From an uncultured Sphingomonadaceae bacterium (GTDB taxonomy: Bacteria; Pseudomonadota; Alphaproteobacteria; Sphingomonadales; Sphingomonadaceae), in contig CANLQE010000001.1 of the NCBI GenBank assembly GCA_947493215.1, forward strand, positions 496,001 through 560,000: DNA of 64,000 nt, read 5' to 3'. How positions within the stretch are numbered: the stretch's first letter is position 1; every line of letters begins with the position of its first letter. Positions 1-64,000 of this stretch are shown here, one piece after another. The notes under the pieces were generated by a model. The model was not told the origin of the DNA. It made no database searches and was given only the letters and a program-made list of their open reading frames with translations. The translations under genes and the position numbers were made by a program.

Positions 1-510
1 GGTGGTTTGACTTATACCGATGCGCGTTATCCAAATGATTGTGCTGGTACGCAAACCGACTCTGCCAACGTTGTAAGTCTTTGTGGCAATTCGCTGACCA
101 ATGCTCCGAAATGGGTGGGTATTCTGGGAGCGACTTATGACCGCGATATTGGTAGCAGTCTGAAGTTCTTCCTCAATGGTCAATTGCGGATGGAAAGCGA
201 TCGCCGGACTTCAACACAAGCCACGACCGTTCCAAGCGCTGCGCAAATTACAGCGGCTGGAAGTGTTCAGGCAGCGGTTGATGCGGCTCCACTTGTTCCA
301 TTCGATGTTCAGGATGGCACAGTCAAAATCAACATGCGGGCCGGTATCGCTGATATTGACGATGCATGGGGCATTGAAGCCTGGGTCACGAACCTAACCA
401 ATGAAGTCACGCGCGGTGTTACTTTTAACACAGTGCTGCGTTCCGGTTCACGGTCCGCCTTCATCCAGGCACCGCGCATGTTTGGCGTGACGCTTCGCGG
501 CAAGTTCTAG
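1..510 (+). CDS. TonB-dependent receptor, C-terminal fragment (5' end outside window)
   Basis: ORF open from the window edge; C-terminus resembles a TonB-dependent receptor beta-barrel ending in an aromatic residue (GVTLRGKF). Confidence 0.75.
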   Translation, partial: GGLTYTDARYPNDCAGTQTDSANVVSLCGNSLTNAPKWVGILGATYDRDIGSSLKFFLNGQLRMESDRRTSTQATTVPSAAQITAAGSVQAAVDAAPLVPFDVQDGTVKINMRAGIADIDDAWGIEAWVTNLTNEVTRGVTFNTVLRSGSRSAFIQAPRMFGVTLRGKF

Positions 511-549
511 GATTTAAACGAATTGGGGGCATTTCGTCACCACCAAGGA

Positions 550-577
550 GGGGCCGGTTTTTCCGGCCCCTTTTTTG
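550..577 (+). terminator. Rho-independent terminator after TonB receptor
   Basis: GGGGCCGG-TTTTT-CCGGCCCC followed by TTTTTT. Confidence 0.85.
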
Positions 578-633
578 TTGCTGCCTAATCAATGCCGGTT
601 GCGCGCACGCATGATCGGTGCAAAAGTCCGGCC

Positions 634-1794
634 ATGAACAGCTATAGTTTTCAAACCGTACCGGTCCTGCATTTTGGTGAGGGCTGCCTTTCCCAATTGG
701 CCGATCAAATTGCCGCCTTGGGCGGATCCCGACCGCTGATCGTCACCGATAAAGGTATTATCGCTGCGGGCCTGATTGCCCCGGTGGAGCAAGCTCTATC
801 CGATGCTGGTTTAACTACGCAGATTTATGATGCGGTCGTTGCCGATCCACCCGAAACTGTCGTGCAGCAAGCCATTGATATGGCGAAGGCGGCGGAGGTC
901 GATATCGTCATTGGTCTTGGCGGCGGGAGCTCGTTGGACACTGCTAAGGTCGTTGCTGCGCTGTCTGTTGACGGCGCGCAGGGCCTTTCCGAAATCTATG
1001 GTGTGGGTCAATTGGCACGCAAGGGTCTGCCAACCATATTGATCCCGACGACATCGGGCACGGGCTCCGAAGTCACCGCCATCTCCATCCTGACCACGGG
1101 CGAGACAACCAAGGCGGGGATCGTTTCGCCGCATCTGTTTGCTGACGCTGCGATACTCGACCCAGCGTTGACGCTGGGATTGCCCGCTGATGTAACCGCG
1201 GCCACGGGTATCGACGCGATGGTCCATGCGATTGAAGCTTATACCGGACGCAATGCCAAAAACCCGGTATCCGATATGCTCGCGATCGAAGCGCTCAAAC
1301 TACTGACGGCACATATTGAAACCGCCTGTTCGGACGGCACCAATATGGTGGCGCGAGAAGCGATGCTGCGCGGTTCCATGCTGGCGGGGCAGGCATTTGC
1401 CAATTCACCCGTTGGTGCGATCCATGCACTGGCCTATCCGCTGGGCGGGATTTATCATATCCCGCACGGCCTCTCCAATGCGCTGGTCATGCCGCATATC
1501 ATGCAGTTTAACCTCGACGCTGCTGCGCCGCTTTATGCGGAATTGGCTGATGCGTTGAATGTACAGAAATCCGGTCCCAACAGCGCCGAAGCGAGGGCGC
1601 AGGAATTGATCGACTATCTGGAAGGCTTGGCGGTGACAGTCAAAGCTCCCCGGCGCTTGCGCGATGTCGGGATCGTTGAAGATGCTGTGGGCGAATTGGC
1701 AGACGCGGCGATGTTGCAGACAAGGCTGCTCGTGAACAATCCCAAAGAACTCGACCTTGCCGATGCCAAACGGATTTATACCAATGCCTGGTAA
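634..1794 (+). CDS. Iron-containing alcohol dehydrogenase family protein
   Basis: GGGSSLDTAK and TTSGTGSEVT motifs, HxxxH-type metal-binding region (HALAYPLGGIYHIPHG); start ATG 634 preferred over 592. Confidence 0.9.
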   Translation: MNSYSFQTVPVLHFGEGCLSQLADQIAALGGSRPLIVTDKGIIAAGLIAPVEQALSDAGLTTQIYDAVVADPPETVVQQAIDMAKAAEVDIVIGLGGGSSLDTAKVVAALSVDGAQGLSEIYGVGQLARKGLPTILIPTTSGTGSEVTAISILTTGETTKAGIVSPHLFADAAILDPALTLGLPADVTAATGIDAMVHAIEAYTGRNAKNPVSDMLAIEALKLLTAHIETACSDGTNMVAREAMLRGSMLAGQAFANSPVGAIHALAYPLGGIYHIPHGLSNALVMPHIMQFNLDAAAPLYAELADALNVQKSGPNSAEARAQELIDYLEGLAVTVKAPRRLRDVGIVEDAVGELADAAMLQTRLLVNNPKELDLADAKRIYTNAW

Positions 1795-2227
1795 AGAGCG
1801 GACTGCGCCGCCGGTCTGGGATGATTACCGTGATGGCTCATCGATCACTACGCGTTGGAATGACAATGACCCCTATGGCCACGTCAACAATGCGATCTAT
1901 TATTTCTGGTTTGATAGTGCAGTGAACCGCTATCTGATCGAACAAGGCGCGCTCGACATTGGCAAGAGCGATGTCATTGGTCTGGTAGTGCAGACGTCTT
2001 GCGAATATTTTGCTCCCATATCATTTCCCGATCTAGTCGAAGCGCGCATCAGGGTTGAGAAGCTCGGCCGGACCAGTGTCACCTACGGTGTTGGCCTGTT
2101 TCGCGGTGATGAAAAAACCGCGTCGGCGGCAGGAAGCTTTACTCATGTTTATGTGGATCGGGAGAGCAGGCGACCAACCTCGCTGTCCGCCCCCTTGCGT
2201 TCTGCGCTGGAATTGATAACCCTTTAA
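1784..2227 (+). CDS. Acyl-CoA thioesterase (hot-dog fold, 4HBT-like)
   Basis: TRWNDNDPYGHVNNAIYYFWFD motif; start overlaps the upstream stop. Confidence 0.85.
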   Translation: MPGKERTAPPVWDDYRDGSSITTRWNDNDPYGHVNNAIYYFWFDSAVNRYLIEQGALDIGKSDVIGLVVQTSCEYFAPISFPDLVEARIRVEKLGRTSVTYGVGLFRGDEKTASAAGSFTHVYVDRESRRPTSLSAPLRSALELITL

Positions 2228-2242
2228 CTGATCAGTTAAAGG
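2221..2242. promoter_or_regulatory. Perfect 22-bp palindrome CCTTTAACTGATCAGTTAAAGG (candidate operator)
   Basis: Self-complementary over all 22 bases; overlaps the thioesterase stop and lies 9 bp before the acyl-CoA dehydrogenase ATG. Confidence 0.6.
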
Positions 2243-2251
2243 ACCGAGACC

Positions 2252-3394
2252 ATGCGCCACGCCGAGGATACCGAAGAACGCCAACAATTTCGGGAAATGA
2301 CCCGGCGCTTTACCGAAACGGAATTGCAGCCTTATGCCAATGACTGGGATGAAGCAGGAGAAATCCCTTGGGAAATCCATGAAAAAGTCGGGGCGCTGGG
2401 CGCTTGGGGCTTTGGTGTCGCAGAACAATATGGCGGTCTTGGCTTTGACGATATGTATATGCGCTGCATCTGGGGCGAGGAAGCCGCACGCGCGCATAAT
2501 GGCGGCACACTGGCGGCGCTGGGTGGGCGCAGTATTTCCATTGGTCCGATCGAAAAATTCGCGTCTCAGGATATTAAAGATCGCATTCTCAAAGATATTG
2601 TCGAAGGGCGCACAGGTTCGAGTCTGGGCGTAACCGAACCAGGCGGCGGCTCTGATGTTGCCAATATGAAAACCACCGCGGGGCAAGATGGCAATCACTG
2701 GATCATCAACGGGTCCAAGACCTTTATTACGGGCGGTATGACATCGGACTATTTCGTCGTCGGCGCGCGCACCGGCGGAGAGGGACTGAACGGCATTTCC
2801 CTCTTCCTGGTCGAGAAGGACATGGAAGGCTTTTCGCGCACCGCGCTGGATAAGAAAATGGGCTGGTGGGCATCGGATCAGGCGACACTCTATTTCGACG
2901 ATGTTCGGGTCCCGGCTGGCAATATGCTCGGTGACGAGGGGCGCGGCTTCATTCAGATCATGCATAATTTCAACTATGAAAGGCTCGGCATGGTCGCCCA
3001 ATGTCTGGGCATGATGCGCGTGTTGCTGGAAGAATCCATTGCCTATGCACAACAGCGAGAAACCTTTGGCAAACCGCTCAGCCAGCATCAGGTTATACGC
3101 CACAAAATCGCAGAGATGTCTGCGCGGGTCGATGCCACCGAAGCATGGGTCAACCAGATTTGCTTTCTCACGGAAAACGGCCAGATGCCGGTCGATCAAA
3201 TTTGCAAAGCCAAGTTTTTCAGCACCAAAAATCTCGAATATTGTGCGAGTGAAGCGATGCAAATCTGGGGCGGGGCAGCCTATTTGCGCGGCAATGTCGT
3301 CGAACGCTTTTACCGCGAGGTGAAAGTCATGGCGATTGGCGGCGGCTCAGAGGAAATCATGCGCGATCTGGCTGTGCGGCAAATGGGGCTTTGA
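2252..3394 (+). CDS. Acyl-CoA dehydrogenase
   Basis: GVTEPGGGSDVANMKTTA, AMQIWGGAAYLRGNVVERFYREVKVMAIGGGSEEIMRDL motifs. Confidence 0.95.
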   Translation: MRHAEDTEERQQFREMTRRFTETELQPYANDWDEAGEIPWEIHEKVGALGAWGFGVAEQYGGLGFDDMYMRCIWGEEAARAHNGGTLAALGGRSISIGPIEKFASQDIKDRILKDIVEGRTGSSLGVTEPGGGSDVANMKTTAGQDGNHWIINGSKTFITGGMTSDYFVVGARTGGEGLNGISLFLVEKDMEGFSRTALDKKMGWWASDQATLYFDDVRVPAGNMLGDEGRGFIQIMHNFNYERLGMVAQCLGMMRVLLEESIAYAQQRETFGKPLSQHQVIRHKIAEMSARVDATEAWVNQICFLTENGQMPVDQICKAKFFSTKNLEYCASEAMQIWGGAAYLRGNVVERFYREVKVMAIGGGSEEIMRDLAVRQMGL

Positions 3395-3421
3395 TCCGAG
3401 AGGGAATATTCCTGTCTGGAC

Positions 3422-4369
3422 ATGGCTTCGTCATGGGCCGATAGAATATCGGTGACTGAGCAACCGATAATCACAAAGCCAAATGCTGCGCCTTTGCTAC
3501 CGACAGGATCGGTCATGCTGGGGCTTGCCTCTTTCTCTGCCATGGATGCAGTGATGAAGAGCCTTAGCCTGAGCTTGGGTCCATATAACGCGATTCTGTG
3601 GCGCTATGCCGTGGGCTTTGTGATCATCGGCGTCCTATATTTATGGCAACGACCAAGCTGGCCAGATCGCCACATCATGAAGGTCCATATTTTACGGAGC
3701 GGTATGATCGTTTTCATGGCCTATCTTTTCTTTTGGGGGCTGACCCGCGTACCGCTTGCGGAGGGCATAGCGCTAAGCTTTATTGCGCCGTTGATCGCGC
3801 TCTATCTCGCCGCAATTTTTCTAAAGGAATCGATCCACCCAAAGGCGATATGGGCATCTCTCTTTGGCCTATCGGGCGTCGCTGTTATAGCTTTTGAGAA
3901 ACTGACTGGTGACTATCCGGCAGACACGCTCTGGGGCTTTGCTGCCATATTGCTATCGGCAATTTTATACGCCGGAAATTTGGTGATTCAACGCTATCAA
4001 GCGATGCGTGTTGGCCCAATAGAAGTCAGCTTCTTCCAAAACCTGATTGTCTTTCTGGCGTATCTGACAGTTGCACCATGGTTTGCAATTGTACCTGAAC
4101 CCTCGGCGTGGCCCACGATAATATTGGCTGCGGTACTGGCAATTATTTCGATCCTGCTGATCATGTGGGGCTATGCCCGTGCCGAAGCACAGTTGCTCAT
4201 CAATCTGGAATATAGTGCCTTCATCTGGGCGGCTCTATTTGGTTGGGTGTTCTTTGATGAACCGGTCACTGCCTCTACCGTGTTTGGAACCGTGTTGATC
4301 GTTGCCGGTTGCATTATGGCAACCCGCCGCGGTCGGCCTGTCGCCCATGTCGAAACCACGGCCATCTGA
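3422..4369 (+). CDS. DMT-superfamily (EamA) transporter
   Basis: About 10 hydrophobic helices with two EamA-like repeats; start uncertain. Confidence 0.85.
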   Translation: MASSWADRISVTEQPIITKPNAAPLLPTGSVMLGLASFSAMDAVMKSLSLSLGPYNAILWRYAVGFVIIGVLYLWQRPSWPDRHIMKVHILRSGMIVFMAYLFFWGLTRVPLAEGIALSFIAPLIALYLAAIFLKESIHPKAIWASLFGLSGVAVIAFEKLTGDYPADTLWGFAAILLSAILYAGNLVIQRYQAMRVGPIEVSFFQNLIVFLAYLTVAPWFAIVPEPSAWPTIILAAVLAIISILLIMWGYARAEAQLLINLEYSAFIWAALFGWVFFDEPVTASTVFGTVLIVAGCIMATRRGRPVAHVETTAI

Positions 4370-4370
4370 T

Positions 4371-5537
4371 ATGGCGCTGAAAATTAAAAACCGTGATGCG
4401 CGTCGGTTGTGGTTGGGTCGTCAGGGTTTAACGCGCACGCCGACCGGTCCGCTTGATCTGTTACAGATCATCAAGGATTTGGGCTTTGTCCAGCTCGATA
4501 CGATCCGCAATGTCACACGCGCACATCATCATATTTTGTGGAGTCGCAACCAGAATTATCGCGAGCCGATGCTCAATCATTTGCTGGCAAACGAGCGATC
4601 GGTATTTGAGCATTTTACTCATGATGCATCGGTGTTGCCGATGGAGTTTTATCCCCTTTGGCGGCGTCAGTTCCTGCGTTTAGGGAAGCGGGCATCCAAA
4701 CATCAAGCAATGGACGATAAAGGCGTTGCGGCGATTAAGGCCCGTATTGCAGAGGAGGGGCCCTTATCAACCCATGCATTCGATACAAAGATTGAGGGCA
4801 AGAAAGAAATGTGGGCGCGACCACCACATAAACGGGCTTTGGATCAACTCTGGTATGCTGGAGAGCTCGCCACCGCGCATCGAGAGAAATTTATCAAATA
4901 TTATGATCTGACCGAACGAGTGGTGCCTGCTGCTCATAGAGAGGTTGAACATAGCGACGAGCATCAAAGGGACTGGCTGTGTAAAGCGGCACTCGACCGG
5001 CTGGGTTTTGGGACATTGGGCGAGATTCAAAGATTCTGGGCAGCGCTTGATGCGCGGGAAGTCAAATCATGGGCGGATAAGGCTGCAGATCACTGCGTTC
5101 CTGTTGAACTGGAAACGGTGAACGGCGACTGGGTCAGCATGGTCGCCTCTCCGGATATCGAAATGCTGCTCGCCGAGACCGGCGCGCCAACATCGCGGCT
5201 GCGGATATTGAGCCCATTTGATCCGGCGGTGCGGGATCGCACGCGGCTCGCGCGGCTGTTCGGATTTGATTATCGCATCGAGATTTTTGTGCCAGCCGCA
5301 AAGCGGCGCTGGGGCTATTATGTTTATCCACTGTTGGAACGAGACCAATTTGTCGGCCGCATTGAATTGAAGGCAGACCGTAAAGCAGGGCTATTGAAGG
5401 TCATTCAGATATGGCCCGAGCAAGGGATAAAATGGACGAGTCGTCGCGCAGACAAACTCGACGCAGAATTGGGACGGTTAGGACGATTGATCGGCGCTGA
5501 GACTATCGAATGGCAGTGCGCCCGAAAAGGCGGCTAG
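4371..5537 (+). CDS. Winged-helix YcaQ/AlkZ-like protein (putative crosslink DNA glycosylase family)
   Basis: FVQLDTIRNVTRAHHHILWSR (QLD motif) and YPLWRRQF region typical of the YcaQ family. Confidence 0.8.
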   Translation: MALKIKNRDARRLWLGRQGLTRTPTGPLDLLQIIKDLGFVQLDTIRNVTRAHHHILWSRNQNYREPMLNHLLANERSVFEHFTHDASVLPMEFYPLWRRQFLRLGKRASKHQAMDDKGVAAIKARIAEEGPLSTHAFDTKIEGKKEMWARPPHKRALDQLWYAGELATAHREKFIKYYDLTERVVPAAHREVEHSDEHQRDWLCKAALDRLGFGTLGEIQRFWAALDAREVKSWADKAADHCVPVELETVNGDWVSMVASPDIEMLLAETGAPTSRLRILSPFDPAVRDRTRLARLFGFDYRIEIFVPAAKRRWGYYVYPLLERDQFVGRIELKADRKAGLLKVIQIWPEQGIKWTSRRADKLDAELGRLGRLIGAETIEWQCARKGG

Positions 5538-5546
5538 GTTAGCGTT

Positions 5547-6116
5547 TTACTTGACTATGCCGTTAAAGCGCAACTCGCCTGATGCGTTTGCGGCAATAGC
5601 TTCGTCGAACGTCCACCGGATATGGGTAACATCGCTCGGCAGGGCTGCTCGAGTCATGCTCGTGCTTGCGGTTTCTTCACTTTCCTCAGTGATGTCGGTA
5701 ACAGTTAGTTCGGTCAATTTACCAAAATTCTTGCCGCCATCAACGGACAACAAAGCCCAATCTTCAGCCACCCCGGTAAAGGTGACGGCTGCATGCACGG
5801 GATTATTAACAACGAAACCTGTAACAGCCGTACCGCCTGTATTGCGATATGTGTTTACGAAAACCAGCTTGTCTCCGGGAATAACCTTTACGTCGCTGGG
5901 GTCATGTAATTTTTTCGTCACTGTGCCGGCAGAGCTGGTTTCTGACCGTTCGACCAGAACTTTGCTTTCAATTTTTACATTGGCGCGAGGGTCTGGGGCT
6001 GCCTGAATGGCGGCTTGTAAAGGCGCGGCGTGCGCGGCTTGTGCCGCAGCCATACCCGTCATCAATATGCCAATGACCAAGGAGGCTTCGATCAATATGG
6101 TCCGTTTACTCGACAT
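5547..6116 (-). CDS. Secreted protein with DUF11-like repeat domain
   Basis: N-terminal signal peptide; VIPGDKLVFVNTYRNTGGTAVTGFVVNNPVHAAVTF resembles DUF11. Confidence 0.55.
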   Translation of the reverse strand: MSSKRTILIEASLVIGILMTGMAAAQAAHAAPLQAAIQAAPDPRANVKIESKVLVERSETSSAGTVTKKLHDPSDVKVIPGDKLVFVNTYRNTGGTAVTGFVVNNPVHAAVTFTGVAEDWALLSVDGGKNFGKLTELTVTDITEESEETASTSMTRAALPSDVTHIRWTFDEAIAANASGELRFNGIVK

Positions 6117-6365
6117 TATTTGCATTCCCACTTTTCTCGGCTCGATACGCAGAGCCGTTCATATCAACCTGTAAAATATGTACGAACTTAGTTAATGAGT
6201 GGTTAAAATCAGCGGTTATGTGATGCCTGTTTATGTCGTGTGTTCAGTTCGAACGAACATTTTTTGGCAGCCCATTGGGCAGATTACCCGGTTTATTGCT
6301 AAACTTGGCTGAAACGTGGGCTATTTTATTAGCTTCCTTCAAAGCCACCGGCTAAAGAACCACCT

Positions 6366-8531
6366 ATGGGCCTGACCGCATATCGTTGCCGCCTTTTCAT
6401 GTTGCTGGTTGGAATTGTCCTTTCAGCTTTGACTCTGGTTGTACCATCATCAGCCATTGCACAAAATGCAGAAATTGGCAGTGCGATTGATGAGGAGCGC
6501 GCTGATGCTCCTAGCGATTTGGAGCCTCTCGATCCCGATAAGCCTTTGACCGATTTCCCTGATTTTGGTGTGGATTGGCCAGATCTTGATGAGCCCATAT
6601 CCAGCACCTCAGAACCACAGGACCCGGTCGAGGATACTGCCCGTGAATTGGAAATGGATCGCCGCCTTGCGGAAGAAGGGGCAATCGAACAAAAAAATGT
6701 CGAGATCGACGGTGAGAATGCGGGACGCGAAGGTGAGGAAACCCTGGACGTTGGCGGTGCTGTAAACTTCCAGCCCGTTGATGCGCTAGCGGAGCGTGAC
6801 TACGCATATTATTTTTCTGGTCTGCCGGCGGAATTGGACACGATATTTAGCGAGCGGTTCAAGGCCCTTTCTGCTTTGGAAAAATATAAGGGCGAGGAAG
6901 CCAATTTTGCTCAGATTAAGCGGCGCGCGGAAACGGATCGTGAGCTGGTCGAACGGCTGCTGCGTATAGAAGGATATTATGACGCGATTGTTCGCAACCG
7001 TTTTGCAGCGGGCAAAGGCAAGGCAGTAGCTGTGACGGTAACGGTGATTGCTGGTCCGCAATATAAATTGGATGAAATCAATTTGGTGGGCGTTGAGCAA
7101 GCGGAAGACGATGATGCGCAGCAATTCGGCAATGCTTTTGGCCTGCAAAGCGGAGATATTGTTAACAGTGATGCCATTGTTGAGGCACGAGCGAAACTCG
7201 ATCGGGACATGGCGGAAAGTGGATATGCCTTTGCCGAGACGAAGGAGCCGGAACTCGTCATTGACCATGCCGACCGTGCCGGGGACCTGGATATTGTCGT
7301 CACGCCGAGGGAGAAATATGTTTTCGGCTCTATCTTGATGCAGAATAGCGCGCTTTTCGGACAAGACCATGCTGAGTTAATTGCGCGATTTGAGCAAGGA
7401 GATGTTTACAAGCAATCCGATGTTGAGGATTTCCGCCGGGCCTTAATCGCAACTGGATTAGTGTCTACAGTAACCTTGGAGCCCGTCGCTTCCGAAACGG
7501 ACCCGGGTGCCGTTGATATTGCTGCGAATGTCACGCCTGCCCCTCTGCGGACCATTTCAGGCGCTTTGGGCTATGGAACGGGAGAAGGGCTTAGGTCAGA
7601 AGTTAGCTGGGAACATCGCAACTTCTTTCCGCCAGAGGGATTGATTCGCCTCACCGGGGTTTTTGCGACTCAGGAACAATCTGGTAGCATAACCTATCGC
7701 CGCAATAATTTCCGTCGGCGGGACAATGTTCTGAACGGCCGAGTAGCGCTGAGTAACATCGATAATTCAGCGTTCGAAGCCCGGACATTTGCCGTTTCCG
7801 CAAATCTCGAGCGACAAAGCAATCTTATTTTCCAAAAGAAATGGAACTGGTCAGCTGGGATAGAGCTGCTCGCATCACAGGAGCGTGATATCAATGGTGA
7901 TAATCAGACAACATCGCGAGAGACCTTCTTTATCGGCGCTTTGCCAGCGACCTTAGCTTATGATGGTAGTGATGATCTGTTGGACCCTACTAACGGCTTT
8001 CGCCTCAGCGCCAGATTGTCGCCCGAAGCATCGCTGCAATCGGGCAGCTTCTTTTATGCCCGCAGCCAGATTGATGGCAGCGCCTATTACCCGGTGTCAG
8101 AAAAAATCATTCTCGCTGGGCGGGCCAGATTCGGATCGATTGTCGGAGCGGGCAGCAACCGGATAGCTCCGTCGCGGCGGCTTTATTCCGGCGGCGGCGG
8201 TTCGGTGCGAGGATTTGGTTTTCAACGGATCGGGCCACGCGACGTGAATAACGACCCCGCTGGCGGGCGCGCGCTTGTAGAATTCTCGCTAGAGGCGCGC
8301 GTACGGTTGGACTTGTTTGGCGGCAATTTTGGTGTCGTGCCGTTTCTTGATGCTGGTAATGTCTATACGGAGTCTTTGCCTGATTTTTCGGGCTTGCGTT
8401 TCGGGACCGGATTGGGCTTGCGCTATTATAGTGATTTTGGCCCTATCCGCGTGGACGTCGGTACACCGATTAATCCGCAGGAAGGGGATTCCCGGATTGC
8501 CGTCTATGTATCGTTGGGGCAGGCATTCTGA
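6366..8531 (+). CDS. tamA: Outer membrane assembly protein TamA (BamA/TamA family)
   Basis: POTRA-like repeats plus C-terminal Omp85 barrel (GGGGSVRGFGFQRIGP; ends in F); directly upstream of TamB. Confidence 0.88.
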   Translation: MGLTAYRCRLFMLLVGIVLSALTLVVPSSAIAQNAEIGSAIDEERADAPSDLEPLDPDKPLTDFPDFGVDWPDLDEPISSTSEPQDPVEDTARELEMDRRLAEEGAIEQKNVEIDGENAGREGEETLDVGGAVNFQPVDALAERDYAYYFSGLPAELDTIFSERFKALSALEKYKGEEANFAQIKRRAETDRELVERLLRIEGYYDAIVRNRFAAGKGKAVAVTVTVIAGPQYKLDEINLVGVEQAEDDDAQQFGNAFGLQSGDIVNSDAIVEARAKLDRDMAESGYAFAETKEPELVIDHADRAGDLDIVVTPREKYVFGSILMQNSALFGQDHAELIARFEQGDVYKQSDVEDFRRALIATGLVSTVTLEPVASETDPGAVDIAANVTPAPLRTISGALGYGTGEGLRSEVSWEHRNFFPPEGLIRLTGVFATQEQSGSITYRRNNFRRRDNVLNGRVALSNIDNSAFEARTFAVSANLERQSNLIFQKKWNWSAGIELLASQERDINGDNQTTSRETFFIGALPATLAYDGSDDLLDPTNGFRLSARLSPEASLQSGSFFYARSQIDGSAYYPVSEKIILAGRARFGSIVGAGSNRIAPSRRLYSGGGGSVRGFGFQRIGPRDVNNDPAGGRALVEFSLEARVRLDLFGGNFGVVPFLDAGNVYTESLPDFSGLRFGTGLGLRYYSDFGPIRVDVGTPINPQEGDSRIAVYVSLGQAF

Positions 8532-11500
8532 TGGACAATGAAGGCACTGTCACTGGCATCCAACCGGTCAAGCCCGCTCGCAAGATCCGCCGCGCTGTTC
8601 TTGGTCTCTTGGGAACGATGCTCTTCGGCGTCATCGTTGCATTGACTGGTGCGGCCTACTGGCTGGATAGCGATAGCGGGCATGCCTTCATCATCGACAA
8701 AGTCGAGGCGCTCGAGCCTGAAGATGGCTTGCGCATTACTATTGGGGCGATTGAAGGCTCGATTTATGGTGAGATGGAGATTGTCGATCTTGAATTAGCT
8801 GACCCGAAAGGTGTGTTTTTCCGGGCTGGCCAGGTTGCGGTAGATTGGAACCCTCTGGCGTGGGTCTTTAACGAACTCAATATCTCGGATGCGGTAATCG
8901 CCAAAGCACGGCTGGACCGTTTGCCAGAGCTTATTGATACACAGCAAGACGGTCCATTGTTGCCAGATTTTGACATCTACCTAGGCGCGTTCCGGGCTGA
9001 TAATCTGGCGTTAGGCAAGGCAATCACTGGCGAGGAACAACGTGCGGATTTGGAGGGCGCCGTCGATATTCGCTCCGGCCGCGCCATGGTGTCTCTCGAT
9101 GCCGCGACAACGCGCAGCGGTGACAAGATAAACCTGACTCTCAATGCCGAACCAGAGCGTCAAAAGCTTGACCTGAATGCAGAAATCACCGCTCCAGCAG
9201 GCGGCGCAATTGCAGGCTATCTGGGGTTGCAGCAGGATTATGCGATGACAGTTGTCGGTGAAGGCAACTGGACCAAATGGGATGGTGAGCTATTGGTGAC
9301 CAGCAGTGACCAACAGTTGGCCGAGATGACTCTCGAAGCCCGAGAAGGCTTGTTCGGTTATGATGGTCGCATAGCATCGTCCTTGCTGCCGTCCGGAATA
9401 GGACAGCGGCTGATGGCACCGCAGCTGAACGTTAATGGCAATGCATCGACCGCCGACCGACTATTGAAGATAGACGTTGCGGCTCGGTCGAATGCGGCAG
9501 TTTTGACCGCCGAGGGCGGCGTTGATCTGGCGCGCAATGCATTGGACGCGCTGCGGCTCGAATTAGATGTCCGCAAACCGGATGCATTGGTCGCCAATAT
9601 GAGAGCGCAGGATTTGGAGCTGAAGATATTGCTGAACGGCAAGTTTTCCGAACTCCGATATCAATATTTGCTCACAGCGCCGCAGCTGGCCTTCGGCAAG
9701 ACTCTCCTCAGCAACGTCAAAGGTTCTGGTGAAGGAAGGCGCGACTCTAGCGGTTTTGATATTCCGGTGGAATTGGCGGTCGGATCCCTCATCGGCAATG
9801 GCGACCTCATGAAGCAGCTCTTGTCCGGCTTTAACGGCAAGGCAATTTTTCGGCTGGAGCAAGGACGGTTATTTGCCGACAACGCGGTTATGACGACGGA
9901 TACGGTCAGAGCGACGGCGGATATCGACGCACGGTTGGCGACGGGTGAATATCAGATTGATATAAACGCCCAAGCACCAAGCCTGGCTTTACAAGGTGTA
10001 GGCATAGCGGACATCATCGCAACAATAGAGCTTGGACCGGGATCAAATGGTCTGGCACTAAACGGCGATATCACAGCCAATTTGCGCCGATTTGATAATG
10101 TTTTTCTTCGGGAGCTGGGCGGCGGTATGCCGATGGTTAAGACCGGGTTGCTGCTCGGCAATGACGGGAAATTACGTTTCCCCAATCTGAGTATCCAGTC
10201 GCCAAAGCTTCGCTTCACGGGCGGCGGAGTGCAGCAAAATGCAACGATATTTGAGTTTACCGGCAGCGGGACGCATGATCAATATGGGTCTTTTGATCTC
10301 TCGCTGAAAGGACCATTGGCTCGGCCGCAAGTTGCTGTCTTGTTAGAAAGTCCGCTGCCTGCTGCTGGGTTGTCCGTGGTGCAGCTCAACCTTGAACCAG
10401 CTGACAATGGCTTCACCTTCACTGCTGCCGGTGGCTCAACATTGGGGCCGTTTAGCGGCAATGGTGCAATCATAGCTGTGCCCGGACAAGAGACACTTGT
10501 TCGGGTCGAGCGGCTGGTGGTATCCGATACGCTCGCGACCGGTACCATTCGGCCTACCCAATCAGGGCTTGCCGGCAATCTGGCGATTAGCGGAGGCGGA
10601 GTGATCGGCAATGTCCTGTTTGAACCCGGCTCCAACCGCCAACTCATCCAGGCGAAACTAACCGCCAAAAACGCGCGTTTTGATGGCAAGCCGCCGATTT
10701 TCATCCGCACCGGCGCACTGGACGCCGACGTCGTGCTGGTAGAAGGTCAGTCTAACATTACCGCAACAATCCGAGCTCAGGGGATTAGCCGTGGCGCGTT
10801 GATGATTGGCCGGATAGCCGGCAATGCTAAGCTGACCAATGGCACCGGGAATGCGACCTTCTCTATCGCGGGCACACGCGGCAGTACGTTTAACTTTCAA
10901 GCAAAGGCGGACATCGCCCCAGACCGTTATGTAATGACAGGCAATGGGCTGTTTGAAGGCCGCAATATTCAACTGGATCAACCCTTGGAATTACGCCGAA
11001 CAAGCAATGGTTGGTCGGTTCCGTCGACGACATTGAGCTATGGCCGCGGCTCCGCTCGCTTTTCCGGTCAGTGGGGCAGCGGGGTGTCGCGGCTCCAGTT
11101 AAATTTGTCGAAAATGCCGCTGACGCTGGCTGATATCGCGGCGGATGGTCTTGGGCTTGGCGGGCAGATAAATGGTACGGTAAACCTGACTCAGACGGGC
11201 TCGCAAATGCCGGTTGGCGAAGCGAAGCTGAACATCAAGGGCTTGACCCGCTCCGGACTGATTTTAACGTCCACGCCGGTTGATCTGGGTCTTAACATTG
11301 CCGTGTCTAACCGCAATGCGGCCGCCCGCGGAATTATTCAATCGCAAGCAAAGACAATTGGTCGCTTTCAGGGGCGAGTCACAGGTTTTGGCGGCGGCAA
11401 TTGGCAGGATGAACTGCTGCGCAGCCCTTTATTTGCACAAGCGCGCTTCAATGGTGCCGCGGATGCCTTATGGCGGTTGACGGGAGTTGAGACATTTGAC

Positions 11501-12712
11501 CTGACAGGGCCTTTGGCCATCAATGCCGATGTGCGGGGCACGCTCGCCAACCCGCAGATTAGCGGACAAATGAGGACCAGTAATGCACAGCTGGAGAGCG
11601 GGTTAACCGGAACGGTCATTTCCAACATAAAGGCTCAGGGCCAATTTGATGGCTCCCGGCTGATACTATCCAATATTACCGGATCGACGAGAGGTGGCGG
11701 CTCGGTGAGCGGAAATGGCGACTTTAATTTTGCCGTGGCGCCAGATGAAGGGATCGGTATCAGGCTTGACCTGAGCGCCAAAAACGCGCGGCTAATTGCA
11801 CGGGATGATTTTGCCGCGACGGTAACGGGTCCGATCCAGATTCGCAGTTCCGCCGAAGGTGGCCTGATATCCGGCGACGTGACGCTGAACCGCAGTTTCT
11901 TCCAATTCGGTAATGCCAGTGAGACCGTCGCTCTCCCGAAAATCAAGGTTAGAGAGATTAATCGCCGGGCCGACGAGCGGCCGCCGACTGTTCGCAGCCG
12001 GCCATGGCGCTTTGCGTTAAATGCCAATGCGCCCAATCGTTTGCAGGTGAACGGGTTGGGTCTCGACAGCGAATGGCGCGCCAATCTGAAAGTAACAGGG
12101 CCGGTCGATAATTTTGCGATGGCCGGTAGTGCTAATCTTATTCGCGGCAATTATACATTTGCCGGTCGCCGTTTCCAACTGGAACGGGGCCGAATTCGCT
12201 TTGTCGGCAATCAGCCACCGAACCCGGTGCTGGATATAGAGGCGGAAGCAGCCTTAAGCGGCTTAAATGCGACCATCAACGTGACCGGCACTGGTAACAG
12301 CCCTGATATTGCATTTAACAGCGTACCGGCGCTGCCGGAAGACGAATTGCTGTCCCGGGTATTATTTGGCGCGTCGATATCCGACCTTTCTGCACCAGAG
12401 GCCGTCCAACTGGCTGCGGCAGTAGCATCCCTCAATAGTGGTGGCGGGCTCGATCCGATCAACCAGCTTAGAAAGGCGGTGGGGCTGGACCGATTGCGTA
12501 TCCTCCCGTCTGATGTGGATAGTGGTCAAGGCACATCAATTGCCGCCGGAAAATATATCACCCGCCGGGCCTATGTCGAGCTTATCACCGATGGGAAAGG
12601 GTATAGCGCCACAACGCTTGAGTTTCAGATCACCCGTTGGTTATCGATATTGTCGAGTATTTCGACATTGGGCCGCCAGAGCGCCAATGTTCAAGTGTCC
12701 AAAGATTATTGA
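8531..12712 (+). CDS. tamB: Translocation/assembly module TamB
   Basis: 1393 aa, N-terminal TM anchor, beta-helical repeats, C-terminal DUF490 region (LPEDELLSRVLFG); overlaps the tamA stop. Confidence 0.9.
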   Translation: MDNEGTVTGIQPVKPARKIRRAVLGLLGTMLFGVIVALTGAAYWLDSDSGHAFIIDKVEALEPEDGLRITIGAIEGSIYGEMEIVDLELADPKGVFFRAGQVAVDWNPLAWVFNELNISDAVIAKARLDRLPELIDTQQDGPLLPDFDIYLGAFRADNLALGKAITGEEQRADLEGAVDIRSGRAMVSLDAATTRSGDKINLTLNAEPERQKLDLNAEITAPAGGAIAGYLGLQQDYAMTVVGEGNWTKWDGELLVTSSDQQLAEMTLEAREGLFGYDGRIASSLLPSGIGQRLMAPQLNVNGNASTADRLLKIDVAARSNAAVLTAEGGVDLARNALDALRLELDVRKPDALVANMRAQDLELKILLNGKFSELRYQYLLTAPQLAFGKTLLSNVKGSGEGRRDSSGFDIPVELAVGSLIGNGDLMKQLLSGFNGKAIFRLEQGRLFADNAVMTTDTVRATADIDARLATGEYQIDINAQAPSLALQGVGIADIIATIELGPGSNGLALNGDITANLRRFDNVFLRELGGGMPMVKTGLLLGNDGKLRFPNLSIQSPKLRFTGGGVQQNATIFEFTGSGTHDQYGSFDLSLKGPLARPQVAVLLESPLPAAGLSVVQLNLEPADNGFTFTAAGGSTLGPFSGNGAIIAVPGQETLVRVERLVVSDTLATGTIRPTQSGLAGNLAISGGGVIGNVLFEPGSNRQLIQAKLTAKNARFDGKPPIFIRTGALDADVVLVEGQSNITATIRAQGISRGALMIGRIAGNAKLTNGTGNATFSIAGTRGSTFNFQAKADIAPDRYVMTGNGLFEGRNIQLDQPLELRRTSNGWSVPSTTLSYGRGSARFSGQWGSGVSRLQLNLSKMPLTLADIAADGLGLGGQINGTVNLTQTGSQMPVGEAKLNIKGLTRSGLILTSTPVDLGLNIAVSNRNAAARGIIQSQAKTIGRFQGRVTGFGGGNWQDELLRSPLFAQARFNGAADALWRLTGVETFDLTGPLAINADVRGTLANPQISGQMRTSNAQLESGLTGTVISNIKAQGQFDGSRLILSNITGSTRGGGSVSGNGDFNFAVAPDEGIGIRLDLSAKNARLIARDDFAATVTGPIQIRSSAEGGLISGDVTLNRSFFQFGNASETVALPKIKVREINRRADERPPTVRSRPWRFALNANAPNRLQVNGLGLDSEWRANLKVTGPVDNFAMAGSANLIRGNYTFAGRRFQLERGRIRFVGNQPPNPVLDIEAEAALSGLNATINVTGTGNSPDIAFNSVPALPEDELLSRVLFGASISDLSAPEAVQLAAAVASLNSGGGLDPINQLRKAVGLDRLRILPSDVDSGQGTSIAAGKYITRRAYVELITDGKGYSATTLEFQITRWLSILSSISTLGRQSANVQVSKDY

Positions 12713-12728
12713 GAGAGTATTGAGACGC

Positions 12729-13568
12729 ATGAAAATTGTAAGACAAGTTGGTCCGCTTCGCGACGCTTTACGCGATATTCGGCAAACAAAATCGAATTTG
12801 GGTTTGGTACCGACTATGGGCGCTTTGCACGCAGGCCATATGAAGCTTGTTGAAGCGGCAATGGAGCGATGTGATGCTGTGGTTGCGTCCATTTTCGTCA
12901 ACCCCACGCAGTTTGGCGAAGGCGAAGACCTAGATGCCTATCCGCGACAGGAGGCCGCTGATGCAGCGCTTCTGGAAGCGGCGGGTGTTGATCTGATCTG
13001 GGCACCGACGGTCGATCAAATCTATCCTGATGGCTTTGCGACCAATGTCAGTGTTAGCGGCATCAGTACCGGGCTGTGCGGAGGATCGCGACCTGGCCAC
13101 TTTGACGGAGTTGCGACAGTTGTCGCCAAATTATTCAATCAGATTAGGCCGGATGCCGCCTTTTTCGGGGAGAAAGACTATCAGCAGCTGGCGGTGATAA
13201 AGCGGATGGCCAGCGATCTTGATTTTACGCATGATATTATCGGTGTTCCCACCGTGCGCGATCCAGATGGCTTGGCATTGTCTTCGCGTAACGCTTATTT
13301 GACAGCTGAACAGCGCCGCCAAGCTGTTGCTCTGCCTAACATGATGCAAGACGCAGCAAACGCTATCGTGAAGGGGGGCGATATCGATAGTATTTTGAAC
13401 GAAGCGCAGGCAAAATTACTCGTGTCGGGCTTTCATAAAATCGATTATTTCGAGCTCAGAAATGCCGAAACCCTTGAGAATATGTCTATTTTCAAAAATC
13501 CGGCCCGATTATTGGCTGCAGCCCATATTGGTCGGACCAGATTGATTGATAATATCGCTGTAGCTTAG
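12729..13568 (+). CDS. panC: Pantoate--beta-alanine ligase
   Basis: VPTMGALHAGHMKLVEAA, FVNPTQFGEGEDLDAYPR, FFGEKDYQQLAVIKRM motifs; internal ATG chosen within a longer ORF. Confidence 0.97.
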   Translation: MKIVRQVGPLRDALRDIRQTKSNLGLVPTMGALHAGHMKLVEAAMERCDAVVASIFVNPTQFGEGEDLDAYPRQEAADAALLEAAGVDLIWAPTVDQIYPDGFATNVSVSGISTGLCGGSRPGHFDGVATVVAKLFNQIRPDAAFFGEKDYQQLAVIKRMASDLDFTHDIIGVPTVRDPDGLALSSRNAYLTAEQRRQAVALPNMMQDAANAIVKGGDIDSILNEAQAKLLVSGFHKIDYFELRNAETLENMSIFKNPARLLAAAHIGRTRLIDNIAVA

Positions 13569-13742
13569 GTGCTGCGCGGGATACGTTAACCGTGCAAAAA
13601 CATGTAAAATGTTAGTTTTTAAGTGTTTCTGAGGCCGGTATGGCAAGTTTCTGCCGCCTCTGTTAACCATTCTTTTAAGAAATTGCTGTGAAAGTCTCTC
13701 TGACGCCGAATGTGGCGCTACAGGAACAGGGACTTGAAGACT

Positions 13743-14039
13743 ATGGGCAACAGCATGAAAAGCGCAGCCTTCTTGATAGAAAGCCGGCTCGCAGAAGCGG
13801 CACAAGGTAGCAGCAATGCTTATTTTGATCTCGGAGTGATCTACTCGACGGGTTCAGAGGGCGTCGATGTTGATCTGATTGAAGCACATAAATGGTTTAA
13901 TCTGGCATCACTATCTGGCCACGATGAGAGCAAAGTCTGCCGGGCAGAAATTTCACTGGAAATGACAGCGCGCGAAATTGCTGAAGCACAGCGCGAAGCA
14001 CGTAGCTGGTTGCAGGAAACATCGCGCCGCGCGGCCTAA
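13743..14039 (+). CDS. SEL1-like repeat protein
   Basis: AYFDLGVIYSTGSEGVDVDLIEAHKWFNLASLSG repeat-like motif. Confidence 0.7.
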   Translation: MGNSMKSAAFLIESRLAEAAQGSSNAYFDLGVIYSTGSEGVDVDLIEAHKWFNLASLSGHDESKVCRAEISLEMTAREIAEAQREARSWLQETSRRAA

Positions 14040-14043
14040 AATT

Positions 14044-15210
14044 CTAACCTGACTTTTTGAACGGGCCCATATCGGCCAGAAATTCGATATCTGCGGCAAC
14101 CGCTTGCCGTTCGCGATCCAGATAGTCGGCTATGGCTGACCGGAAACCGGGATCAACAATATAATGAGCGGACCAGGTCGGCACGGGTTGATAACCGCGC
14201 GCCAATTTATGGCTGCCCTGCGCGCCCGCCTCGACATATTTCAGGCCGCGTGCAATGGCCGCGTCAATCGCTTGATAATAACAAATCTCGAAATGCAAAA
14301 ACGGCACATCGCGGCTACAGCCCCAATAGCGGCCATATAATGTCTCTTCCCCGATGACATTAAGCGCTCCGGCTATAGGAATACCGTCCTGAAGCGCTAA
14401 TATCAGCAGCAGCTTGTCTCCCATTTTCTGGTGCAAAAGATCAAAAGCCGCGCGTGTCAGATAGGGTGTTCCCCATTTTCGGGCGCCCGTATCCTGATAA
14501 AATTCCCAAAAATAGTCCCAATATTCCGCCGTGATGTCACTGCCGGAAACATGGATAATCTCGGCCGCCTCTTGTGCGTTGCGGCGTTCCTTTTTGATGG
14601 CTTTGCGTTTCCTGGAAGACAGGGCGTCGAGAAAATCTTGAAACGCGGTATAGCCATCATTGCGCCAGTGAAACTGGCTGTCCGAGCGGATCATCCACCC
14701 CGCTTCACGGAAAAAATCGAGCTGATCTTCCGTGACAAATGTTGCGTGAACCGATGATATACCGTTGTTGGTTGCCAGCTGTTCGGCAGCGCGCAACAGC
14801 GGCACAGCCAAGACTTCATCCCGCAGCAGCAGACGTGGACCCGGCACGGGGGAGAATGGGGAAGCAATCTGAATCTTTGGGTAATATTGCCCACCTGCAT
14901 TTTCAAAGGCATGCGCCCATTGCTGATCAAAAATATATTCGCCTTGGCTGTGAGATTTGAGATAGCTGGGCAAGCAAGCAGCGATTTTTCCGGCCTCATC
15001 TTCAATGATGATTGGTAGGGATTTCCATCCGGTCCCGGGACCGACGCTACCCGATTCTTCCATCGCCGAGAGAAAAGCGTGTGATATAAAAGGGTTAGCT
15101 GTACCCGCGCAGGCATCCCACTCGGCGGCGGGCAAACTTGCAATATCGTCCGCTACCCGGGCGAGTATACCGGTTGGATTGTCAGACGATGATGGAGGAG
15201 AATCAGACAT
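14044..15210 (-). CDS. GNAT-fold N-acyltransferase (COG3146/DUF482-like)
   Basis: NPFISHAFLSAMEESGSVGPGTGW and C-terminal YVEAGAQGSHKLARGYQPVPTWSAHYI. Confidence 0.85.
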   Translation of the reverse strand: MSDSPPSSSDNPTGILARVADDIASLPAAEWDACAGTANPFISHAFLSAMEESGSVGPGTGWKSLPIIIEDEAGKIAACLPSYLKSHSQGEYIFDQQWAHAFENAGGQYYPKIQIASPFSPVPGPRLLLRDEVLAVPLLRAAEQLATNNGISSVHATFVTEDQLDFFREAGWMIRSDSQFHWRNDGYTAFQDFLDALSSRKRKAIKKERRNAQEAAEIIHVSGSDITAEYWDYFWEFYQDTGARKWGTPYLTRAAFDLLHQKMGDKLLLILALQDGIPIAGALNVIGEETLYGRYWGCSRDVPFLHFEICYYQAIDAAIARGLKYVEAGAQGSHKLARGYQPVPTWSAHYIVDPGFRSAIADYLDRERQAVAADIEFLADMGPFKKSG

Positions 15211-15224
15211 GTGTTTTGATGTTA

Positions 15225-15992
15225 TCAGGCCTGCGGCATCTCATAAACCGGTTCATCGGCATGAATGGCGGCGATTTTTTCCTGACCAGCGGTGCGGACA
15301 GTCCATGTAACCACCGGCAATCCCCTCGCGCGGTTTGACGCGGCAAATGCGGAAGGAAAATCGCGGACATCATAGGCCAGAAAATCAGGCTTGGCCGTCC
15401 ACAGACTCTGATGTCGCGTGATCCGGCCTTTGAGGTTCTTGCTGCCCTCTTCGGTCACCACTAGTCCGCGAACGACATGAGCTGCATTTTTGCGGAACCA
15501 GGCCGAGACTAAGGGATTGAAGGACATAATTGCTGCTTTGCCGGTGTAGCCCTCCAGCGCCCGTCGTACAGATAGGCATAGCGGCCCGACCCGCATATTG
15601 TCGGACTTAATCTCGATCAATATGGGCACTTGCCCGGCAACTTGCGCTAATGTTGCTCGGAGCCGCGGGATTTTCCCATGACCTTCTTTCAGGTCTATCT
15701 GGTCAATGTCGCTCGCTCGCAAACTGCCGATTTTCCCATGCTGTGTCGTCAAACGATCCAGCTCATAGTCATGAAAAACAAAGGCGGTGCCATCTTCGGC
15801 TGCCTGCACATCACACTCGATGCCGTGTCCCAGTTTTATTGCGCCGTCAAAAGCGGCAGGGCTGTTTTCTAAGACGCCCTTTCCGTGCAGTCCGCGATGC
15901 GCATAAGGCTGGCCCTTTAGAAACGCGACGCGCGCGGATTCTGGCGCAGGTGCCAGTAGCGCATCAAGCGGACTTGATAGCGACAATAGCAT
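15225..15992 (-). CDS. Glycerophosphodiester phosphodiesterase family protein
   Basis: AHRGLHGKGVLENSPAAFDGAIKLGHGIECDVQAAEDGTAFVFHD motif; start moved to internal ATG. Confidence 0.92.
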   Translation of the reverse strand: MLLSLSSPLDALLAPAPESARVAFLKGQPYAHRGLHGKGVLENSPAAFDGAIKLGHGIECDVQAAEDGTAFVFHDYELDRLTTQHGKIGSLRASDIDQIDLKEGHGKIPRLRATLAQVAGQVPILIEIKSDNMRVGPLCLSVRRALEGYTGKAAIMSFNPLVSAWFRKNAAHVVRGLVVTEEGSKNLKGRITRHQSLWTAKPDFLAYDVRDFPSAFAASNRARGLPVVTWTVRTAGQEKIAAIHADEPVYEMPQA

Positions 15993-16431
15993 CCACCTCG
16001 ACCGCGACACCAAGTGGCAGCGACGCGACGCCAACCGCAGCACGGGCATGTTGCCCAGCAGCGCCGAAAATCACTTCCATCATATCGGAGCAGCCATTGG
16101 CGACTTTCGGGTGGTCTGTATAATCAGCCGTACTGTTCACAAAGACGCCCAGCTTAACGATCCGGTCGACTCGATCGAGCGAACCTACTGCCAGTTTTAT
16201 CTGCGCCGCTATCATAAGAGCACAGGCTTTGGCCGCTTGTTGCCCTTCCTCTAAGGTCATACCATCGCCCAACCGGCCGGTAATAAGCTTTCCATCGGCC
16301 ATGGAGACCTGTCCGCTGATGTGAAGCAGGCCGTTTATTTCGACCGCGGGTACATAAGATGCGACCGGCGCGGCGGCTTTGGGAAGCTCGATGCCTTTGG
16401 CGTTCAGTGCTTTTTCGATATTATCTGTCAT
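15964..16431 (-). CDS. RidA family protein (enamine/imine deaminase-like)
   Basis: NGLLHISGQVSMADGKLITGRLG and VFVNSTADYTDHPKVANGCSDMMEVIFGAAGQHARAAVGVASLPLG. Confidence 0.92.
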   Translation of the reverse strand: MTDNIEKALNAKGIELPKAAAPVASYVPAVEINGLLHISGQVSMADGKLITGRLGDGMTLEEGQQAAKACALMIAAQIKLAVGSLDRVDRIVKLGVFVNSTADYTDHPKVANGCSDMMEVIFGAAGQHARAAVGVASLPLGVAVEVDAIVAIKSA

Positions 16432-16444
16432 AGTCTTGAACCAA

Positions 16445-17119
16445 TCATGTCTTGGCAAACTGGTCAAGCTCTTCTGGCGGCAAATCAATTGCCGGCGCAG
16501 CTTTTCCCGATTCAAATTTATCGCTGATCCAGCTCAACGCATCGGACCATAAGTCAATCCGGTCATGGGCGGCCGGATTGGTCTTGATATGCTTAGCGAG
16601 TATCGGTTCCCCGACCATATGCAGGCGCCAGACATCCGGGGCATGTTTCGCGACACTGCCGTGCTGGTATCCCAGATCATCGACGAAGACGGTGACACTA
16701 GGGTTATGATCGGCAACGATTTTCGCCAGTGGTTCGCCTTTGCCGCCCTGATTACAATAGACCGGAAAATCAATTCCTACGGCACGCAATTGCTCCGCGC
16801 GTGCCTCGCGGCGGTCGTCCAGCAAATTGGTGAGGATCACAACATCGGCTGTCTCTGCCAATTTGTTGATGGCGCCCACAGCACCATCAATTGCACCTTG
16901 CCGGTGCATTTCACCATTGAAAAATTCTTTGAGCATCGGCCAGACATCTTCGCGGGGTACCAATGTACCGTCATGCTTGTGGCGCAGCGCATCGACAAAA
17001 TCGCCAGATTCCAAATCGAAATGGATATGCTTTTCAGCGTCCAGCCATTCGCGGAATGGCACCACCATGTGCAGCAGTACCTCGTCACAGTCGCTTATGA
17101 GAAGCGGCTTTTGGCTCAT
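16445..17119 (-). CDS. HAD-family hydrolase
   Basis: LLISDCDEVLLHMVVPFREWLD, VVILTNLLDDRREAR, VFVDDLGYQHGSV. Confidence 0.8.
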   Translation of the reverse strand: MSQKPLLISDCDEVLLHMVVPFREWLDAEKHIHFDLESGDFVDALRHKHDGTLVPREDVWPMLKEFFNGEMHRQGAIDGAVGAINKLAETADVVILTNLLDDRREARAEQLRAVGIDFPVYCNQGGKGEPLAKIVADHNPSVTVFVDDLGYQHGSVAKHAPDVWRLHMVGEPILAKHIKTNPAAHDRIDLWSDALSWISDKFESGKAAPAIDLPPEELDQFAKT

Positions 17120-17403
17120 GTGAAATCTCCGGGATCATTCAAATATTGGGCCGCGGCGGCCAGTTTTTCGGGCGGAACGCCGATCGATTCTGCGCATGCA
17201 ACCAGATCGGGTTCGTGATTAGCGAGGAAGCCCAAGAGCGAAGACAACATCGCTGGATCTTCCAAACCAGAGCGCAGCTCTCTGGGGTCGAGTCCGGTTA
17301 ATGCCAGTAAGCGCTGAGCCCGATCTTCATCCTGCAATACCCAGCCTAAGGCCTGCAGTGCCAATATTTCGGTTTCTGCGGAGATATTGCTGTTTGTTTC
17401 CAT
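17116..17403 (-). CDS. DUF3572 family protein
   Basis: AETEILALQALGWVLQDEDRAQRLLALTGLDPRELR pattern. Confidence 0.8.
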   Translation of the reverse strand: METNSNISAETEILALQALGWVLQDEDRAQRLLALTGLDPRELRSGLEDPAMLSSLLGFLANHEPDLVACAESIGVPPEKLAAAAQYLNDPGDFT

Positions 17404-17456
17404 TTGGGCTTTCGCCTAAAGGGTTAACGGGGCGTTTGGAAGGGGCAAGTCGCACA

Positions 17457-17825
17457 GTGGCAAAAAGAGTTTTAGTGGTCGAAGATAACGAGCTGAACCT
17501 GAAACTGTTCTGCGATCTGCTGCGCGCGCATGGTTTTGTAGTCGAACCGGTGAAAGATGGCCGCGAAGTGCTCGATAAAGCCCGCAGTTTCGTGCCCAAT
17601 CTGGTGATCATGGATATTCAGCTACCACATATTAGTGGGCTGGAACTGATCGAGCAGATTAAAAAAGACGTTCAGCTCAAAATCATCCCGATCATGGCGG
17701 TTACTGCTTATGCGGGTAAAGGTGATGAGGACCGGATTTTGAGCGCAGGGGCAGAAGCCTATGTCTCGAAGCCGATATCAGTCGCGAAATTCATCGAATC
17801 GGTACAGGGTGTCCTGCGCGACTAA
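17457..17825 (+). CDS. divK: Single-domain response regulator, DivK-like
   Basis: KRVLVVEDNELNLKLFCDLLRAHGF, LVIMDIQLPHISGLELI, AVTAYAGKGDEDRILSAGAEAYVSKPIS; GTG start. Confidence 0.88.
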   Translation: MAKRVLVVEDNELNLKLFCDLLRAHGFVVEPVKDGREVLDKARSFVPNLVIMDIQLPHISGLELIEQIKKDVQLKIIPIMAVTAYAGKGDEDRILSAGAEAYVSKPISVAKFIESVQGVLRD

Positions 17826-17862
17826 CCACGTAGCAGATTTTAAATAAGCGGCAAAAACCGGC

Positions 17863-18030
17863 TTACTTGATCTTCGCTTCTTTGAATTCAACATGCTTAC
17901 GCACAACCGGATCATATTTCCGTTGCACCATTTTCTCGGTCAGATTGCGAGGGTTTTTGCGGGTTACGTAGAAAAATCCGGTATCCGCGGTGCTGACGAG
18001 TTTGATTTTTACATTGGCTGGTTTCGCCAT
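17863..18030 (-). CDS. rpmG: 50S ribosomal protein L33
   Basis: 55-aa [55 protein letters not shown]. Confidence 0.97.
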
Positions 18031-18236
18031 GGCGCATTCCTTAAAAAGCAATTTTCTGAAAAAGCGATTTACCCAAAATATCCGGCGTAATTCGCTGTAA
18101 TTGAGCGCGCTAATGCTGAAAGCAGCGGAGATTGTCAAGGAAAAGCCGCGATCCGTTAAGTCCGAAACTGTCCAAGCGTCATTTACTAGCTTTTAACCAT
18201 ATTTTTGCATGGTGTACTGGTAAATGAGGCAATCCT

Positions 18237-18572
18237 ATGGATCACGATCAAAATCTACTTATTCACGCAGAAATGCTAGCGCTGTTGGAGGGGATACCAT
18301 CCTCTCTCGTAGAGAAGCATCCCCTGCAATTTTTGATGCACTTGGACCAAATCCGCCAAAAAGCGGCGCAACATCACCTATCTGCTTTGCATGATCTGAG
18401 CTGCGCCTTTGAATCTGCCCTTCAGCAGGCACTGCAAAGCGGAACAGGTGTGATCGTTGCCGATTCCTATCTGAACGCGATGCACGACGCTTTGACATGT
18501 GGGCCGGTGGACAGTGGCGTAGCAGAAACATTGATGGCCAATGTCGCATTGCGGTTAGGTGGACAGCCGTAG
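18237..18572 (+). CDS. Hypothetical protein
   Basis: 111-aa ORF in a gap with no competing ORF; no family recognised. Confidence 0.5.
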   Translation: MDHDQNLLIHAEMLALLEGIPSSLVEKHPLQFLMHLDQIRQKAAQHHLSALHDLSCAFESALQQALQSGTGVIVADSYLNAMHDALTCGPVDSGVAETLMANVALRLGGQP

Positions 18573-18583
18573 CGGCTGGGCTT

Positions 18584-19150
18584 GTGGACGCATTCCTAAC
18601 CTCTTTATTTGCCCTTCTGATTGCAGAAATTGGTGACCGACCTCAGATATTATGTGCTGCCCTCGCCATTCGTTATGGACGAGTGGCGCCGATTATTTGG
18701 GGCTTGGGGTTTGCAACATTACTTAACTGCCTCCTTTCCGCGTTTGGTGGATCGATGGTGAACCAATGGATTAGCGAGGAACCACTTCGGCTGTTCTACG
18801 CACTTTCGCTGCTGTTTGCAGGTCTCGGTATGCTGGCGTGGCGACGACCGGTCGATTTGCTCGATAAATGGACATTGGGGCCATTTTGGACGTCATTCCT
18901 TGGCCTTTTCATTTTGCAATTCGGCGATAAAGGACAATTTATATTGGCGGCAACGGCCGCGCGCACGGATGCTTGGCAATTTGCTGCCGCTGGTGGATGG
19001 ATTGGTGTCATGCTGGCCTGTGTACCGGCGCTTATATTCCAAGAAAAACTCGCTGAAATATTGCCGATGAAGCTCATTCGCTATATAGGCGGCGGCGTTT
19101 TTCTGGTGATCGGCACTGGCATGGCGCTTAGCGCATGGGGCATTGTCTAA
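18584..19150 (+). CDS. TMEM165/GDT1 (UPF0016) family membrane protein, divergent
   Basis: Duplicated hydrophobic modules with IAEIGDRPQ and LQFGDKGQF in place of ExGDKT; GTG start inferred. Confidence 0.75.
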   Translation: MDAFLTSLFALLIAEIGDRPQILCAALAIRYGRVAPIIWGLGFATLLNCLLSAFGGSMVNQWISEEPLRLFYALSLLFAGLGMLAWRRPVDLLDKWTLGPFWTSFLGLFILQFGDKGQFILAATAARTDAWQFAAAGGWIGVMLACVPALIFQEKLAEILPMKLIRYIGGGVFLVIGTGMALSAWGIV

Positions 19151-19276
19151 ATTCATAAAAGCGATCACATGATGATTGTATCATCGACAAAAGCGATTAC
19201 TTTCACCCAAGTTTTATGTTGGCCCTATCCTGCGTAACCACTTAAGTTTTCTCCAGATACAGAGATGGAGATTGAA

Positions 19277-19741
19277 ATGACAACAGGTGACAACGCAAGA
19301 AAAGCTTTGGCCGATTCCTTAAATGCGGTGCTGGCAGATAGCTTCGCGCTTTATTTTAAAACCAAAAACTTCCACTGGCATGTGTCCGGACCGCATTTTC
19401 GTGACTATCATCTGATGTTTGATGAACAAGCCACTCAGATATTGTTGACGACCGATACTATTGCTGAACGTGTGCGGAAAAATGGCCAACGGACACTCAT
19501 GTCTATTGGTGATATCTCCAAACGGCAGACGATCGCAGACAACGATTCTGCAAAAGTATCAGCAGAGGAAATGCTGAGGGAATTGCGTGATGATAATCTA
19601 GCGCTGGTAGCGAATTTGCGAACGGCCAAAGAGCTAGCTGGTGAAGCCGGCGATAATGCGACGGACGGTATTATCGACGACTGGACCGATCAGGCTGAGC
19701 AGCGGGCCTGGTTTCTGCTGGAAAGTTCTCAGAACGCCTGA
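19277..19741 (+). CDS. Dps/ferritin-like DNA-protection protein
   Basis: KTKNFHWHVSGPHFRDYHLMFDEQATQI motif (Dps ferroxidase site). Confidence 0.93.
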   Translation: MTTGDNARKALADSLNAVLADSFALYFKTKNFHWHVSGPHFRDYHLMFDEQATQILLTTDTIAERVRKNGQRTLMSIGDISKRQTIADNDSAKVSAEEMLRELRDDNLALVANLRTAKELAGEAGDNATDGIIDDWTDQAEQRAWFLLESSQNA

Positions 19742-19763
19742 AGCCAAGAGTGATCATGAATAT

Positions 19764-19795
19764 GGGGCAGCGTAATTTGTTGCGCTGCCCTTTTG
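19764..19795 (+). terminator. Rho-independent terminator after dps-like gene
   Basis: GGGCAGCG ... CGCTGCCC followed by TTTT. Confidence 0.75.
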
Positions 19796-19816
19796 TCATA
19801 GGGCTTGAACGACAGG

Positions 19817-19852
19817 TAAAAAAATAGCGGGACTTTCGCCCGCTAGATTTTT
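19817..19852 (-). terminator. Rho-independent terminator after cold-shock gene
   Basis: TAGCGGG-7nt-CCCGCTA with T-run on the minus strand. Confidence 0.75.
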
Positions 19853-19883
19853 CTCACTGTGACCTTCGATTAGGCCCAAATGG

Positions 19884-20561
19884 CTATTTGGAAACCAGAT
19901 TAACTGCTGCGGTTTTGCCGCGACGATCAACTTCCAGTTCAAATTCCAGCTTGTCGCCTTCTTCAAGCCCACTCATACCTGCCCGTTCAACGGCGGATAT
20001 ATGGACAAATGCATCTGGCTGGCCGTCATCACGCTGGATGAAGCCAAAGCCTTTCATGCTATTGAAAAATTTGACGGTGCCGGTTGCTTTTTCACCGGTC
20101 AGTTCCCGTGTTGGTGGTCCGCCACGTTCTTCGCGAGGCGCGGGTTCGGCCACTTCGATTAAATCGCCTTCAATCTGTATGTCGGAAGCAGACACTTTGC
20201 CGCCGCGATCAACCAAGGAGAAGCGTAGGCCTTGACCCTCCGCTAAGCCTTTAAGGCCAGCGCGTTCGACCTGACTGATATGCACAAACACATCTTCGCC
20301 GCCAGCATCCTGAACAATAAAGCCAAAACCTTTCTCGGCGTTGAAGAATTTTACCTTGCCGGTGCTCTCGCCAACAACCTGATCAGGCATTCCGCCTCCA
20401 GAGCCACCGCCACGTTGCGCGCCGCCGCTATAGCCCGTGTCTGGTCGCGTATATCTTTCTACTGGAGGGGCGCTGTCACCTTGATATCCATCAAAATTCT
20501 CATCGCCAAAGCTATCGCGCTTATCCCGGCCTCTGCCACGCCGGTTTCTGTCAAAACCCAT
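19884..20561 (-). CDS. Tandem cold-shock-domain protein
   Basis: Two CSDs: TGKVKFFNAEKGFGFIVQ...DVFVHISQVERAG and TGTVKFFNSMKGFGFIQRDDGQPDAFVHISAVERAG. Confidence 0.92.
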   Translation of the reverse strand: MGFDRNRRGRGRDKRDSFGDENFDGYQGDSAPPVERYTRPDTGYSGGAQRGGGSGGGMPDQVVGESTGKVKFFNAEKGFGFIVQDAGGEDVFVHISQVERAGLKGLAEGQGLRFSLVDRGGKVSASDIQIEGDLIEVAEPAPREERGGPPTRELTGEKATGTVKFFNSMKGFGFIQRDDGQPDAFVHISAVERAGMSGLEEGDKLEFELEVDRRGKTAAVNLVSK

Positions 20562-20681
20562 TCTTGAATCGTCTTTCACTTCGTCCGATAAATCAAATCC
20601 AATGTCGTAGCGGACGATAGCACGATCATTTTCTTGCGCGAATCCCGATATTGCGCGCCGCAACTATATAGAAAAACCAAG

Positions 20682-20709
20682 CCTTATGCGAATAAAAATC
20701 CGCATAAGG
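20682..20709 (-). terminator. Perfect 9-bp-stem hairpin between DUF4870-like gene and cold-shock gene (likely terminator)
   Basis: CCTTATGCG-10nt-CGCATAAGG; minus-strand downstream flank contains a short T-run (GGTTTTTC). Confidence 0.5.
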
Positions 20710-20749
20710 TTAATTTCGATTGAATCGTCTGTCGATCCAATAGGATTAT

Positions 20750-21112
20750 TTAAAAGAGCCAAGTCTTCGGATCGGCAATAGGTTCCTGTTTCTGGGCTTT
20801 CAAAAGCGCAAGAACCGAGCGTACCAAAACCCAGACGGCCAAGGCAATCAGCAGTGGTATGCCGATCAGAACAAACGACAGAATTATGCCGATCACGCTG
20901 CCAATCAGGCCGATCACAAAAGTCATTATATGGAACTGTAAATGGCTTTCTTCCCAGGTGCCTGCAACTTCATCTTTCCAGACAAAGGCAAGGATCACGC
21001 CAACCAAGCCGGTGATCCCGACAAAAAAACTTGCTATATAGAGCAACGATATGATGGTCGCTTTGTTCATGTCAAAACCGCTTGATGCCGGCTGTGGCGT
21101 TTGATCTGTCAT
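20750..21112 (-). CDS. DUF4870-like membrane protein
   Basis: Three or four TM helices, KDEVAGTWEESHLQFHIMTFVIGLIG. Confidence 0.65.
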   Translation of the reverse strand: MTDQTPQPASSGFDMNKATIISLLYIASFFVGITGLVGVILAFVWKDEVAGTWEESHLQFHIMTFVIGLIGSVIGIILSFVLIGIPLLIALAVWVLVRSVLALLKAQKQEPIADPKTWLF

Positions 21113-21258
21113 CTTGTTCTTCCCCTCTTTACAGCTACTGATTCTGTGCTTTAGCAACAATCTAATTCTTGCTGTTTAGCTTATGCTGCGGCACATACCA
21201 TAGCGATGAGCAATTTTTTAGAAACATTTTCGAATCCAACAGTGCGGAGCGCAGCATA

Positions 21259-21876
21259 ATGGCGGTATTTTTTCACGAAGAAGATTTGCCTGCAGGTTTA
21301 TTGGCAGCTGGGCCAGTTGCTGTGGATACTGAAACCATGGGCTTGCAGACATTGCGGGATCGTCTGTGCCTTCTTCAAATTTCAGACGGCAATGGGGACG
21401 AACATCTTGTGCGTTTTAATCCGGGCAGCGACTATGCCGCCCCTAATTTGAAACAGGTTTTGGCTGACCCGGACCGCATAAAACTCTATCATTTTGCGCG
21501 TTTTGATCTCGCCGCCATCGAATATTATATGGGTGTCATGGCCGAGCCGGTATTTTGCACCAAAATTGCGTCGCGATTAATCCGGACCTACACGGACCGC
21601 CATGGGCTGAAGGAACTGGTCCGTGAGCTTTTGGGTCAGGATATTTCGAAACAGCAGCAGTCGAGTGACTGGGGCGGCCCCGTTCTCAGCGATGCGCAAC
21701 GCGATTATGCCGCATCTGATGTCCGCTTTCTGCATCGACTGAAAGACGAGTTGGAAACCCGTTTGGAAAGGGAGGGGCGCACGGCAATGGCGCAGGCCTG
21801 TTTCGACTTCTTACCGCATCGGGCGCGACTTGATATCGCAGGTTGGCCTGAAACCGATATTTTTGCACATGCTTGA
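21259..21876 (+). CDS. Ribonuclease D-like 3'-5' exonuclease
   Basis: VAVDTETMGLQTLRDRLCLLQIS, FHFARFDLAAIEYY, DWGGPVLSDAQRDYAASDVRFLHRL DEDD motifs. Confidence 0.92.
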   Translation: MAVFFHEEDLPAGLLAAGPVAVDTETMGLQTLRDRLCLLQISDGNGDEHLVRFNPGSDYAAPNLKQVLADPDRIKLYHFARFDLAAIEYYMGVMAEPVFCTKIASRLIRTYTDRHGLKELVRELLGQDISKQQQSSDWGGPVLSDAQRDYAASDVRFLHRLKDELETRLEREGRTAMAQACFDFLPHRARLDIAGWPETDIFAHA

Positions 21877-21933
21877 ATCATGCATCAGTTCAGCGACCAT
21901 AAACTGTTACGGGCGCTCTGTGTTTATAGATAG

Positions 21934-22578
21934 ATGACCATCACGACCGAACATATTAAAAGCAAGCGTCAGCAATTTGCTTCGCCCGGCGGCAGACATG
22001 ATCGCAATATACGACTGCTGCGGGTCATATTGCCGCTGGGCGTCGGTGCTTTGGGCGCCGTATTGGCGTTGGCGCCTTTCACGACCAGTGGCGAATTGAG
22101 TTTTGTTCTCGACAAGAATAGCGTCGATGTCGCGAAGGAAAGGATGCGTGTGACAGAAGCGCTTTATCGTGGCGAAGACAGCCAAGGTCGCCCTTTTTCG
22201 ATTAAAGCGGGATCAGCCGTCCAGAAAAGTTCACGCGAAGCGATTGTTGAATTGAAAGACCTCTCGGCGCGAATATTACTAGGGGATGGCCCCGCGCAAA
22301 TCCGCGCTGGTGCAGGTCGCTATGATATGGACCGAGAGGACGTTATGGTACCCGGCGCTGTTCAGGTGGAAAGCGCTGGGGGATATCGGTTGACGACCAA
22401 TAATGTAACGGTCGATTTGAAAAGCCGGACATTGAAAAGCGATGCGCCAGTAGAAGGTCGAACGAATATAGGTTCATTCCGGGCTGACAACCTGCAGGCC
22501 GATATGACCAAGCGAACAGTGACACTGGATGGCAATGCAAAGTTGCGTATCGTCCAAAACGGACTAAGAGGGCGATAG
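21934..22578 (+). CDS. lptC: LPS export protein LptC
   Basis: N-terminal TM anchor, position in lptC-lptA-lptB-rpoN, YRLTTNNVTVDLKSRTLKSDAPVEG. Confidence 0.88.
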   Translation: MTITTEHIKSKRQQFASPGGRHDRNIRLLRVILPLGVGALGAVLALAPFTTSGELSFVLDKNSVDVAKERMRVTEALYRGEDSQGRPFSIKAGSAVQKSSREAIVELKDLSARILLGDGPAQIRAGAGRYDMDREDVMVPGAVQVESAGGYRLTTNNVTVDLKSRTLKSDAPVEGRTNIGSFRADNLQADMTKRTVTLDGNAKLRIVQNGLRGR

Positions 22579-23127
22579 ATGATCAAACGTTCTTTTCTTG
22601 CAGCCTCCGCCGGTGGGTTGATAGCCACCGCAGCCGTGCTGACTTTCGCTGGTCCAGCGCCCGCTCAGGTCTTTGGCGGCCACAACAGCAATGCGCCGGT
22701 AAATTTTGATGCTGGGCGTATTGAAGTGCAGGACCGAGCCGATCGTGTCGTGCTTTCCGGTGCAGTGCGGGTTGAGCAAGGGGGGCTGGTACTGAATTCG
22801 GCCCGGATGACGGTCGCCTATCGCAATACGGATGGCGTTGAAGTGGACCGGATTGATGCCTCTGGTGGCGTGACGATCCGTAAAGGCGGTGATACGGCGA
22901 GCGGAAATGTTGCGATTTATGATCTTAATCGGCGGTTGATAACCTTGGTTGGCGGCGTCACATTGACGCAAGGGGCCAATAGATTGTCCGGCGGACGGGT
23001 GATTATCGACCTTACATCGGGTCGCTCCACCATCGATGGGCGCGCTGCGGGCGGCTCTGCTCCCGGGACGCAAAATTCTGGTGGGCGTGTTTCGGGGACA
23101 TTCACTGTACCCCAACGCACGGATTAA
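22579..23127 (+). CDS. lptA: LPS transport periplasmic protein LptA
   Basis: Signal peptide plus OstA-like domain (VVLSGAVRVEQGGLVLNSARMTVAY). Confidence 0.9.
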   Translation: MIKRSFLAASAGGLIATAAVLTFAGPAPAQVFGGHNSNAPVNFDAGRIEVQDRADRVVLSGAVRVEQGGLVLNSARMTVAYRNTDGVEVDRIDASGGVTIRKGGDTASGNVAIYDLNRRLITLVGGVTLTQGANRLSGGRVIIDLTSGRSTIDGRAAGGSAPGTQNSGGRVSGTFTVPQRTD

Positions 23128-23340
23128 ATTTCTTCAAATCGGCGGTAGTATCATTTTTCCGAAGGTGCTGTGCTGTGTCTTACCAACGGATGGGCGATGA
23201 AATACGGCTCATCCGCGCCAAAAAGAACGATTTTTATGTAATCATGCATAAAGCTTGCCAATTTCGAGTAAATTGGGCCATGCTGTTAACCATTATACAA
23301 TCTAATCGGGTTCAAACAGGACCGGAACTGAAGGACCAAA

Positions 23341-24135
23341 ATGAACGACGCAACCACAATTGAAACGCCAGTTATTGCTGATCGCGGCTCGGCAATGGCA
23401 AGCGATGCTATGGAGCATGGGCTTGCGGTTGTGTCTATCGCAAAAAGCTATGACAAGCGTGCGGTCTTGTCGGATGTGTCCCTGTCCGTAGGACGCGGCG
23501 AAGTGGTCGGACTTCTAGGCCCCAATGGCGCGGGTAAGACGACCTGTTTTTATTCGGTCATGGGTCTGGTGCGTCCCGACGCTGGCCGGATCATGCTTGA
23601 CGGCGAAGATATTACACCGCTTCCCATGTACCGCCGTGCGATATTAGGCCTGGGTTACTTACCACAAGAGACATCGATTTTTCGCGGGATGACAGTGGAG
23701 CAGAATATCCTCGCGGTTCTGGAAATGGTCGAAAGTGACAAAGCAGTCCGCGCTGAAACGCTTGACCGGCTGCTTGATGAATTTGGCCTCACAAATTTGC
23801 GCAGCTCGCCTGCTATGGCACTTTCTGGCGGTGAACGCCGCCGCTGTGAAATTGCCCGCGCATTGGCCGCTGACCCGTCAATTATATTGCTCGATGAGCC
23901 ATTCGCCGGGATTGATCCTATTTCGATTTCCGATATTCGCGATCTCGTGGTGCAACTCAAAAATCGCGGCATTGGTGTTTTGATTACCGACCATAATGTT
24001 CGCGAAACGTTGGATATCGTTGACCGGGCCTGCATCATCTATGATGGTCAGGTCTTGTTTGCAGGCAGCCCTGAAGCGCTGGTCAAAGATAAAAATGTAC
24101 GGCGGCTGTATCTTGGTGAAGGTTTCGCTCTGTGA
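23341..24135 (+). CDS. lptB: LPS export ABC transporter ATP-binding protein LptB
   Basis: GLLGPNGAGKTTCFYSVMGLVRPDAGRI, LSGGERRRCEIARALA, LLDEPFAGIDP. Confidence 0.97.
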   Translation: MNDATTIETPVIADRGSAMASDAMEHGLAVVSIAKSYDKRAVLSDVSLSVGRGEVVGLLGPNGAGKTTCFYSVMGLVRPDAGRIMLDGEDITPLPMYRRAILGLGYLPQETSIFRGMTVEQNILAVLEMVESDKAVRAETLDRLLDEFGLTNLRSSPAMALSGGERRRCEIARALAADPSIILLDEPFAGIDPISISDIRDLVVQLKNRGIGVLITDHNVRETLDIVDRACIIYDGQVLFAGSPEALVKDKNVRRLYLGEGFAL

Positions 24136-24154
24136 TTAGGAAACGGCTAGAATA

Positions 24155-25678
24155 ATGGCTTTAGGCCCCCGTCTTGATCTGAGGCAAAGTCAGTCGCTTG
24201 TAATGACGCCGCAATTGCAGCAGGCGATCAAGCTACTGGCTTTATCCAACCTCGAGCTTGAGACCTATATCGCCGAAGAAATTGAGAAAAACCCTCTGCT
24301 CGACACGGGTGATCTCAGCGTGGAAGCAAAGGGAGACGATGGCGGGGACACTGGTGCTGACCTGCCTCCAGAGCCGGGGACGCAAGGCAGCGACGAGATA
24401 TTATCTTCTGGCCCGGCGGAAGCGGAATCTTCGCTCAATATGGCGGGAGATGCCGACCAGTTTTCGAACAATAGCCTGAGTGAAAGCGACGGTGCCTTGG
24501 ATGGCGGCCTTGGTCTAAACGGTCCCGGCGCATCGGGCAGCGGTGGAGTTGGCGGTGAAGCCCCGGACTTTGAAAATATGCTGGTTGCGGAAACGACCCT
24601 GGCCGAGCATCTGATGGAACAGGCTGGCGCAATATTGTCAGGCGCGGACTTGTTCATTGCCCAGCATCTTATCGACCAGATTGATGAAGCTGGATATTTG
24701 CAGGCCGATTTGCTGGAATTTGCCCATCGGCTGGGCGTGCAGCTCGATGATGTGAAGCGCATATTGGTTGAGGTGCAGAGCCTTGAACCGGTCGGCATTG
24801 GGGCAAGAGATTTGGCCGAATGTCTCGCGCTTCAGGCGAAGGAAGCAGATCGCTATGATCCGGCAATGGCGAAGCTGATTGATAATCTCGATCTGCTGGC
24901 CAAGGGCGCTCTGCCGCAACTTAAACGTATGTGCGGCGTTGACGATGAAGACCTGATGGACATGATATCAGAGATTCGGGCCTATGATCCTAAACCGGGT
25001 TGCAAGATTGGCGGCGGTGATGTGCAGGCCGTTGTACCGGATATTTTCATCGCGGAGCGGGCAGGGAAATGGCTGATTGAAATCAATAGCGCGACCTTGC
25101 CCAAGGTACTCGTCAACCGTACTTATTTCACGGAACTGAAAGACGGGGCGCAGGACAAGGCGTCGAAAGAATGGCTCAACGACTGCCTTGCTGATGCCAG
25201 CTGGTTGGTTAAAGCACTCGACCAGCGGCAACGCACGATCATCAAGGTTGCGACTGAAATTGTAAAGCAGCAGGAGAATTTCTTCCGCGAAGGCGTCGCA
25301 CATCTGCGCCCGTTGACTCTGAAAAATGTCGCGGACAAAATTGAAATGCATGAATCGACGGTCAGCCGGGTTACGTCGAATAAGTATCTCTCTTGCTCGC
25401 GTGGTACGTTTGAGCTCAAATATTTCTTCACCAGTGGCATCCAGTCATCAACCGGCGGCGAAGCGGCTTCGGCAGAAGCGGTAAAGAGCCATATCAAGTC
25501 GCTGATCGACAACGAGGACCCGAAGAAGATTCTCTCTGATGACAAGTTGGTTGCGTTGCTCAAAGACAAGGGCTTTGATATTGCTCGGCGGACGGTTGCC
25601 AAATATCGGGAAGCCCTGGGACTGGGCAGCTCGGTGCAACGCCGTCGGCAGAAAGCCTTGGAAGGCAAAGCGGCTTAA
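24155..25678 (+). CDS. rpoN: RNA polymerase sigma-54 factor
   Basis: LDLRQSQSLVMTPQLQQAIKLLALSNLEL N-terminus; C-terminal RpoN-box-like ARRTVAKYREALGLGSSVQRRR. Confidence 0.97.
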   Translation: MALGPRLDLRQSQSLVMTPQLQQAIKLLALSNLELETYIAEEIEKNPLLDTGDLSVEAKGDDGGDTGADLPPEPGTQGSDEILSSGPAEAESSLNMAGDADQFSNNSLSESDGALDGGLGLNGPGASGSGGVGGEAPDFENMLVAETTLAEHLMEQAGAILSGADLFIAQHLIDQIDEAGYLQADLLEFAHRLGVQLDDVKRILVEVQSLEPVGIGARDLAECLALQAKEADRYDPAMAKLIDNLDLLAKGALPQLKRMCGVDDEDLMDMISEIRAYDPKPGCKIGGGDVQAVVPDIFIAERAGKWLIEINSATLPKVLVNRTYFTELKDGAQDKASKEWLNDCLADASWLVKALDQRQRTIIKVATEIVKQQENFFREGVAHLRPLTLKNVADKIEMHESTVSRVTSNKYLSCSRGTFELKYFFTSGIQSSTGGEAASAEAVKSHIKSLIDNEDPKKILSDDKLVALLKDKGFDIARRTVAKYREALGLGSSVQRRRQKALEGKAA

Positions 25679-25690
25679 CAAGCTACGATA

Positions 25691-26230
25691 TTATCTGGCA
25701 ATTTCCTTCCGCAAAACCACAAATTCCAGTTCCTGCGTCGTAGGCAGGCCATAGCGCGGATCATCAAGCGGGAAGGGACGGCGTTCCCCGGTAAGCGTAT
25801 ATCCCCGCCGTTCATAATAAGCGATCAGGTCAGCGCGCTGGCGGATGACGGTCATTTCGATCATTTGAGCCTGCCAGTTTTCGGAAACATAAAGCTCTGC
25901 CGCATTTAGCAAAATTTTGCCCAGCCCGCCCGCTTGGCGGTCCGGATCGACAGTGAGCAGACCGAGATAGGCAAGCCCTTCTTTTACTCGTACCAGCTGA
26001 ACACAACCGGCAATATTCTGATCATCCATGGCGAGCAATATCGTTTGATTTTGATCTTCAACAATCTCTCGAAGAGCACCAGCATCAGTTCTTTGGCCAC
26101 CCAGTAAGTCGGCTTCATGGGTCCAGCCACGCTTGGCGCTGTCGCCGCGATAGGCGCTTTCAACCAGCGTGTGCAATGCGGCGACGTCCTGTTCCTCGGC
26201 CTTACGCATGATCATCTCTTGCCCTGTCAT
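25691..26230 (-). CDS. GNAT family N-acetyltransferase
   Basis: LGLLTVDPDRQAGGLGKILLNAAE motif and YYERRGYTLTGERRPFP. Confidence 0.85.
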   Translation of the reverse strand: MTGQEMIMRKAEEQDVAALHTLVESAYRGDSAKRGWTHEADLLGGQRTDAGALREIVEDQNQTILLAMDDQNIAGCVQLVRVKEGLAYLGLLTVDPDRQAGGLGKILLNAAELYVSENWQAQMIEMTVIRQRADLIAYYERRGYTLTGERRPFPLDDPRYGLPTTQELEFVVLRKEIAR

Positions 26231-26233
26231 CGC

Positions 26234-26449
26234 TCAGCTTCCGTTTGCCAGCCGCACGCCCTCGGCCTCTATCTGATCGTCACTGATCAACAAACCCGTG
26301 ACGATGACGCGCTTCTCCACTTCGTCAATTGGCGTGCGCAGCAGTTCGAGGCGATATCGCCGCCCATCATCGGACTGCAGCACAAAGCCGCCACCATCGC
26401 GGATCAAGAGTCCTGCATATTCGCCTTCGTGAAAAGTCTCTTTGGTCAT
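26234..26449 (-). CDS. DUF5818-like protein
   Basis: GLLIRDGGGFVLQSDDGRRYRLEL pattern; short protein, start inferred. Confidence 0.5.
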   Translation of the reverse strand: MTKETFHEGEYAGLLIRDGGGFVLQSDDGRRYRLELLRTPIDEVEKRVIVTGLLISDDQIEAEGVRLANGS

Positions 26450-26460
26450 CAGCCCGGCCT

Positions 26461-27432
26461 TCAAGCTGCGGCGAGCAACGTCTCGCTTAAATCCCACAAC
26501 CGTTCCGCGCTTTCCTCGTCACACGCATGGGGTGCGACACAGCTATATGGCGGCGAATTTTCGTCCATCAACTGGGCGACGTCGCAATCCTCACAATAGA
26601 GGCCATGCTTGTCATTCAGCAGCGGTGATGTCGCGGCCCACAGGCTGGTGGTACAGCCCTGCGTGGTTGATTTAAAGCCGTTTTTGGCCATTTCCGATGG
26701 TTCGCCATTTTCGTCCAGCCAGCCTAGTTCGATCTGTTCATCGACAGGTAAATGGCGCTGCAGCGGCGTGAAAATCCCCCCCGGATGCACCGAAAAGGCC
26801 TGCCCGCCAAAACCGGCCATCCGGCGGCTGAGCGCATTGGCGAATAACGCATTGGCGCTCTTGGCCTGCGCATAGGAGGTCCATTTATTATATTCGCTAT
26901 TTTCGAACTGGATATCGTCCCACAAAATGCCATTGCGTTTATGGGCGATTGAAGACAGCGCGACGACGCGCGGGGCTTCGGCCTTTTCGAGCAAGGACAT
27001 CAACCCTTTGGTGAGCGCAAAATGGCCCATATGGTTGACGCCAAACTGGCTTTCCCAACCGGGACCGACACGCTCCAGCGGCGTGGCCATGATCCCGGCA
27101 TTGTTGATCAGCAGGTCGAGTTGGCTCAGACTTGCAACCATGGCATCGGCAAATTTACGTACTGAGCCTATGTCTGACAAATCCATGGTCGCTGAAGATA
27201 CATTACCTTCCACGCCCGACAAATTCTCCGCCGCTTTGGCTTCATCGCGCACCGGAACGATCACTTTCGCGCCCTTGGCAGCCAGCGCGCGGGTGGTTTC
27301 CAGTCCAATGCCGGAATAGCCGCCAGTGACAATCGCGGTCTTGCCTGTCAGGTCAATGTCAGCCAGCACTTCATGCGGTTCGCTCTTGGGCGGAAAGCCG
27401 GAGCCAAGCGGTTTCTGATCTGCTGCTGCCAT
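26461..27432 (-). CDS. SDR family oxidoreductase
   Basis: TAIVTGGYSGIGLETTRALA, NNAGIMATPLERVG, YAQAKSANALFANAL. Confidence 0.92.
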   Translation of the reverse strand: MAAADQKPLGSGFPPKSEPHEVLADIDLTGKTAIVTGGYSGIGLETTRALAAKGAKVIVPVRDEAKAAENLSGVEGNVSSATMDLSDIGSVRKFADAMVASLSQLDLLINNAGIMATPLERVGPGWESQFGVNHMGHFALTKGLMSLLEKAEAPRVVALSSIAHKRNGILWDDIQFENSEYNKWTSYAQAKSANALFANALSRRMAGFGGQAFSVHPGGIFTPLQRHLPVDEQIELGWLDENGEPSEMAKNGFKSTTQGCTTSLWAATSPLLNDKHGLYCEDCDVAQLMDENSPPYSCVAPHACDEESAERLWDLSETLLAAA

Positions 27433-27446
27433 TATAGGATGTCCTT

Positions 27447-28571
27447 CTATTCGGGTTTATGCCCCACTATCTCTGACACCGGCATATATTCATAGCCCAA
27501 ATCTTCGGCCACCGCGCGATAGGTGACATGCCCGTTCCACACGTTCAGCCCCTCGGCGAGATGAACATCATCCCGCAGCGCGGCTTCCCAACCCTTGTTC
27601 GCAATAGCCAGCGCATGGGGCAGGGTGACATTGTTGAGCGCATAGGTGGATGTCCGCGATACCGCACCTGGCATATTGGCCACACAATAATGAACCACAT
27701 CATCCACGACATAGGTCGGGTCCTGATGGGTTGTTGCCTTGGATGTTTCAAAACAGCCGCCCTGATCAATGGCCACATCGCAGAGCACGGAACCGGGCCG
27801 CATGGTGGAAAGCATGTCGCGGGTTACTAGCTTGGGCGCTTCCGCACCGGGGATCAGCACCGCGCCGATGACCAAATCAGCGTCGGCGACACATTCGGCC
27901 AGATTGGCTTTGTTCGAGAATCGCGTTTTCGCCCGCGATTCAAAATGGGTGCCGACGGATTCCAGTACATCCGGGTTGCGGTCCAATATGGTCACATCTG
28001 CGCCCAGACCAGCGGCCATTTGCGCGGCGTTAAAGCCAACAACGCCGCCACCGATGATGGTCACCTTACCCGGCGATACGCCGGGGACGCCGCCCAGCAA
28101 TATGCCGCGGCCACCATGGGCTTTTTCAAGCGCGGTTGCGCCGGCCTGTATCGACATGCGTCCCGCGACCTGGCTCATCGGTTTCAGCAAGGGCAGGCCG
28201 CCCGTGCCGGTGACGGTTTCATAAGCGATGCAGATGGCTTTGGATTTGACGAGATCAGCAGTCTGATCCGGATCGGGGGCGAGGTGAAGATAGGTGAACA
28301 ATATCTGCCCTTCGCGCAGCATCGCGCGCTCGGCCGGCTGCGGTTCCTTGACCTTGACCACCATGTCACATTTTTCGAAGATGTCAGCCGCAGTGGCACA
28401 TATTGTCGCGCCCGCCGTTTCATATTCCGCGTCATCGGCACCTATACCGAGACCAGCGCCGGTTTCGACCAGCACGTCATGGCCATGAGCGGATAGTTCC
28501 CGCACCGATTCCGGCGTCAACCCGACGCGATATTCATGGTTTTTCACTTCTTTCGGGGTACCGACACGCAT
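27447..28571 (-). CDS. ald: Alanine dehydrogenase
   Basis: [67 protein letters not shown]. Confidence 0.95.
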
Positions 28572-28659
28572 GGGGAGGCTCCTGTTTTTGCCGAGTCTTG
28601 CCCGCATCCAATATCAGCAAAATATGACATGTGCGAGAGGCTTGCGTAATAAAATTACA

Positions 28660-29664
28660 TCATTCAGCAATTTTCCTTATGGGCACGGGAACCGTGCAAA
28701 TATTGCCATAGCCGCCATGGGCTTCAATATATTGCAAAAGCGACGGGCTGTAACTGGCGAGATATTCATAGCGCGGCTGCTCGGCGACCGGCAATTCACT
28801 GGCCAGCCGGATCGAGGTGATCACTATATGCTCCGACTTGTCGGCATAAAAGCCGCCCGCCGCGGTGCCGAGCGGCAGGTTGGTGACATGTTCAAGCCCG
28901 TCAATTACCCGCCCCACCATGCCAAAGGTCATATCCAGACTGCGCGCGGCTTCGCCCGTAACGAAAGAAATTTCCGCGCCCGTGCCCGCATCCGGCGGGT
29001 CATAATGGGCCGGCGACAAGGATCCCCGACAGGTTAGCGGAAAGGCTTTGCCATCTTTGGTCCCAATCGGCCAGCCCGCGCCAAAGCCGACTTTCGCGCC
29101 ATAGCTCTCATAGATCATTTTCATCAGCGGTCGGATTTCGGTGCCCTGATATTCATTGCTATAAGCAACCGCAGCATCCAGCGCGGCCATATCGGTATCG
29201 CGCTTTGTGCCAAGCGCGGCGTTAAAATAATCGCTCTCGGGCACGGTTTCGAGATTCTTTGGGAGTTTCTTATTATCGGGATTACCACCAAATTGGGTGA
29301 CGAAATCTTTCGCGACACGATATATTTTCGTGCCGTCCCACCAGCGCGTTGCTGCAAATTTGCGCACGTTGCGAACATGCGCGCCGGACATTTCAGACGG
29401 GATTAATTGGATGACCGTTTGACGCTTATTGCCCTCTGCATCATCGGGTAGGGTGAAGATCATCAAATCGCTGACCGAGATGGGGAGCCAGTGTTCAGCG
29501 GGCGCGGCATTGAGCACTTGCTCGGGCGTGGGCGGAGGCGTCTGGGCCCCAGATATTTCGTCCTGCGCGTGGGCGGGCAGGGCTATCAACACCCATCCGG
29601 CGAGCAAGAGAAAGAAGGATTTTGTGCTGTAAAAGGGCTTCATCGCAATCAGTTCCTTTTTCAA
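28660..29664 (-). CDS. Peptidylprolyl isomerase (cyclophilin type), exported
   Basis: Signal peptide; ATRWWDGTKIYRVAKDFVTQFG and AEISFVTGEAARSLDMTFGMVGRVIDGLEHVTNLP. Confidence 0.82.
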   Translation of the reverse strand: MKKELIAMKPFYSTKSFFLLLAGWVLIALPAHAQDEISGAQTPPPTPEQVLNAAPAEHWLPISVSDLMIFTLPDDAEGNKRQTVIQLIPSEMSGAHVRNVRKFAATRWWDGTKIYRVAKDFVTQFGGNPDNKKLPKNLETVPESDYFNAALGTKRDTDMAALDAAVAYSNEYQGTEIRPLMKMIYESYGAKVGFGAGWPIGTKDGKAFPLTCRGSLSPAHYDPPDAGTGAEISFVTGEAARSLDMTFGMVGRVIDGLEHVTNLPLGTAAGGFYADKSEHIVITSIRLASELPVAEQPRYEYLASYSPSLLQYIEAHGGYGNICTVPVPIRKIAE

Positions 29665-29686
29665 AATTCACACAGCTTCGCTCGCT

Positions 29687-30667
29687 TCAATCCGCCTTCA
29701 CCCGCCGAACCGGGATCGGGATATTGCAAATATCCGCGCCGCCTGCTGGTTTTATGAAAAACGGATCGCGGCGATTGGCGCGGGCATCGGCATAGCTTGC
29801 GAAGGCTTTTCCGTCTGTATCGAGATATTCAAACTGGGGTTGTTCCCCAGCGGGTAGGGCGTTGCCCAGCCGGATCGACTGGATCGGCACGCGTTTGCTG
29901 GCGTCAGCATAAAAGCCAAGCTGTCCCTTGCCGCGTGGCAGACTGGAAAGATGGTCTATACCTTCAATAATCCGGCCAACCACTGCGATATTGCGGTCGA
30001 GATGGCGCGGGGCATGGCCGATCACCGTATAGAGTTCTGCGCCGGTGCCGGTATTGGGGGAGAGGTTGCGGCCGACGCCAACAGCGCCGTAGCAATGGAT
30101 GGGCCAACTCCAGCCGCTTGCGGTTCCGGCAATTGGCCAGCCCATGGCACTATGTTTGACCCAGTCTGCATAGCTGTCGGCTTGGCCTTCTACTTTGAGC
30201 GTTGTTGTCTTGCCGTCATGATATGGCTCTACTTGATAGTGTCGCTCGGCAATTTCTTCCAAACCCTCGGGCAAAGCTTTTTGCTCCGTCTCTCCCGATT
30301 CCGGATTGTCGTATCCCGCATCGCCCCATTGCACGACATAATTGTCCTGCACCCGGTTGATGCTGGTCCCATCCCAGAATTTCGCGGCGGCGAGTTTGCG
30401 GATATTGCCAATCCAGCCTTGCGAGAAAGGCGGCGGCATTAACTGGATGACCACGCGGCGTGCTTCACCCTTTGCATCGGGGGCCAGATCCATGACCAGC
30501 AGATCGCTGGCCGCTATGGCTTTCCAGTCGCTCGCCGGGGCTGCGTCGACTATCGCATTGGGGCTGGGATATTCCTTTTTGGGCAGCTCTTGTGCCGAAA
30601 GAGAAGAAGCCGCCATCAGGGCGGCCATGAAGACGATGGGCGATGCGATCAGTGGAAATTTTGTCAT
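29687..30667 (-). CDS. Peptidylprolyl isomerase (cyclophilin type), exported, paralogue of the neighbouring gene
   Basis: AAKFWDGTSINRVQDNYVVQWGD and TVIGHAPRHLDRNIAVVGRIIEGIDHLSSLPRG. Confidence 0.82.
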   Translation of the reverse strand: MTKFPLIASPIVFMAALMAASSLSAQELPKKEYPSPNAIVDAAPASDWKAIAASDLLVMDLAPDAKGEARRVVIQLMPPPFSQGWIGNIRKLAAAKFWDGTSINRVQDNYVVQWGDAGYDNPESGETEQKALPEGLEEIAERHYQVEPYHDGKTTTLKVEGQADSYADWVKHSAMGWPIAGTASGWSWPIHCYGAVGVGRNLSPNTGTGAELYTVIGHAPRHLDRNIAVVGRIIEGIDHLSSLPRGKGQLGFYADASKRVPIQSIRLGNALPAGEQPQFEYLDTDGKAFASYADARANRRDPFFIKPAGGADICNIPIPVRRVKAD

Positions 30668-30774
30668 ATACCCACCCTAACCACAAGCAAGCTCTTGCGA
30701 AAGAGCGTTTCGCGCACTAGGGGAAGCGTCGCTGTCAGAGTTTCGACCAACCAAATGATTCTGATGAGCATTGC

Positions 30775-30863
30775 GGAGTCGTGGCAGAGTGGTCGATCGC
30801 GCACGCTTGGAAAGCGTGTATAGGGCAACCTATCGAGGGTTCGAATCCCTCCGACTCCGCCAT
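30775..30863 (+). tRNA. tRNA-Ser (anticodon GGA)
   Basis: GGAGTCG/CGACTCC acceptor stem, TTCGAAT T-loop, anticodon GGA in CTTGGAAAG, long variable arm, encoded CCA. Confidence 0.95.
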
Positions 30864-31021
30864 TTTTAATTCTTGTGTCTTGCCCATTGAAAATCGGGTG
30901 GGCGCTTGTCGAACTCACGCTATCGGACTAGGGACAATGTTCATATTTGACCGTCTTGGGTTCTACCAGTCCGAGCCATTGGTCTAGCGTTTTTAACGGT
31001 GACAGATAAACAGGACAAAAA

Positions 31022-31894
31022 ATGGATTTGGTCGGCCCCGCTTCGCATAGCTATTTCTCTCAGCGGCTTCGTCTGCATTATGCCGATTGGGGCAATGCGG
31101 AAAAGCCGCCGTTGATCCTGCTGCATGGCGGTAAGGATCATTGCCGCAACTGGGACTGGGTTGCGCAGCAGTTGCGGAACGACTGGCATATCATTGCGCC
31201 CGATGTGCGCGGTCATGGTGACAGCCAGTGGAGCACAGACGGCAATTATACGACCATGGCGATGGTCACCGATCTGGCGCAGCTCATCCATCAACTTGAC
31301 CTCTCTCCTGTCACGATTGTCGCGCACAGCATGGGTGGGAATATCGCGCTGCGTTATACAGGGTTTTATCCCGATACGGTGCGCAAGCTGGTTGCGATTG
31401 AAGGTTTGGGCCCCAGCCCAGAGATGCTCGCCGAACGCGAAAAAATCGGCCAGATTGAGCGCGTGCGCAATTCGATTGAGGAAAAGCGCAAGGCCGCGGG
31501 CCGGCAGGTGAAGCGCTATGCGACATTTGAGGATGCGCTCAAACGCATGCAGGATGCTAATGGTCATTTGTCCGATGAACAGGCCCGCCACCTGACCACC
31601 CACGCGGTCATCCGTAACGAGGATGGGAGTTATAGTTGGAAATTTGATCCCTATGTGCAGCATTGGGATTCGATTGATCTGCAACAGTCCGATATCCAGC
31701 AACTATGGCGGAACATCACCTGCCCGACCCAATTGCACTATGGCGATGATAGCTGGGCAAGCAATCCGGAAAAAGACGGCCGGATGCAGTATTTTGGCGA
31801 CAATGTGTCGGTGAAAAGCTTCGCCAATGCAGGGCACTGGCTGCATCATGATCAGTTTGACCAATTTGTTGGCGAGCTCCGGGCGTTTCTATAA
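31022..31894 (+). CDS. Alpha/beta hydrolase
   Basis: LILLHGGKDHCRNWDWV, PDVRGHGDSQW, IVAHSMGGNIALRY. Confidence 0.92.
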   Translation: MDLVGPASHSYFSQRLRLHYADWGNAEKPPLILLHGGKDHCRNWDWVAQQLRNDWHIIAPDVRGHGDSQWSTDGNYTTMAMVTDLAQLIHQLDLSPVTIVAHSMGGNIALRYTGFYPDTVRKLVAIEGLGPSPEMLAEREKIGQIERVRNSIEEKRKAAGRQVKRYATFEDALKRMQDANGHLSDEQARHLTTHAVIRNEDGSYSWKFDPYVQHWDSIDLQQSDIQQLWRNITCPTQLHYGDDSWASNPEKDGRMQYFGDNVSVKSFANAGHWLHHDQFDQFVGELRAFL

Positions 31895-31969
31895 ACAGCT
31901 GCATAGTGTCGTGAATTGGTCGTGTTGAATCAACTTCGACCTGACAAAATGCAAGCTGGCCCCACAGCC

Positions 31970-31988
31970 TATCACATTTGATGTGATA
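31970..31988. promoter_or_regulatory. Palindrome 1 upstream of ribB: TATCACAT-TTG-ATGTGATA
   Basis: Perfect 8-bp arms; overlaps a TATAAT hexamer at 31987-31992. Confidence 0.7.
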
Positions 31989-32000
31989 TAATTCTGGACC

Positions 32001-32020
32001 TATCACACTGCAATGTGATA
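32001..32020. promoter_or_regulatory. Palindrome 2 upstream of ribB: TATCACA-CTGCAA-TGTGATA
   Basis: 7-bp perfect arms identical to palindrome 1's outer arms; centres 31.5 bp apart. Confidence 0.7.
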
Positions 32021-32055
32021 ACGAGGCTGCAGAAACATCAAATAAGGTCCTAGAT

Positions 32056-33363
32056 ATGAGCAAGATATTGATAGAGCAACTGATCGAATTGATCGATTCG
32101 GGTAAAGAAACACGCGCTGGTCTAGCCCGTGCGGCTGGCCTTCACGCCAATAGCTTGCGAGCCTTGGGGCAGGCTGACTGGAATCCGACCGCTGAAACGC
32201 TCGGCAAGCTCGAGACATATCTGGCCCGCGGCGGCAGCGGCGTGATGGCGACCGCAGAAGAGATTATCAACGAAGCGCGGAACGGACGCATGTATATATT
32301 GGTCGATGACGAGGACCGCGAAAATGAAGGCGACCTCATCATTCCCGCGCAGATGGCGACCCCCGATGCGATTAACTTCATGGCAAAATATGGCCGGGGG
32401 CTGATCTGTTTGGCTATGGCGAAGGATCGGGTCGAAGAGCTCGGCCTAGATATGATGAGCCAGAATAACCGCACCGCGCATGAGACGGCGTTCACCATTT
32501 CCATCGAAGCGCGCGAAGGCGTTACCACCGGTATTTCTGCTGCCGATCGTGCCCGCACCGTGGCGGTCGCCATTGATGGCACCAAGGGCAAGAGTGAGAT
32601 TGTCACTCCCGGCCATGTCTTCCCATTACAAGCACGCAATGGCGGCGTGCTGGTGCGTGCTGGTCATACAGAGGCGGCCGTGGATGTGTCGCGTCTTGCC
32701 GGCCTTAACCCATCCGGCGTGATTTGCGAGATCATGAAGGATGATGGCGAAATGGCGCGGCTCGATGATTTGATCGAATTTGCTCAGCACCACGGGATGA
32801 AAATCGGCACGATCCGTGACCTCATCGCCTATCGTCTGCGCAATGACCATCTCGCTCAGAAACGCACCGAAGCCACATTTGAAAGCCGCTGGGGTGGCGA
32901 GTGGAAAGCGATTACCTTTTTCAATACGGCTACTGAATCGGAACAAATTGTCTTGCAAAAAGGCCATGTCGATCCCGACAGCCCAACATTGGTTCGCATG
33001 CATGCCACCGCCATCTTCAGCGATGTCTTCGGCAAGACAGGCGGCCATTCCGGCACCTTGGCCGAATCGATGAAGATTATCGGGGAAGCGGGTTCCGGCA
33101 TCATCGTCTTCATCAGCCCGCGTATGCCCGATTTTTATTCCCGCCAAGTGGCGCGCCTGAAAGGCGAGAAGCCTGCCGATATGGATCAGCTACGCGACTA
33201 TGGTGTCGGCGCGCAGATTCTGACCGAACTGGGCGTTAGCGATATGGAGTTACTATCCAATACCAGCCATGATCTTGTTGGGCTGGATGCCTATGGATTG
33301 CGGATTGTCGGCCAGCGGGCGATTCCCGATGGTGAGAAAGTCCAAGAGCTGGAGACCGCATAA
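32056..33363 (+). CDS. ribB: 3,4-dihydroxy-2-butanone-4-phosphate synthase with N-terminal HTH and C-terminal degenerate GTP cyclohydrolase II-like domain
   Basis: [29 protein letters not shown] and [28 protein letters not shown]; about 60-aa XRE-like N-terminus; C-terminal half lacks the GCHII cysteine triad. Confidence 0.92.
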
Positions 33364-33788
33364 TGGCCAAATTTCTAATCGTCGAAGCGCGTTTTTACGA
33401 CCATCTCAACGATATGCTGATGGACGGCGCCAAGGCCGCATTGGATGCCGCCGGCCATGCGCATGCGACGCTGACGGTGCCCGGCGCATTGGAAATACCT
33501 GGCGCGATTTCTATGGCGATAGATAGCAGCCAATATGATGGCTTTGTCGCGTTAGGCGTTGTGCTGCGCGGGGAAACCTATCATTTCGAAATCGTCTCGA
33601 ACGAAAGCGCGCGCGGTATAATGGCTCTCACGTTGGATGGCGCAGCAATTGGCAACGGTATCATCACGGTTGAGAATGAAGCCCAAGCATTGGCCCGGGC
33701 GGATAAGGGACAGAAAGATAAGGGTGGCGAAGCGGCTAAAGCCGCAGTGGCCATGTATGAACTTGCCCAAAAATATAGCGAAGCTTGA
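33363..33788 (+). CDS. ribH: 6,7-dimethyl-8-ribityllumazine synthase
   Basis: [44 protein letters not shown]. Confidence 0.96.
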
Positions 33789-33794
33789 TAGAGC

Positions 33795-34232
33795 TTAGGC
33801 CATCGCTGTTTGAAATATATCTGCGAACCGATCCTTTTTTCCCATGACGTCGGACAATGTGAACTTGTCCAAATGACTCAAAAAGACTTCCACGGCGTCG
33901 ACCAGCATATGGGAGAGGCCACAAACCGGTGTAACTATGCAATTATTGGTTGAGCCGGGACTGCATTCAACGAACTGGCTGACCTCCTCCATCGCGCGGA
34001 CGACTGTTCCAATATTAATCTTCGCAGGATCACGGGCCAGTGTAAGCCCGCCGCCGCGGCCACGCTGGCTGACGATAAAGCCTGCGCTGGCGAGCCGCTG
34101 GGCAACCTTCATCAAGTGATTTTTGGAAATGCCGTAAGCCGAAGCGATATCATCAATCGTTTGGCTGCCTTCCTGTGACGCCAAAAACATCAATGTGCGC
34201 AGCGCATAGTCGGTCTGTGTGGTTAATCTCAT
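33795..34232 (-). CDS. Rrf2 family transcriptional regulator, NsrR-like
   Basis: MRLTTQTDYALRTLMFLA; three-cysteine cluster ECSPGSTNNCIVTPVCGL. Confidence 0.9.
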   Translation of the reverse strand: MRLTTQTDYALRTLMFLASQEGSQTIDDIASAYGISKNHLMKVAQRLASAGFIVSQRGRGGGLTLARDPAKINIGTVVRAMEEVSQFVECSPGSTNNCIVTPVCGLSHMLVDAVEVFLSHLDKFTLSDVMGKKDRFADIFQTAMA

Positions 34233-34276
34233 TAAACATGCGTATTATATATTGCTTTTAAGTTCAAGGCGGATAT

Positions 34277-34299
34277 AAGAGGCATATTATATACCTCTT
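34277..34299. promoter_or_regulatory. NsrR-like 11-1-11 palindrome AAGAGGCATAT-T-ATATACCTCTT
   Basis: Half-sites match each other except one pair and resemble the AAGATGCATTT NsrR half-site; lies 15 bp upstream of the globin ATG. Confidence 0.65.
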
Positions 34300-34314
34300 T
34301 AAACGAGTCGAGCC

Positions 34315-34770
34315 ATGGCCCACCCACATACGATTGCTGCCCGTGAAGACAAAGCGGCCCATGCAGCTGCTTTGGGGATTACCGAAGCGCGGATTTCCGA
34401 TCTGGTGGATAGCTTTTATGAAAAGATTCGCAGCGATGCTTTGCTGGGACCGATTTTCAACGAGACCATAGCCGACTGGCCGCCTCATCTCGCCCGCATG
34501 AAGGATTTCTGGACGTCCATCGCCATTGAATCGGGACGGTTTCGCGGCAACCCGATGGTCAAACATCTGGCGATCCCCGGAATTGATCGCGGTCATTTCA
34601 GTCACTGGCTAGCCTTGTTTGACGAGACATTGCCTGCAGTCATGCCGAACTCGGCGGCTTGTCAATTTCTGTCCGAACGCGCGGCGCGCATCGCCGACAG
34701 CTTAATGACCGGCATTTCCATCCACCGCGATGGTTTACCCAAAATAGCGCAAAAAGAAGGAGACAAATAA
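34315..34770 (+). CDS. Group III truncated haemoglobin
   Basis: ISDLVDSFYEKIRSDALLGPIFNETIADWPPHLARMKDFWTSIAI...HLAIPGIDRGHFSHWLALFDET. Confidence 0.9.
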   Translation: MAHPHTIAAREDKAAHAAALGITEARISDLVDSFYEKIRSDALLGPIFNETIADWPPHLARMKDFWTSIAIESGRFRGNPMVKHLAIPGIDRGHFSHWLALFDETLPAVMPNSAACQFLSERAARIADSLMTGISIHRDGLPKIAQKEGDK

Positions 34771-35216
34771 TGTTGCTCGACGAGAATAATATGGCTGTCC
34801 AAAGTGATGAATATTATCATGAATCCGCGTCCCATGAACTGGCGACACTTGCGGTGTCTGCGCAACCTGAATCCCGTACCTTCGGTATCCCCCCGATCAT
34901 CTGGGGCAGTATGGCGGCGAGCTATGCCTTGTTCTTTTTCGGTCTTATCCTGGGCACGGGCCATGACGGGCGGGCCTTGTTCATGATCGCCATCAGCATG
35001 CTCTATGCCGTCATGTATTTTGGGACCGCCTTTGTTTTGAACAGCTTGGGTGCATCTGGCCGCGCGGAACAAGAGAGCCAGTGGATCAAAGGAAAGTTTG
35101 ATACCCATACCGGGCGGATGAGCTTTGGCGCGGTCTATGGGCAAATGCTGGTCGTGCCTATCGTCTTCGCTCTATTTGGCCTCGGTATTGCAATTATCCG
35201 TTTTGCGGTTGTGTGA
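34770..35216 (+). CDS. Conserved membrane protein
   Basis: Four predicted TM helices; start overlaps the globin stop by 1 bp (TAATG). Confidence 0.7.
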   Translation: MLLDENNMAVQSDEYYHESASHELATLAVSAQPESRTFGIPPIIWGSMAASYALFFFGLILGTGHDGRALFMIAISMLYAVMYFGTAFVLNSLGASGRAEQESQWIKGKFDTHTGRMSFGAVYGQMLVVPIVFALFGLGIAIIRFAVV

Positions 35217-35506
35217 CTGATATGGCTGAACCAAAACCCTATAGTTCGACGCCGGTTTTTGATGAGACCAGCCTGCCCAAAGCCCTGCAGGCTGCCCATA
35301 GTACCAAAGCTGGTGCTTGGGGCGTGCTGGAGATTCTCGGTGGTAGCCTCAACTATGTGATTGAAGAAACACAGGATACACGCCTGATGATTGCCGGAGA
35401 TCGTCAGTTGATTGAGCCGGAGCAATTGCATCATGTAGCGTTAATCGGTCCGATGGAGATGCAGGTTCATTTTTATCGTGAAAAGCCTGAAATCCAACCA
35501 ATGTAA
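35213..35506 (+). CDS. DUF1971 (YeaR/TehB-like) domain protein
   Basis: TSLPKALQAAHSTKAGAWGVLEILGGSLNYVIEE...QLIEPEQLHHVALIGPMEMQVHFYRE; overlaps the upstream gene by 4 bp. Confidence 0.8.
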   Translation: MTDMAEPKPYSSTPVFDETSLPKALQAAHSTKAGAWGVLEILGGSLNYVIEETQDTRLMIAGDRQLIEPEQLHHVALIGPMEMQVHFYREKPEIQPM

Positions 35507-35517
35507 AAGGCCACCGA

Positions 35518-36288
35518 TCAGGTCATTTTTTCATTCCGCATCGCAACAACTTCCTCTCGCAATCCGCGTATCTCGTTCAATATCTCATCCCTTTGCGCGC
35601 TCTGTTCTTCGTCTGCTTCCTCGTGCATCGCGTTCACGATGATCGCGATGAACAGGTTGAGTACGACAAAAGAGGTCACCAGAACAAACGGGACAAAAAA
35701 TGCCCAAGCCCAGGGATAAACTTCCATGATAGGGCGCACGATGCCCATGGACCAGCTTTCCAGCGTCATGATCTGGAACAGTGAATAGAAAGATTCGCCC
35801 ACAGTACCGAACCATTGCGGAAAAGAGCCGCCGAAAAGCTTCGTGGCCATAACAGCGGCGACATAAAAGATCAGGCCAAGCAATAGGATGACCGAACCCA
35901 TTGATGGAATTGCAGAGAGCAAGCCCTGCACCACTTGGCGCATTTTCGGCATGGCGGAGATGAGGCGGAAAGCGCGCACTATCCGCAAAGCCCGTAGAAT
36001 TGCAAAATTTCCTCCCAGCGGCAACAACGCTGCGGAGACGATTATAAAGTCGAAAATATTCCAGCCGCTCCGAAAAAACTGCAGTCGATAGACCAGCAGT
36101 TTCAGCAGAATTTCGATTACGAAAATGGTGATCGCAATCTCGTCAAGCGCTATCAGGATCGGACCAAAGGAAGCCATAAGGGCCGGAGAGGTTTCCAGTC
36201 CAATCACCACCGCGTTAACAACGATCACCGCCATGATCGCATTTTGGAACCAAGCCGACTCGATCATGGTTTTGATCTTCTGGATCAC
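35518..36288 (-). CDS. Bacterial voltage-gated sodium channel (ion transporter family)
   Basis: S4 AILRALRIVRAFRLISAMPKMRQVV; selectivity filter TLESWSM; C-terminal coiled-coil-like tail. Confidence 0.93.
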   Translation of the reverse strand: MIQKIKTMIESAWFQNAIMAVIVVNAVVIGLETSPALMASFGPILIALDEIAITIFVIEILLKLLVYRLQFFRSGWNIFDFIIVSAALLPLGGNFAILRALRIVRAFRLISAMPKMRQVVQGLLSAIPSMGSVILLLGLIFYVAAVMATKLFGGSFPQWFGTVGESFYSLFQIMTLESWSMGIVRPIMEVYPWAWAFFVPFVLVTSFVVLNLFIAIIVNAMHEEADEEQSAQRDEILNEIRGLREEVVAMRNEKMT

Positions 36289-36398
36289 TACGCTACCCTT
36301 TTTTAACTTTGATTTCTGCCATTTGGCGACTTACGCTCGGCGGATCAAGTAAGGATTGACCGCCTCTCGTCACCCTTGCGTTTTCCGATCGTCTACGC

Positions 36399-36420
36399 TA
36401 TAGTTTCATTTGTAACTATA
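36399..36420. promoter_or_regulatory. Inverted repeat TATAGTT-8nt-AACTATA upstream of hppD
   Basis: Perfect 7-bp arms ending 27 bp before the hppD ATG. Confidence 0.5.
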
Positions 36421-36447
36421 TTGCTCTCGCTTATAAGGAATACACCT

Positions 36448-37551
36448 ATGGCTGATCTTTTTGAAAACCCGGTTGGCCTTGATGGCTTTGAATTTGTAGA
36501 ATTTTGCGCACCCGAGCGTGGCATACTCGAACCGGTGTTTGCGGTCATGGGATTTACAGAGATTGCCCGGCATCGCAGCAAGGACGTTCATTTATGGCGG
36601 CAGGGCGCGATTAACCTGATCATCAACTATGAACCCAAATCGCCAGCCTGGTATTTTGCCCGCGAGCATGGACCCTCCGCTTGCGGCATGGCCTTCCGGG
36701 TGAAGGATGCACGCAAAGCTTACGACCACTTGCTCGAAAATGGCGCAGAACCGGTTCATGTGGAAACGGGACCGATGGAACTGCACATCCCCGCGATACG
36801 CGGCATTGGCGGCGCGATCCTCTATCTGGTCGACCGCTATGATGGCGGTGAACGCGGTGAGTCACTTTCCATCTACGACATTGATTTTGAATATCTGCCG
36901 GGTGTTGACCGCAATCCGGTTGGCGCGGGCTTCCATATTATCGATCACCTGACCCATAATGTTTACGGTGGGCGGATGAAATATTGGGCGGATTATTATG
37001 AGACGCTCTTTAACTTCCGCGAAATCCGCTTCTTCGATATCAAGGGCGAATATACCGGCCTGACCTCGAAAGCCCTGACGGCGCCTGATGGCAAGATCAA
37101 GATCCCGCTCAATGAAGAGGGCGAAGGCGGCAAGGGTCAGATAGAAGAATTTTTGCGCGAGTTTAATGGTGAGGGAATCCAGCATATTGCGCTCATCTGT
37201 GATGATCTCATCGCCTGTTGGGATCGACTCAAAAAACTGGGTGTTCCGTTTATGACCGCACCACCCAACACCTATTATGAAATGCTCGACGGACGTTTGC
37301 CGGGTCATGGCGAAGATGTTTCGGCCCTGCAAACGCGCGGCATCTTGCTCGACGGCACAACCGAAGGCGGAGACCCGCGCCTATTATTGCAGATTTTTGC
37401 AGAAGCGCAGGTTGGCCCGGTATTCTTTGAATTTATCCAACGCAAAGGCGATGACGGCTTTGGCGAGGGTAATTTCAAAGCGTTGTTTGAAAGCATCGAA
37501 CGCGATCAGGTTGCGCGCGGTGTCTTGAATGTGGAAGAACCTGCAGAATGA
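36448..37551 (+). CDS. hppD: 4-hydroxyphenylpyruvate dioxygenase
   Basis: [91 protein letters not shown]. Confidence 0.96.
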
Positions 37552-38099
37552 CATCAGCTCCCAATCTTTCCGGCATTCATCATGTCGCCTATCGCTGCAA
37601 GGATGCGAAGGAGACCACGGAATTTTATCAACGCGTCATGGGTATGGATTTCGATCTCGCCTTTGCTGAGAATGAAGTGCCGTCGACGGGTGAATATGAT
37701 CCCTATATGCATATTTTCCTCGATGCCGGTGGCGGGAATATCCTCGCCTTTTTTGAACTGCCTGAGCAGCCGGAAATGGGCAAGGACCCCAATACACCGA
37801 CATGGGTGCAGCATATTGCATTCAAGGTGAACACACTGGATGAACTGCTGGCCGCCAAGGCCAATGCAGAGGCCGAAGGGCTCGAAGTCCTGGGGCCCAC
37901 CCATCACGGCATCTTCAAGTCCATCTATTTCTTTGACCCCAATGGCCACCGGCTGGAAATTGCCTGTGATATTGGAACGGACGAAGAGATGAAGGAACTG
38001 CGCCGCGTAGCCCCGGATATGCTCGAGGAATGGAGTCGTACCAAAAAGGCGCCGCAACATGCCGCATGGCTCCATGAGAAAGCCCGCGACGAACATTAA
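37548..38099 (+). CDS. VOC family protein (single-module glyoxalase/dioxygenase fold)
   Basis: [26 protein letters not shown]...VQHIAFKV...[15 protein letters not shown]. Confidence 0.88.
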
Positions 38100-38164
38100 A
38101 CGCGCATGTTGATTGTTGATCCGTTCCGGCGCACTATCCGTTTTCAATAAAAGATGGGAACCCT

Positions 38165-39175
38165 ATGAAACTCGCAACGCTGAAAAATGACACACGCGAT
38201 GGCCGGTTGGTCGTTGTCTCAAAAGATCTGACCCGTTGCTGCGAAGCGAATAATATAGCCCCCACTCTCCAAGCCGCTCTCGACAATTGGGAAGACTGCG
38301 CCCCGAAACTTGAAGCCCTGTACCGTGATGTCGAACATCAGGCTGTGCCGTGCGAGCGTTTTCATGAACGCGAAGCCCATTCCCCCTTGCCGCGCGCCTA
38401 TCAATGGGCCGATGGCAGCGCCTATATCAACCATGTCGAACTGGTTCGCAAAGCGCGCGGAGCAGAAGTTCCTGAGAGCTTTTACAGCGACCCGCTGATG
38501 TACCAAGGCGGCTCTGATGCTTTTCTCGGGCCCCGCGATGATATCCCGCTGGGCGATCCCAAATGGGGCTGCGACATGGAGGGCGAAGTCGCCGTTGTCA
38601 CTGGCGATGTCCCGATAGGCACTAGCGCGGAAGAGGCTGTCGATCACATCAAACTGGTCATGCTCTGTAATGACGTATCGCTGCGCGGCCTGATCCCGGG
38701 AGAGCTCGCCAAAGGCTTTGGCTTTTTCCAGTCCAAGCCGCCTAGCGCTTTTTCTCCCGTCTGCGTGACGCCCGACGAATTAGGCGATGCGTGGAAAGAC
38801 TCAGTGATACACCTATCACTGCACGTAGATTATAATCGTGAACCCTTTGGTCGTGCTAATGCTGGCGTTGACGCAACCTTCAATCTTGCACAGCTTGTCG
38901 CTCATGCCGCCAAAACCCGGCCCTTATGCGCTGGCACCATTATCGGTTCTGGCACTGTCTCCAATCAAGGCGCTGACGGCGGACCCGGCAAACCTGTTGC
39001 CGATGGTGGCCTTGGCTATAGCTGTATCGCCGAAATCCGGATGATCGAAACCATCGCCGATGGCGAGGCCAAAACGCCGTTTATGAGTGCTGGCGACACG
39101 GTGAAAATCCAAATGCTCGACGAAGATGGTCATTCGATTTTCGGTGCGATCCGGCAAGAGATTGTGGCGGTTTAA
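38165..39175 (+). CDS. Fumarylacetoacetate hydrolase family protein
   Basis: CDMEGEVAVVTGDVP, KPPSAFSPVCVTPDELGDAW, GTIIGSGTVSNQG. Confidence 0.93.
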   Translation: MKLATLKNDTRDGRLVVVSKDLTRCCEANNIAPTLQAALDNWEDCAPKLEALYRDVEHQAVPCERFHEREAHSPLPRAYQWADGSAYINHVELVRKARGAEVPESFYSDPLMYQGGSDAFLGPRDDIPLGDPKWGCDMEGEVAVVTGDVPIGTSAEEAVDHIKLVMLCNDVSLRGLIPGELAKGFGFFQSKPPSAFSPVCVTPDELGDAWKDSVIHLSLHVDYNREPFGRANAGVDATFNLAQLVAHAAKTRPLCAGTIIGSGTVSNQGADGGPGKPVADGGLGYSCIAEIRMIETIADGEAKTPFMSAGDTVKIQMLDEDGHSIFGAIRQEIVAV

Positions 39176-39630
39176 ACAGGCACTGCCGTCTCGTACTTAA
39201 TCCGCTCCATCGCAAAGCTCGCCGAGACATCGGACAATGGCACCGCTTTTATCAGCTTTTTATACACCCGATCATAATCAGCGACATCGCGAACGAGCAG
39301 TTTCAGCAGATAATCCACTTCACCGGCCATGCGGTAAAACTCGACAACCTCCTCAATGGCAGAAGCGGCCGCGGCAAATTTCTCGAGCCACTTATCGCTG
39401 TGATCGCTAGTCCGCACGGCGACAAAAACTGTCATTCTCAGCCCCACCGCCTCGGGATCTACAATCGCCACGCGCCGGGCAATAATACCGTCGGCCTCCA
39501 TCCGCTTGACACGACGCCAGCAAGCGTTGGTCGACAGGCTCAGTTGCGTCGCCAAGTTTTCCAGAGACAGGCTGGCATCCCGCTGCAAAGCCTTCAGGAT
39601 GTTTCGATCATTTTCATCAATGTTTTTCAT
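39172..39630 (-). CDS. Lrp/AsnC family transcriptional regulator
   Basis: IDENDRNILKALQRDASLSLENLATQLSLSTNACWRRVKRMEADGII. Confidence 0.95.
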   Translation of the reverse strand: MKNIDENDRNILKALQRDASLSLENLATQLSLSTNACWRRVKRMEADGIIARRVAIVDPEAVGLRMTVFVAVRTSDHSDKWLEKFAAAASAIEEVVEFYRMAGEVDYLLKLLVRDVADYDRVYKKLIKAVPLSDVSASFAMERIKYETAVPV

Positions 39631-39744
39631 AATCCCACCATTGTGTAGAATATAATCACGTTTATCCTATATTCCAATAGAATAATCATAAGGATAATGC
39701 TGCCCTTGTTGATATTCTGATGCTTCAAGCAGGGGGGAATAAAG

Positions 39745-39849
39745 ATGCTCGATCAGTTTGGACGGAATCGCGGGCATAAATTTCGGGCGCTATCCAGGCT
39801 TACTCGTCAAACATCAAAGCTGAAAAAGAGCGCAGTTAGAATAGCATAG
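39745..39849 (+). CDS. Candidate 34-aa small basic protein
   Basis: ATG preceded by AGGGGGGAATAAAG; MLDQFGRNRGHKFRALSRLTRQTSKLKKSAVRIA; below the supplied ORF length cutoff. Confidence 0.25.
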   Translation: MLDQFGRNRGHKFRALSRLTRQTSKLKKSAVRIA

Positions 39850-39937
39850 CTGAGGGAATCTAGGAATGCGGTTCGTTGGCTTGCCGCAGGTTCAGAAGCT
39901 TGCGCTGCACCTGATACGGAGCACGAACCTTAGGCGC

Positions 39938-41455
39938 TCAAACAAGCACCGCATGATTGCGTTTATCGCTTGTTGTGACTTTCACTTTCATTCCGATCAG
40001 ATCCGTATCTTCCGGAGCATCCGCCAGTAAACCTATGCTGGGCAGACCGGTTTCATCCTCCATCCAGAGGCTTGCTGCACCCGTAGATTTCTTGCCATAG
40101 GGCATTGCATAGCTTTTGATCACCGCATTGCCATTGAAGAAATGTTCCGGCTTCACATGCGCTGGGCGCGCAATCTTATTGGGTATCGCTATGCGGTCTG
40201 GTGACCATCCACCGGCGACCGGCTGGGCTGCATAAATGCCAACCGATTCCTTGTTGATGACCCCGCCATTGGCCGAGATCATGCCCGGCTTGCTGCCATC
40301 TTTGCGCAGCGCCTGTGTCAGCGCGACAATCGCATGGGTACTATAGCTGTTTCCCGGGCCACCAAAAAAGCTCAGGCCGCCGGTGAGCGTATAGGTTGAG
40401 AGCGGGCGGTCGGGATTGCCCAGCGCATCCATCGCCAGTGAAACGGCCACCGGAAAACAACTGTAAATGTCTATCGGGCCAATATCTGACACATTAAGTT
40501 CTGCCAGATCCAGCGCCTTGGGAAAGGCCCATTCCATCGCTGGTGATATTGATAAATCATCCTGTTCGCTGATCAGGGGTACGCTGGCATCTGCACCGCT
40601 ATGCAGATAAACCAGTTTATTTTCGGCAATCCCAAGTTCCACTGCATGTCCAGCGGTCGTCATAATCACAGCCGCGCCAAGCTCCACTGCATCTTGCGCT
40701 ACCATCCAGCGCCGATAGGGATCGTTCAGCCGATAATTGCCATTGTCGTCTTCCAGCAATTCCTCTGCCGTCCAATCGCGGGCATATTGGGCATGATCGC
40801 GGGTCAATGAAACGCCAGCGAAAGCCGCCCAAAGCTCTGCCATATCCTTTGCATGGCTGGCGCGATCAACACCAAGCCGCGCACGTCTAGCATTTTCGAC
40901 AATGCCATAAGACATGGGCATATTGATCAAGCCTTGACGCCATTCATAGGCAGTCAGCATAGGATCATTGGTCCGCAAATCGGTAAATTCACGGTCCGAT
41001 GTCTGGTTCCAATCCAATGCATGGCCACTGCGCCGGGCGCGTTTCACCGTCCCGATATTCTCGGCACTGGCGATGACAACCGCCTTATGCTCGCCGTCAT
41101 GCAGCTGTTTTGCCAATTGGTTTATATGCTTTTGCGGGCTGTTGCCGCCAACATCACCATAGAGCAAAGTCGCGGGCTCGAGACCGGAAGCCTGAGCAAT
41201 GGCATCGGGATGATTGTCCGGCGATCCGAACTCATGGGTTAAGCCACTGTCGACAAATAGACGCGTGGATAGCAGGCAATCAATCGCGCCTGCCAGCTTG
41301 GCACCAACGCCGCTATCGGTTAGCGCTGCTGAAATTGCAGCCGATGCCAAATCCACAGTCGAAGGCCATTCCAGACCTTGATCGCGTTTCAGCGACTCGC
41401 CACTGGCCTCTCCCACGCCAACGAGTACCGGCGCCTTTGGATCCACAACAGCCAT
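39938..41455 (-). CDS. Thiolase / acetyl-CoA acetyltransferase-like protein
   Basis: PVLVGVGEASGESLKR, SVGIYAAQPVAGGW, LTGGLSFFGGPGNSYSTHAIVALTQALR. Confidence 0.85.
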   Translation of the reverse strand: MAVVDPKAPVLVGVGEASGESLKRDQGLEWPSTVDLASAAISAALTDSGVGAKLAGAIDCLLSTRLFVDSGLTHEFGSPDNHPDAIAQASGLEPATLLYGDVGGNSPQKHINQLAKQLHDGEHKAVVIASAENIGTVKRARRSGHALDWNQTSDREFTDLRTNDPMLTAYEWRQGLINMPMSYGIVENARRARLGVDRASHAKDMAELWAAFAGVSLTRDHAQYARDWTAEELLEDDNGNYRLNDPYRRWMVAQDAVELGAAVIMTTAGHAVELGIAENKLVYLHSGADASVPLISEQDDLSISPAMEWAFPKALDLAELNVSDIGPIDIYSCFPVAVSLAMDALGNPDRPLSTYTLTGGLSFFGGPGNSYSTHAIVALTQALRKDGSKPGMISANGGVINKESVGIYAAQPVAGGWSPDRIAIPNKIARPAHVKPEHFFNGNAVIKSYAMPYGKKSTGAASLWMEDETGLPSIGLLADAPEDTDLIGMKVKVTTSDKRNHAVLV

Positions 41456-41545
41456 AAAACATCCCTCAAATAAACAGTTCATCAATCGATTAAAACTGAT
41501 AACAGACATGGACTTTCTTGCACCTAATAATTTGAGGGTTTTTCT

Positions 41546-42757
41546 ATGAGTGGCTGGCCAGAACTAAAATGGGACGTGGAACCAACAGGACCATTAAAGG
41601 GTCTAAAGATTGTCGACATGTCGACCGTGGTTCTCGGTCCTTTTGCCACGTTGAATTTCGCCGACATGGGTGCCGATGTGATCAAGATTGAGAATGACAG
41701 CGGCAAGTTTCCCGGCGATATGATGCGTCATGCTGGCGACAGCCCAACCGGTGATTTGGGGCCGATCTTTACGTCGCTCAATCGCAATAAAAAATCGATC
41801 ACGCTCAATGCAAAAGAGGAAGCCGACAAGGCGGTGATCGTCGAATTGCTGAAACATGCAGATGTGTTTTTCCACAATGTTCGGCTTGCCGGGATGGAAC
41901 GTCTGGGGCTTGACTATGAAGCGGTGAAGGCAGTTAATCCTGGCATTGTCTACGTCCATTGCGCTGGTTTTGGCCAAGGTGGCGACTATTCGCACCGGCA
42001 GGCCTATGATGATCTGATCCAATGTTCTTCCGGTTTTGCCTCGCTGTTCGAAATGCGCGGCGACAGCGGACGGCCGCTATACATGCCGTCTTTGGTTGCG
42101 GACAAAACTATCGGACTATTCGCGGTTAACGCCACGCTCGCAGCCATGTATCACAAGGAAAAAACCGGCGAGGGTCAGTTTGTTCAGGTACCGATGTTTG
42201 AAGCCTTTACCTGGTTTAACATGGTCGAAAATCTGTGGGGTGAAACCTTCATTCCCGGCAATGGCAAGCTGGCTTATACGCGCTCGATCAATCCCAATCG
42301 TAAGCCTTATCCGACCAAAGACGGCTATATCGGCCTAGTCCCTTATAGCGATGGGCAATGGGAAACCTTCTTTGAGCTGGGCGGCAAGCCGGGCGTCTTT
42401 GAGGAACCGCGTTTTGCGACCTATTCCGAACGTACCAAGAATATCACTGCACTCTATGCGCTGATCGAGGAAATTGCCTCGACCAAGACCACGGACGAGT
42501 GGCTGGAGCTGCTCGACGAGAATAATATTCCGGCCATGCGCTACAACCAAATGGCCGATGTTCTGGAAGACCCGCATCTCCAGCAGGTTGGTTTCTGGAG
42601 CGAGCGCGAGGGCGAGAAGATCGGCAAATATCGTTCGATCAAACACCCCGTCCACTATTCCGCCAGCCCCGCCAATGTCTATGCTGACCCGCCAACATTG
42701 GGCGCAGATAATGACGAGATTAGAGACGCCATAGGTCACTCGAAAAAGACCGATTAA
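41546..42757 (+). CDS. CaiB/BaiF family CoA-transferase
   Basis: GPLKGLKIVDMSTVVLGPFATLNFADMGADVIKIEN; LNRNKKSITLNAK. Confidence 0.95.
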   Translation: MSGWPELKWDVEPTGPLKGLKIVDMSTVVLGPFATLNFADMGADVIKIENDSGKFPGDMMRHAGDSPTGDLGPIFTSLNRNKKSITLNAKEEADKAVIVELLKHADVFFHNVRLAGMERLGLDYEAVKAVNPGIVYVHCAGFGQGGDYSHRQAYDDLIQCSSGFASLFEMRGDSGRPLYMPSLVADKTIGLFAVNATLAAMYHKEKTGEGQFVQVPMFEAFTWFNMVENLWGETFIPGNGKLAYTRSINPNRKPYPTKDGYIGLVPYSDGQWETFFELGGKPGVFEEPRFATYSERTKNITALYALIEEIASTKTTDEWLELLDENNIPAMRYNQMADVLEDPHLQQVGFWSEREGEKIGKYRSIKHPVHYSASPANVYADPPTLGADNDEIRDAIGHSKKTD

Positions 42758-42766
42758 GGAACAAAT

Positions 42767-43081
42767 ATGTCAGACAAAGCGCCGGTCCATGTAATGGCCA
42801 ATTTCACTGTTCATGATGCCGCGAAATATCGCCTCTATGAAAAAGGGTTTTTCCCGATCCTCAAAAAGCACGGCGGCACATTTATTACCTTGGATGACAA
42901 CAGCGAGACTTTCGAGGGCAAGGCGCCACCTGAGGGGCGCGTGGTATTGTTTAAATTCCCAAGCGCGGAAGCCGCGACAGCGTGGTATAATGATCCCGAT
43001 TATCAGGCTTTATCAGAACATCGCCGGGCCGGAACCGAGCTTAATTTCCTGACCATGCTGCACCCGATACCGGCACGCTAG
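42767..43081 (+). CDS. DUF1330 domain protein
   Basis: FTVHDAAKYRLYEKGFFPILKKHGG...VVLFKFPSAEAATAWYNDPDYQALSEHRR. Confidence 0.9.
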   Translation: MSDKAPVHVMANFTVHDAAKYRLYEKGFFPILKKHGGTFITLDDNSETFEGKAPPEGRVVLFKFPSAEAATAWYNDPDYQALSEHRRAGTELNFLTMLHPIPAR

Positions 43082-43344
43082 CGCTCGATACTTTCAAGCT
43101 CTTGTTGTTCGGAGGGAGCCTGGTCAATCTGCCGCATGAGTAAGCCTCGCGCGTACTTGATTCGCTGTCATGTCCAGACTGATCCGCTCCAGTTCCATCA
43201 GACCGGGCTCACTTACTAGAGCAAAAGTGCAGGAAAAAACAAATGCTGCCGCAGCGGATAAGAAAGCCGGAATTAGATTCAGTAATGGATATTCCCTAGG
43301 CGATAAAAAGCAGGATCAATCTGTCAGGATGCTGAACCTGAACA

Positions 43345-43383
43345 CAAAAAACCCGAGACAATTTCTTGCCCCGGGCTTTTTAC
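43345..43383 (-). terminator. Rho-independent terminator after glnA
   Basis: Minus strand AAAAGCCCGGGGCAAGAAATTGTCTCGGGTTTTTT: 10-bp stem with G-U pairs and T-run. Confidence 0.8.
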
Positions 43384-43403
43384 CATCAATCTGACCACAG
43401 AGA

Positions 43404-44816
43404 TCAGCTGGAATAATACATGTCAAATTCAACAGGGCTTGGTGTTGTTTCCAAACGGCTGACTTCTTCCCATTTCAGTTCGGCATAAGCGTCGATCTGG
43501 TCTTTAGAGAACACATCGCCTTTGAGCAGGAATTCGTGATCGGCTTCGAGTGCTTCGAGCGCTTCACGGAGCGAACCACAAACGGTTGGTACTTCGGCCA
43601 GCTCTGCTGGTGGCAGATCATAAAGGTTTTTGTCCATCGCATCGCCGGGGTGGATTTTATTCTCAATGCCGTCGAGGCCAGCCATCAACAGGGCAGAAGC
43701 CGACAGATATGGGTTGGCAAGTGCATCCGGGAAACGGAATTCCACGCGCTTGGCTTTGTCGCCTGCGCCATATGGAATGCGGCAAGAGGCAGACCGGTTG
43801 CGGCTGGAATAAGCGAGCAACACAGGGGCTTCAAAGCCAGGAACCAAACGCTTGTAGCTATTGGTCGTGGCGTTGGTGAACGCATTACACGCTTTGGCAT
43901 GTTTGATGACACCGCCGATATAATGCAGGCACATTTCCGACAGACCGGCATATTCATTGCCGGCGAAAAGCGGTTTACCGTCTTTCCAGATAGACATATG
44001 GGTGTGCATGCCAGAGCCGTTATCGTCCTTGATTGGCTTAGGCATGAAGGTTGCGGTTTTGCCATAAGCGTGGGCAACCTGCTGCACGACATATTTATAG
44101 ACCTGCGTACGGTCAGCGGTTTCGGTTAGCGTACCAAAGGTAATGCCCAGCTCATGTTGCGCCGCGGCCACTTCGTGATGATGCTTGTCCATCGGCAAGC
44201 CCATTTCCATCATCGTCGCAACCATTTCGCCGCGAATGTCCACAGCGCTATCCACTGGCGCTACAGGGAAATAGCCGCCTTTGGCACGGGGACGATGGCC
44301 CATATTGCCAATATCATAATCGCGGCCAGTGTTGGTTGGCAGCTCGATATCGTCGATTTTAAAGCCGCTACGGTCATAGCCATCTTCAAATTTCACATCG
44401 TCAAACATGAAAAATTCAGGTTCCGGACCGACATAGACAGTGTCACCAATGCCGGTGGATTTCAAATAGGCCTCCGCCCGGACGGCGGTGGAGCGTGGGT
44501 CACGTCTGTAAAGGGAGCCATCGCCGGGCTCAACAATGTTACAGACGAGGATCATCATTGGCGTGGCTGAAAATGGATCCATGTAAACCGCATCCAGATC
44601 AGGACGCAGGATCATGTCGGATTCGTTAATCGCTTTCCATCCTTCGATGGACGAACCATCAAACATAAAGCCTTCTTCCAGCACATCTTCGTCAATGACT
44701 TCTGCGCACATGGACAGATGTTGCCATTTTCCGCGCGGATCGGTGAAGCGTACATCGACCCACTCAATCTCATGTTCCTTGATCATTTTCATGATATTTG
44801 CAGGTGTATTGCCCAT
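43404..44816 (-). CDS. glnA: Glutamine synthetase, type I
   Basis: [63 protein letters not shown]. Confidence 0.98.
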
Positions 44817-44860
44817 TATTGTGTCCCTTGGTTTGTTTTCTGGTTTGAATGTGGTGAAAA

Positions 44861-45238
<378 letters not shown>

Positions 45239-45277
45239 TTATGCAGCACCAAAATCGGGCGCACTTGCCCGTTACAA

Positions 45278-45293
45278 TTCAATTACCGTGCCA
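45278..45293 (-). promoter_or_regulatory. Sigma-54-like promoter for glnBA (TGGCACG-GTAA-TTGAA)
   Basis: Minus strand CTGGCACGGTAATTGAATT; -24 element exact, spacing 4, -12 TTGAA rather than TTGCA; about 78 bp upstream of glnB. Confidence 0.65.
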
Positions 45294-45419
45294 GATTGAA
45301 ATCGGGAAAAGAATCGCCAGTAATCTGCTAAAGCCAAAAGAGGACAGTTTCAATGCCGCCCAAAAAACAGGCATTTATGGAGGGTGGTGCCTAATCTTTA
45401 GGCAGTGCGGTTGTATCTC

Positions 45420-47585
45420 CTAGCGCGCTATCGGGGCGGTGTCCTCTGCGACATTGGCCTTCGTCCAGTTGGACCGGTCAATAACATAATGGCGCATCGC
45501 TTCGACTTGGTCAGCTTCTAGCTGTGAAGCAAAGCTGACCATGCCATGTTGTTTCAAAGCGCCGCCCGTGATGATCGAAGCCCAAGCTTCCTCACTAGGC
45601 AAGGTACCGGATATCCGAAGATCAGGGGTAAAGCCGTTGCCCACTGCACTGTCACCATGACAGACGAGACAGTTGCGGCCGTAAAGTGCCTTACCTTCGG
45701 CAACCTGTTCCGGTGTTCCAGTTGGCTCTGGCGGATTCCAAACGACTTCGCTCTTCTTTGGTAGGGCCGGAAGCTTTGTTTCCCCGCCCAGTTTCATGAC
45801 AACTAGCCGCGGAATGTTCGGGATTTGCCGTGATGCGCCGCCAGCGACACCAGCGACCAGTGGAAACGCGCCGCCTTTGCTGGTCAGGAACGCAATATAT
45901 TGTTCGCCATCTATCATATATGTCGATGGCGCGGCGACGATACCGGACTGCATATCCATGCTCAGCAGTTCTTCGCCGCTATCGGCGGCATAGGCTTTGA
46001 ACAAACCTACACTAGTGCCTTGAAATACAAGATTGCCAGCGGTTGTCATAGTGCCGCCATTCCAGGCAGCGGGATGATCGACCGACCAAGCAGTCTTACC
46101 CGTTTTGGGATCAAACGCGACCAGTTTACCCGTCGTCGCAGCGATCGCGGCTTTGTAAATGGCTGGATCGTCAGGCAGCTGACCAATTGCCCATGCAATC
46201 CCGACATTGAAGCCAAGGCGCTCACGCTTCTTGTCAATCTCTGACGTTGGTACATCATAGCCTTGCGGGATTTGCTGTGCGGGTATGTAAACCAGACCGG
46301 TGTCGGGATTATAGCTCATTGGATGCCAGTTATGCGCGCCTAGAGCGCCAGGGATCGAAACAAACGGCTTACCGGTCTTGTAGAAACGCGCATCCGGATT
46401 TTCGATGGGCCGGCCAGTTTCGAGATTATAGCCTTCTGCCCAATTGATATTCTCGACAAACGGTTCTGCACTCATCAGGCGGCCATTGGTCCGGTCGATA
46501 ACGAAGAAAAAGCCATTTTTAGGCGCGTGGAAAAGCACTTTGCGCTTTTCGGTCAAGGCAGAGGTTTCGCCCTCTTCGGTGCTAACTGGCCAGTCGATTT
46601 CTGAAATGATGATATGCTGGGTGGCAGTATAATCCCAAGTTTCTGCCGGTGTTTCCTGATAATGCCAGAGATATTTACCGGTATCGGGGTTCACTGCAAC
46701 GATGGAGGAAAGGAACAAATTGTCGCCTTCACCGCCGGAACGCAGCCCGTGGTTCCAAGGATTGCCGTTACCGACGCCAAAATAGAGCTGGTCCAGTTCT
46801 TCATCATAGACGATGCTATCCCAAACTGTTCCGCCGCCGCCGGATTCTCTCCAATTGCCATCGCCCCAGGTCTTGTTAGCCGCCTTGGCGAAAATCTCGT
46901 CGCTCGCTGCGCCGTCCTTTTTGCCCTCGGGATTGGGTACTGTGTAGAAACGCCATTTCTGCGATCCGTCAGAAACATCATAAGCGGTCAGATATCCGCG
47001 GACGCCAAACTCAGCGCCGCCATTGCCAATGATGACCATATTTTTGACGACGCGCGGTGCGCCGGTAATCGTGTAGGGTTTGCTGTTGTCGGTGGTCTGG
47101 GTTTCCCACAGCCGCGCTCCGGTATTGGCGTCCAGTGCAATCAGCCGACCGTCAATCGTTCCGAAGAACAATTTGCCACGCGAAATTGCGATACCGCGAT
47201 TGACCACGTCACAGCAGGCATCCACCGCCTTGTCACCGGGAACTTCAGGGTCATAAGACCATAGCTCCTCTCCGGTCTTTGCATCATAGGCAAAAACCTT
47301 GGACCATGCCGTCGAGATATACAGCTTGCCACCGACAACAACCGGAGTGGCTTCTTGACCGCGCGCGTCGGGTAAATCTTTGAACCAGGCGATGCCCAGT
47401 TCGCCGACATTGCTTTCATCAATCTGGTCAAGAGGACTGTGCCGTTGTTCTTTCGCATTGAAGCCAATATTGCTCCACTCTACATCATCCGATGCGGCTT
47501 TTGTGCTGCTGCTATCATCAGCCTGATTCTGGCAAGCCGCCAGCAAACATGTGGCAAAAAACAATCCCAAGCGACGCATCGTCAA
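45420..47585 (-). CDS. PQQ-dependent alcohol dehydrogenase (quinohaemoprotein) with C-terminal cytochrome c domain; predicted lipoprotein
   Basis: WSNIGFNAKEQRHSPLDQI; adjacent cysteines ACCDVVNRG; C-terminal CLVCHGD haem motif; lipobox CLLAAC near N-terminus. Confidence 0.92.
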   Translation of the reverse strand: MTMRRLGLFFATCLLAACQNQADDSSSTKAASDDVEWSNIGFNAKEQRHSPLDQIDESNVGELGIAWFKDLPDARGQEATPVVVGGKLYISTAWSKVFAYDAKTGEELWSYDPEVPGDKAVDACCDVVNRGIAISRGKLFFGTIDGRLIALDANTGARLWETQTTDNSKPYTITGAPRVVKNMVIIGNGGAEFGVRGYLTAYDVSDGSQKWRFYTVPNPEGKKDGAASDEIFAKAANKTWGDGNWRESGGGGTVWDSIVYDEELDQLYFGVGNGNPWNHGLRSGGEGDNLFLSSIVAVNPDTGKYLWHYQETPAETWDYTATQHIIISEIDWPVSTEEGETSALTEKRKVLFHAPKNGFFFVIDRTNGRLMSAEPFVENINWAEGYNLETGRPIENPDARFYKTGKPFVSIPGALGAHNWHPMSYNPDTGLVYIPAQQIPQGYDVPTSEIDKKRERLGFNVGIAWAIGQLPDDPAIYKAAIAATTGKLVAFDPKTGKTAWSVDHPAAWNGGTMTTAGNLVFQGTSVGLFKAYAADSGEELLSMDMQSGIVAAPSTYMIDGEQYIAFLTSKGGAFPLVAGVAGGASRQIPNIPRLVVMKLGGETKLPALPKKSEVVWNPPEPTGTPEQVAEGKALYGRNCLVCHGDSAVGNGFTPDLRISGTLPSEEAWASIITGGALKQHGMVSFASQLEADQVEAMRHYVIDRSNWTKANVAEDTAPIAR

Positions 47586-47673
47586 TTCTCCCCAACCGGC
47601 AAAACCTGCATGGGTTTCACCTATGTTAACTGACTAGCTAAATTTAGGGTACCCGGTCAAGGCTGCTGCGTGT

Positions 47674-48501
47674 TTATGTATAAGGCGGGCAGTCCAAGCC
47701 AGTAGGGCTTTTGGTAAAAATCTCACAACCGGTTTCGGTAATACCGATGCTATGTTCAAACTGGGCCGAAAGTGAACGGTCGCGCGTTACGGCTGTCCAG
47801 CCATCTTCGAGCATTTTGACCGCATATTTGCCAATGTTAATCATCGGTTCGATGGTGAAAAACATGCCGGGGCGCAATTCCGGGCCGGTGCCGGGGCGTC
47901 CGGCGTGGACAACCTCTGGCGCGTCATGGAACATTTGTCCCAGACCATGACCACAAAAGTCACGAACTACGCTATAGCGATTTCCTTCGGCATGGTTCTG
48001 GATCGCGTGCGCGACATCGCCCATCTGGTTGCCCGGTTTGGCTTGTTCGATGCCGAGCATCAGGCATTCATAGGTATTTTGAACCAGTCTTGCCGCCTTG
48101 ACCGGCGCCTTGCCGACAAGGAACATGCGGCTGGTATCGCCGTGCCAGCCATCAACGATCACGGTCACGTCAATATTGACGATATCGCCTTCTTTGAGTT
48201 TCTTTTGGCCCGGTATCCCATGGCAAACGACATGGTTGATTGAGGTGCAGCAGCTATGGGTGAACCCGCGATAGCCAAGTGTCGCCGGGACAGCGCCTTC
48301 GCGAAAGGCATGTACGCGAACCATATCATCCAGAAAAGCTGTCGTGACACCGGGCGCTACATGCGGCACCAAAGAATCGAGGATTTCAGCGGCCAGTCGT
48401 CCGGCCTTGCGCATACCCTCAAAGCCTTCTGGGCCATGGAGTTTAATCGCACCGGTCCGGCTTTGCGGAGTGGCTTCTTCTACGGTCAGATAATCGGTCA
48501 T
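47674..48501 (-). CDS. map: Methionine aminopeptidase, type I
   Basis: TSINHVVCHGIPG, NIDVTVIVDGWHGDTSRMF, FCGHGLGQMFHDAPEV, FTIEPMINIG. Confidence 0.97.
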   Translation of the reverse strand: MTDYLTVEEATPQSRTGAIKLHGPEGFEGMRKAGRLAAEILDSLVPHVAPGVTTAFLDDMVRVHAFREGAVPATLGYRGFTHSCCTSINHVVCHGIPGQKKLKEGDIVNIDVTVIVDGWHGDTSRMFLVGKAPVKAARLVQNTYECLMLGIEQAKPGNQMGDVAHAIQNHAEGNRYSVVRDFCGHGLGQMFHDAPEVVHAGRPGTGPELRPGMFFTIEPMINIGKYAVKMLEDGWTAVTRDRSLSAQFEHSIGITETGCEIFTKSPTGLDCPPYT

Positions 48502-48556
48502 GTGCTTTATATATGGACTATTGCCGAGCTTGACCATCGGAAATTTGGTGAGAGAA

Positions 48557-49210
48557 TCAATGGCGGCCTCTGTTTTGCGGAACAAAACTGCGTGGCAGGC
48601 TGTTACCTCCCTTACCGAAATTACTCTCTTTTTGCGGCGTGTCGGTCATGTGCCGATAGATATAATCAATAGCAATTTCGATTTCATAAAGCGCGCCCAT
48701 TATCAATAAACCACCACGCGGTCCGGCTGGTGCTTTGACATAAAGGCCAGTGAACGTGCGTTCGGCACCGGGCGCGGTATGATCAACATAGCCGGTATCG
48801 AAACGCTCGGCGTTGCGATAATCAAACACGCCTTTTTTCTGATAGAGCCAGCGGTCTTTCTTACTGGCGACGAGCTGACCATATTCGATGGTCTGGCTGG
48901 CGCTATCCGCAGTCAGTCGCCTTATACCGTTCTTCCGGCTGATCATCAGCCACAATAGGCCTAGACCGACCAGCGCAAAAAGCCCGGCGACCGGGAAGCG
49001 CAGCGGTTCGTTGGCCGCGTCCATTTCCCAACTCGCCACAAACAGGCCGAAAACCATAAAGGACATCGCAAAACCCATACCGGCTATTAGCGATACCATG
49101 CTCGAGGGTGCATCCGTCTCTTCGATAATTAGGCGCGAGCCATCCTGAGACATGGACAGGCTTGCTGCATCATCGTGCAACGCTGCCTCAAAACCAAATT
49201 GAACGGTCAT
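48557..49210 (-). CDS. Hypothetical membrane protein
   Basis: Two TM segments, no family recognised; start inferred. Confidence 0.6.
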   Translation of the reverse strand: MTVQFGFEAALHDDAASLSMSQDGSRLIIEETDAPSSMVSLIAGMGFAMSFMVFGLFVASWEMDAANEPLRFPVAGLFALVGLGLLWLMISRKNGIRRLTADSASQTIEYGQLVASKKDRWLYQKKGVFDYRNAERFDTGYVDHTAPGAERTFTGLYVKAPAGPRGGLLIMGALYEIEIAIDYIYRHMTDTPQKESNFGKGGNSLPRSFVPQNRGRH

Positions 49211-49323
49211 AATATTCTCCTGTTGGAGAGGATGTAATACGCCCCATTTCAATTTAGATGCCGGACCTTACCAAATTGCAAATGCCCGTTGATGATTTGC
49301 CGAACTGCTCTATATCCCATTTC

Positions 49324-50082
49324 ATGAACAAGCCTCGTATTTACACTGCCGCCTTGATCGTCATTGGTGACGAAATCCTCTCTGGTCGTACCCAGGATAA
49401 GAATATCGCGCAGGTTGCCAAATGGCTGAATGTGCAGGGCATCCGGCTGGGCGAAGTGCGGGTGATTGCCGATGATATGGACGCCATTGCCGAAGCGGTG
49501 AACATATTGCGCGCGCGCAATGACTATCTCTTCACCACTGGCGGTATTGGGCCGACCCATGATGATATCACGGTCGATGCGATTTCCAAGGCGCTGGGCG
49601 TCGATGTCGTTATTCACCCGACCGCGCGTGCAATATTAGAGAAATATTACGCCGACAAAGGCGGGATTAACGAAGGCCGTCTGCGCATGGCACGGGTGCC
49701 CAATGGCGCGGAGCTGATCGAAAACCGCATGTCCGGCGCACCGGGGATCAAGATAGACAATTTGTTCCTGATGGCCGGAGTCCCGCATATTACGGCCGGC
49801 ATGCTTGATGCGTTGACCGGGACATTAGAAGGTGGCGCGCCGCTCTTGTCCGCAACGCTTGGGGCATGGGCACCGGAAAGCGAGATTGCCGATGTTCTTA
49901 GCGCGGCTGAAAACGCACATGAAGGCTGTCAAATTGGCAGTTATCCGTTTTTCCGAAATGGCACAGTGGGTGCGAATTTTGTGGTGCGGTCAACTGACGC
50001 GGATGATTTAGCGACCTGTTCGGCAGCGTTGAAGTCGGGTTTGGAAGCCGCAGGCTATGAAGTCACAGAGGGCGGTATTTAG
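49324..50082 (+). CDS. Competence/damage-inducible CinA-like molybdopterin-binding domain protein
   Basis: AALIVIGDEILSGRTQDKN...FTTGGIGPTHDDITVDAISKALG. Confidence 0.93.
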   Translation: MNKPRIYTAALIVIGDEILSGRTQDKNIAQVAKWLNVQGIRLGEVRVIADDMDAIAEAVNILRARNDYLFTTGGIGPTHDDITVDAISKALGVDVVIHPTARAILEKYYADKGGINEGRLRMARVPNGAELIENRMSGAPGIKIDNLFLMAGVPHITAGMLDALTGTLEGGAPLLSATLGAWAPESEIADVLSAAENAHEGCQIGSYPFFRNGTVGANFVVRSTDADDLATCSAALKSGLEAAGYEVTEGGI

Positions 50083-50085
50083 GAT

Positions 50086-50736
50086 CTATTCCCGCACCGC
50101 TCGTAACGCCGCTCCTGCAGCAAAAGGCGTAATCGCGACCAGCAACAAAGACACAGCGCTGAGGAATAATAGCGCGCTACTGGTTTGATCTGCCAAGCTA
50201 CCCGCACCAAAAATCAACAACGGGATAGCCAGCGGCACCAACAGCAATCCGCCCAAAGCGCCTGCGCCTTTCAGGCCGGCGGTCAAGGCGGCGATCATCA
50301 CAGCTAGTCCGGCGAGCGCTGGTGTTGCGATGGCCAAGCTGGCGAGCAAGGTGACCAGCGGCGGCCCCTCCAAACCCATCAACCCGCTGGCAAGCAAGGC
50401 TGCGAATAGTAGCGGCGGACCAAAGGCCAGCCAGTGCGAGATCAATCGCGCAAACGTGATCAATTCGTCGGTAATACCGCGTACGATCAATTGATCATAT
50501 AGTCCATTGTCGAGATCTGGCTGTACCAGCCGGTCAAGGGGAAGCAGCGTTGCCAGCAAGGCTGCGATCCACAATATCCCGCCGCCTGTCTGGAGCAGCA
50601 AATCACGATCTGGCCCGACAGCAAAGGGGAATAGTGTGGCGGCCGAGAGGTAGAAGATCACCGGCAGCCAAGTCCCGCCACTGGCATAGCTTTGCCGGAC
50701 ATCGCGCCAGATCAGGGTCTTGAGCGCCCCGATCAT
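50086..50736 (-). CDS. ccmB: Haem exporter permease CcmB
   Basis: LIWRDVRQSYASGGTWLPVIFYL, LATLLPLDRLVQPDLDNGLYDQL; overlaps ccmA. Confidence 0.92.
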   Translation of the reverse strand: MIGALKTLIWRDVRQSYASGGTWLPVIFYLSAATLFPFAVGPDRDLLLQTGGGILWIAALLATLLPLDRLVQPDLDNGLYDQLIVRGITDELITFARLISHWLAFGPPLLFAALLASGLMGLEGPPLVTLLASLAIATPALAGLAVMIAALTAGLKGAGALGGLLLVPLAIPLLIFGAGSLADQTSSALLFLSAVSLLLVAITPFAAGAALRAVRE

Positions 50737-51371
50737 AGCGACGCCTCTACCGGTTCCAGCGCGTCCAATTCCAGTTTCAGATCAAATGCAATCGGAAGCG
50801 CGATATGGCTGGCGGCCAAAATCATGCCTCCATCATCGAGATGCGCTTGCAGAGTCTTACCCAGCAGCTCGACCGATGCGGCGTCCAGGCCATTGGCGGG
50901 TTCATCCAGCAACCATAAATTGGCGGATGACAGGAAGGTGCGGGCTAAGCGCGCGCGTTGCCTCTGACCGGTTGAAAAATAGCGGATTGGGACTTCGGCC
51001 AGATGGCCCAGGCCAACGGCATCCATCGCGATCATGCAATCGGTGTCAGTCTTGCCATCAAGCTTGGCCCAAAACCGAAGTGCAATAGCAAGTGGCAGGT
51101 TTTCATCGAGAGCCATCCGGTCATCACATAAGGCGATCGACAAGGGCGTGTCGACCGACCCTGAAAACGGCTGCAGCAGTCCGGCGATCAATCGCAGCAG
51201 GCTAGATTTTCCAACCCCGTTGGGACCGGTGACCAGCCCCGCCTGTCCCGGCGACAGGGCAAAATTCAAGTCACGAAACAGCATTTTGTCACCGCGCACA
51301 CAGGACAGCGCTTTGGCGCGCAGACTATCGCTCCCTTCTTCTCCTATTTTGGTTGACGCCCCTTCGCTCAT
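50733..51371 (-). CDS. ccmA: Haem exporter ATP-binding protein CcmA
   Basis: [50 protein letters not shown]. Confidence 0.93.
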
Positions 51372-51425
51372 GAGGAAGACTTAAGCCATGAAACGGCTGT
51401 AAAGCCAAGCGAGGAGTATCGAAAT

Positions 51426-51722
51426 ATGGTTGCAGCACTAAATAATGCCCAGCGGGAAGCCGCACTGGCGGAGCTATCGGACTGGACATATGACAGCGAG
51501 CGGGATGCGATTGACCGCAAGTTTAAATTTTCTGATTTCACCGAAGCCTTTGCCTTCATGACCCGTGTAGCACTGCATGCCGAAAAAGCTGACCATCATC
51601 CCGAATGGTTTAACGTCTACAATAATGTCGAGATCACGCTGACGACCCATGATGCGGGTGAAAATGGCGGATTATCGGAACGGGATGTGGATTTGGCGAG
51701 GAAAATTGAGAGCTTTCTCTAA
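51426..51722 (+). CDS. phhB: 4a-hydroxytetrahydrobiopterin dehydratase
   Basis: [48 protein letters not shown]-like PCD motif. Confidence 0.95.
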
Positions 51723-52552
51723 TTTTTAGGCTCAGCTCCGGCGAGGACGTTACCGAGGTCGGCTAATTCGACTGCTTGTTTGCGAAGCCGGCCCGGCATC
51801 CAGCGAGCTGCGAAGGCCAATTGTTTTGCCATTTTATTAACGGGCCGGTGAACCTTTTTGCCATGGACCGCTTCCCATGCTTCGGGGCCGATTATCGACA
51901 CTGGGCTGACAAGTACGCCGCTTTCTTCGAGCCGTTCTTTGCCCGTTTGATTGGTTCCCTCGACAACATCTGAAATGATGTTGGTATCGACAAAGCCGGG
52001 CATCAGCGAGCGGGATTTGATGCCATATTTGTTAAATTCTAGATCATGCGATTCTGCCAGACCGCGCACCGCGAATTTTGTTGCACTATAGACACTTAGG
52101 TCGGCCACGCCGTAAATACCTGCCGCGGATGCGGTGTAGAGCACACAGCTGTGAGGCGTGTTTTTCAGCATTTCGAAACAGGCCCGCGTTCCGCTGATGC
52201 AGCCTGTAAAATTAATGGCGATCATCAGATCGATATCTTCGTCGGTCATCTCCTGAATCGGGCCGCCTTCACCAATGCCGGCATTGTTAAACAGGACGTT
52301 CATTGTGCCGCCGGTAATTTCGCCAAAATCAGCAACCGCAGACTTCCAGTTGGCGCGGTTGGTGACATCAAGCTTGTGCACGGAGCTTTGACCTTCGGGA
52401 AGCAGCGTCGCGGTTTCCGCCATCCCGGCGTCGTTGATATCAGCAATACCAATATACCAGCCTTTGCCAGCAAAATAGCGCGCAACTTCGCGGCCCAATC
52501 CCGATGCCCCGCCGGTAATGAATATAGATTTCTGTCCGCTCTGATACGCCAT
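51719..52552 (-). CDS. SDR family oxidoreductase
   Basis: [44 protein letters not shown]. Confidence 0.92.
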
Positions 52553-52673
52553 TTTTGATCCTCAGCCGTTTTATCGATCGTCTTATTGACATTAGTGTTC
52601 ATTCCAGCGGTTTTTCCGCATAAGGTCAAGAGCGATTGGACATATTGATTAAAGCTGGCCAATAGTATCTCTA

Positions 52674-53459
52674 ATGAATTCTGCCCCTTCCGCCTCCGGT
52701 CCAGCCATAAGCTTGCAAAGTGTAAGCCGTGATTACGGCGCGATTACAGCCGTGGATACTGTGTCGCTGGAAATCGCTGCAGGTAGTTTTGTTGCTTTGG
52801 TCGGGCTGTCCGGATCAGGAAAATCCACTTTGCTAAAAATGATCAACCGGCTCGTCGAGCCGACGGCGGGTGAGGTTTTGATTGCGGATAAAAATGTCGA
52901 GGCCACGGACCCCCACATATTACGCCGCAGAATCGGTTATGTATTTCAGAATATCGGGCTGTTTCCGCACATGACGATTGCCCGCAATATCGCCATTGGT
53001 CTGGAGTTGGCCGGCGAGAAAGATGGCCGGCAAGAGCGCGTTGCGGAATTGCTTGAATTGGTCGAATTACCGCAGGAGATGGCTAGCCGGATGCCGCATC
53101 AATTGAGCGGCGGGCAACAGCAACGGGTCGGTGTAGCGCGGGCGCTGGCAACACGGCCCGGTCTGATGCTGATGGACGAACCCTTTGGCGCGCTGGACCC
53201 GGTCACGCGTGATAGTCTCGCGGGGCAATATAAGGCGCTGCATGAAAAGCTGCGACTGACAACGATTATCGTCACCCATGATATGGCCGAAGCGCTCTAT
53301 CTTGCGGATCGCATATTGGTGATGGAAGACGGTCAGATCAAAGCGGATGCCACCCCTGCGGAGCTTTTATCCGGCGGGGTTGGTGATGAAGCCGAAGCCT
53401 TGGTCGCCATCCCGCGTGCACAGGCCGCGCATTTGATCGCACTGAGCAAAAAGACATGA
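52674..53459 (+). CDS. Glycine betaine/choline-type ABC transporter ATP-binding protein
   Basis: GLSGSGKSTLLKMINRLVEPTAGEV, LSGGQQQRVGVARALA, LMDEPFGALDPVTR. Confidence 0.92.
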   Translation: MNSAPSASGPAISLQSVSRDYGAITAVDTVSLEIAAGSFVALVGLSGSGKSTLLKMINRLVEPTAGEVLIADKNVEATDPHILRRRIGYVFQNIGLFPHMTIARNIAIGLELAGEKDGRQERVAELLELVELPQEMASRMPHQLSGGQQQRVGVARALATRPGLMLMDEPFGALDPVTRDSLAGQYKALHEKLRLTTIIVTHDMAEALYLADRILVMEDGQIKADATPAELLSGGVGDEAEALVAIPRAQAAHLIALSKKT

Positions 53460-55003
53460 CGGAGGCATGGAAACAGGCCTTTTCCCGCGTTCCCGAATTG
53501 CTCGCGGCCCATGTGCAGCTTAGTTTTTCAGCGTTACTGCTCGCTATGGCTTTGTGCTTGCCGCTGGCGATATGGGCAGCGCGGGCTCCAAAAGTAGCAG
53601 CGGTGATTCTCGGATTTGCGAGCTTGATCCAGACAATCCCTGCGCTGGCCCTGCTCGCGCTCTTCTATCCAGTTCTACTGGGTCTGTCGGCATTGCTCGG
53701 TGGCGGCATATCGGCGCTCGGTTTTTTGCCCGCGCTGCTGGCACTCACGCTCTATGCGCTGCTACCAATCCTGCGCAATGCGGTCACTGGACTAACTGGC
53801 GTTGCTCCAGCAGCAAAACAGGCGGCGGATGGCTTGGGCATGACTGCCGCGCAAAAACTGCGACTGGTCGAAGCGCCACTCGCCGCTCCGACTATCATGG
53901 CAGGAATCCGGACGGCAGCGGTCTGGACTATTGGCGCAGCGACGTTGTCAACGACAGTGGGGCAAGCCAGCCTTGGTGACCTGATTTTTGCCGGCCTTCA
54001 AACGCAAAACTGGACTTTGGTCCTTACCGGCTGCTTTGCCTCTGCAGGCCTGGCAATCATTGTCGACCTGCTTCTTGGCCTTATTGAACGAGCGATCCGT
54101 GAGCGGCGCAAAATCATCGCTTGGGGTGCAACCGCAGTGATTGGTATCGGTTTGGCTATTGCCGTGTTGCCGATGTTAGGCGCGCGTGATGATGTTGTTG
54201 TGATCGGTGCGAAAGGTTTTTCCGAACAATTTATATTGGCGCGTCTGATCGGCTCGCGGCTGGAGGACGCCGGTTATGAGGTGCGCTATCAGGACGGCCT
54301 TGGTTCGGCGGTTGTGTTTCAGGCCGTGGCCGCTGATGATATCGATATATATGTCGATTATTCCGGCACGATCTGGACCAATCAGATGAAGCGGACTGAT
54401 ACGCCGTCTGCCGATATAATGCTCGGCGAGATCGAAAAATGGAGCACGGCGACCTATGGGGTCACAATGCTGGGAGCATTGGGATTTGAAAACACCTATG
54501 CCTTTGCAGTCCGCCCGGAAGACGCGGCAAGCAAACAACTCAAAACGCTGGATGATCTGGCCCGCGTATCGTCGGATTTTGCTTTCGGCACGGACCTTGA
54601 ATTTCTCGAACGGCCGGAATGGGCGATGGTCAAAGCCGCCTATCCGATCCAGTTTAAGGAAGCGCGGTCGTTTAATCCGACCTTCATGTATCCCGCTTTA
54701 TCGAGCGGAGAAGTCGATGTGATCTCGGCCTTTTCTTCGGACGGTCGGATAGCGGCCAATGGTTTTGTTGTGCTGGAAGACGGCAAGGACGCCGTGCCAT
54801 CCTACGAGGCGATGGTATTAGTTGCTTCAAGGCGCAGCAGCGATGATAAATTTATCAACGCGATCAAACCGCTCGTTGGTGCGATCACGGTGGAAAATAT
54901 GCGGGAAGCCAATTACAAGGTCGACCGCGAAGCAAACAAGCAATCGCCCAGACAGGCAGCCCGCTGGCTGGATGAGCGACTTAAAGACGGGAAAGACCAG
55001 TAG
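53456..55003 (+). CDS. ABC transporter permease fused to betaine-type substrate-binding domain
   Basis: N-terminal BPD permease (IQTIPALALLALFYPVL...RNAVTGLTGVAPAAKQAADGLGMT), C-terminal OpuAC-like (VVIGAKGFSEQFILARLIGSRLEDAGYEVRYQDGLGSAVVFQA). Confidence 0.92.
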   Translation: MTEAWKQAFSRVPELLAAHVQLSFSALLLAMALCLPLAIWAARAPKVAAVILGFASLIQTIPALALLALFYPVLLGLSALLGGGISALGFLPALLALTLYALLPILRNAVTGLTGVAPAAKQAADGLGMTAAQKLRLVEAPLAAPTIMAGIRTAAVWTIGAATLSTTVGQASLGDLIFAGLQTQNWTLVLTGCFASAGLAIIVDLLLGLIERAIRERRKIIAWGATAVIGIGLAIAVLPMLGARDDVVVIGAKGFSEQFILARLIGSRLEDAGYEVRYQDGLGSAVVFQAVAADDIDIYVDYSGTIWTNQMKRTDTPSADIMLGEIEKWSTATYGVTMLGALGFENTYAFAVRPEDAASKQLKTLDDLARVSSDFAFGTDLEFLERPEWAMVKAAYPIQFKEARSFNPTFMYPALSSGEVDVISAFSSDGRIAANGFVVLEDGKDAVPSYEAMVLVASRRSSDDKFINAIKPLVGAITVENMREANYKVDREANKQSPRQAARWLDERLKDGKDQ

Positions 55004-55530
55004 TGACAAGACAGTTTTTTGCGATGTTCCGGCTGCGTTTTCTGGCCGTTCTAATCCTTCTATTCATCGCAGCCATACCAGCGCAGGCGCAAGTGGCAGT
55101 GACCTTTTATTCTCATGATTTCGGAAAAAATTTCCCGCATGCCTTCTTCGTGATGAAGGGGAAACTGGAAACTGGAGAAGCTGTGGATACCAGCTTTGGC
55201 TTTACCGCAGTGAATGTCTCTCCGGGTATTTTATGGGGTTCGGTCAAGGGTAAGGTCGAGACACCAAAGGCCAAATATATTACCAGCAGCAACCCGCATT
55301 TTACCGTCACCGTGGGGGACAGCAAATATCGAGAGCTCATGGCCCTAGTCGCGAAATGGCGCAACAAGCCGCAGAAGAGCTATAGTCTCAATAAGCGCAA
55401 TTGCGTGCATTTTGCTAGCGAGGCCGTTGCGATATTGGGCTATCGATTCAATACAAATACCAAATTCTGGAAAAAACCGCGGTCCTTCATGGAAGAAGTG
55501 ATGGCTCTGAACCCGACGCTAAAAAAATAG
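55003..55530 (+). CDS. Exported protein, possible permuted papain-fold/LRAT-like domain
   Basis: Signal peptide; conserved-looking FPHAFFVMKG then NCVHFASEAV (His-before-Cys order). Confidence 0.5.
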   Translation: MTRQFFAMFRLRFLAVLILLFIAAIPAQAQVAVTFYSHDFGKNFPHAFFVMKGKLETGEAVDTSFGFTAVNVSPGILWGSVKGKVETPKAKYITSSNPHFTVTVGDSKYRELMALVAKWRNKPQKSYSLNKRNCVHFASEAVAILGYRFNTNTKFWKKPRSFMEEVMALNPTLKK

Positions 55531-55548
55531 GCTTGGAACGCCTTTGGT

Positions 55549-56166
55549 TCACATCACCATTGTATTGTAATGATGCCAGATGAAAATCGCGACAGACCCG
55601 CGATGGGGTGACCATGGAAGCGCGATCTCTCGCAAATCCTTTTCCGATGGCCGGGTGTCATGGCCCAATATGTCGCCCACACCGGCCTGTATCGCGAGGT
55701 CTCCGGCAGGCCAGATATCGGGTCGGCCCAAGGCAAAGAGCAGATAGATTTCCGCTGACCAGCGGCCAAGACCCTTGACCTTTGTGAGCAGTGCAATCGC
55801 TTCTTCATCATCTTGCGGCAAGTTGCCGAGGTCTAACCCGCCGGATAATATCAGCTCTGCCAAACTGCGGGCATAACCCTGTTTCTGGCGCGACAGGCCG
55901 CAGGCGCGTAGCTCGTCAAAGTCGGTAGCGATCAGCGCTTCGGCGGGACAGCCAGCACCCAATCGCGCTTCCAACTTGTTCCAAACCGCTGCGGCCGAAG
56001 CCACGCTGACTTGTTGACCAACAATGGTGCGCAGCAAGGTTTGATAACCCTCGGGATTGATTCGCGGCTCCGGATAGCCAGCCGCTGTGATGGCTTCTCC
56101 AAGCGCTGGTTCTACCTCGCATATGGCGTCCAAGCTCGTTCTGATCGTCTCTTTTGATAGGCCCAT
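55549..56166 (-). CDS. DNA-3-methyladenine glycosylase family (HhH-GPD)
   Basis: LLRTIVGQQVSVASAAAVWNKL, LTKVKGLGRWSAEIYLLFALGRPDIWPAGDLAIQAGVG. Confidence 0.94.
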   Translation of the reverse strand: MGLSKETIRTSLDAICEVEPALGEAITAAGYPEPRINPEGYQTLLRTIVGQQVSVASAAAVWNKLEARLGAGCPAEALIATDFDELRACGLSRQKQGYARSLAELILSGGLDLGNLPQDDEEAIALLTKVKGLGRWSAEIYLLFALGRPDIWPAGDLAIQAGVGDILGHDTRPSEKDLREIALPWSPHRGSVAIFIWHHYNTMVM

Positions 56167-56269
56167 TGCGGCTTTGCCTCAGCTTACTGCCCTTTTGGGC
56201 TCTTGATTCTTTTCAGTCGAGCGGACATAGCGTGCCGGATTTTGAATGAAAACAGCTTAAGGGGTTTAT

Positions 56270-56587
56270 ATGCCAACCATCCACGTAACCGGTCGTACCG
56301 GAGAAGAAAAAGCCGTTACCGTTGACAGCGGTATGAATGTCATGGAAGCAATCCGTGACAATGGTTTTGACGAATTACTAGCGCTGTGCGGTGGATGTTG
56401 TTCTTGCGCGACTTGCCATGTCCACGTCTCTTCCGACTGGAAAGACAAACTGCCAGCGATGAGCGAAGACGAAGATGATTTGCTGGAAAGCAGCGACCAT
56501 CGCGATGAATTTTCCCGGCTCAGCTGCCAGATCGAGTTAAATGACGATCTCGATGGCCTGAAAGTGAAAATCGCCGAAGAAGATTAA
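56270..56587 (+). CDS. 2Fe-2S ferredoxin
   Basis: [17 protein letters not shown]...SRLSCQIEL. Confidence 0.95.
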
Positions 56588-56607
56588 ATTCTTCGACAAT
56601 AGGATAT

Positions 56608-56639
56608 AAAAAAGGGAGCGAATTATCGCTCCCTTTTTT
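56608..56639. terminator. Bidirectional Rho-independent terminator
   Basis: AAAAAAGGGAGCGA-ATTA-TCGCTCCCTTTTTT between convergent genes. Confidence 0.9.
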
Positions 56640-56656
56640 GTGACCGTCTTAGCGCG

Positions 56657-57565
56657 CTATTGGGTTAGCTTCACAATTGCACGCGGGCTTTCGCCGAGGG
56701 CCCCGTCTTTGCCGACCTCCCATGTCATAGTCTTATTTGCGCCGTTGCTTACATAGCCATCGGCACTGTTGTTGGTCAAAACCTCGCCATCGGTTTCGAT
56801 CACAAACGTCCCTTCGATTGGCGACATTTCAGGCATGTCTTTGCCACCCATTTCCTTCATCGCCATCGCGCCGAACAAGCCGCCTGGACCCGCCATCGCT
56901 GGGGTTAGGATTTCCAGCTCTTGTCCTTTGCGCCTTATGATTTGGACGAAAGGAAATTGCATAGTCGCGCTGGGAATGGACGGGAAAGAGAAGGTCTGAT
57001 CGAACCGCCCGCTAATGGCATATTCGACCTCAAACATGTCATTGCCGACATATTCGACCTTATTCCAGCCGTCATATTTGGTAAGCTGTTCGGCGAATTT
57101 CTTCAGATTTTCGTCATTGCCAGGAATAGCGCCGCCGAACATCGATCCCATCACTGCCTTTTGTTCGTCCTCTTCCTTCTTGCGCCGGGCATTACGATCT
57201 TCATGCTCTTGTCGTTTGGTGGCAATTTCTTCCTTGCTGCATTCCCGGTCTTCGTAGCGATAGGGCGCGTCGGTATCATCGTCAGATGAACCATAGTTTT
57301 CATAATCCAGCGCAGTGACCTCGCCGGTCTCGTTATCAATCTTGCTCGAGCATTTCAGACTATCAGGATCAAATGGTGTATAGCTTCGTCCACCCAGGCC
57401 TTTGCCGTCGCCAGAAAAAATCTGCATCTGGCCATTATAGAAAAATGTATATTGGCCGTCTTTCTGGAGTAGCATCTTGGAATCGAATTTGCCGGGGATC
57501 AGCAAACAACCGGATAGCAACAACGGCACACATAGCGCGGCCAAAATTTTGAATAGCTCTCTCAT
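56657..57565 (-). CDS. Hypothetical lipoprotein
   Basis: Lipobox LLLSGC; no family recognised. Confidence 0.7.
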   Translation of the reverse strand: MRELFKILAALCVPLLLSGCLLIPGKFDSKMLLQKDGQYTFFYNGQMQIFSGDGKGLGGRSYTPFDPDSLKCSSKIDNETGEVTALDYENYGSSDDDTDAPYRYEDRECSKEEIATKRQEHEDRNARRKKEEDEQKAVMGSMFGGAIPGNDENLKKFAEQLTKYDGWNKVEYVGNDMFEVEYAISGRFDQTFSFPSIPSATMQFPFVQIIRRKGQELEILTPAMAGPGGLFGAMAMKEMGGKDMPEMSPIEGTFVIETDGEVLTNNSADGYVSNGANKTMTWEVGKDGALGESPRAIVKLTQ

Positions 57566-57568
57566 TTT

Positions 57569-58321
57569 CTAACTCTCCCTGTTTCTCGTATATTCCGCAT
57601 AAAGAGCGATCGCAGCAGCATTAGACACGTTCAAACTTTCCATCTGCGGAGCCATTGGCAGCCGCGCCAGCGCATCGCAATGACCAGCGACATTCTGCCG
57701 GAGGCCTTCGCCTTCTGCGCCCATGACCAAAGCCAATTTGCTTTGTCCCATGATGCTGCCGAGCGTTTCGTCGGCATCACCGTCCATGCCGATGCGCCAA
57801 TATCCTGCTTCGGCAATTTCGTCGAGCGCCCGCGCCAGATTAACTACCCGTACCCACGGTACGATTTCCAGAGCGCCAGAGGCCGATTTTGCCAACGTAC
57901 CAGATTCGGGTGGGGCATGGCGGTCCTGTGTGATAATCGCTGCAGCATCAAAGGCAGCAGCTGACCGCAAGATGGCGCCAACATTATGAGGGTCGGTTAC
58001 CTGATCCAGCACCAAGATAGGACGGCCTTTTTCGGCCGCCTTATCAAGCAAATCGCCGAGCCAAATCTCCGGTAGCGGATCAACATCAAGCACCATGCCT
58101 TGATGGGGCGCTTCGCGCGGGATAACCCGGCCAAGATCAGAAACATCGCTATACACAACCGCCAAATCTTCCGGCAGGTCAAGCGTCCCCAGTGCTTCGC
58201 GCGTCCCTGATATTTTCTTCACAAACCGATGCGGATTAGCCAGTGCAGCTTCCACCGCATGTCGGCCCCAGAATTTCAAACCGCCGCCGGTTTTCTTCAC
58301 AGATCTATTTTTGCGTGCCAT
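57569..58321 (-). CDS. rlmB: 23S rRNA (guanosine-2'-O)-methyltransferase, TrmH/RlmB family
   Basis: WGRHAVEAALANPHR, LVLDQVTDPHNVGAILRSAAAFDA, LVMGAEGEGLRQNV, ESLNVSNAAAIALYE-like. Confidence 0.93.
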   Translation of the reverse strand: MARKNRSVKKTGGGLKFWGRHAVEAALANPHRFVKKISGTREALGTLDLPEDLAVVYSDVSDLGRVIPREAPHQGMVLDVDPLPEIWLGDLLDKAAEKGRPILVLDQVTDPHNVGAILRSAAAFDAAAIITQDRHAPPESGTLAKSASGALEIVPWVRVVNLARALDEIAEAGYWRIGMDGDADETLGSIMGQSKLALVMGAEGEGLRQNVAGHCDALARLPMAPQMESLNVSNAAAIALYAEYTRNRES

Positions 58322-58479
58322 AATGCTCCTTAGCGGCTCGACTAAAATGGCACACCTGTTTTTTTGGGTCTTTTTCGCAGCAAATGCGTGATTTTGAAAG
58401 GGCAGGCATTGACACTGGGCCATGCTTTCGTCATTGAGCCGCATCTTGCCGAAAAACGGCAAAGATCAGGCAACCAAAT

Positions 58480-58565
58480 GGACAGGTGGCCGAGTGGTTA
58501 AAGGCAGCAGACTGTAAATCTGCCCGCGTAAGCGTACATAGGTTCGAATCCTATCCTGTCCACCA
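58480..58565 (+). tRNA. tRNA-Tyr (anticodon GTA)
   Basis: GGACAGG/CCTGTCC acceptor, GGTTCGAATCC T-arm, anticodon GTA in GACTGTAAATC, long variable arm, encoded CCA. Confidence 0.95.
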
Positions 58566-58658
58566 GCCCTTGCTAAGCCATTGAAAGCTTGTAGGCAATT
58601 GATCTAAAAGGAGTTTCTTGACGTGATTGATACACGTGTATCATCCACGGAGGACAAC

Positions 58659-60173
58659 TTGGGTAAACTTCCAGAATATCTATTTCGACAACCTAGTGGC
58701 ATATACAGATACCGCCGCCGCGTCCCTGATGCGCTGAAAGGCCAGACCGTTGACTGTGTTAAATTCCCAGCGAATGAATGGCTGCGGTCGCTCGGAACCC
58801 GTGACCCGATAGAAGGACGCGCTAAGCACGCGGCGCTAGGAGCGCAACTAGATAGTCAAATTACAGAGGCGGAGCTAATCCTTTCGGGGCCAGCCGGACT
58901 AGCTGAGGCAGCGCGGGTACGTGAGGACAGACTGGCTCGGGAAGCATTTGAAGCTAAGAGGCAGGAGCGCCGATTAGCCCGTGCACCTTTGAGGGCTGCA
59001 TTAAAAGAACGACTGCACCAATCCACGGCTGAGCTAACGCCGGAGGTGGCCGCGATGGTTGATGTTATCAGGGAAGCCAAAGAAGCTCGCGCTGAGGATG
59101 TTATGGCCGCTACGGTGGCTGTGAGAGCCGATACAGAGGGCGTAGCGGGCAAAACGCTTGGCGATGCAATCGCACTTTATACGGAGCGACGTGTCGCAAA
59201 CAAAAAAGGTTCTACCCAGAAATCCAATGGAACGGCATTTGCTTTCCTTATCGCTGTTCTGGGCGAGGGCGCACGCCTGCCGAGAATAACGCGGGATGAT
59301 GCTCGAAAGGCTCTAGCAATGCTTCATAAGCAGCCAGCTGCCCATTGGGCTGGGCGAGGCTTGTCGATTTATGAGCGGGCGTCACTGGCGGAAACAAATG
59401 GGCTGCCCTGCTTATCAACCAAGACAATCCGCGACAGCTATTTGTCATTCTGGGGCGCGCTATTTCGATATGCCGTGCAAGAGGATTGGACAACACGAAA
59501 TGTCTTTGACGGACTGACAGTTGAGGTTGCCGGTAGAAAAACAGATAGGCGTTTACCCTATGAGGATAGTGAGCTTGTGAAGCTGTTTGGAGCGGAACCT
59601 TGGACGCCGCCCACGCCTTTGCAGGATAAGCTAGCTATTCGATACTGGGGGCCGATTATAGCTCTATATCATGGCCTGCGCCGGGGAGAGATTGCCCAAC
59701 TAGATGCCTCCAAGTTTCAGGTGCAAAACGATGTAATGATGTTCGAGGTTACGGGAGATTTAAAGACCGGCAACGCGGAAAGAAAGCTGGCGTTGCACCC
59801 TGAGCTAATACGGCTAGGGCTTTTCGCCTTTGCGCAGCGGCGGGCATCACAAGGCTTGCTATTTGAAGGACAGGCCGCCGACAATCGCGGTATATGGGGC
59901 GATGCGTTCGGAGACTGGTTTGGCCGCTATCGCAAACAACTTGGCATTGGGCAACGGGGGCAAGGGCTTCATGCTCTCAGACATAACTTTGAGGACGCCC
60001 TGCGGGAAGCGGAATTGCATCAGACAGCTATTGGCCAGTACCTCGGTGGCCGTTCGGCGGTTGATCAAGTAGGGGCCAACTATGGGGCCGGTGATAGTGC
60101 ACGGCGGTTATTCGAAGCAATCAGCAAGGTTCGTTATCCGATGCTGTCCTTCGAGCCAGCAAAGCCAGCCTAG
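58659..60173 (+). CDS. Tyrosine-type site-specific integrase
   Basis: Catalytic motifs YHGLRRGEIAQLD, LHALRHNFEDAL, GANYG; TTG start with GGAGG proposed instead of GTG 58623. Confidence 0.93.
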   Translation: MGKLPEYLFRQPSGIYRYRRRVPDALKGQTVDCVKFPANEWLRSLGTRDPIEGRAKHAALGAQLDSQITEAELILSGPAGLAEAARVREDRLAREAFEAKRQERRLARAPLRAALKERLHQSTAELTPEVAAMVDVIREAKEARAEDVMAATVAVRADTEGVAGKTLGDAIALYTERRVANKKGSTQKSNGTAFAFLIAVLGEGARLPRITRDDARKALAMLHKQPAAHWAGRGLSIYERASLAETNGLPCLSTKTIRDSYLSFWGALFRYAVQEDWTTRNVFDGLTVEVAGRKTDRRLPYEDSELVKLFGAEPWTPPTPLQDKLAIRYWGPIIALYHGLRRGEIAQLDASKFQVQNDVMMFEVTGDLKTGNAERKLALHPELIRLGLFAFAQRRASQGLLFEGQAADNRGIWGDAFGDWFGRYRKQLGIGQRGQGLHALRHNFEDALREAELHQTAIGQYLGGRSAVDQVGANYGAGDSARRLFEAISKVRYPMLSFEPAKPA

Positions 60174-60199
60174 GAACCTTGATACAAAGCTCCTAGGCT
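60167..60199. terminator. Inverted repeat AGCCTAGGA-15nt-TCCTAGGCT at convergent gene junction
   Basis: Perfect 9-bp arms spanning the int stop codon; no T-run. Confidence 0.4.
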
Positions 60200-60204
60200 G
60201 TGGC

Positions 60205-60975
60205 TTATACGGTACTGGCCTCTGACATTGCTGCGGCTTGCCCTTCTGCCGAAGCGAGCGGGACGCCAACAGCACGGGCCAATGCCTGACCTGTCTTTGG
60301 AGATCGGTATCCACCTTCTGCCGTTCTTATGGCTGGGGCTGCTCCGATTGGAACACCGGCCCAACTGCGTGCACGATGCCCTGACATTGATGCGCGGGCG
60401 GCGGTGTCGCTTGAGGGGGCGGGTTCGCCCTGTGTTGGATTGGCATTAGGAGGCGGTGCGTTAGGCTTGGCCGTGGCTTGCCCGGGTGCGTTAAATGAGA
60501 ATGTTTGGTTCGGCACGGGTGCTGGTTCCGGGGCTGGATCGGCCAAGTCCTGCATTTCATCATGCGAGACTGCCAAGGCAGTATCTATTGTAAGGCCTGC
60601 CAACGTGTCTTCTGTTCCTTCGCCGCTGCGGATAGCTAAAGCCATGCTGTCGGCTACAATCATGTCCTGTAGCGCGGAAATGCCGCTGTCATCACCGGTT
60701 TGGATATACTGATTTAAGGCTTGGTCATACTGTGCCAACGTAGTTTTGTCGCTGGCCTCAATGAGCCGCGTCACCTTAGCGATTGATCCGCCAACACCGG
60801 GTTGCTTTTGAGCAAAGTTATTGAGCGCCATCGCGTATGCCGTGTGGGCTGGATGGCCGGTTCCCATTAGAATATGAGCCTCTTTGCCAATTGCGTTAGC
60901 GCCGAAACCGTGGCCATGAATGATAGCGAGGGCGGCATTTACTTTGACGCGTTGCTTGTTGGTTAGTGCGGTCAT
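60205..60975 (-). CDS. Hypothetical protein with Pro/Ala-rich linker
   Basis: 256-aa ORF; PAPEPAPVPNQ...PNAPPPNANPTQGEPAPSS low-complexity centre. Confidence 0.65.
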   Translation of the reverse strand: MTALTNKQRVKVNAALAIIHGHGFGANAIGKEAHILMGTGHPAHTAYAMALNNFAQKQPGVGGSIAKVTRLIEASDKTTLAQYDQALNQYIQTGDDSGISALQDMIVADSMALAIRSGEGTEDTLAGLTIDTALAVSHDEMQDLADPAPEPAPVPNQTFSFNAPGQATAKPNAPPPNANPTQGEPAPSSDTAARASMSGHRARSWAGVPIGAAPAIRTAEGGYRSPKTGQALARAVGVPLASAEGQAAAMSEASTV

Positions 60976-61445
60976 TCCGCTTTCTCCTTAATGTTGTTTT
61001 GTTCCGCCTCAGCGGCGTTTCGTACGCAAGATTGAATGTAGCAATAGGCGCGCTTGATCCTATTATCGTCTAAATACGGACGGCCCGCAGCCCGCCAGTC
61101 CGCAAGCGTTTCCTCGCCCACTAGCTTAGCTTCGGATTGGGAAGCCGTGGACAGGTCGTGGAATGCGGGGCTTTGCTTCCGGCCTAGATAGTCCGGCCAG
61201 TCCAGCCGCATGCGGTCTTCTGCACGGCAATGCTGCACAGAAACTTCTACGACTTGCCACGGGTTAGAAAACTTCCTGTTATTCATAATACAGACGGATA
61301 CCGCGGCCCACTGGACATCGGCCATTGCTGCTTCTCCGTAGTCCCCGCACATATCTCGTAATTCTTCGATGGTCTGGGGAAATATGCTTATAAGGACACG
61401 CGGCTCTGTGTTCTTAGAGCGCCGTGTATTTGATTGATCCTTCAC
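60972..61445 (-). CDS. Hypothetical protein
   Basis: 157-aa ORF overlapping its downstream neighbour by 4 bp; no family recognised. Confidence 0.65.
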   Translation of the reverse strand: MKDQSNTRRSKNTEPRVLISIFPQTIEELRDMCGDYGEAAMADVQWAAVSVCIMNNRKFSNPWQVVEVSVQHCRAEDRMRLDWPDYLGRKQSPAFHDLSTASQSEAKLVGEETLADWRAAGRPYLDDNRIKRAYCYIQSCVRNAAEAEQNNIKEKAE

Positions 61446-61975
61446 GATGCCAAGTACCCACGGCTTACAGCTTGGATATAACGGGATACTGCCTCAGCCG
61501 GTTTGCCGGGGGCAAGGTCCATGATACGTTGCGGGATGATCTCTGGCTTTGCTTCCGTTAGGTAAGCCAACTCCGCAGCTTGCAGGTAATTGATACCAAA
61601 GGCTGACGCAGCTTTCCATACGTTCTGTCTAGTGCTGTAGTCATAGGAGAGGGTCTCATAGGTGACTGCAAATGTCATTTTAAGGAGACCGGGGTTAGCG
61701 TCACCAACAGGTGCGCTTGGCGTTATCGCCATTTTACGGATATTGGCAAAAGCGGCCTTCTGTTTCGCGTCATGCTCGTTAGCAAGGGCAGTTGCCAAAT
61801 CTTGCTGTGTATCCTTAAGCTCTCGCGCCAGACGCTTGGCGTTAATCTCTGCATCCTTAAGGCGCTGCAATAGCGCAATATCGGCTTTGGCTGCATGTAG
61901 GTCAGTGGAAATGCTAGTGATACGATCAGCCAGATCGTTAGTGCTTATTGCTGGGGTGTTTTTAGTCTTAGGCAT
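61442..61975 (-). CDS. Hypothetical protein with predicted coiled coil
   Basis: 177-aa ORF; heptad-like LADRITSISTDLHAAKADIALLQRLKDAEINAKRLARELKDTQQDL. Confidence 0.65.
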   Translation of the reverse strand: MPKTKNTPAISTNDLADRITSISTDLHAAKADIALLQRLKDAEINAKRLARELKDTQQDLATALANEHDAKQKAAFANIRKMAITPSAPVGDANPGLLKMTFAVTYETLSYDYSTRQNVWKAASAFGINYLQAAELAYLTEAKPEIIPQRIMDLAPGKPAEAVSRYIQAVSRGYLAS

Positions 61976-61995
61976 TGGTTTTCTTTCAGGTTGGA

Positions 61996-62337
61996 TTAGC
62001 CGTTAACGGCGGTGTTTGTTGATCTTTGGCTTCTGCGCCAAGCATGATAGGTTTCATGTGTAGCTTGAAGGAACTGGCGGTTAGCCTGAGCGGCATCCCG
62101 GTTCCTGTTTAGCCACGGAGGTTTTGGCAATTCTTGCGCCCTAAGTACGCTGCGGAAGGTAGCGCGGCGGTACTCTGTCTTGACGATGTAATAGCGGGCT
62201 ATGTCGCCTAGTGCGCCGCGATCATCGAAACGAGCAACTAGGTTCTGTACGACGGCTGCCCTGTCCGGGTCAGCATAGCCATACGCGGCAATGATCGCGT
62301 CCCGGATGGTCTCCGGGCGCAACGGTAGTGTTGTCAT
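61996..62337 (-). CDS. Hypothetical protein
   Basis: 113-aa ORF in the tightly packed minus-strand series. Confidence 0.6.
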   Translation of the reverse strand: MTTLPLRPETIRDAIIAAYGYADPDRAAVVQNLVARFDDRGALGDIARYYIVKTEYRRATFRSVLRAQELPKPPWLNRNRDAAQANRQFLQATHETYHAWRRSQRSTNTAVNG

Positions 62338-62350
62338 TATGGTGGTGCTT

Positions 62351-63295
62351 TCAAAGGTTACAGAGCGGGTCGTAATCCGAGGAATGTTGGGTATCTGTAA
62401 CGGGTGTGAGTTCTGCGCGGAGTGCCACTAGACGTTCTGTAAGCCCCGGTTTCTCTGGTTCTCCGAGCTTTTGGTCACAAATTCCGGTAATGTTTTCGGA
62501 TGGTATGTCCACCTCAACAGGAGTTTTAACGGAGTTCTGCGGCTCTCCGGGCTTTGTGACCAAGTTTCCTACTATACTATGTATAGAATTAGAAACTGCA
62601 TCAGCCTGTTTAGGCTCTGACCCCGTTACTACATCAGCAAGTGCTCTTAAGTCTGCAAGTGCAATTCGCCTCCGCGTTCCATCGGGTCGCTTAATCCTTA
62701 CCACCTCTTGCTCTCTGTACCGCTCAATCTTGAGATGGCCAAAGTGAGTTGCTGTGATAGTGGCGGCAATTGTAAGGTGCTCTGAATGAATTGGATTTAG
62801 ATGCCCTTGCCGAGCGGCTCTTTTGATCTTCGATAGCGTATTGTATGTTTTTGTATTCAGCTTGATACCCTGCTCATGAGCAACTGCTTCGATCTTTGAG
62901 AGTGCAGAAGCTGACAAGGGCTTATTGAGCAGGTTGTCGGCAAACGTGTGTTCGGCGAACCTAATTCTTATTCGATCCACCGTAGCTAAGTTGGTTTCCG
63001 AGCTTTCCTCTGTGCCAGAAAGCCAGCTATCGACTAGCCTAATTATAAATGCTCGATATGCGGCGGGCTTCGGTTTGTAAGCCAAGGTTTCGATACGGGT
63101 CATAAGTCCACGAGCCTCTGGATTATCTTGCTTGTATTGAGTGGCGTAGGCCATACTTCCCTTAAACATTGCTTCACGTAGGTGTTGGGAATGCGATTTC
63201 TGGTCGTCGAGTGCTGGGGTATCATGGTTAGCCCCAGCTTTCTGGATTGCGGCTAAACTACTCGCTGGCAGCATATCCTGTTGTTGGTCTGTCAT
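62351..63295 (-). CDS. Hypothetical protein, possibly nucleic-acid binding
   Basis: 314-aa ORF; basic segment RIKRPDGTRRRIALADLRALAD; no family recognised. Confidence 0.65.
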   Translation of the reverse strand: MTDQQQDMLPASSLAAIQKAGANHDTPALDDQKSHSQHLREAMFKGSMAYATQYKQDNPEARGLMTRIETLAYKPKPAAYRAFIIRLVDSWLSGTEESSETNLATVDRIRIRFAEHTFADNLLNKPLSASALSKIEAVAHEQGIKLNTKTYNTLSKIKRAARQGHLNPIHSEHLTIAATITATHFGHLKIERYREQEVVRIKRPDGTRRRIALADLRALADVVTGSEPKQADAVSNSIHSIVGNLVTKPGEPQNSVKTPVEVDIPSENITGICDQKLGEPEKPGLTERLVALRAELTPVTDTQHSSDYDPLCNL

Positions 63296-63333
63296 TATAT
63301 CCTTTTCAATGGCGGGATCATCGCCGGTTTAGA

Positions 63334-63660
63334 TTACTGTGAGAATGTCTGGTTAAATAGGTTGGGATTGCACCGAGCTTCGGTAGCTGCTTTGGCGGCC
63401 TGCACCTCTTCAGAGGTAGCGTTATCTTTACGGGCAGGGACGGTCGTTCGTCGTGGCTGTGGATTATCAGCGCGATAAGCTAACATCGCTTTACGCTGGG
63501 TTGAGCCTGTTCCGCTAATGCTCCTTGCAGCCCATTCTGGATGCGGGATGGATAGGAGGTCAAGCAGCGCACGAAACGCTGCTATACGGTGTCCGTTGCC
63601 TGTGAAATAATTGGCGACATCTGTGTTGCTAAGCCTTTCGGATATTTCGTTTAAGTCCAT
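63334..63660 (-). CDS. Hypothetical protein
   Basis: 108-aa ORF, first gene of the minus-strand series. Confidence 0.6.
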   Translation of the reverse strand: MDLNEISERLSNTDVANYFTGNGHRIAAFRALLDLLSIPHPEWAARSISGTGSTQRKAMLAYRADNPQPRRTTVPARKDNATSEEVQAAKAATEARCNPNLFNQTFSQ

Positions 63661-63739
63661 ATTGGGTTTCTTTCGTATGTGTAGTTAAGTGACAATCATG
63701 TTTAGAGAGATACGCCTTGGGCGCGCGTGTATGTGCGAT

Positions 63740-63764
63740 AAGCATTCCGGTTCTAGGAATGCTT
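63740..63764. repeat. Perfect inverted repeat AAGCATTCC-GGTTCTA-GGAATGCTT
   Basis: 9-bp arms, 7-nt loop; a third copy of GGAATGCT at 63799-63806. Confidence 0.75.
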
Positions 63765-64000
63765 CCTTGTGCTTTATGGTATCGATTTAATATCTGGCGG
63801 AATGCTGTGCCTAATCCAGAAGTCCTAGGATTTACTCTCTATGCTAGATGGTATCAATTCAATGACATACCAATCAAGCCAGCCTAGCAAGCAGGTTTTT
63901 AACGCTCGTGGGATGCCACTTTCCTCCACGTCTGGTCTGAATATGGCGGTCGTTAAGTGCGCTGGCTATGGCAGGCAAGGAGCCGTGCCCAGCTGAGCGT

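Follow-up and report, generated by a model that had tools for sequence, protein, structure and literature searches.

Metabolic enzymes that carry a DNA-binding domain and control genes of their own pathway are represented by BirA, PutA and NadR, the last of which is an XRE-type HTH fused to enzymes of the NAD pathway. A similar arrangement is found within flavin metabolism in RbkR, an archaeal flavin-pathway enzyme in which a CTP-dependent kinase is preceded by an HTH domain through which riboflavin genes are regulated. This HTH-riboflavin kinase has been listed as "bifunctional as gene regulator and enzyme" (PMC8305020). Feedback control of ribB-type genes is also known from the FMN riboswitch (RF00050) upstream of ribB/ribH, on which many other bacteria rely. 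Whole groups possess the riboflavin pathway without a riboswitch (PMC3766115), and the ribA promoter of Wolbachia is bound by separate transcription factors (PMC3518464). The control of riboflavin genes in bacteria that have no FMN riboswitch is thus a largely open question, to which the locus described here offers a testable answer. RibBX, as described by Brutinel et al. 2013 and cited in PMC10012899, consists of a DHBP synthase and a GCHII-like domain without the catalytic zinc site. According to PMC10012899, the activity of RibB is modulated by the X domain through a mechanism yet to be explained.

The locus lies in a 3.69-Mb Sphingomonadaceae genome, within a 64,000-nucleotide stretch of DNA that was analysed as a whole and is referred to as the window. 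A RibBX gene with an N-terminal HTH is preceded there by two palindromes, O1 and O2, which are very probably a tandem operator pair through which the ribBX-ribH operon is autoregulated, RibBX binding them via its XRE-type HTH and probably repressing the operon. The sequence comparisons below support the original prediction for this DNA, which had read the palindromes as a cooperative and possibly autoregulatory operator. Compared with BirA, PutA and NadR, HTH-RibBX concerns another pathway and another enzyme, its putative operator is a phased tandem at a probably leaderless promoter and its regulon appears to be a single operon as far as seen. Unlike RbkR it is bacterial, contains a DHBP synthase and an XRE HTH and would act on an unrelated operator. 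To the classical RibBX, which has no HTH, the Sphingomonadaceae add both the HTH and the putative operator, and whereas separate factors act at Wolbachia ribA, the HTH is here fused to the enzyme. The likeness to the FMN riboswitch would be one of feedback control, RF00050 itself being absent from the Sphingomonadaceae sampled. Enzymes that control their pathway through a DNA-binding domain of their own are already known; apparently new here is a DHBP synthase of this sort with a putative operator across a family without the FMN riboswitch. No earlier description of a DHBP synthase with an HTH and an operator was found in the open-access literature searched, and a prior report is possible.

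The HTH-RibBX gene and its product

The operon consists of the HTH-RibBX gene and ribH, with the following features in window coordinates.

32056..33363, + strand: HTH-RibBX gene, 435 aa, coordinates including the stop codon
32056..32235, + strand: N-terminal HTH of XRE/Cro-CI type (residues 1-60), proposed to bind the operators (weak Pfam matches in many orthologues, AlphaFold model)
32257..32832, + strand: DHBP synthase (RibB) domain, residues 68-259 (PF00926, E=1.4e-83; TIGR00506 above cut-off)
32866..33315, + strand: RibX domain, GTP-cyclohydrolase-II-like, residues 271-420 (PF00925), zinc cysteines absent
33363..33788, + strand: ribH, lumazine synthase (PF00885, E=2.4e-41), start codon overlapping the ribBX stop codon

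The DHBP synthase domain is intact, as PF00926 and TIGR00506 both score above their cut-offs. Alignment of RibX with the RibBA of M. tuberculosis (4i14) placed other residues at each of the three Cys positions, and no Cys occurs anywhere after residue 224 of HTH-RibBX. A second PF00925 match of 202 bits (G000:C1:48367) marks a separate ribA-type gene in the genome. On account of the intact RibB, the GCHII-like domain devoid of zinc cysteines and this separate gene, the protein was assigned to the RibBX type.

No Pfam HTH profile matched the window protein, either at full length or with the N-terminal stretch alone, and the best matches of its orthologues (HTH_31, HTH_26 and HTH_3, E=0.001-0.007) stay short of the curated cut-off. 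The DNA-binding domain was assigned by its predicted fold. An AlphaFold model of the HTH, of medium confidence (pLDDT 77.5), has four helices at residues 2-15, 20-27, 31-35 and 46-58; the full-length HTH-RibBX model was left out as too poor (pLDDT 56). The top Foldseek matches of the HTH model are almost all XRE repressors (CapH, HipB, SinR, P22 c2 and C proteins), with probabilities mostly of 0.9-1.0 and weak E-values, the best being 0.1. The N-terminal domain is thus predicted to have a lambda-repressor-like XRE fold of 4-5 helices. When the sequence of the HTH by itself was searched against the PDB, all matches were spurious or insignificant. No second copy of the HTH was found in the window's genome, and a search across 290 genomes of the class gave strong matches in Sphingomonadaceae only. 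A stand-alone relative of 72 aa (L211:1453-1671, - strand) was observed in another alphaproteobacterial family, where it adjoins a divergent repressor-like gene in what is apparently a prophage control region. This hints that the fused domain may derive from a prophage-type stand-alone HTH.

Two palindromes upstream of HTH-RibBX

The palindromes lie in the 161-bp gap ahead of the gene.

31970..31988, no strand: putative distal operator O1, TATCACATTTGATGTGATA, a 19-bp variant, exact in sequence
32001..32020, no strand: putative proximal operator O2, TATCACACTGCAATGTGATA, matching the family consensus at 17/18 positions

Each is preceded by CC, both have the arms TATCACA/TGTGATA and their centres, at 31979 and 32010.5, are 31.5 bp apart; in all of these particulars the original prediction was confirmed on the window sequence. 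A pattern scan of the whole genome for TATCACA-N(3-8)-TGTGATA returned O1 and O2 only, and the reversed pattern used as a control did not occur. As the estimated chance expectation is ~0.1 per genome, two such palindromes inside 51 bp are not due to chance. No further site within 3 mismatches of the family consensus TATCACATTnnAATGTGATA was present in the window's genome, which rules out a larger regulon there at that threshold. O1 is kept in near relatives at position -85 to -87, and in other relatives its counterpart, ~31 bp upstream of the proximal operator, is a site or the right half of one.

Footprinting across the Sphingomonadaceae

Some upstream regions came from named genomes and others from 121 genomes, belonging to 91 genera, that were drawn systematically; sites were scored by matches to the 18-position consensus within 250 bp upstream. 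As originally predicted, the palindromes are conserved upstream of HTH-bearing orthologues: all 131 such genes had a site of at least 12/18, and 127 one of at least 13/18 (median 16), four reaching 12/18 only. Among HTH-less ribBX genes none out of 27 had a site of at least 13/18, a score found in 1.7% of shuffled sequence, and their median of 10 equals the shuffled level. In the systematic draw the site accompanied 86/90 HTH-bearing and 0/29 HTH-less genes (Fisher p ~1e-23, shared ancestry ignored). The HTH state switches ~10 times on a tree of the RibBX enzyme core, by a rough count, and the operator follows. The link between HTH and operator is therefore not one inherited event, and the two have been lost or gained together repeatedly. 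Their joint occurrence lends indirect support to the predicted sequence-specific binding of DNA by the HTH. The natural variants that have neither HTH nor operator provide a built-in comparison for testing.

Several genomes were observed to hold a second ribBX/ribBA copy without the HTH beside the HTH-bearing one (L201/L244 in G118, L246 in G019 and others). The operator is absent from the HTH-less copy read in G118 (L201).

An exact scan for the core pattern across the 121 whole genomes gave matches in 43 and none for the reversed control. These fell within ~80 bp upstream of HTH-ribBX in 35 genomes, just behind the gene in 1 and elsewhere in 7. The one behind the gene, in genome G030 (L138, ~1735-1751), is a perfect operator-like palindrome, ATCACATTCAATGTGAT, with no ribH after it in the stretch read. 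G016, a genome without the HTH, has a single perfect core site (L203) with no rib gene nearby, which was taken as chance.

The spacing of the two palindromes was also conserved. In 105 of the 131 HTH-bearing regions a further site scored 11/18 or more, and in 80 of these 105 it lay 29.5-33.5 bp from the first, compared with 0-5 for shuffled flanks, so that the three-turn spacing of ~31 bp, which the original prediction had noted in the window, is a property of the family. Several Parasphingorhabdus-like loci among L008-L017, L044 and L084 have a third site, TATCACATTGAAAGGC, which is degenerate and half-conserved and lies ahead of the start codon, 31-32 bp downstream of the proximal operator; this suggests a shift of the array by one unit in that clade.

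Predicted promoter layout

The promoter was examined by aligning the start codons of the 67 "near" regions that the systematic draw supplied. TTG starts at -36 to -34 from ATG in 46 of them, TA is found at -12/-11, and 70% have C at -1. In 54/67 TTG stands directly left of the site, compared with 10% in shuffled sequence. In most genomes the best site ends 10-11 bp before ATG. A motif resembling a Shine-Dalgarno sequence occurs in 17/82 near-class regions, which is chance level (shuffled 17%), as against 30/49 far-class regions, in which the best site is more distant. With TTG at -35, TA at -12/-11, C at -1 and no Shine-Dalgarno, the operator would fill the -35/-10 spacer of a leaderless promoter. 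We infer that the ribBX promoter is probably leaderless in most relatives, with the operator in a repressor position. Leaderless mRNAs occur in the order, 119 being described in Zymomonas mobilis (PMC7566282), and -10 elements of Novosphingobium mostly do not have the final T (PMC8407463). In the window's clade the array lies ~25 bp further upstream and a Shine-Dalgarno is present, and the elements were placed as follows.

31995..32000, + strand: putative -35, TGGACC, by homology to most relatives, in which TTG/TTGAC immediately precedes the proximal operator
32018..32023, + strand: putative -10, ATAACG, overlapping the right end of O2, with TA at 32019-32020, placed from the family pattern
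32044..32047, + strand: Shine-Dalgarno-like AAGG, from sequence, special to the window's clade with its ~25-nt longer leader

The TATAAT hexamer that the original prediction had seen overlapping the first palindrome is present at 31987-31992, but it was rejected as a -10 element. Close orthologues have TATAAC, TATAGC, TAAAGC or TTTTAT there, and no sigma-70 promoter that includes the hexamer emerged from a consensus scan. It is thus probably not the -10 of the ribBX promoter.

Proposed autoregulation and its alternatives

A conserved putative operator at the promoter of an enzyme that has a predicted DNA-binding domain in the same polypeptide is best read as the mark of a "trigger enzyme". DHBP synthase is a homodimer, which fits a palindrome whose half-sites are one helical turn apart: the dimeric core would present two HTHs to one palindrome. 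The two phased sites likewise fit cooperative binding of two dimers, and RibBX dimers would sit 31-32 bp apart on the same face of the DNA, probably cooperatively. Bound dimers would block RNA polymerase, and rising RibBX would in consequence lower ribBX-ribH transcription. Repression may in addition be tuned by a small molecule, either the substrate or product of DHBP synthase or, acting via RibX, a flavin or GTP. An essential enzyme would then probably be its own repressor in a family sampled over ~90 genera, with a defined 20-bp operator and a tandem spacing of 31-32 bp.

Operators are often palindromes of about this length, and those found here might serve a separate regulator such as CRP/FNR, GntR or another global factor, leaving some other role to the RibBX HTH. 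We consider this very improbable, since the sites vanish exactly where the HTH is absent, through ~10 state changes and also inside G118, which has both kinds of copy, and the only sites in the window's genome are those at the HTH-RibBX gene. For CRP in particular the arrangement is wrong: a CRP site is TGTGA-N6-TCACA, and TCACA-N6-TGTGA is the reverse of it. RibBX might instead bind the sites as an activator or dual regulator of ribBX-ribH. The distal site does precede the probable -35, where activators bind as well, and in some members it is better than the proximal one. The best site in most genomes is however inside the -35/-10 spacer, the classic position of a repressor, and a biosynthetic enzyme that activated itself would escape end-product control, which makes activation very improbable too. 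The repeats could finally act as RNA, since they are perfect inverted repeats able to fold and the leader of the window's clade is short and has a Shine-Dalgarno. That hairpins in the ribBX leader control translation or termination has nevertheless a negligible probability in our estimate: no Rfam family scored above cut-off, conservation of the arms extends to the bases themselves and not only to their pairing, and in most relatives the site, ending ~10 nt before ATG inside the apparent promoter, would not be transcribed. Repression by RibBX itself is the reading that we retain.

Absence of an FMN riboswitch

An Rfam scan of the 161-bp gap gave no family above cut-off, in agreement with the original prediction, which had seen no FMN-riboswitch signature there. 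RF00050 was absent from the gap, the window and the window's genome, and from all 121 Sphingomonadaceae genomes searched (the window's and 120 others), in a search whose control was positive in 7/14 reference genomes. Control of ribBX by an FMN riboswitch or other RNA element was accordingly rejected, there being none in the window and no FMN riboswitch in the genome or family. The further claim that the operator replaces a riboswitch was upheld as to the absence of the riboswitch. As to replacement it stays at the level of interpretation, because HTH-less members of the family also have no riboswitch. A stronger version, in which HTH-RibBX is a complete protein replacement of the FMN riboswitch in most of the family, with RibX sensing a flavin or intermediate and setting the binding of the HTH to a phased operator pair at a leaderless promoter, is offered tentatively and strikes us as rather unlikely; if true, the RibX domain would gain a role as a sensor.

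Flanking genes

Just downstream of ribH lies a gene for an Rrf2-family regulator, possibly NsrR-like (33795-34232, - strand), and divergent from it a small globin-like gene (34315-34770, + strand) with a weak Protoglobin match below the Pfam cut-off. The two genes may form a nitric-oxide response pair.
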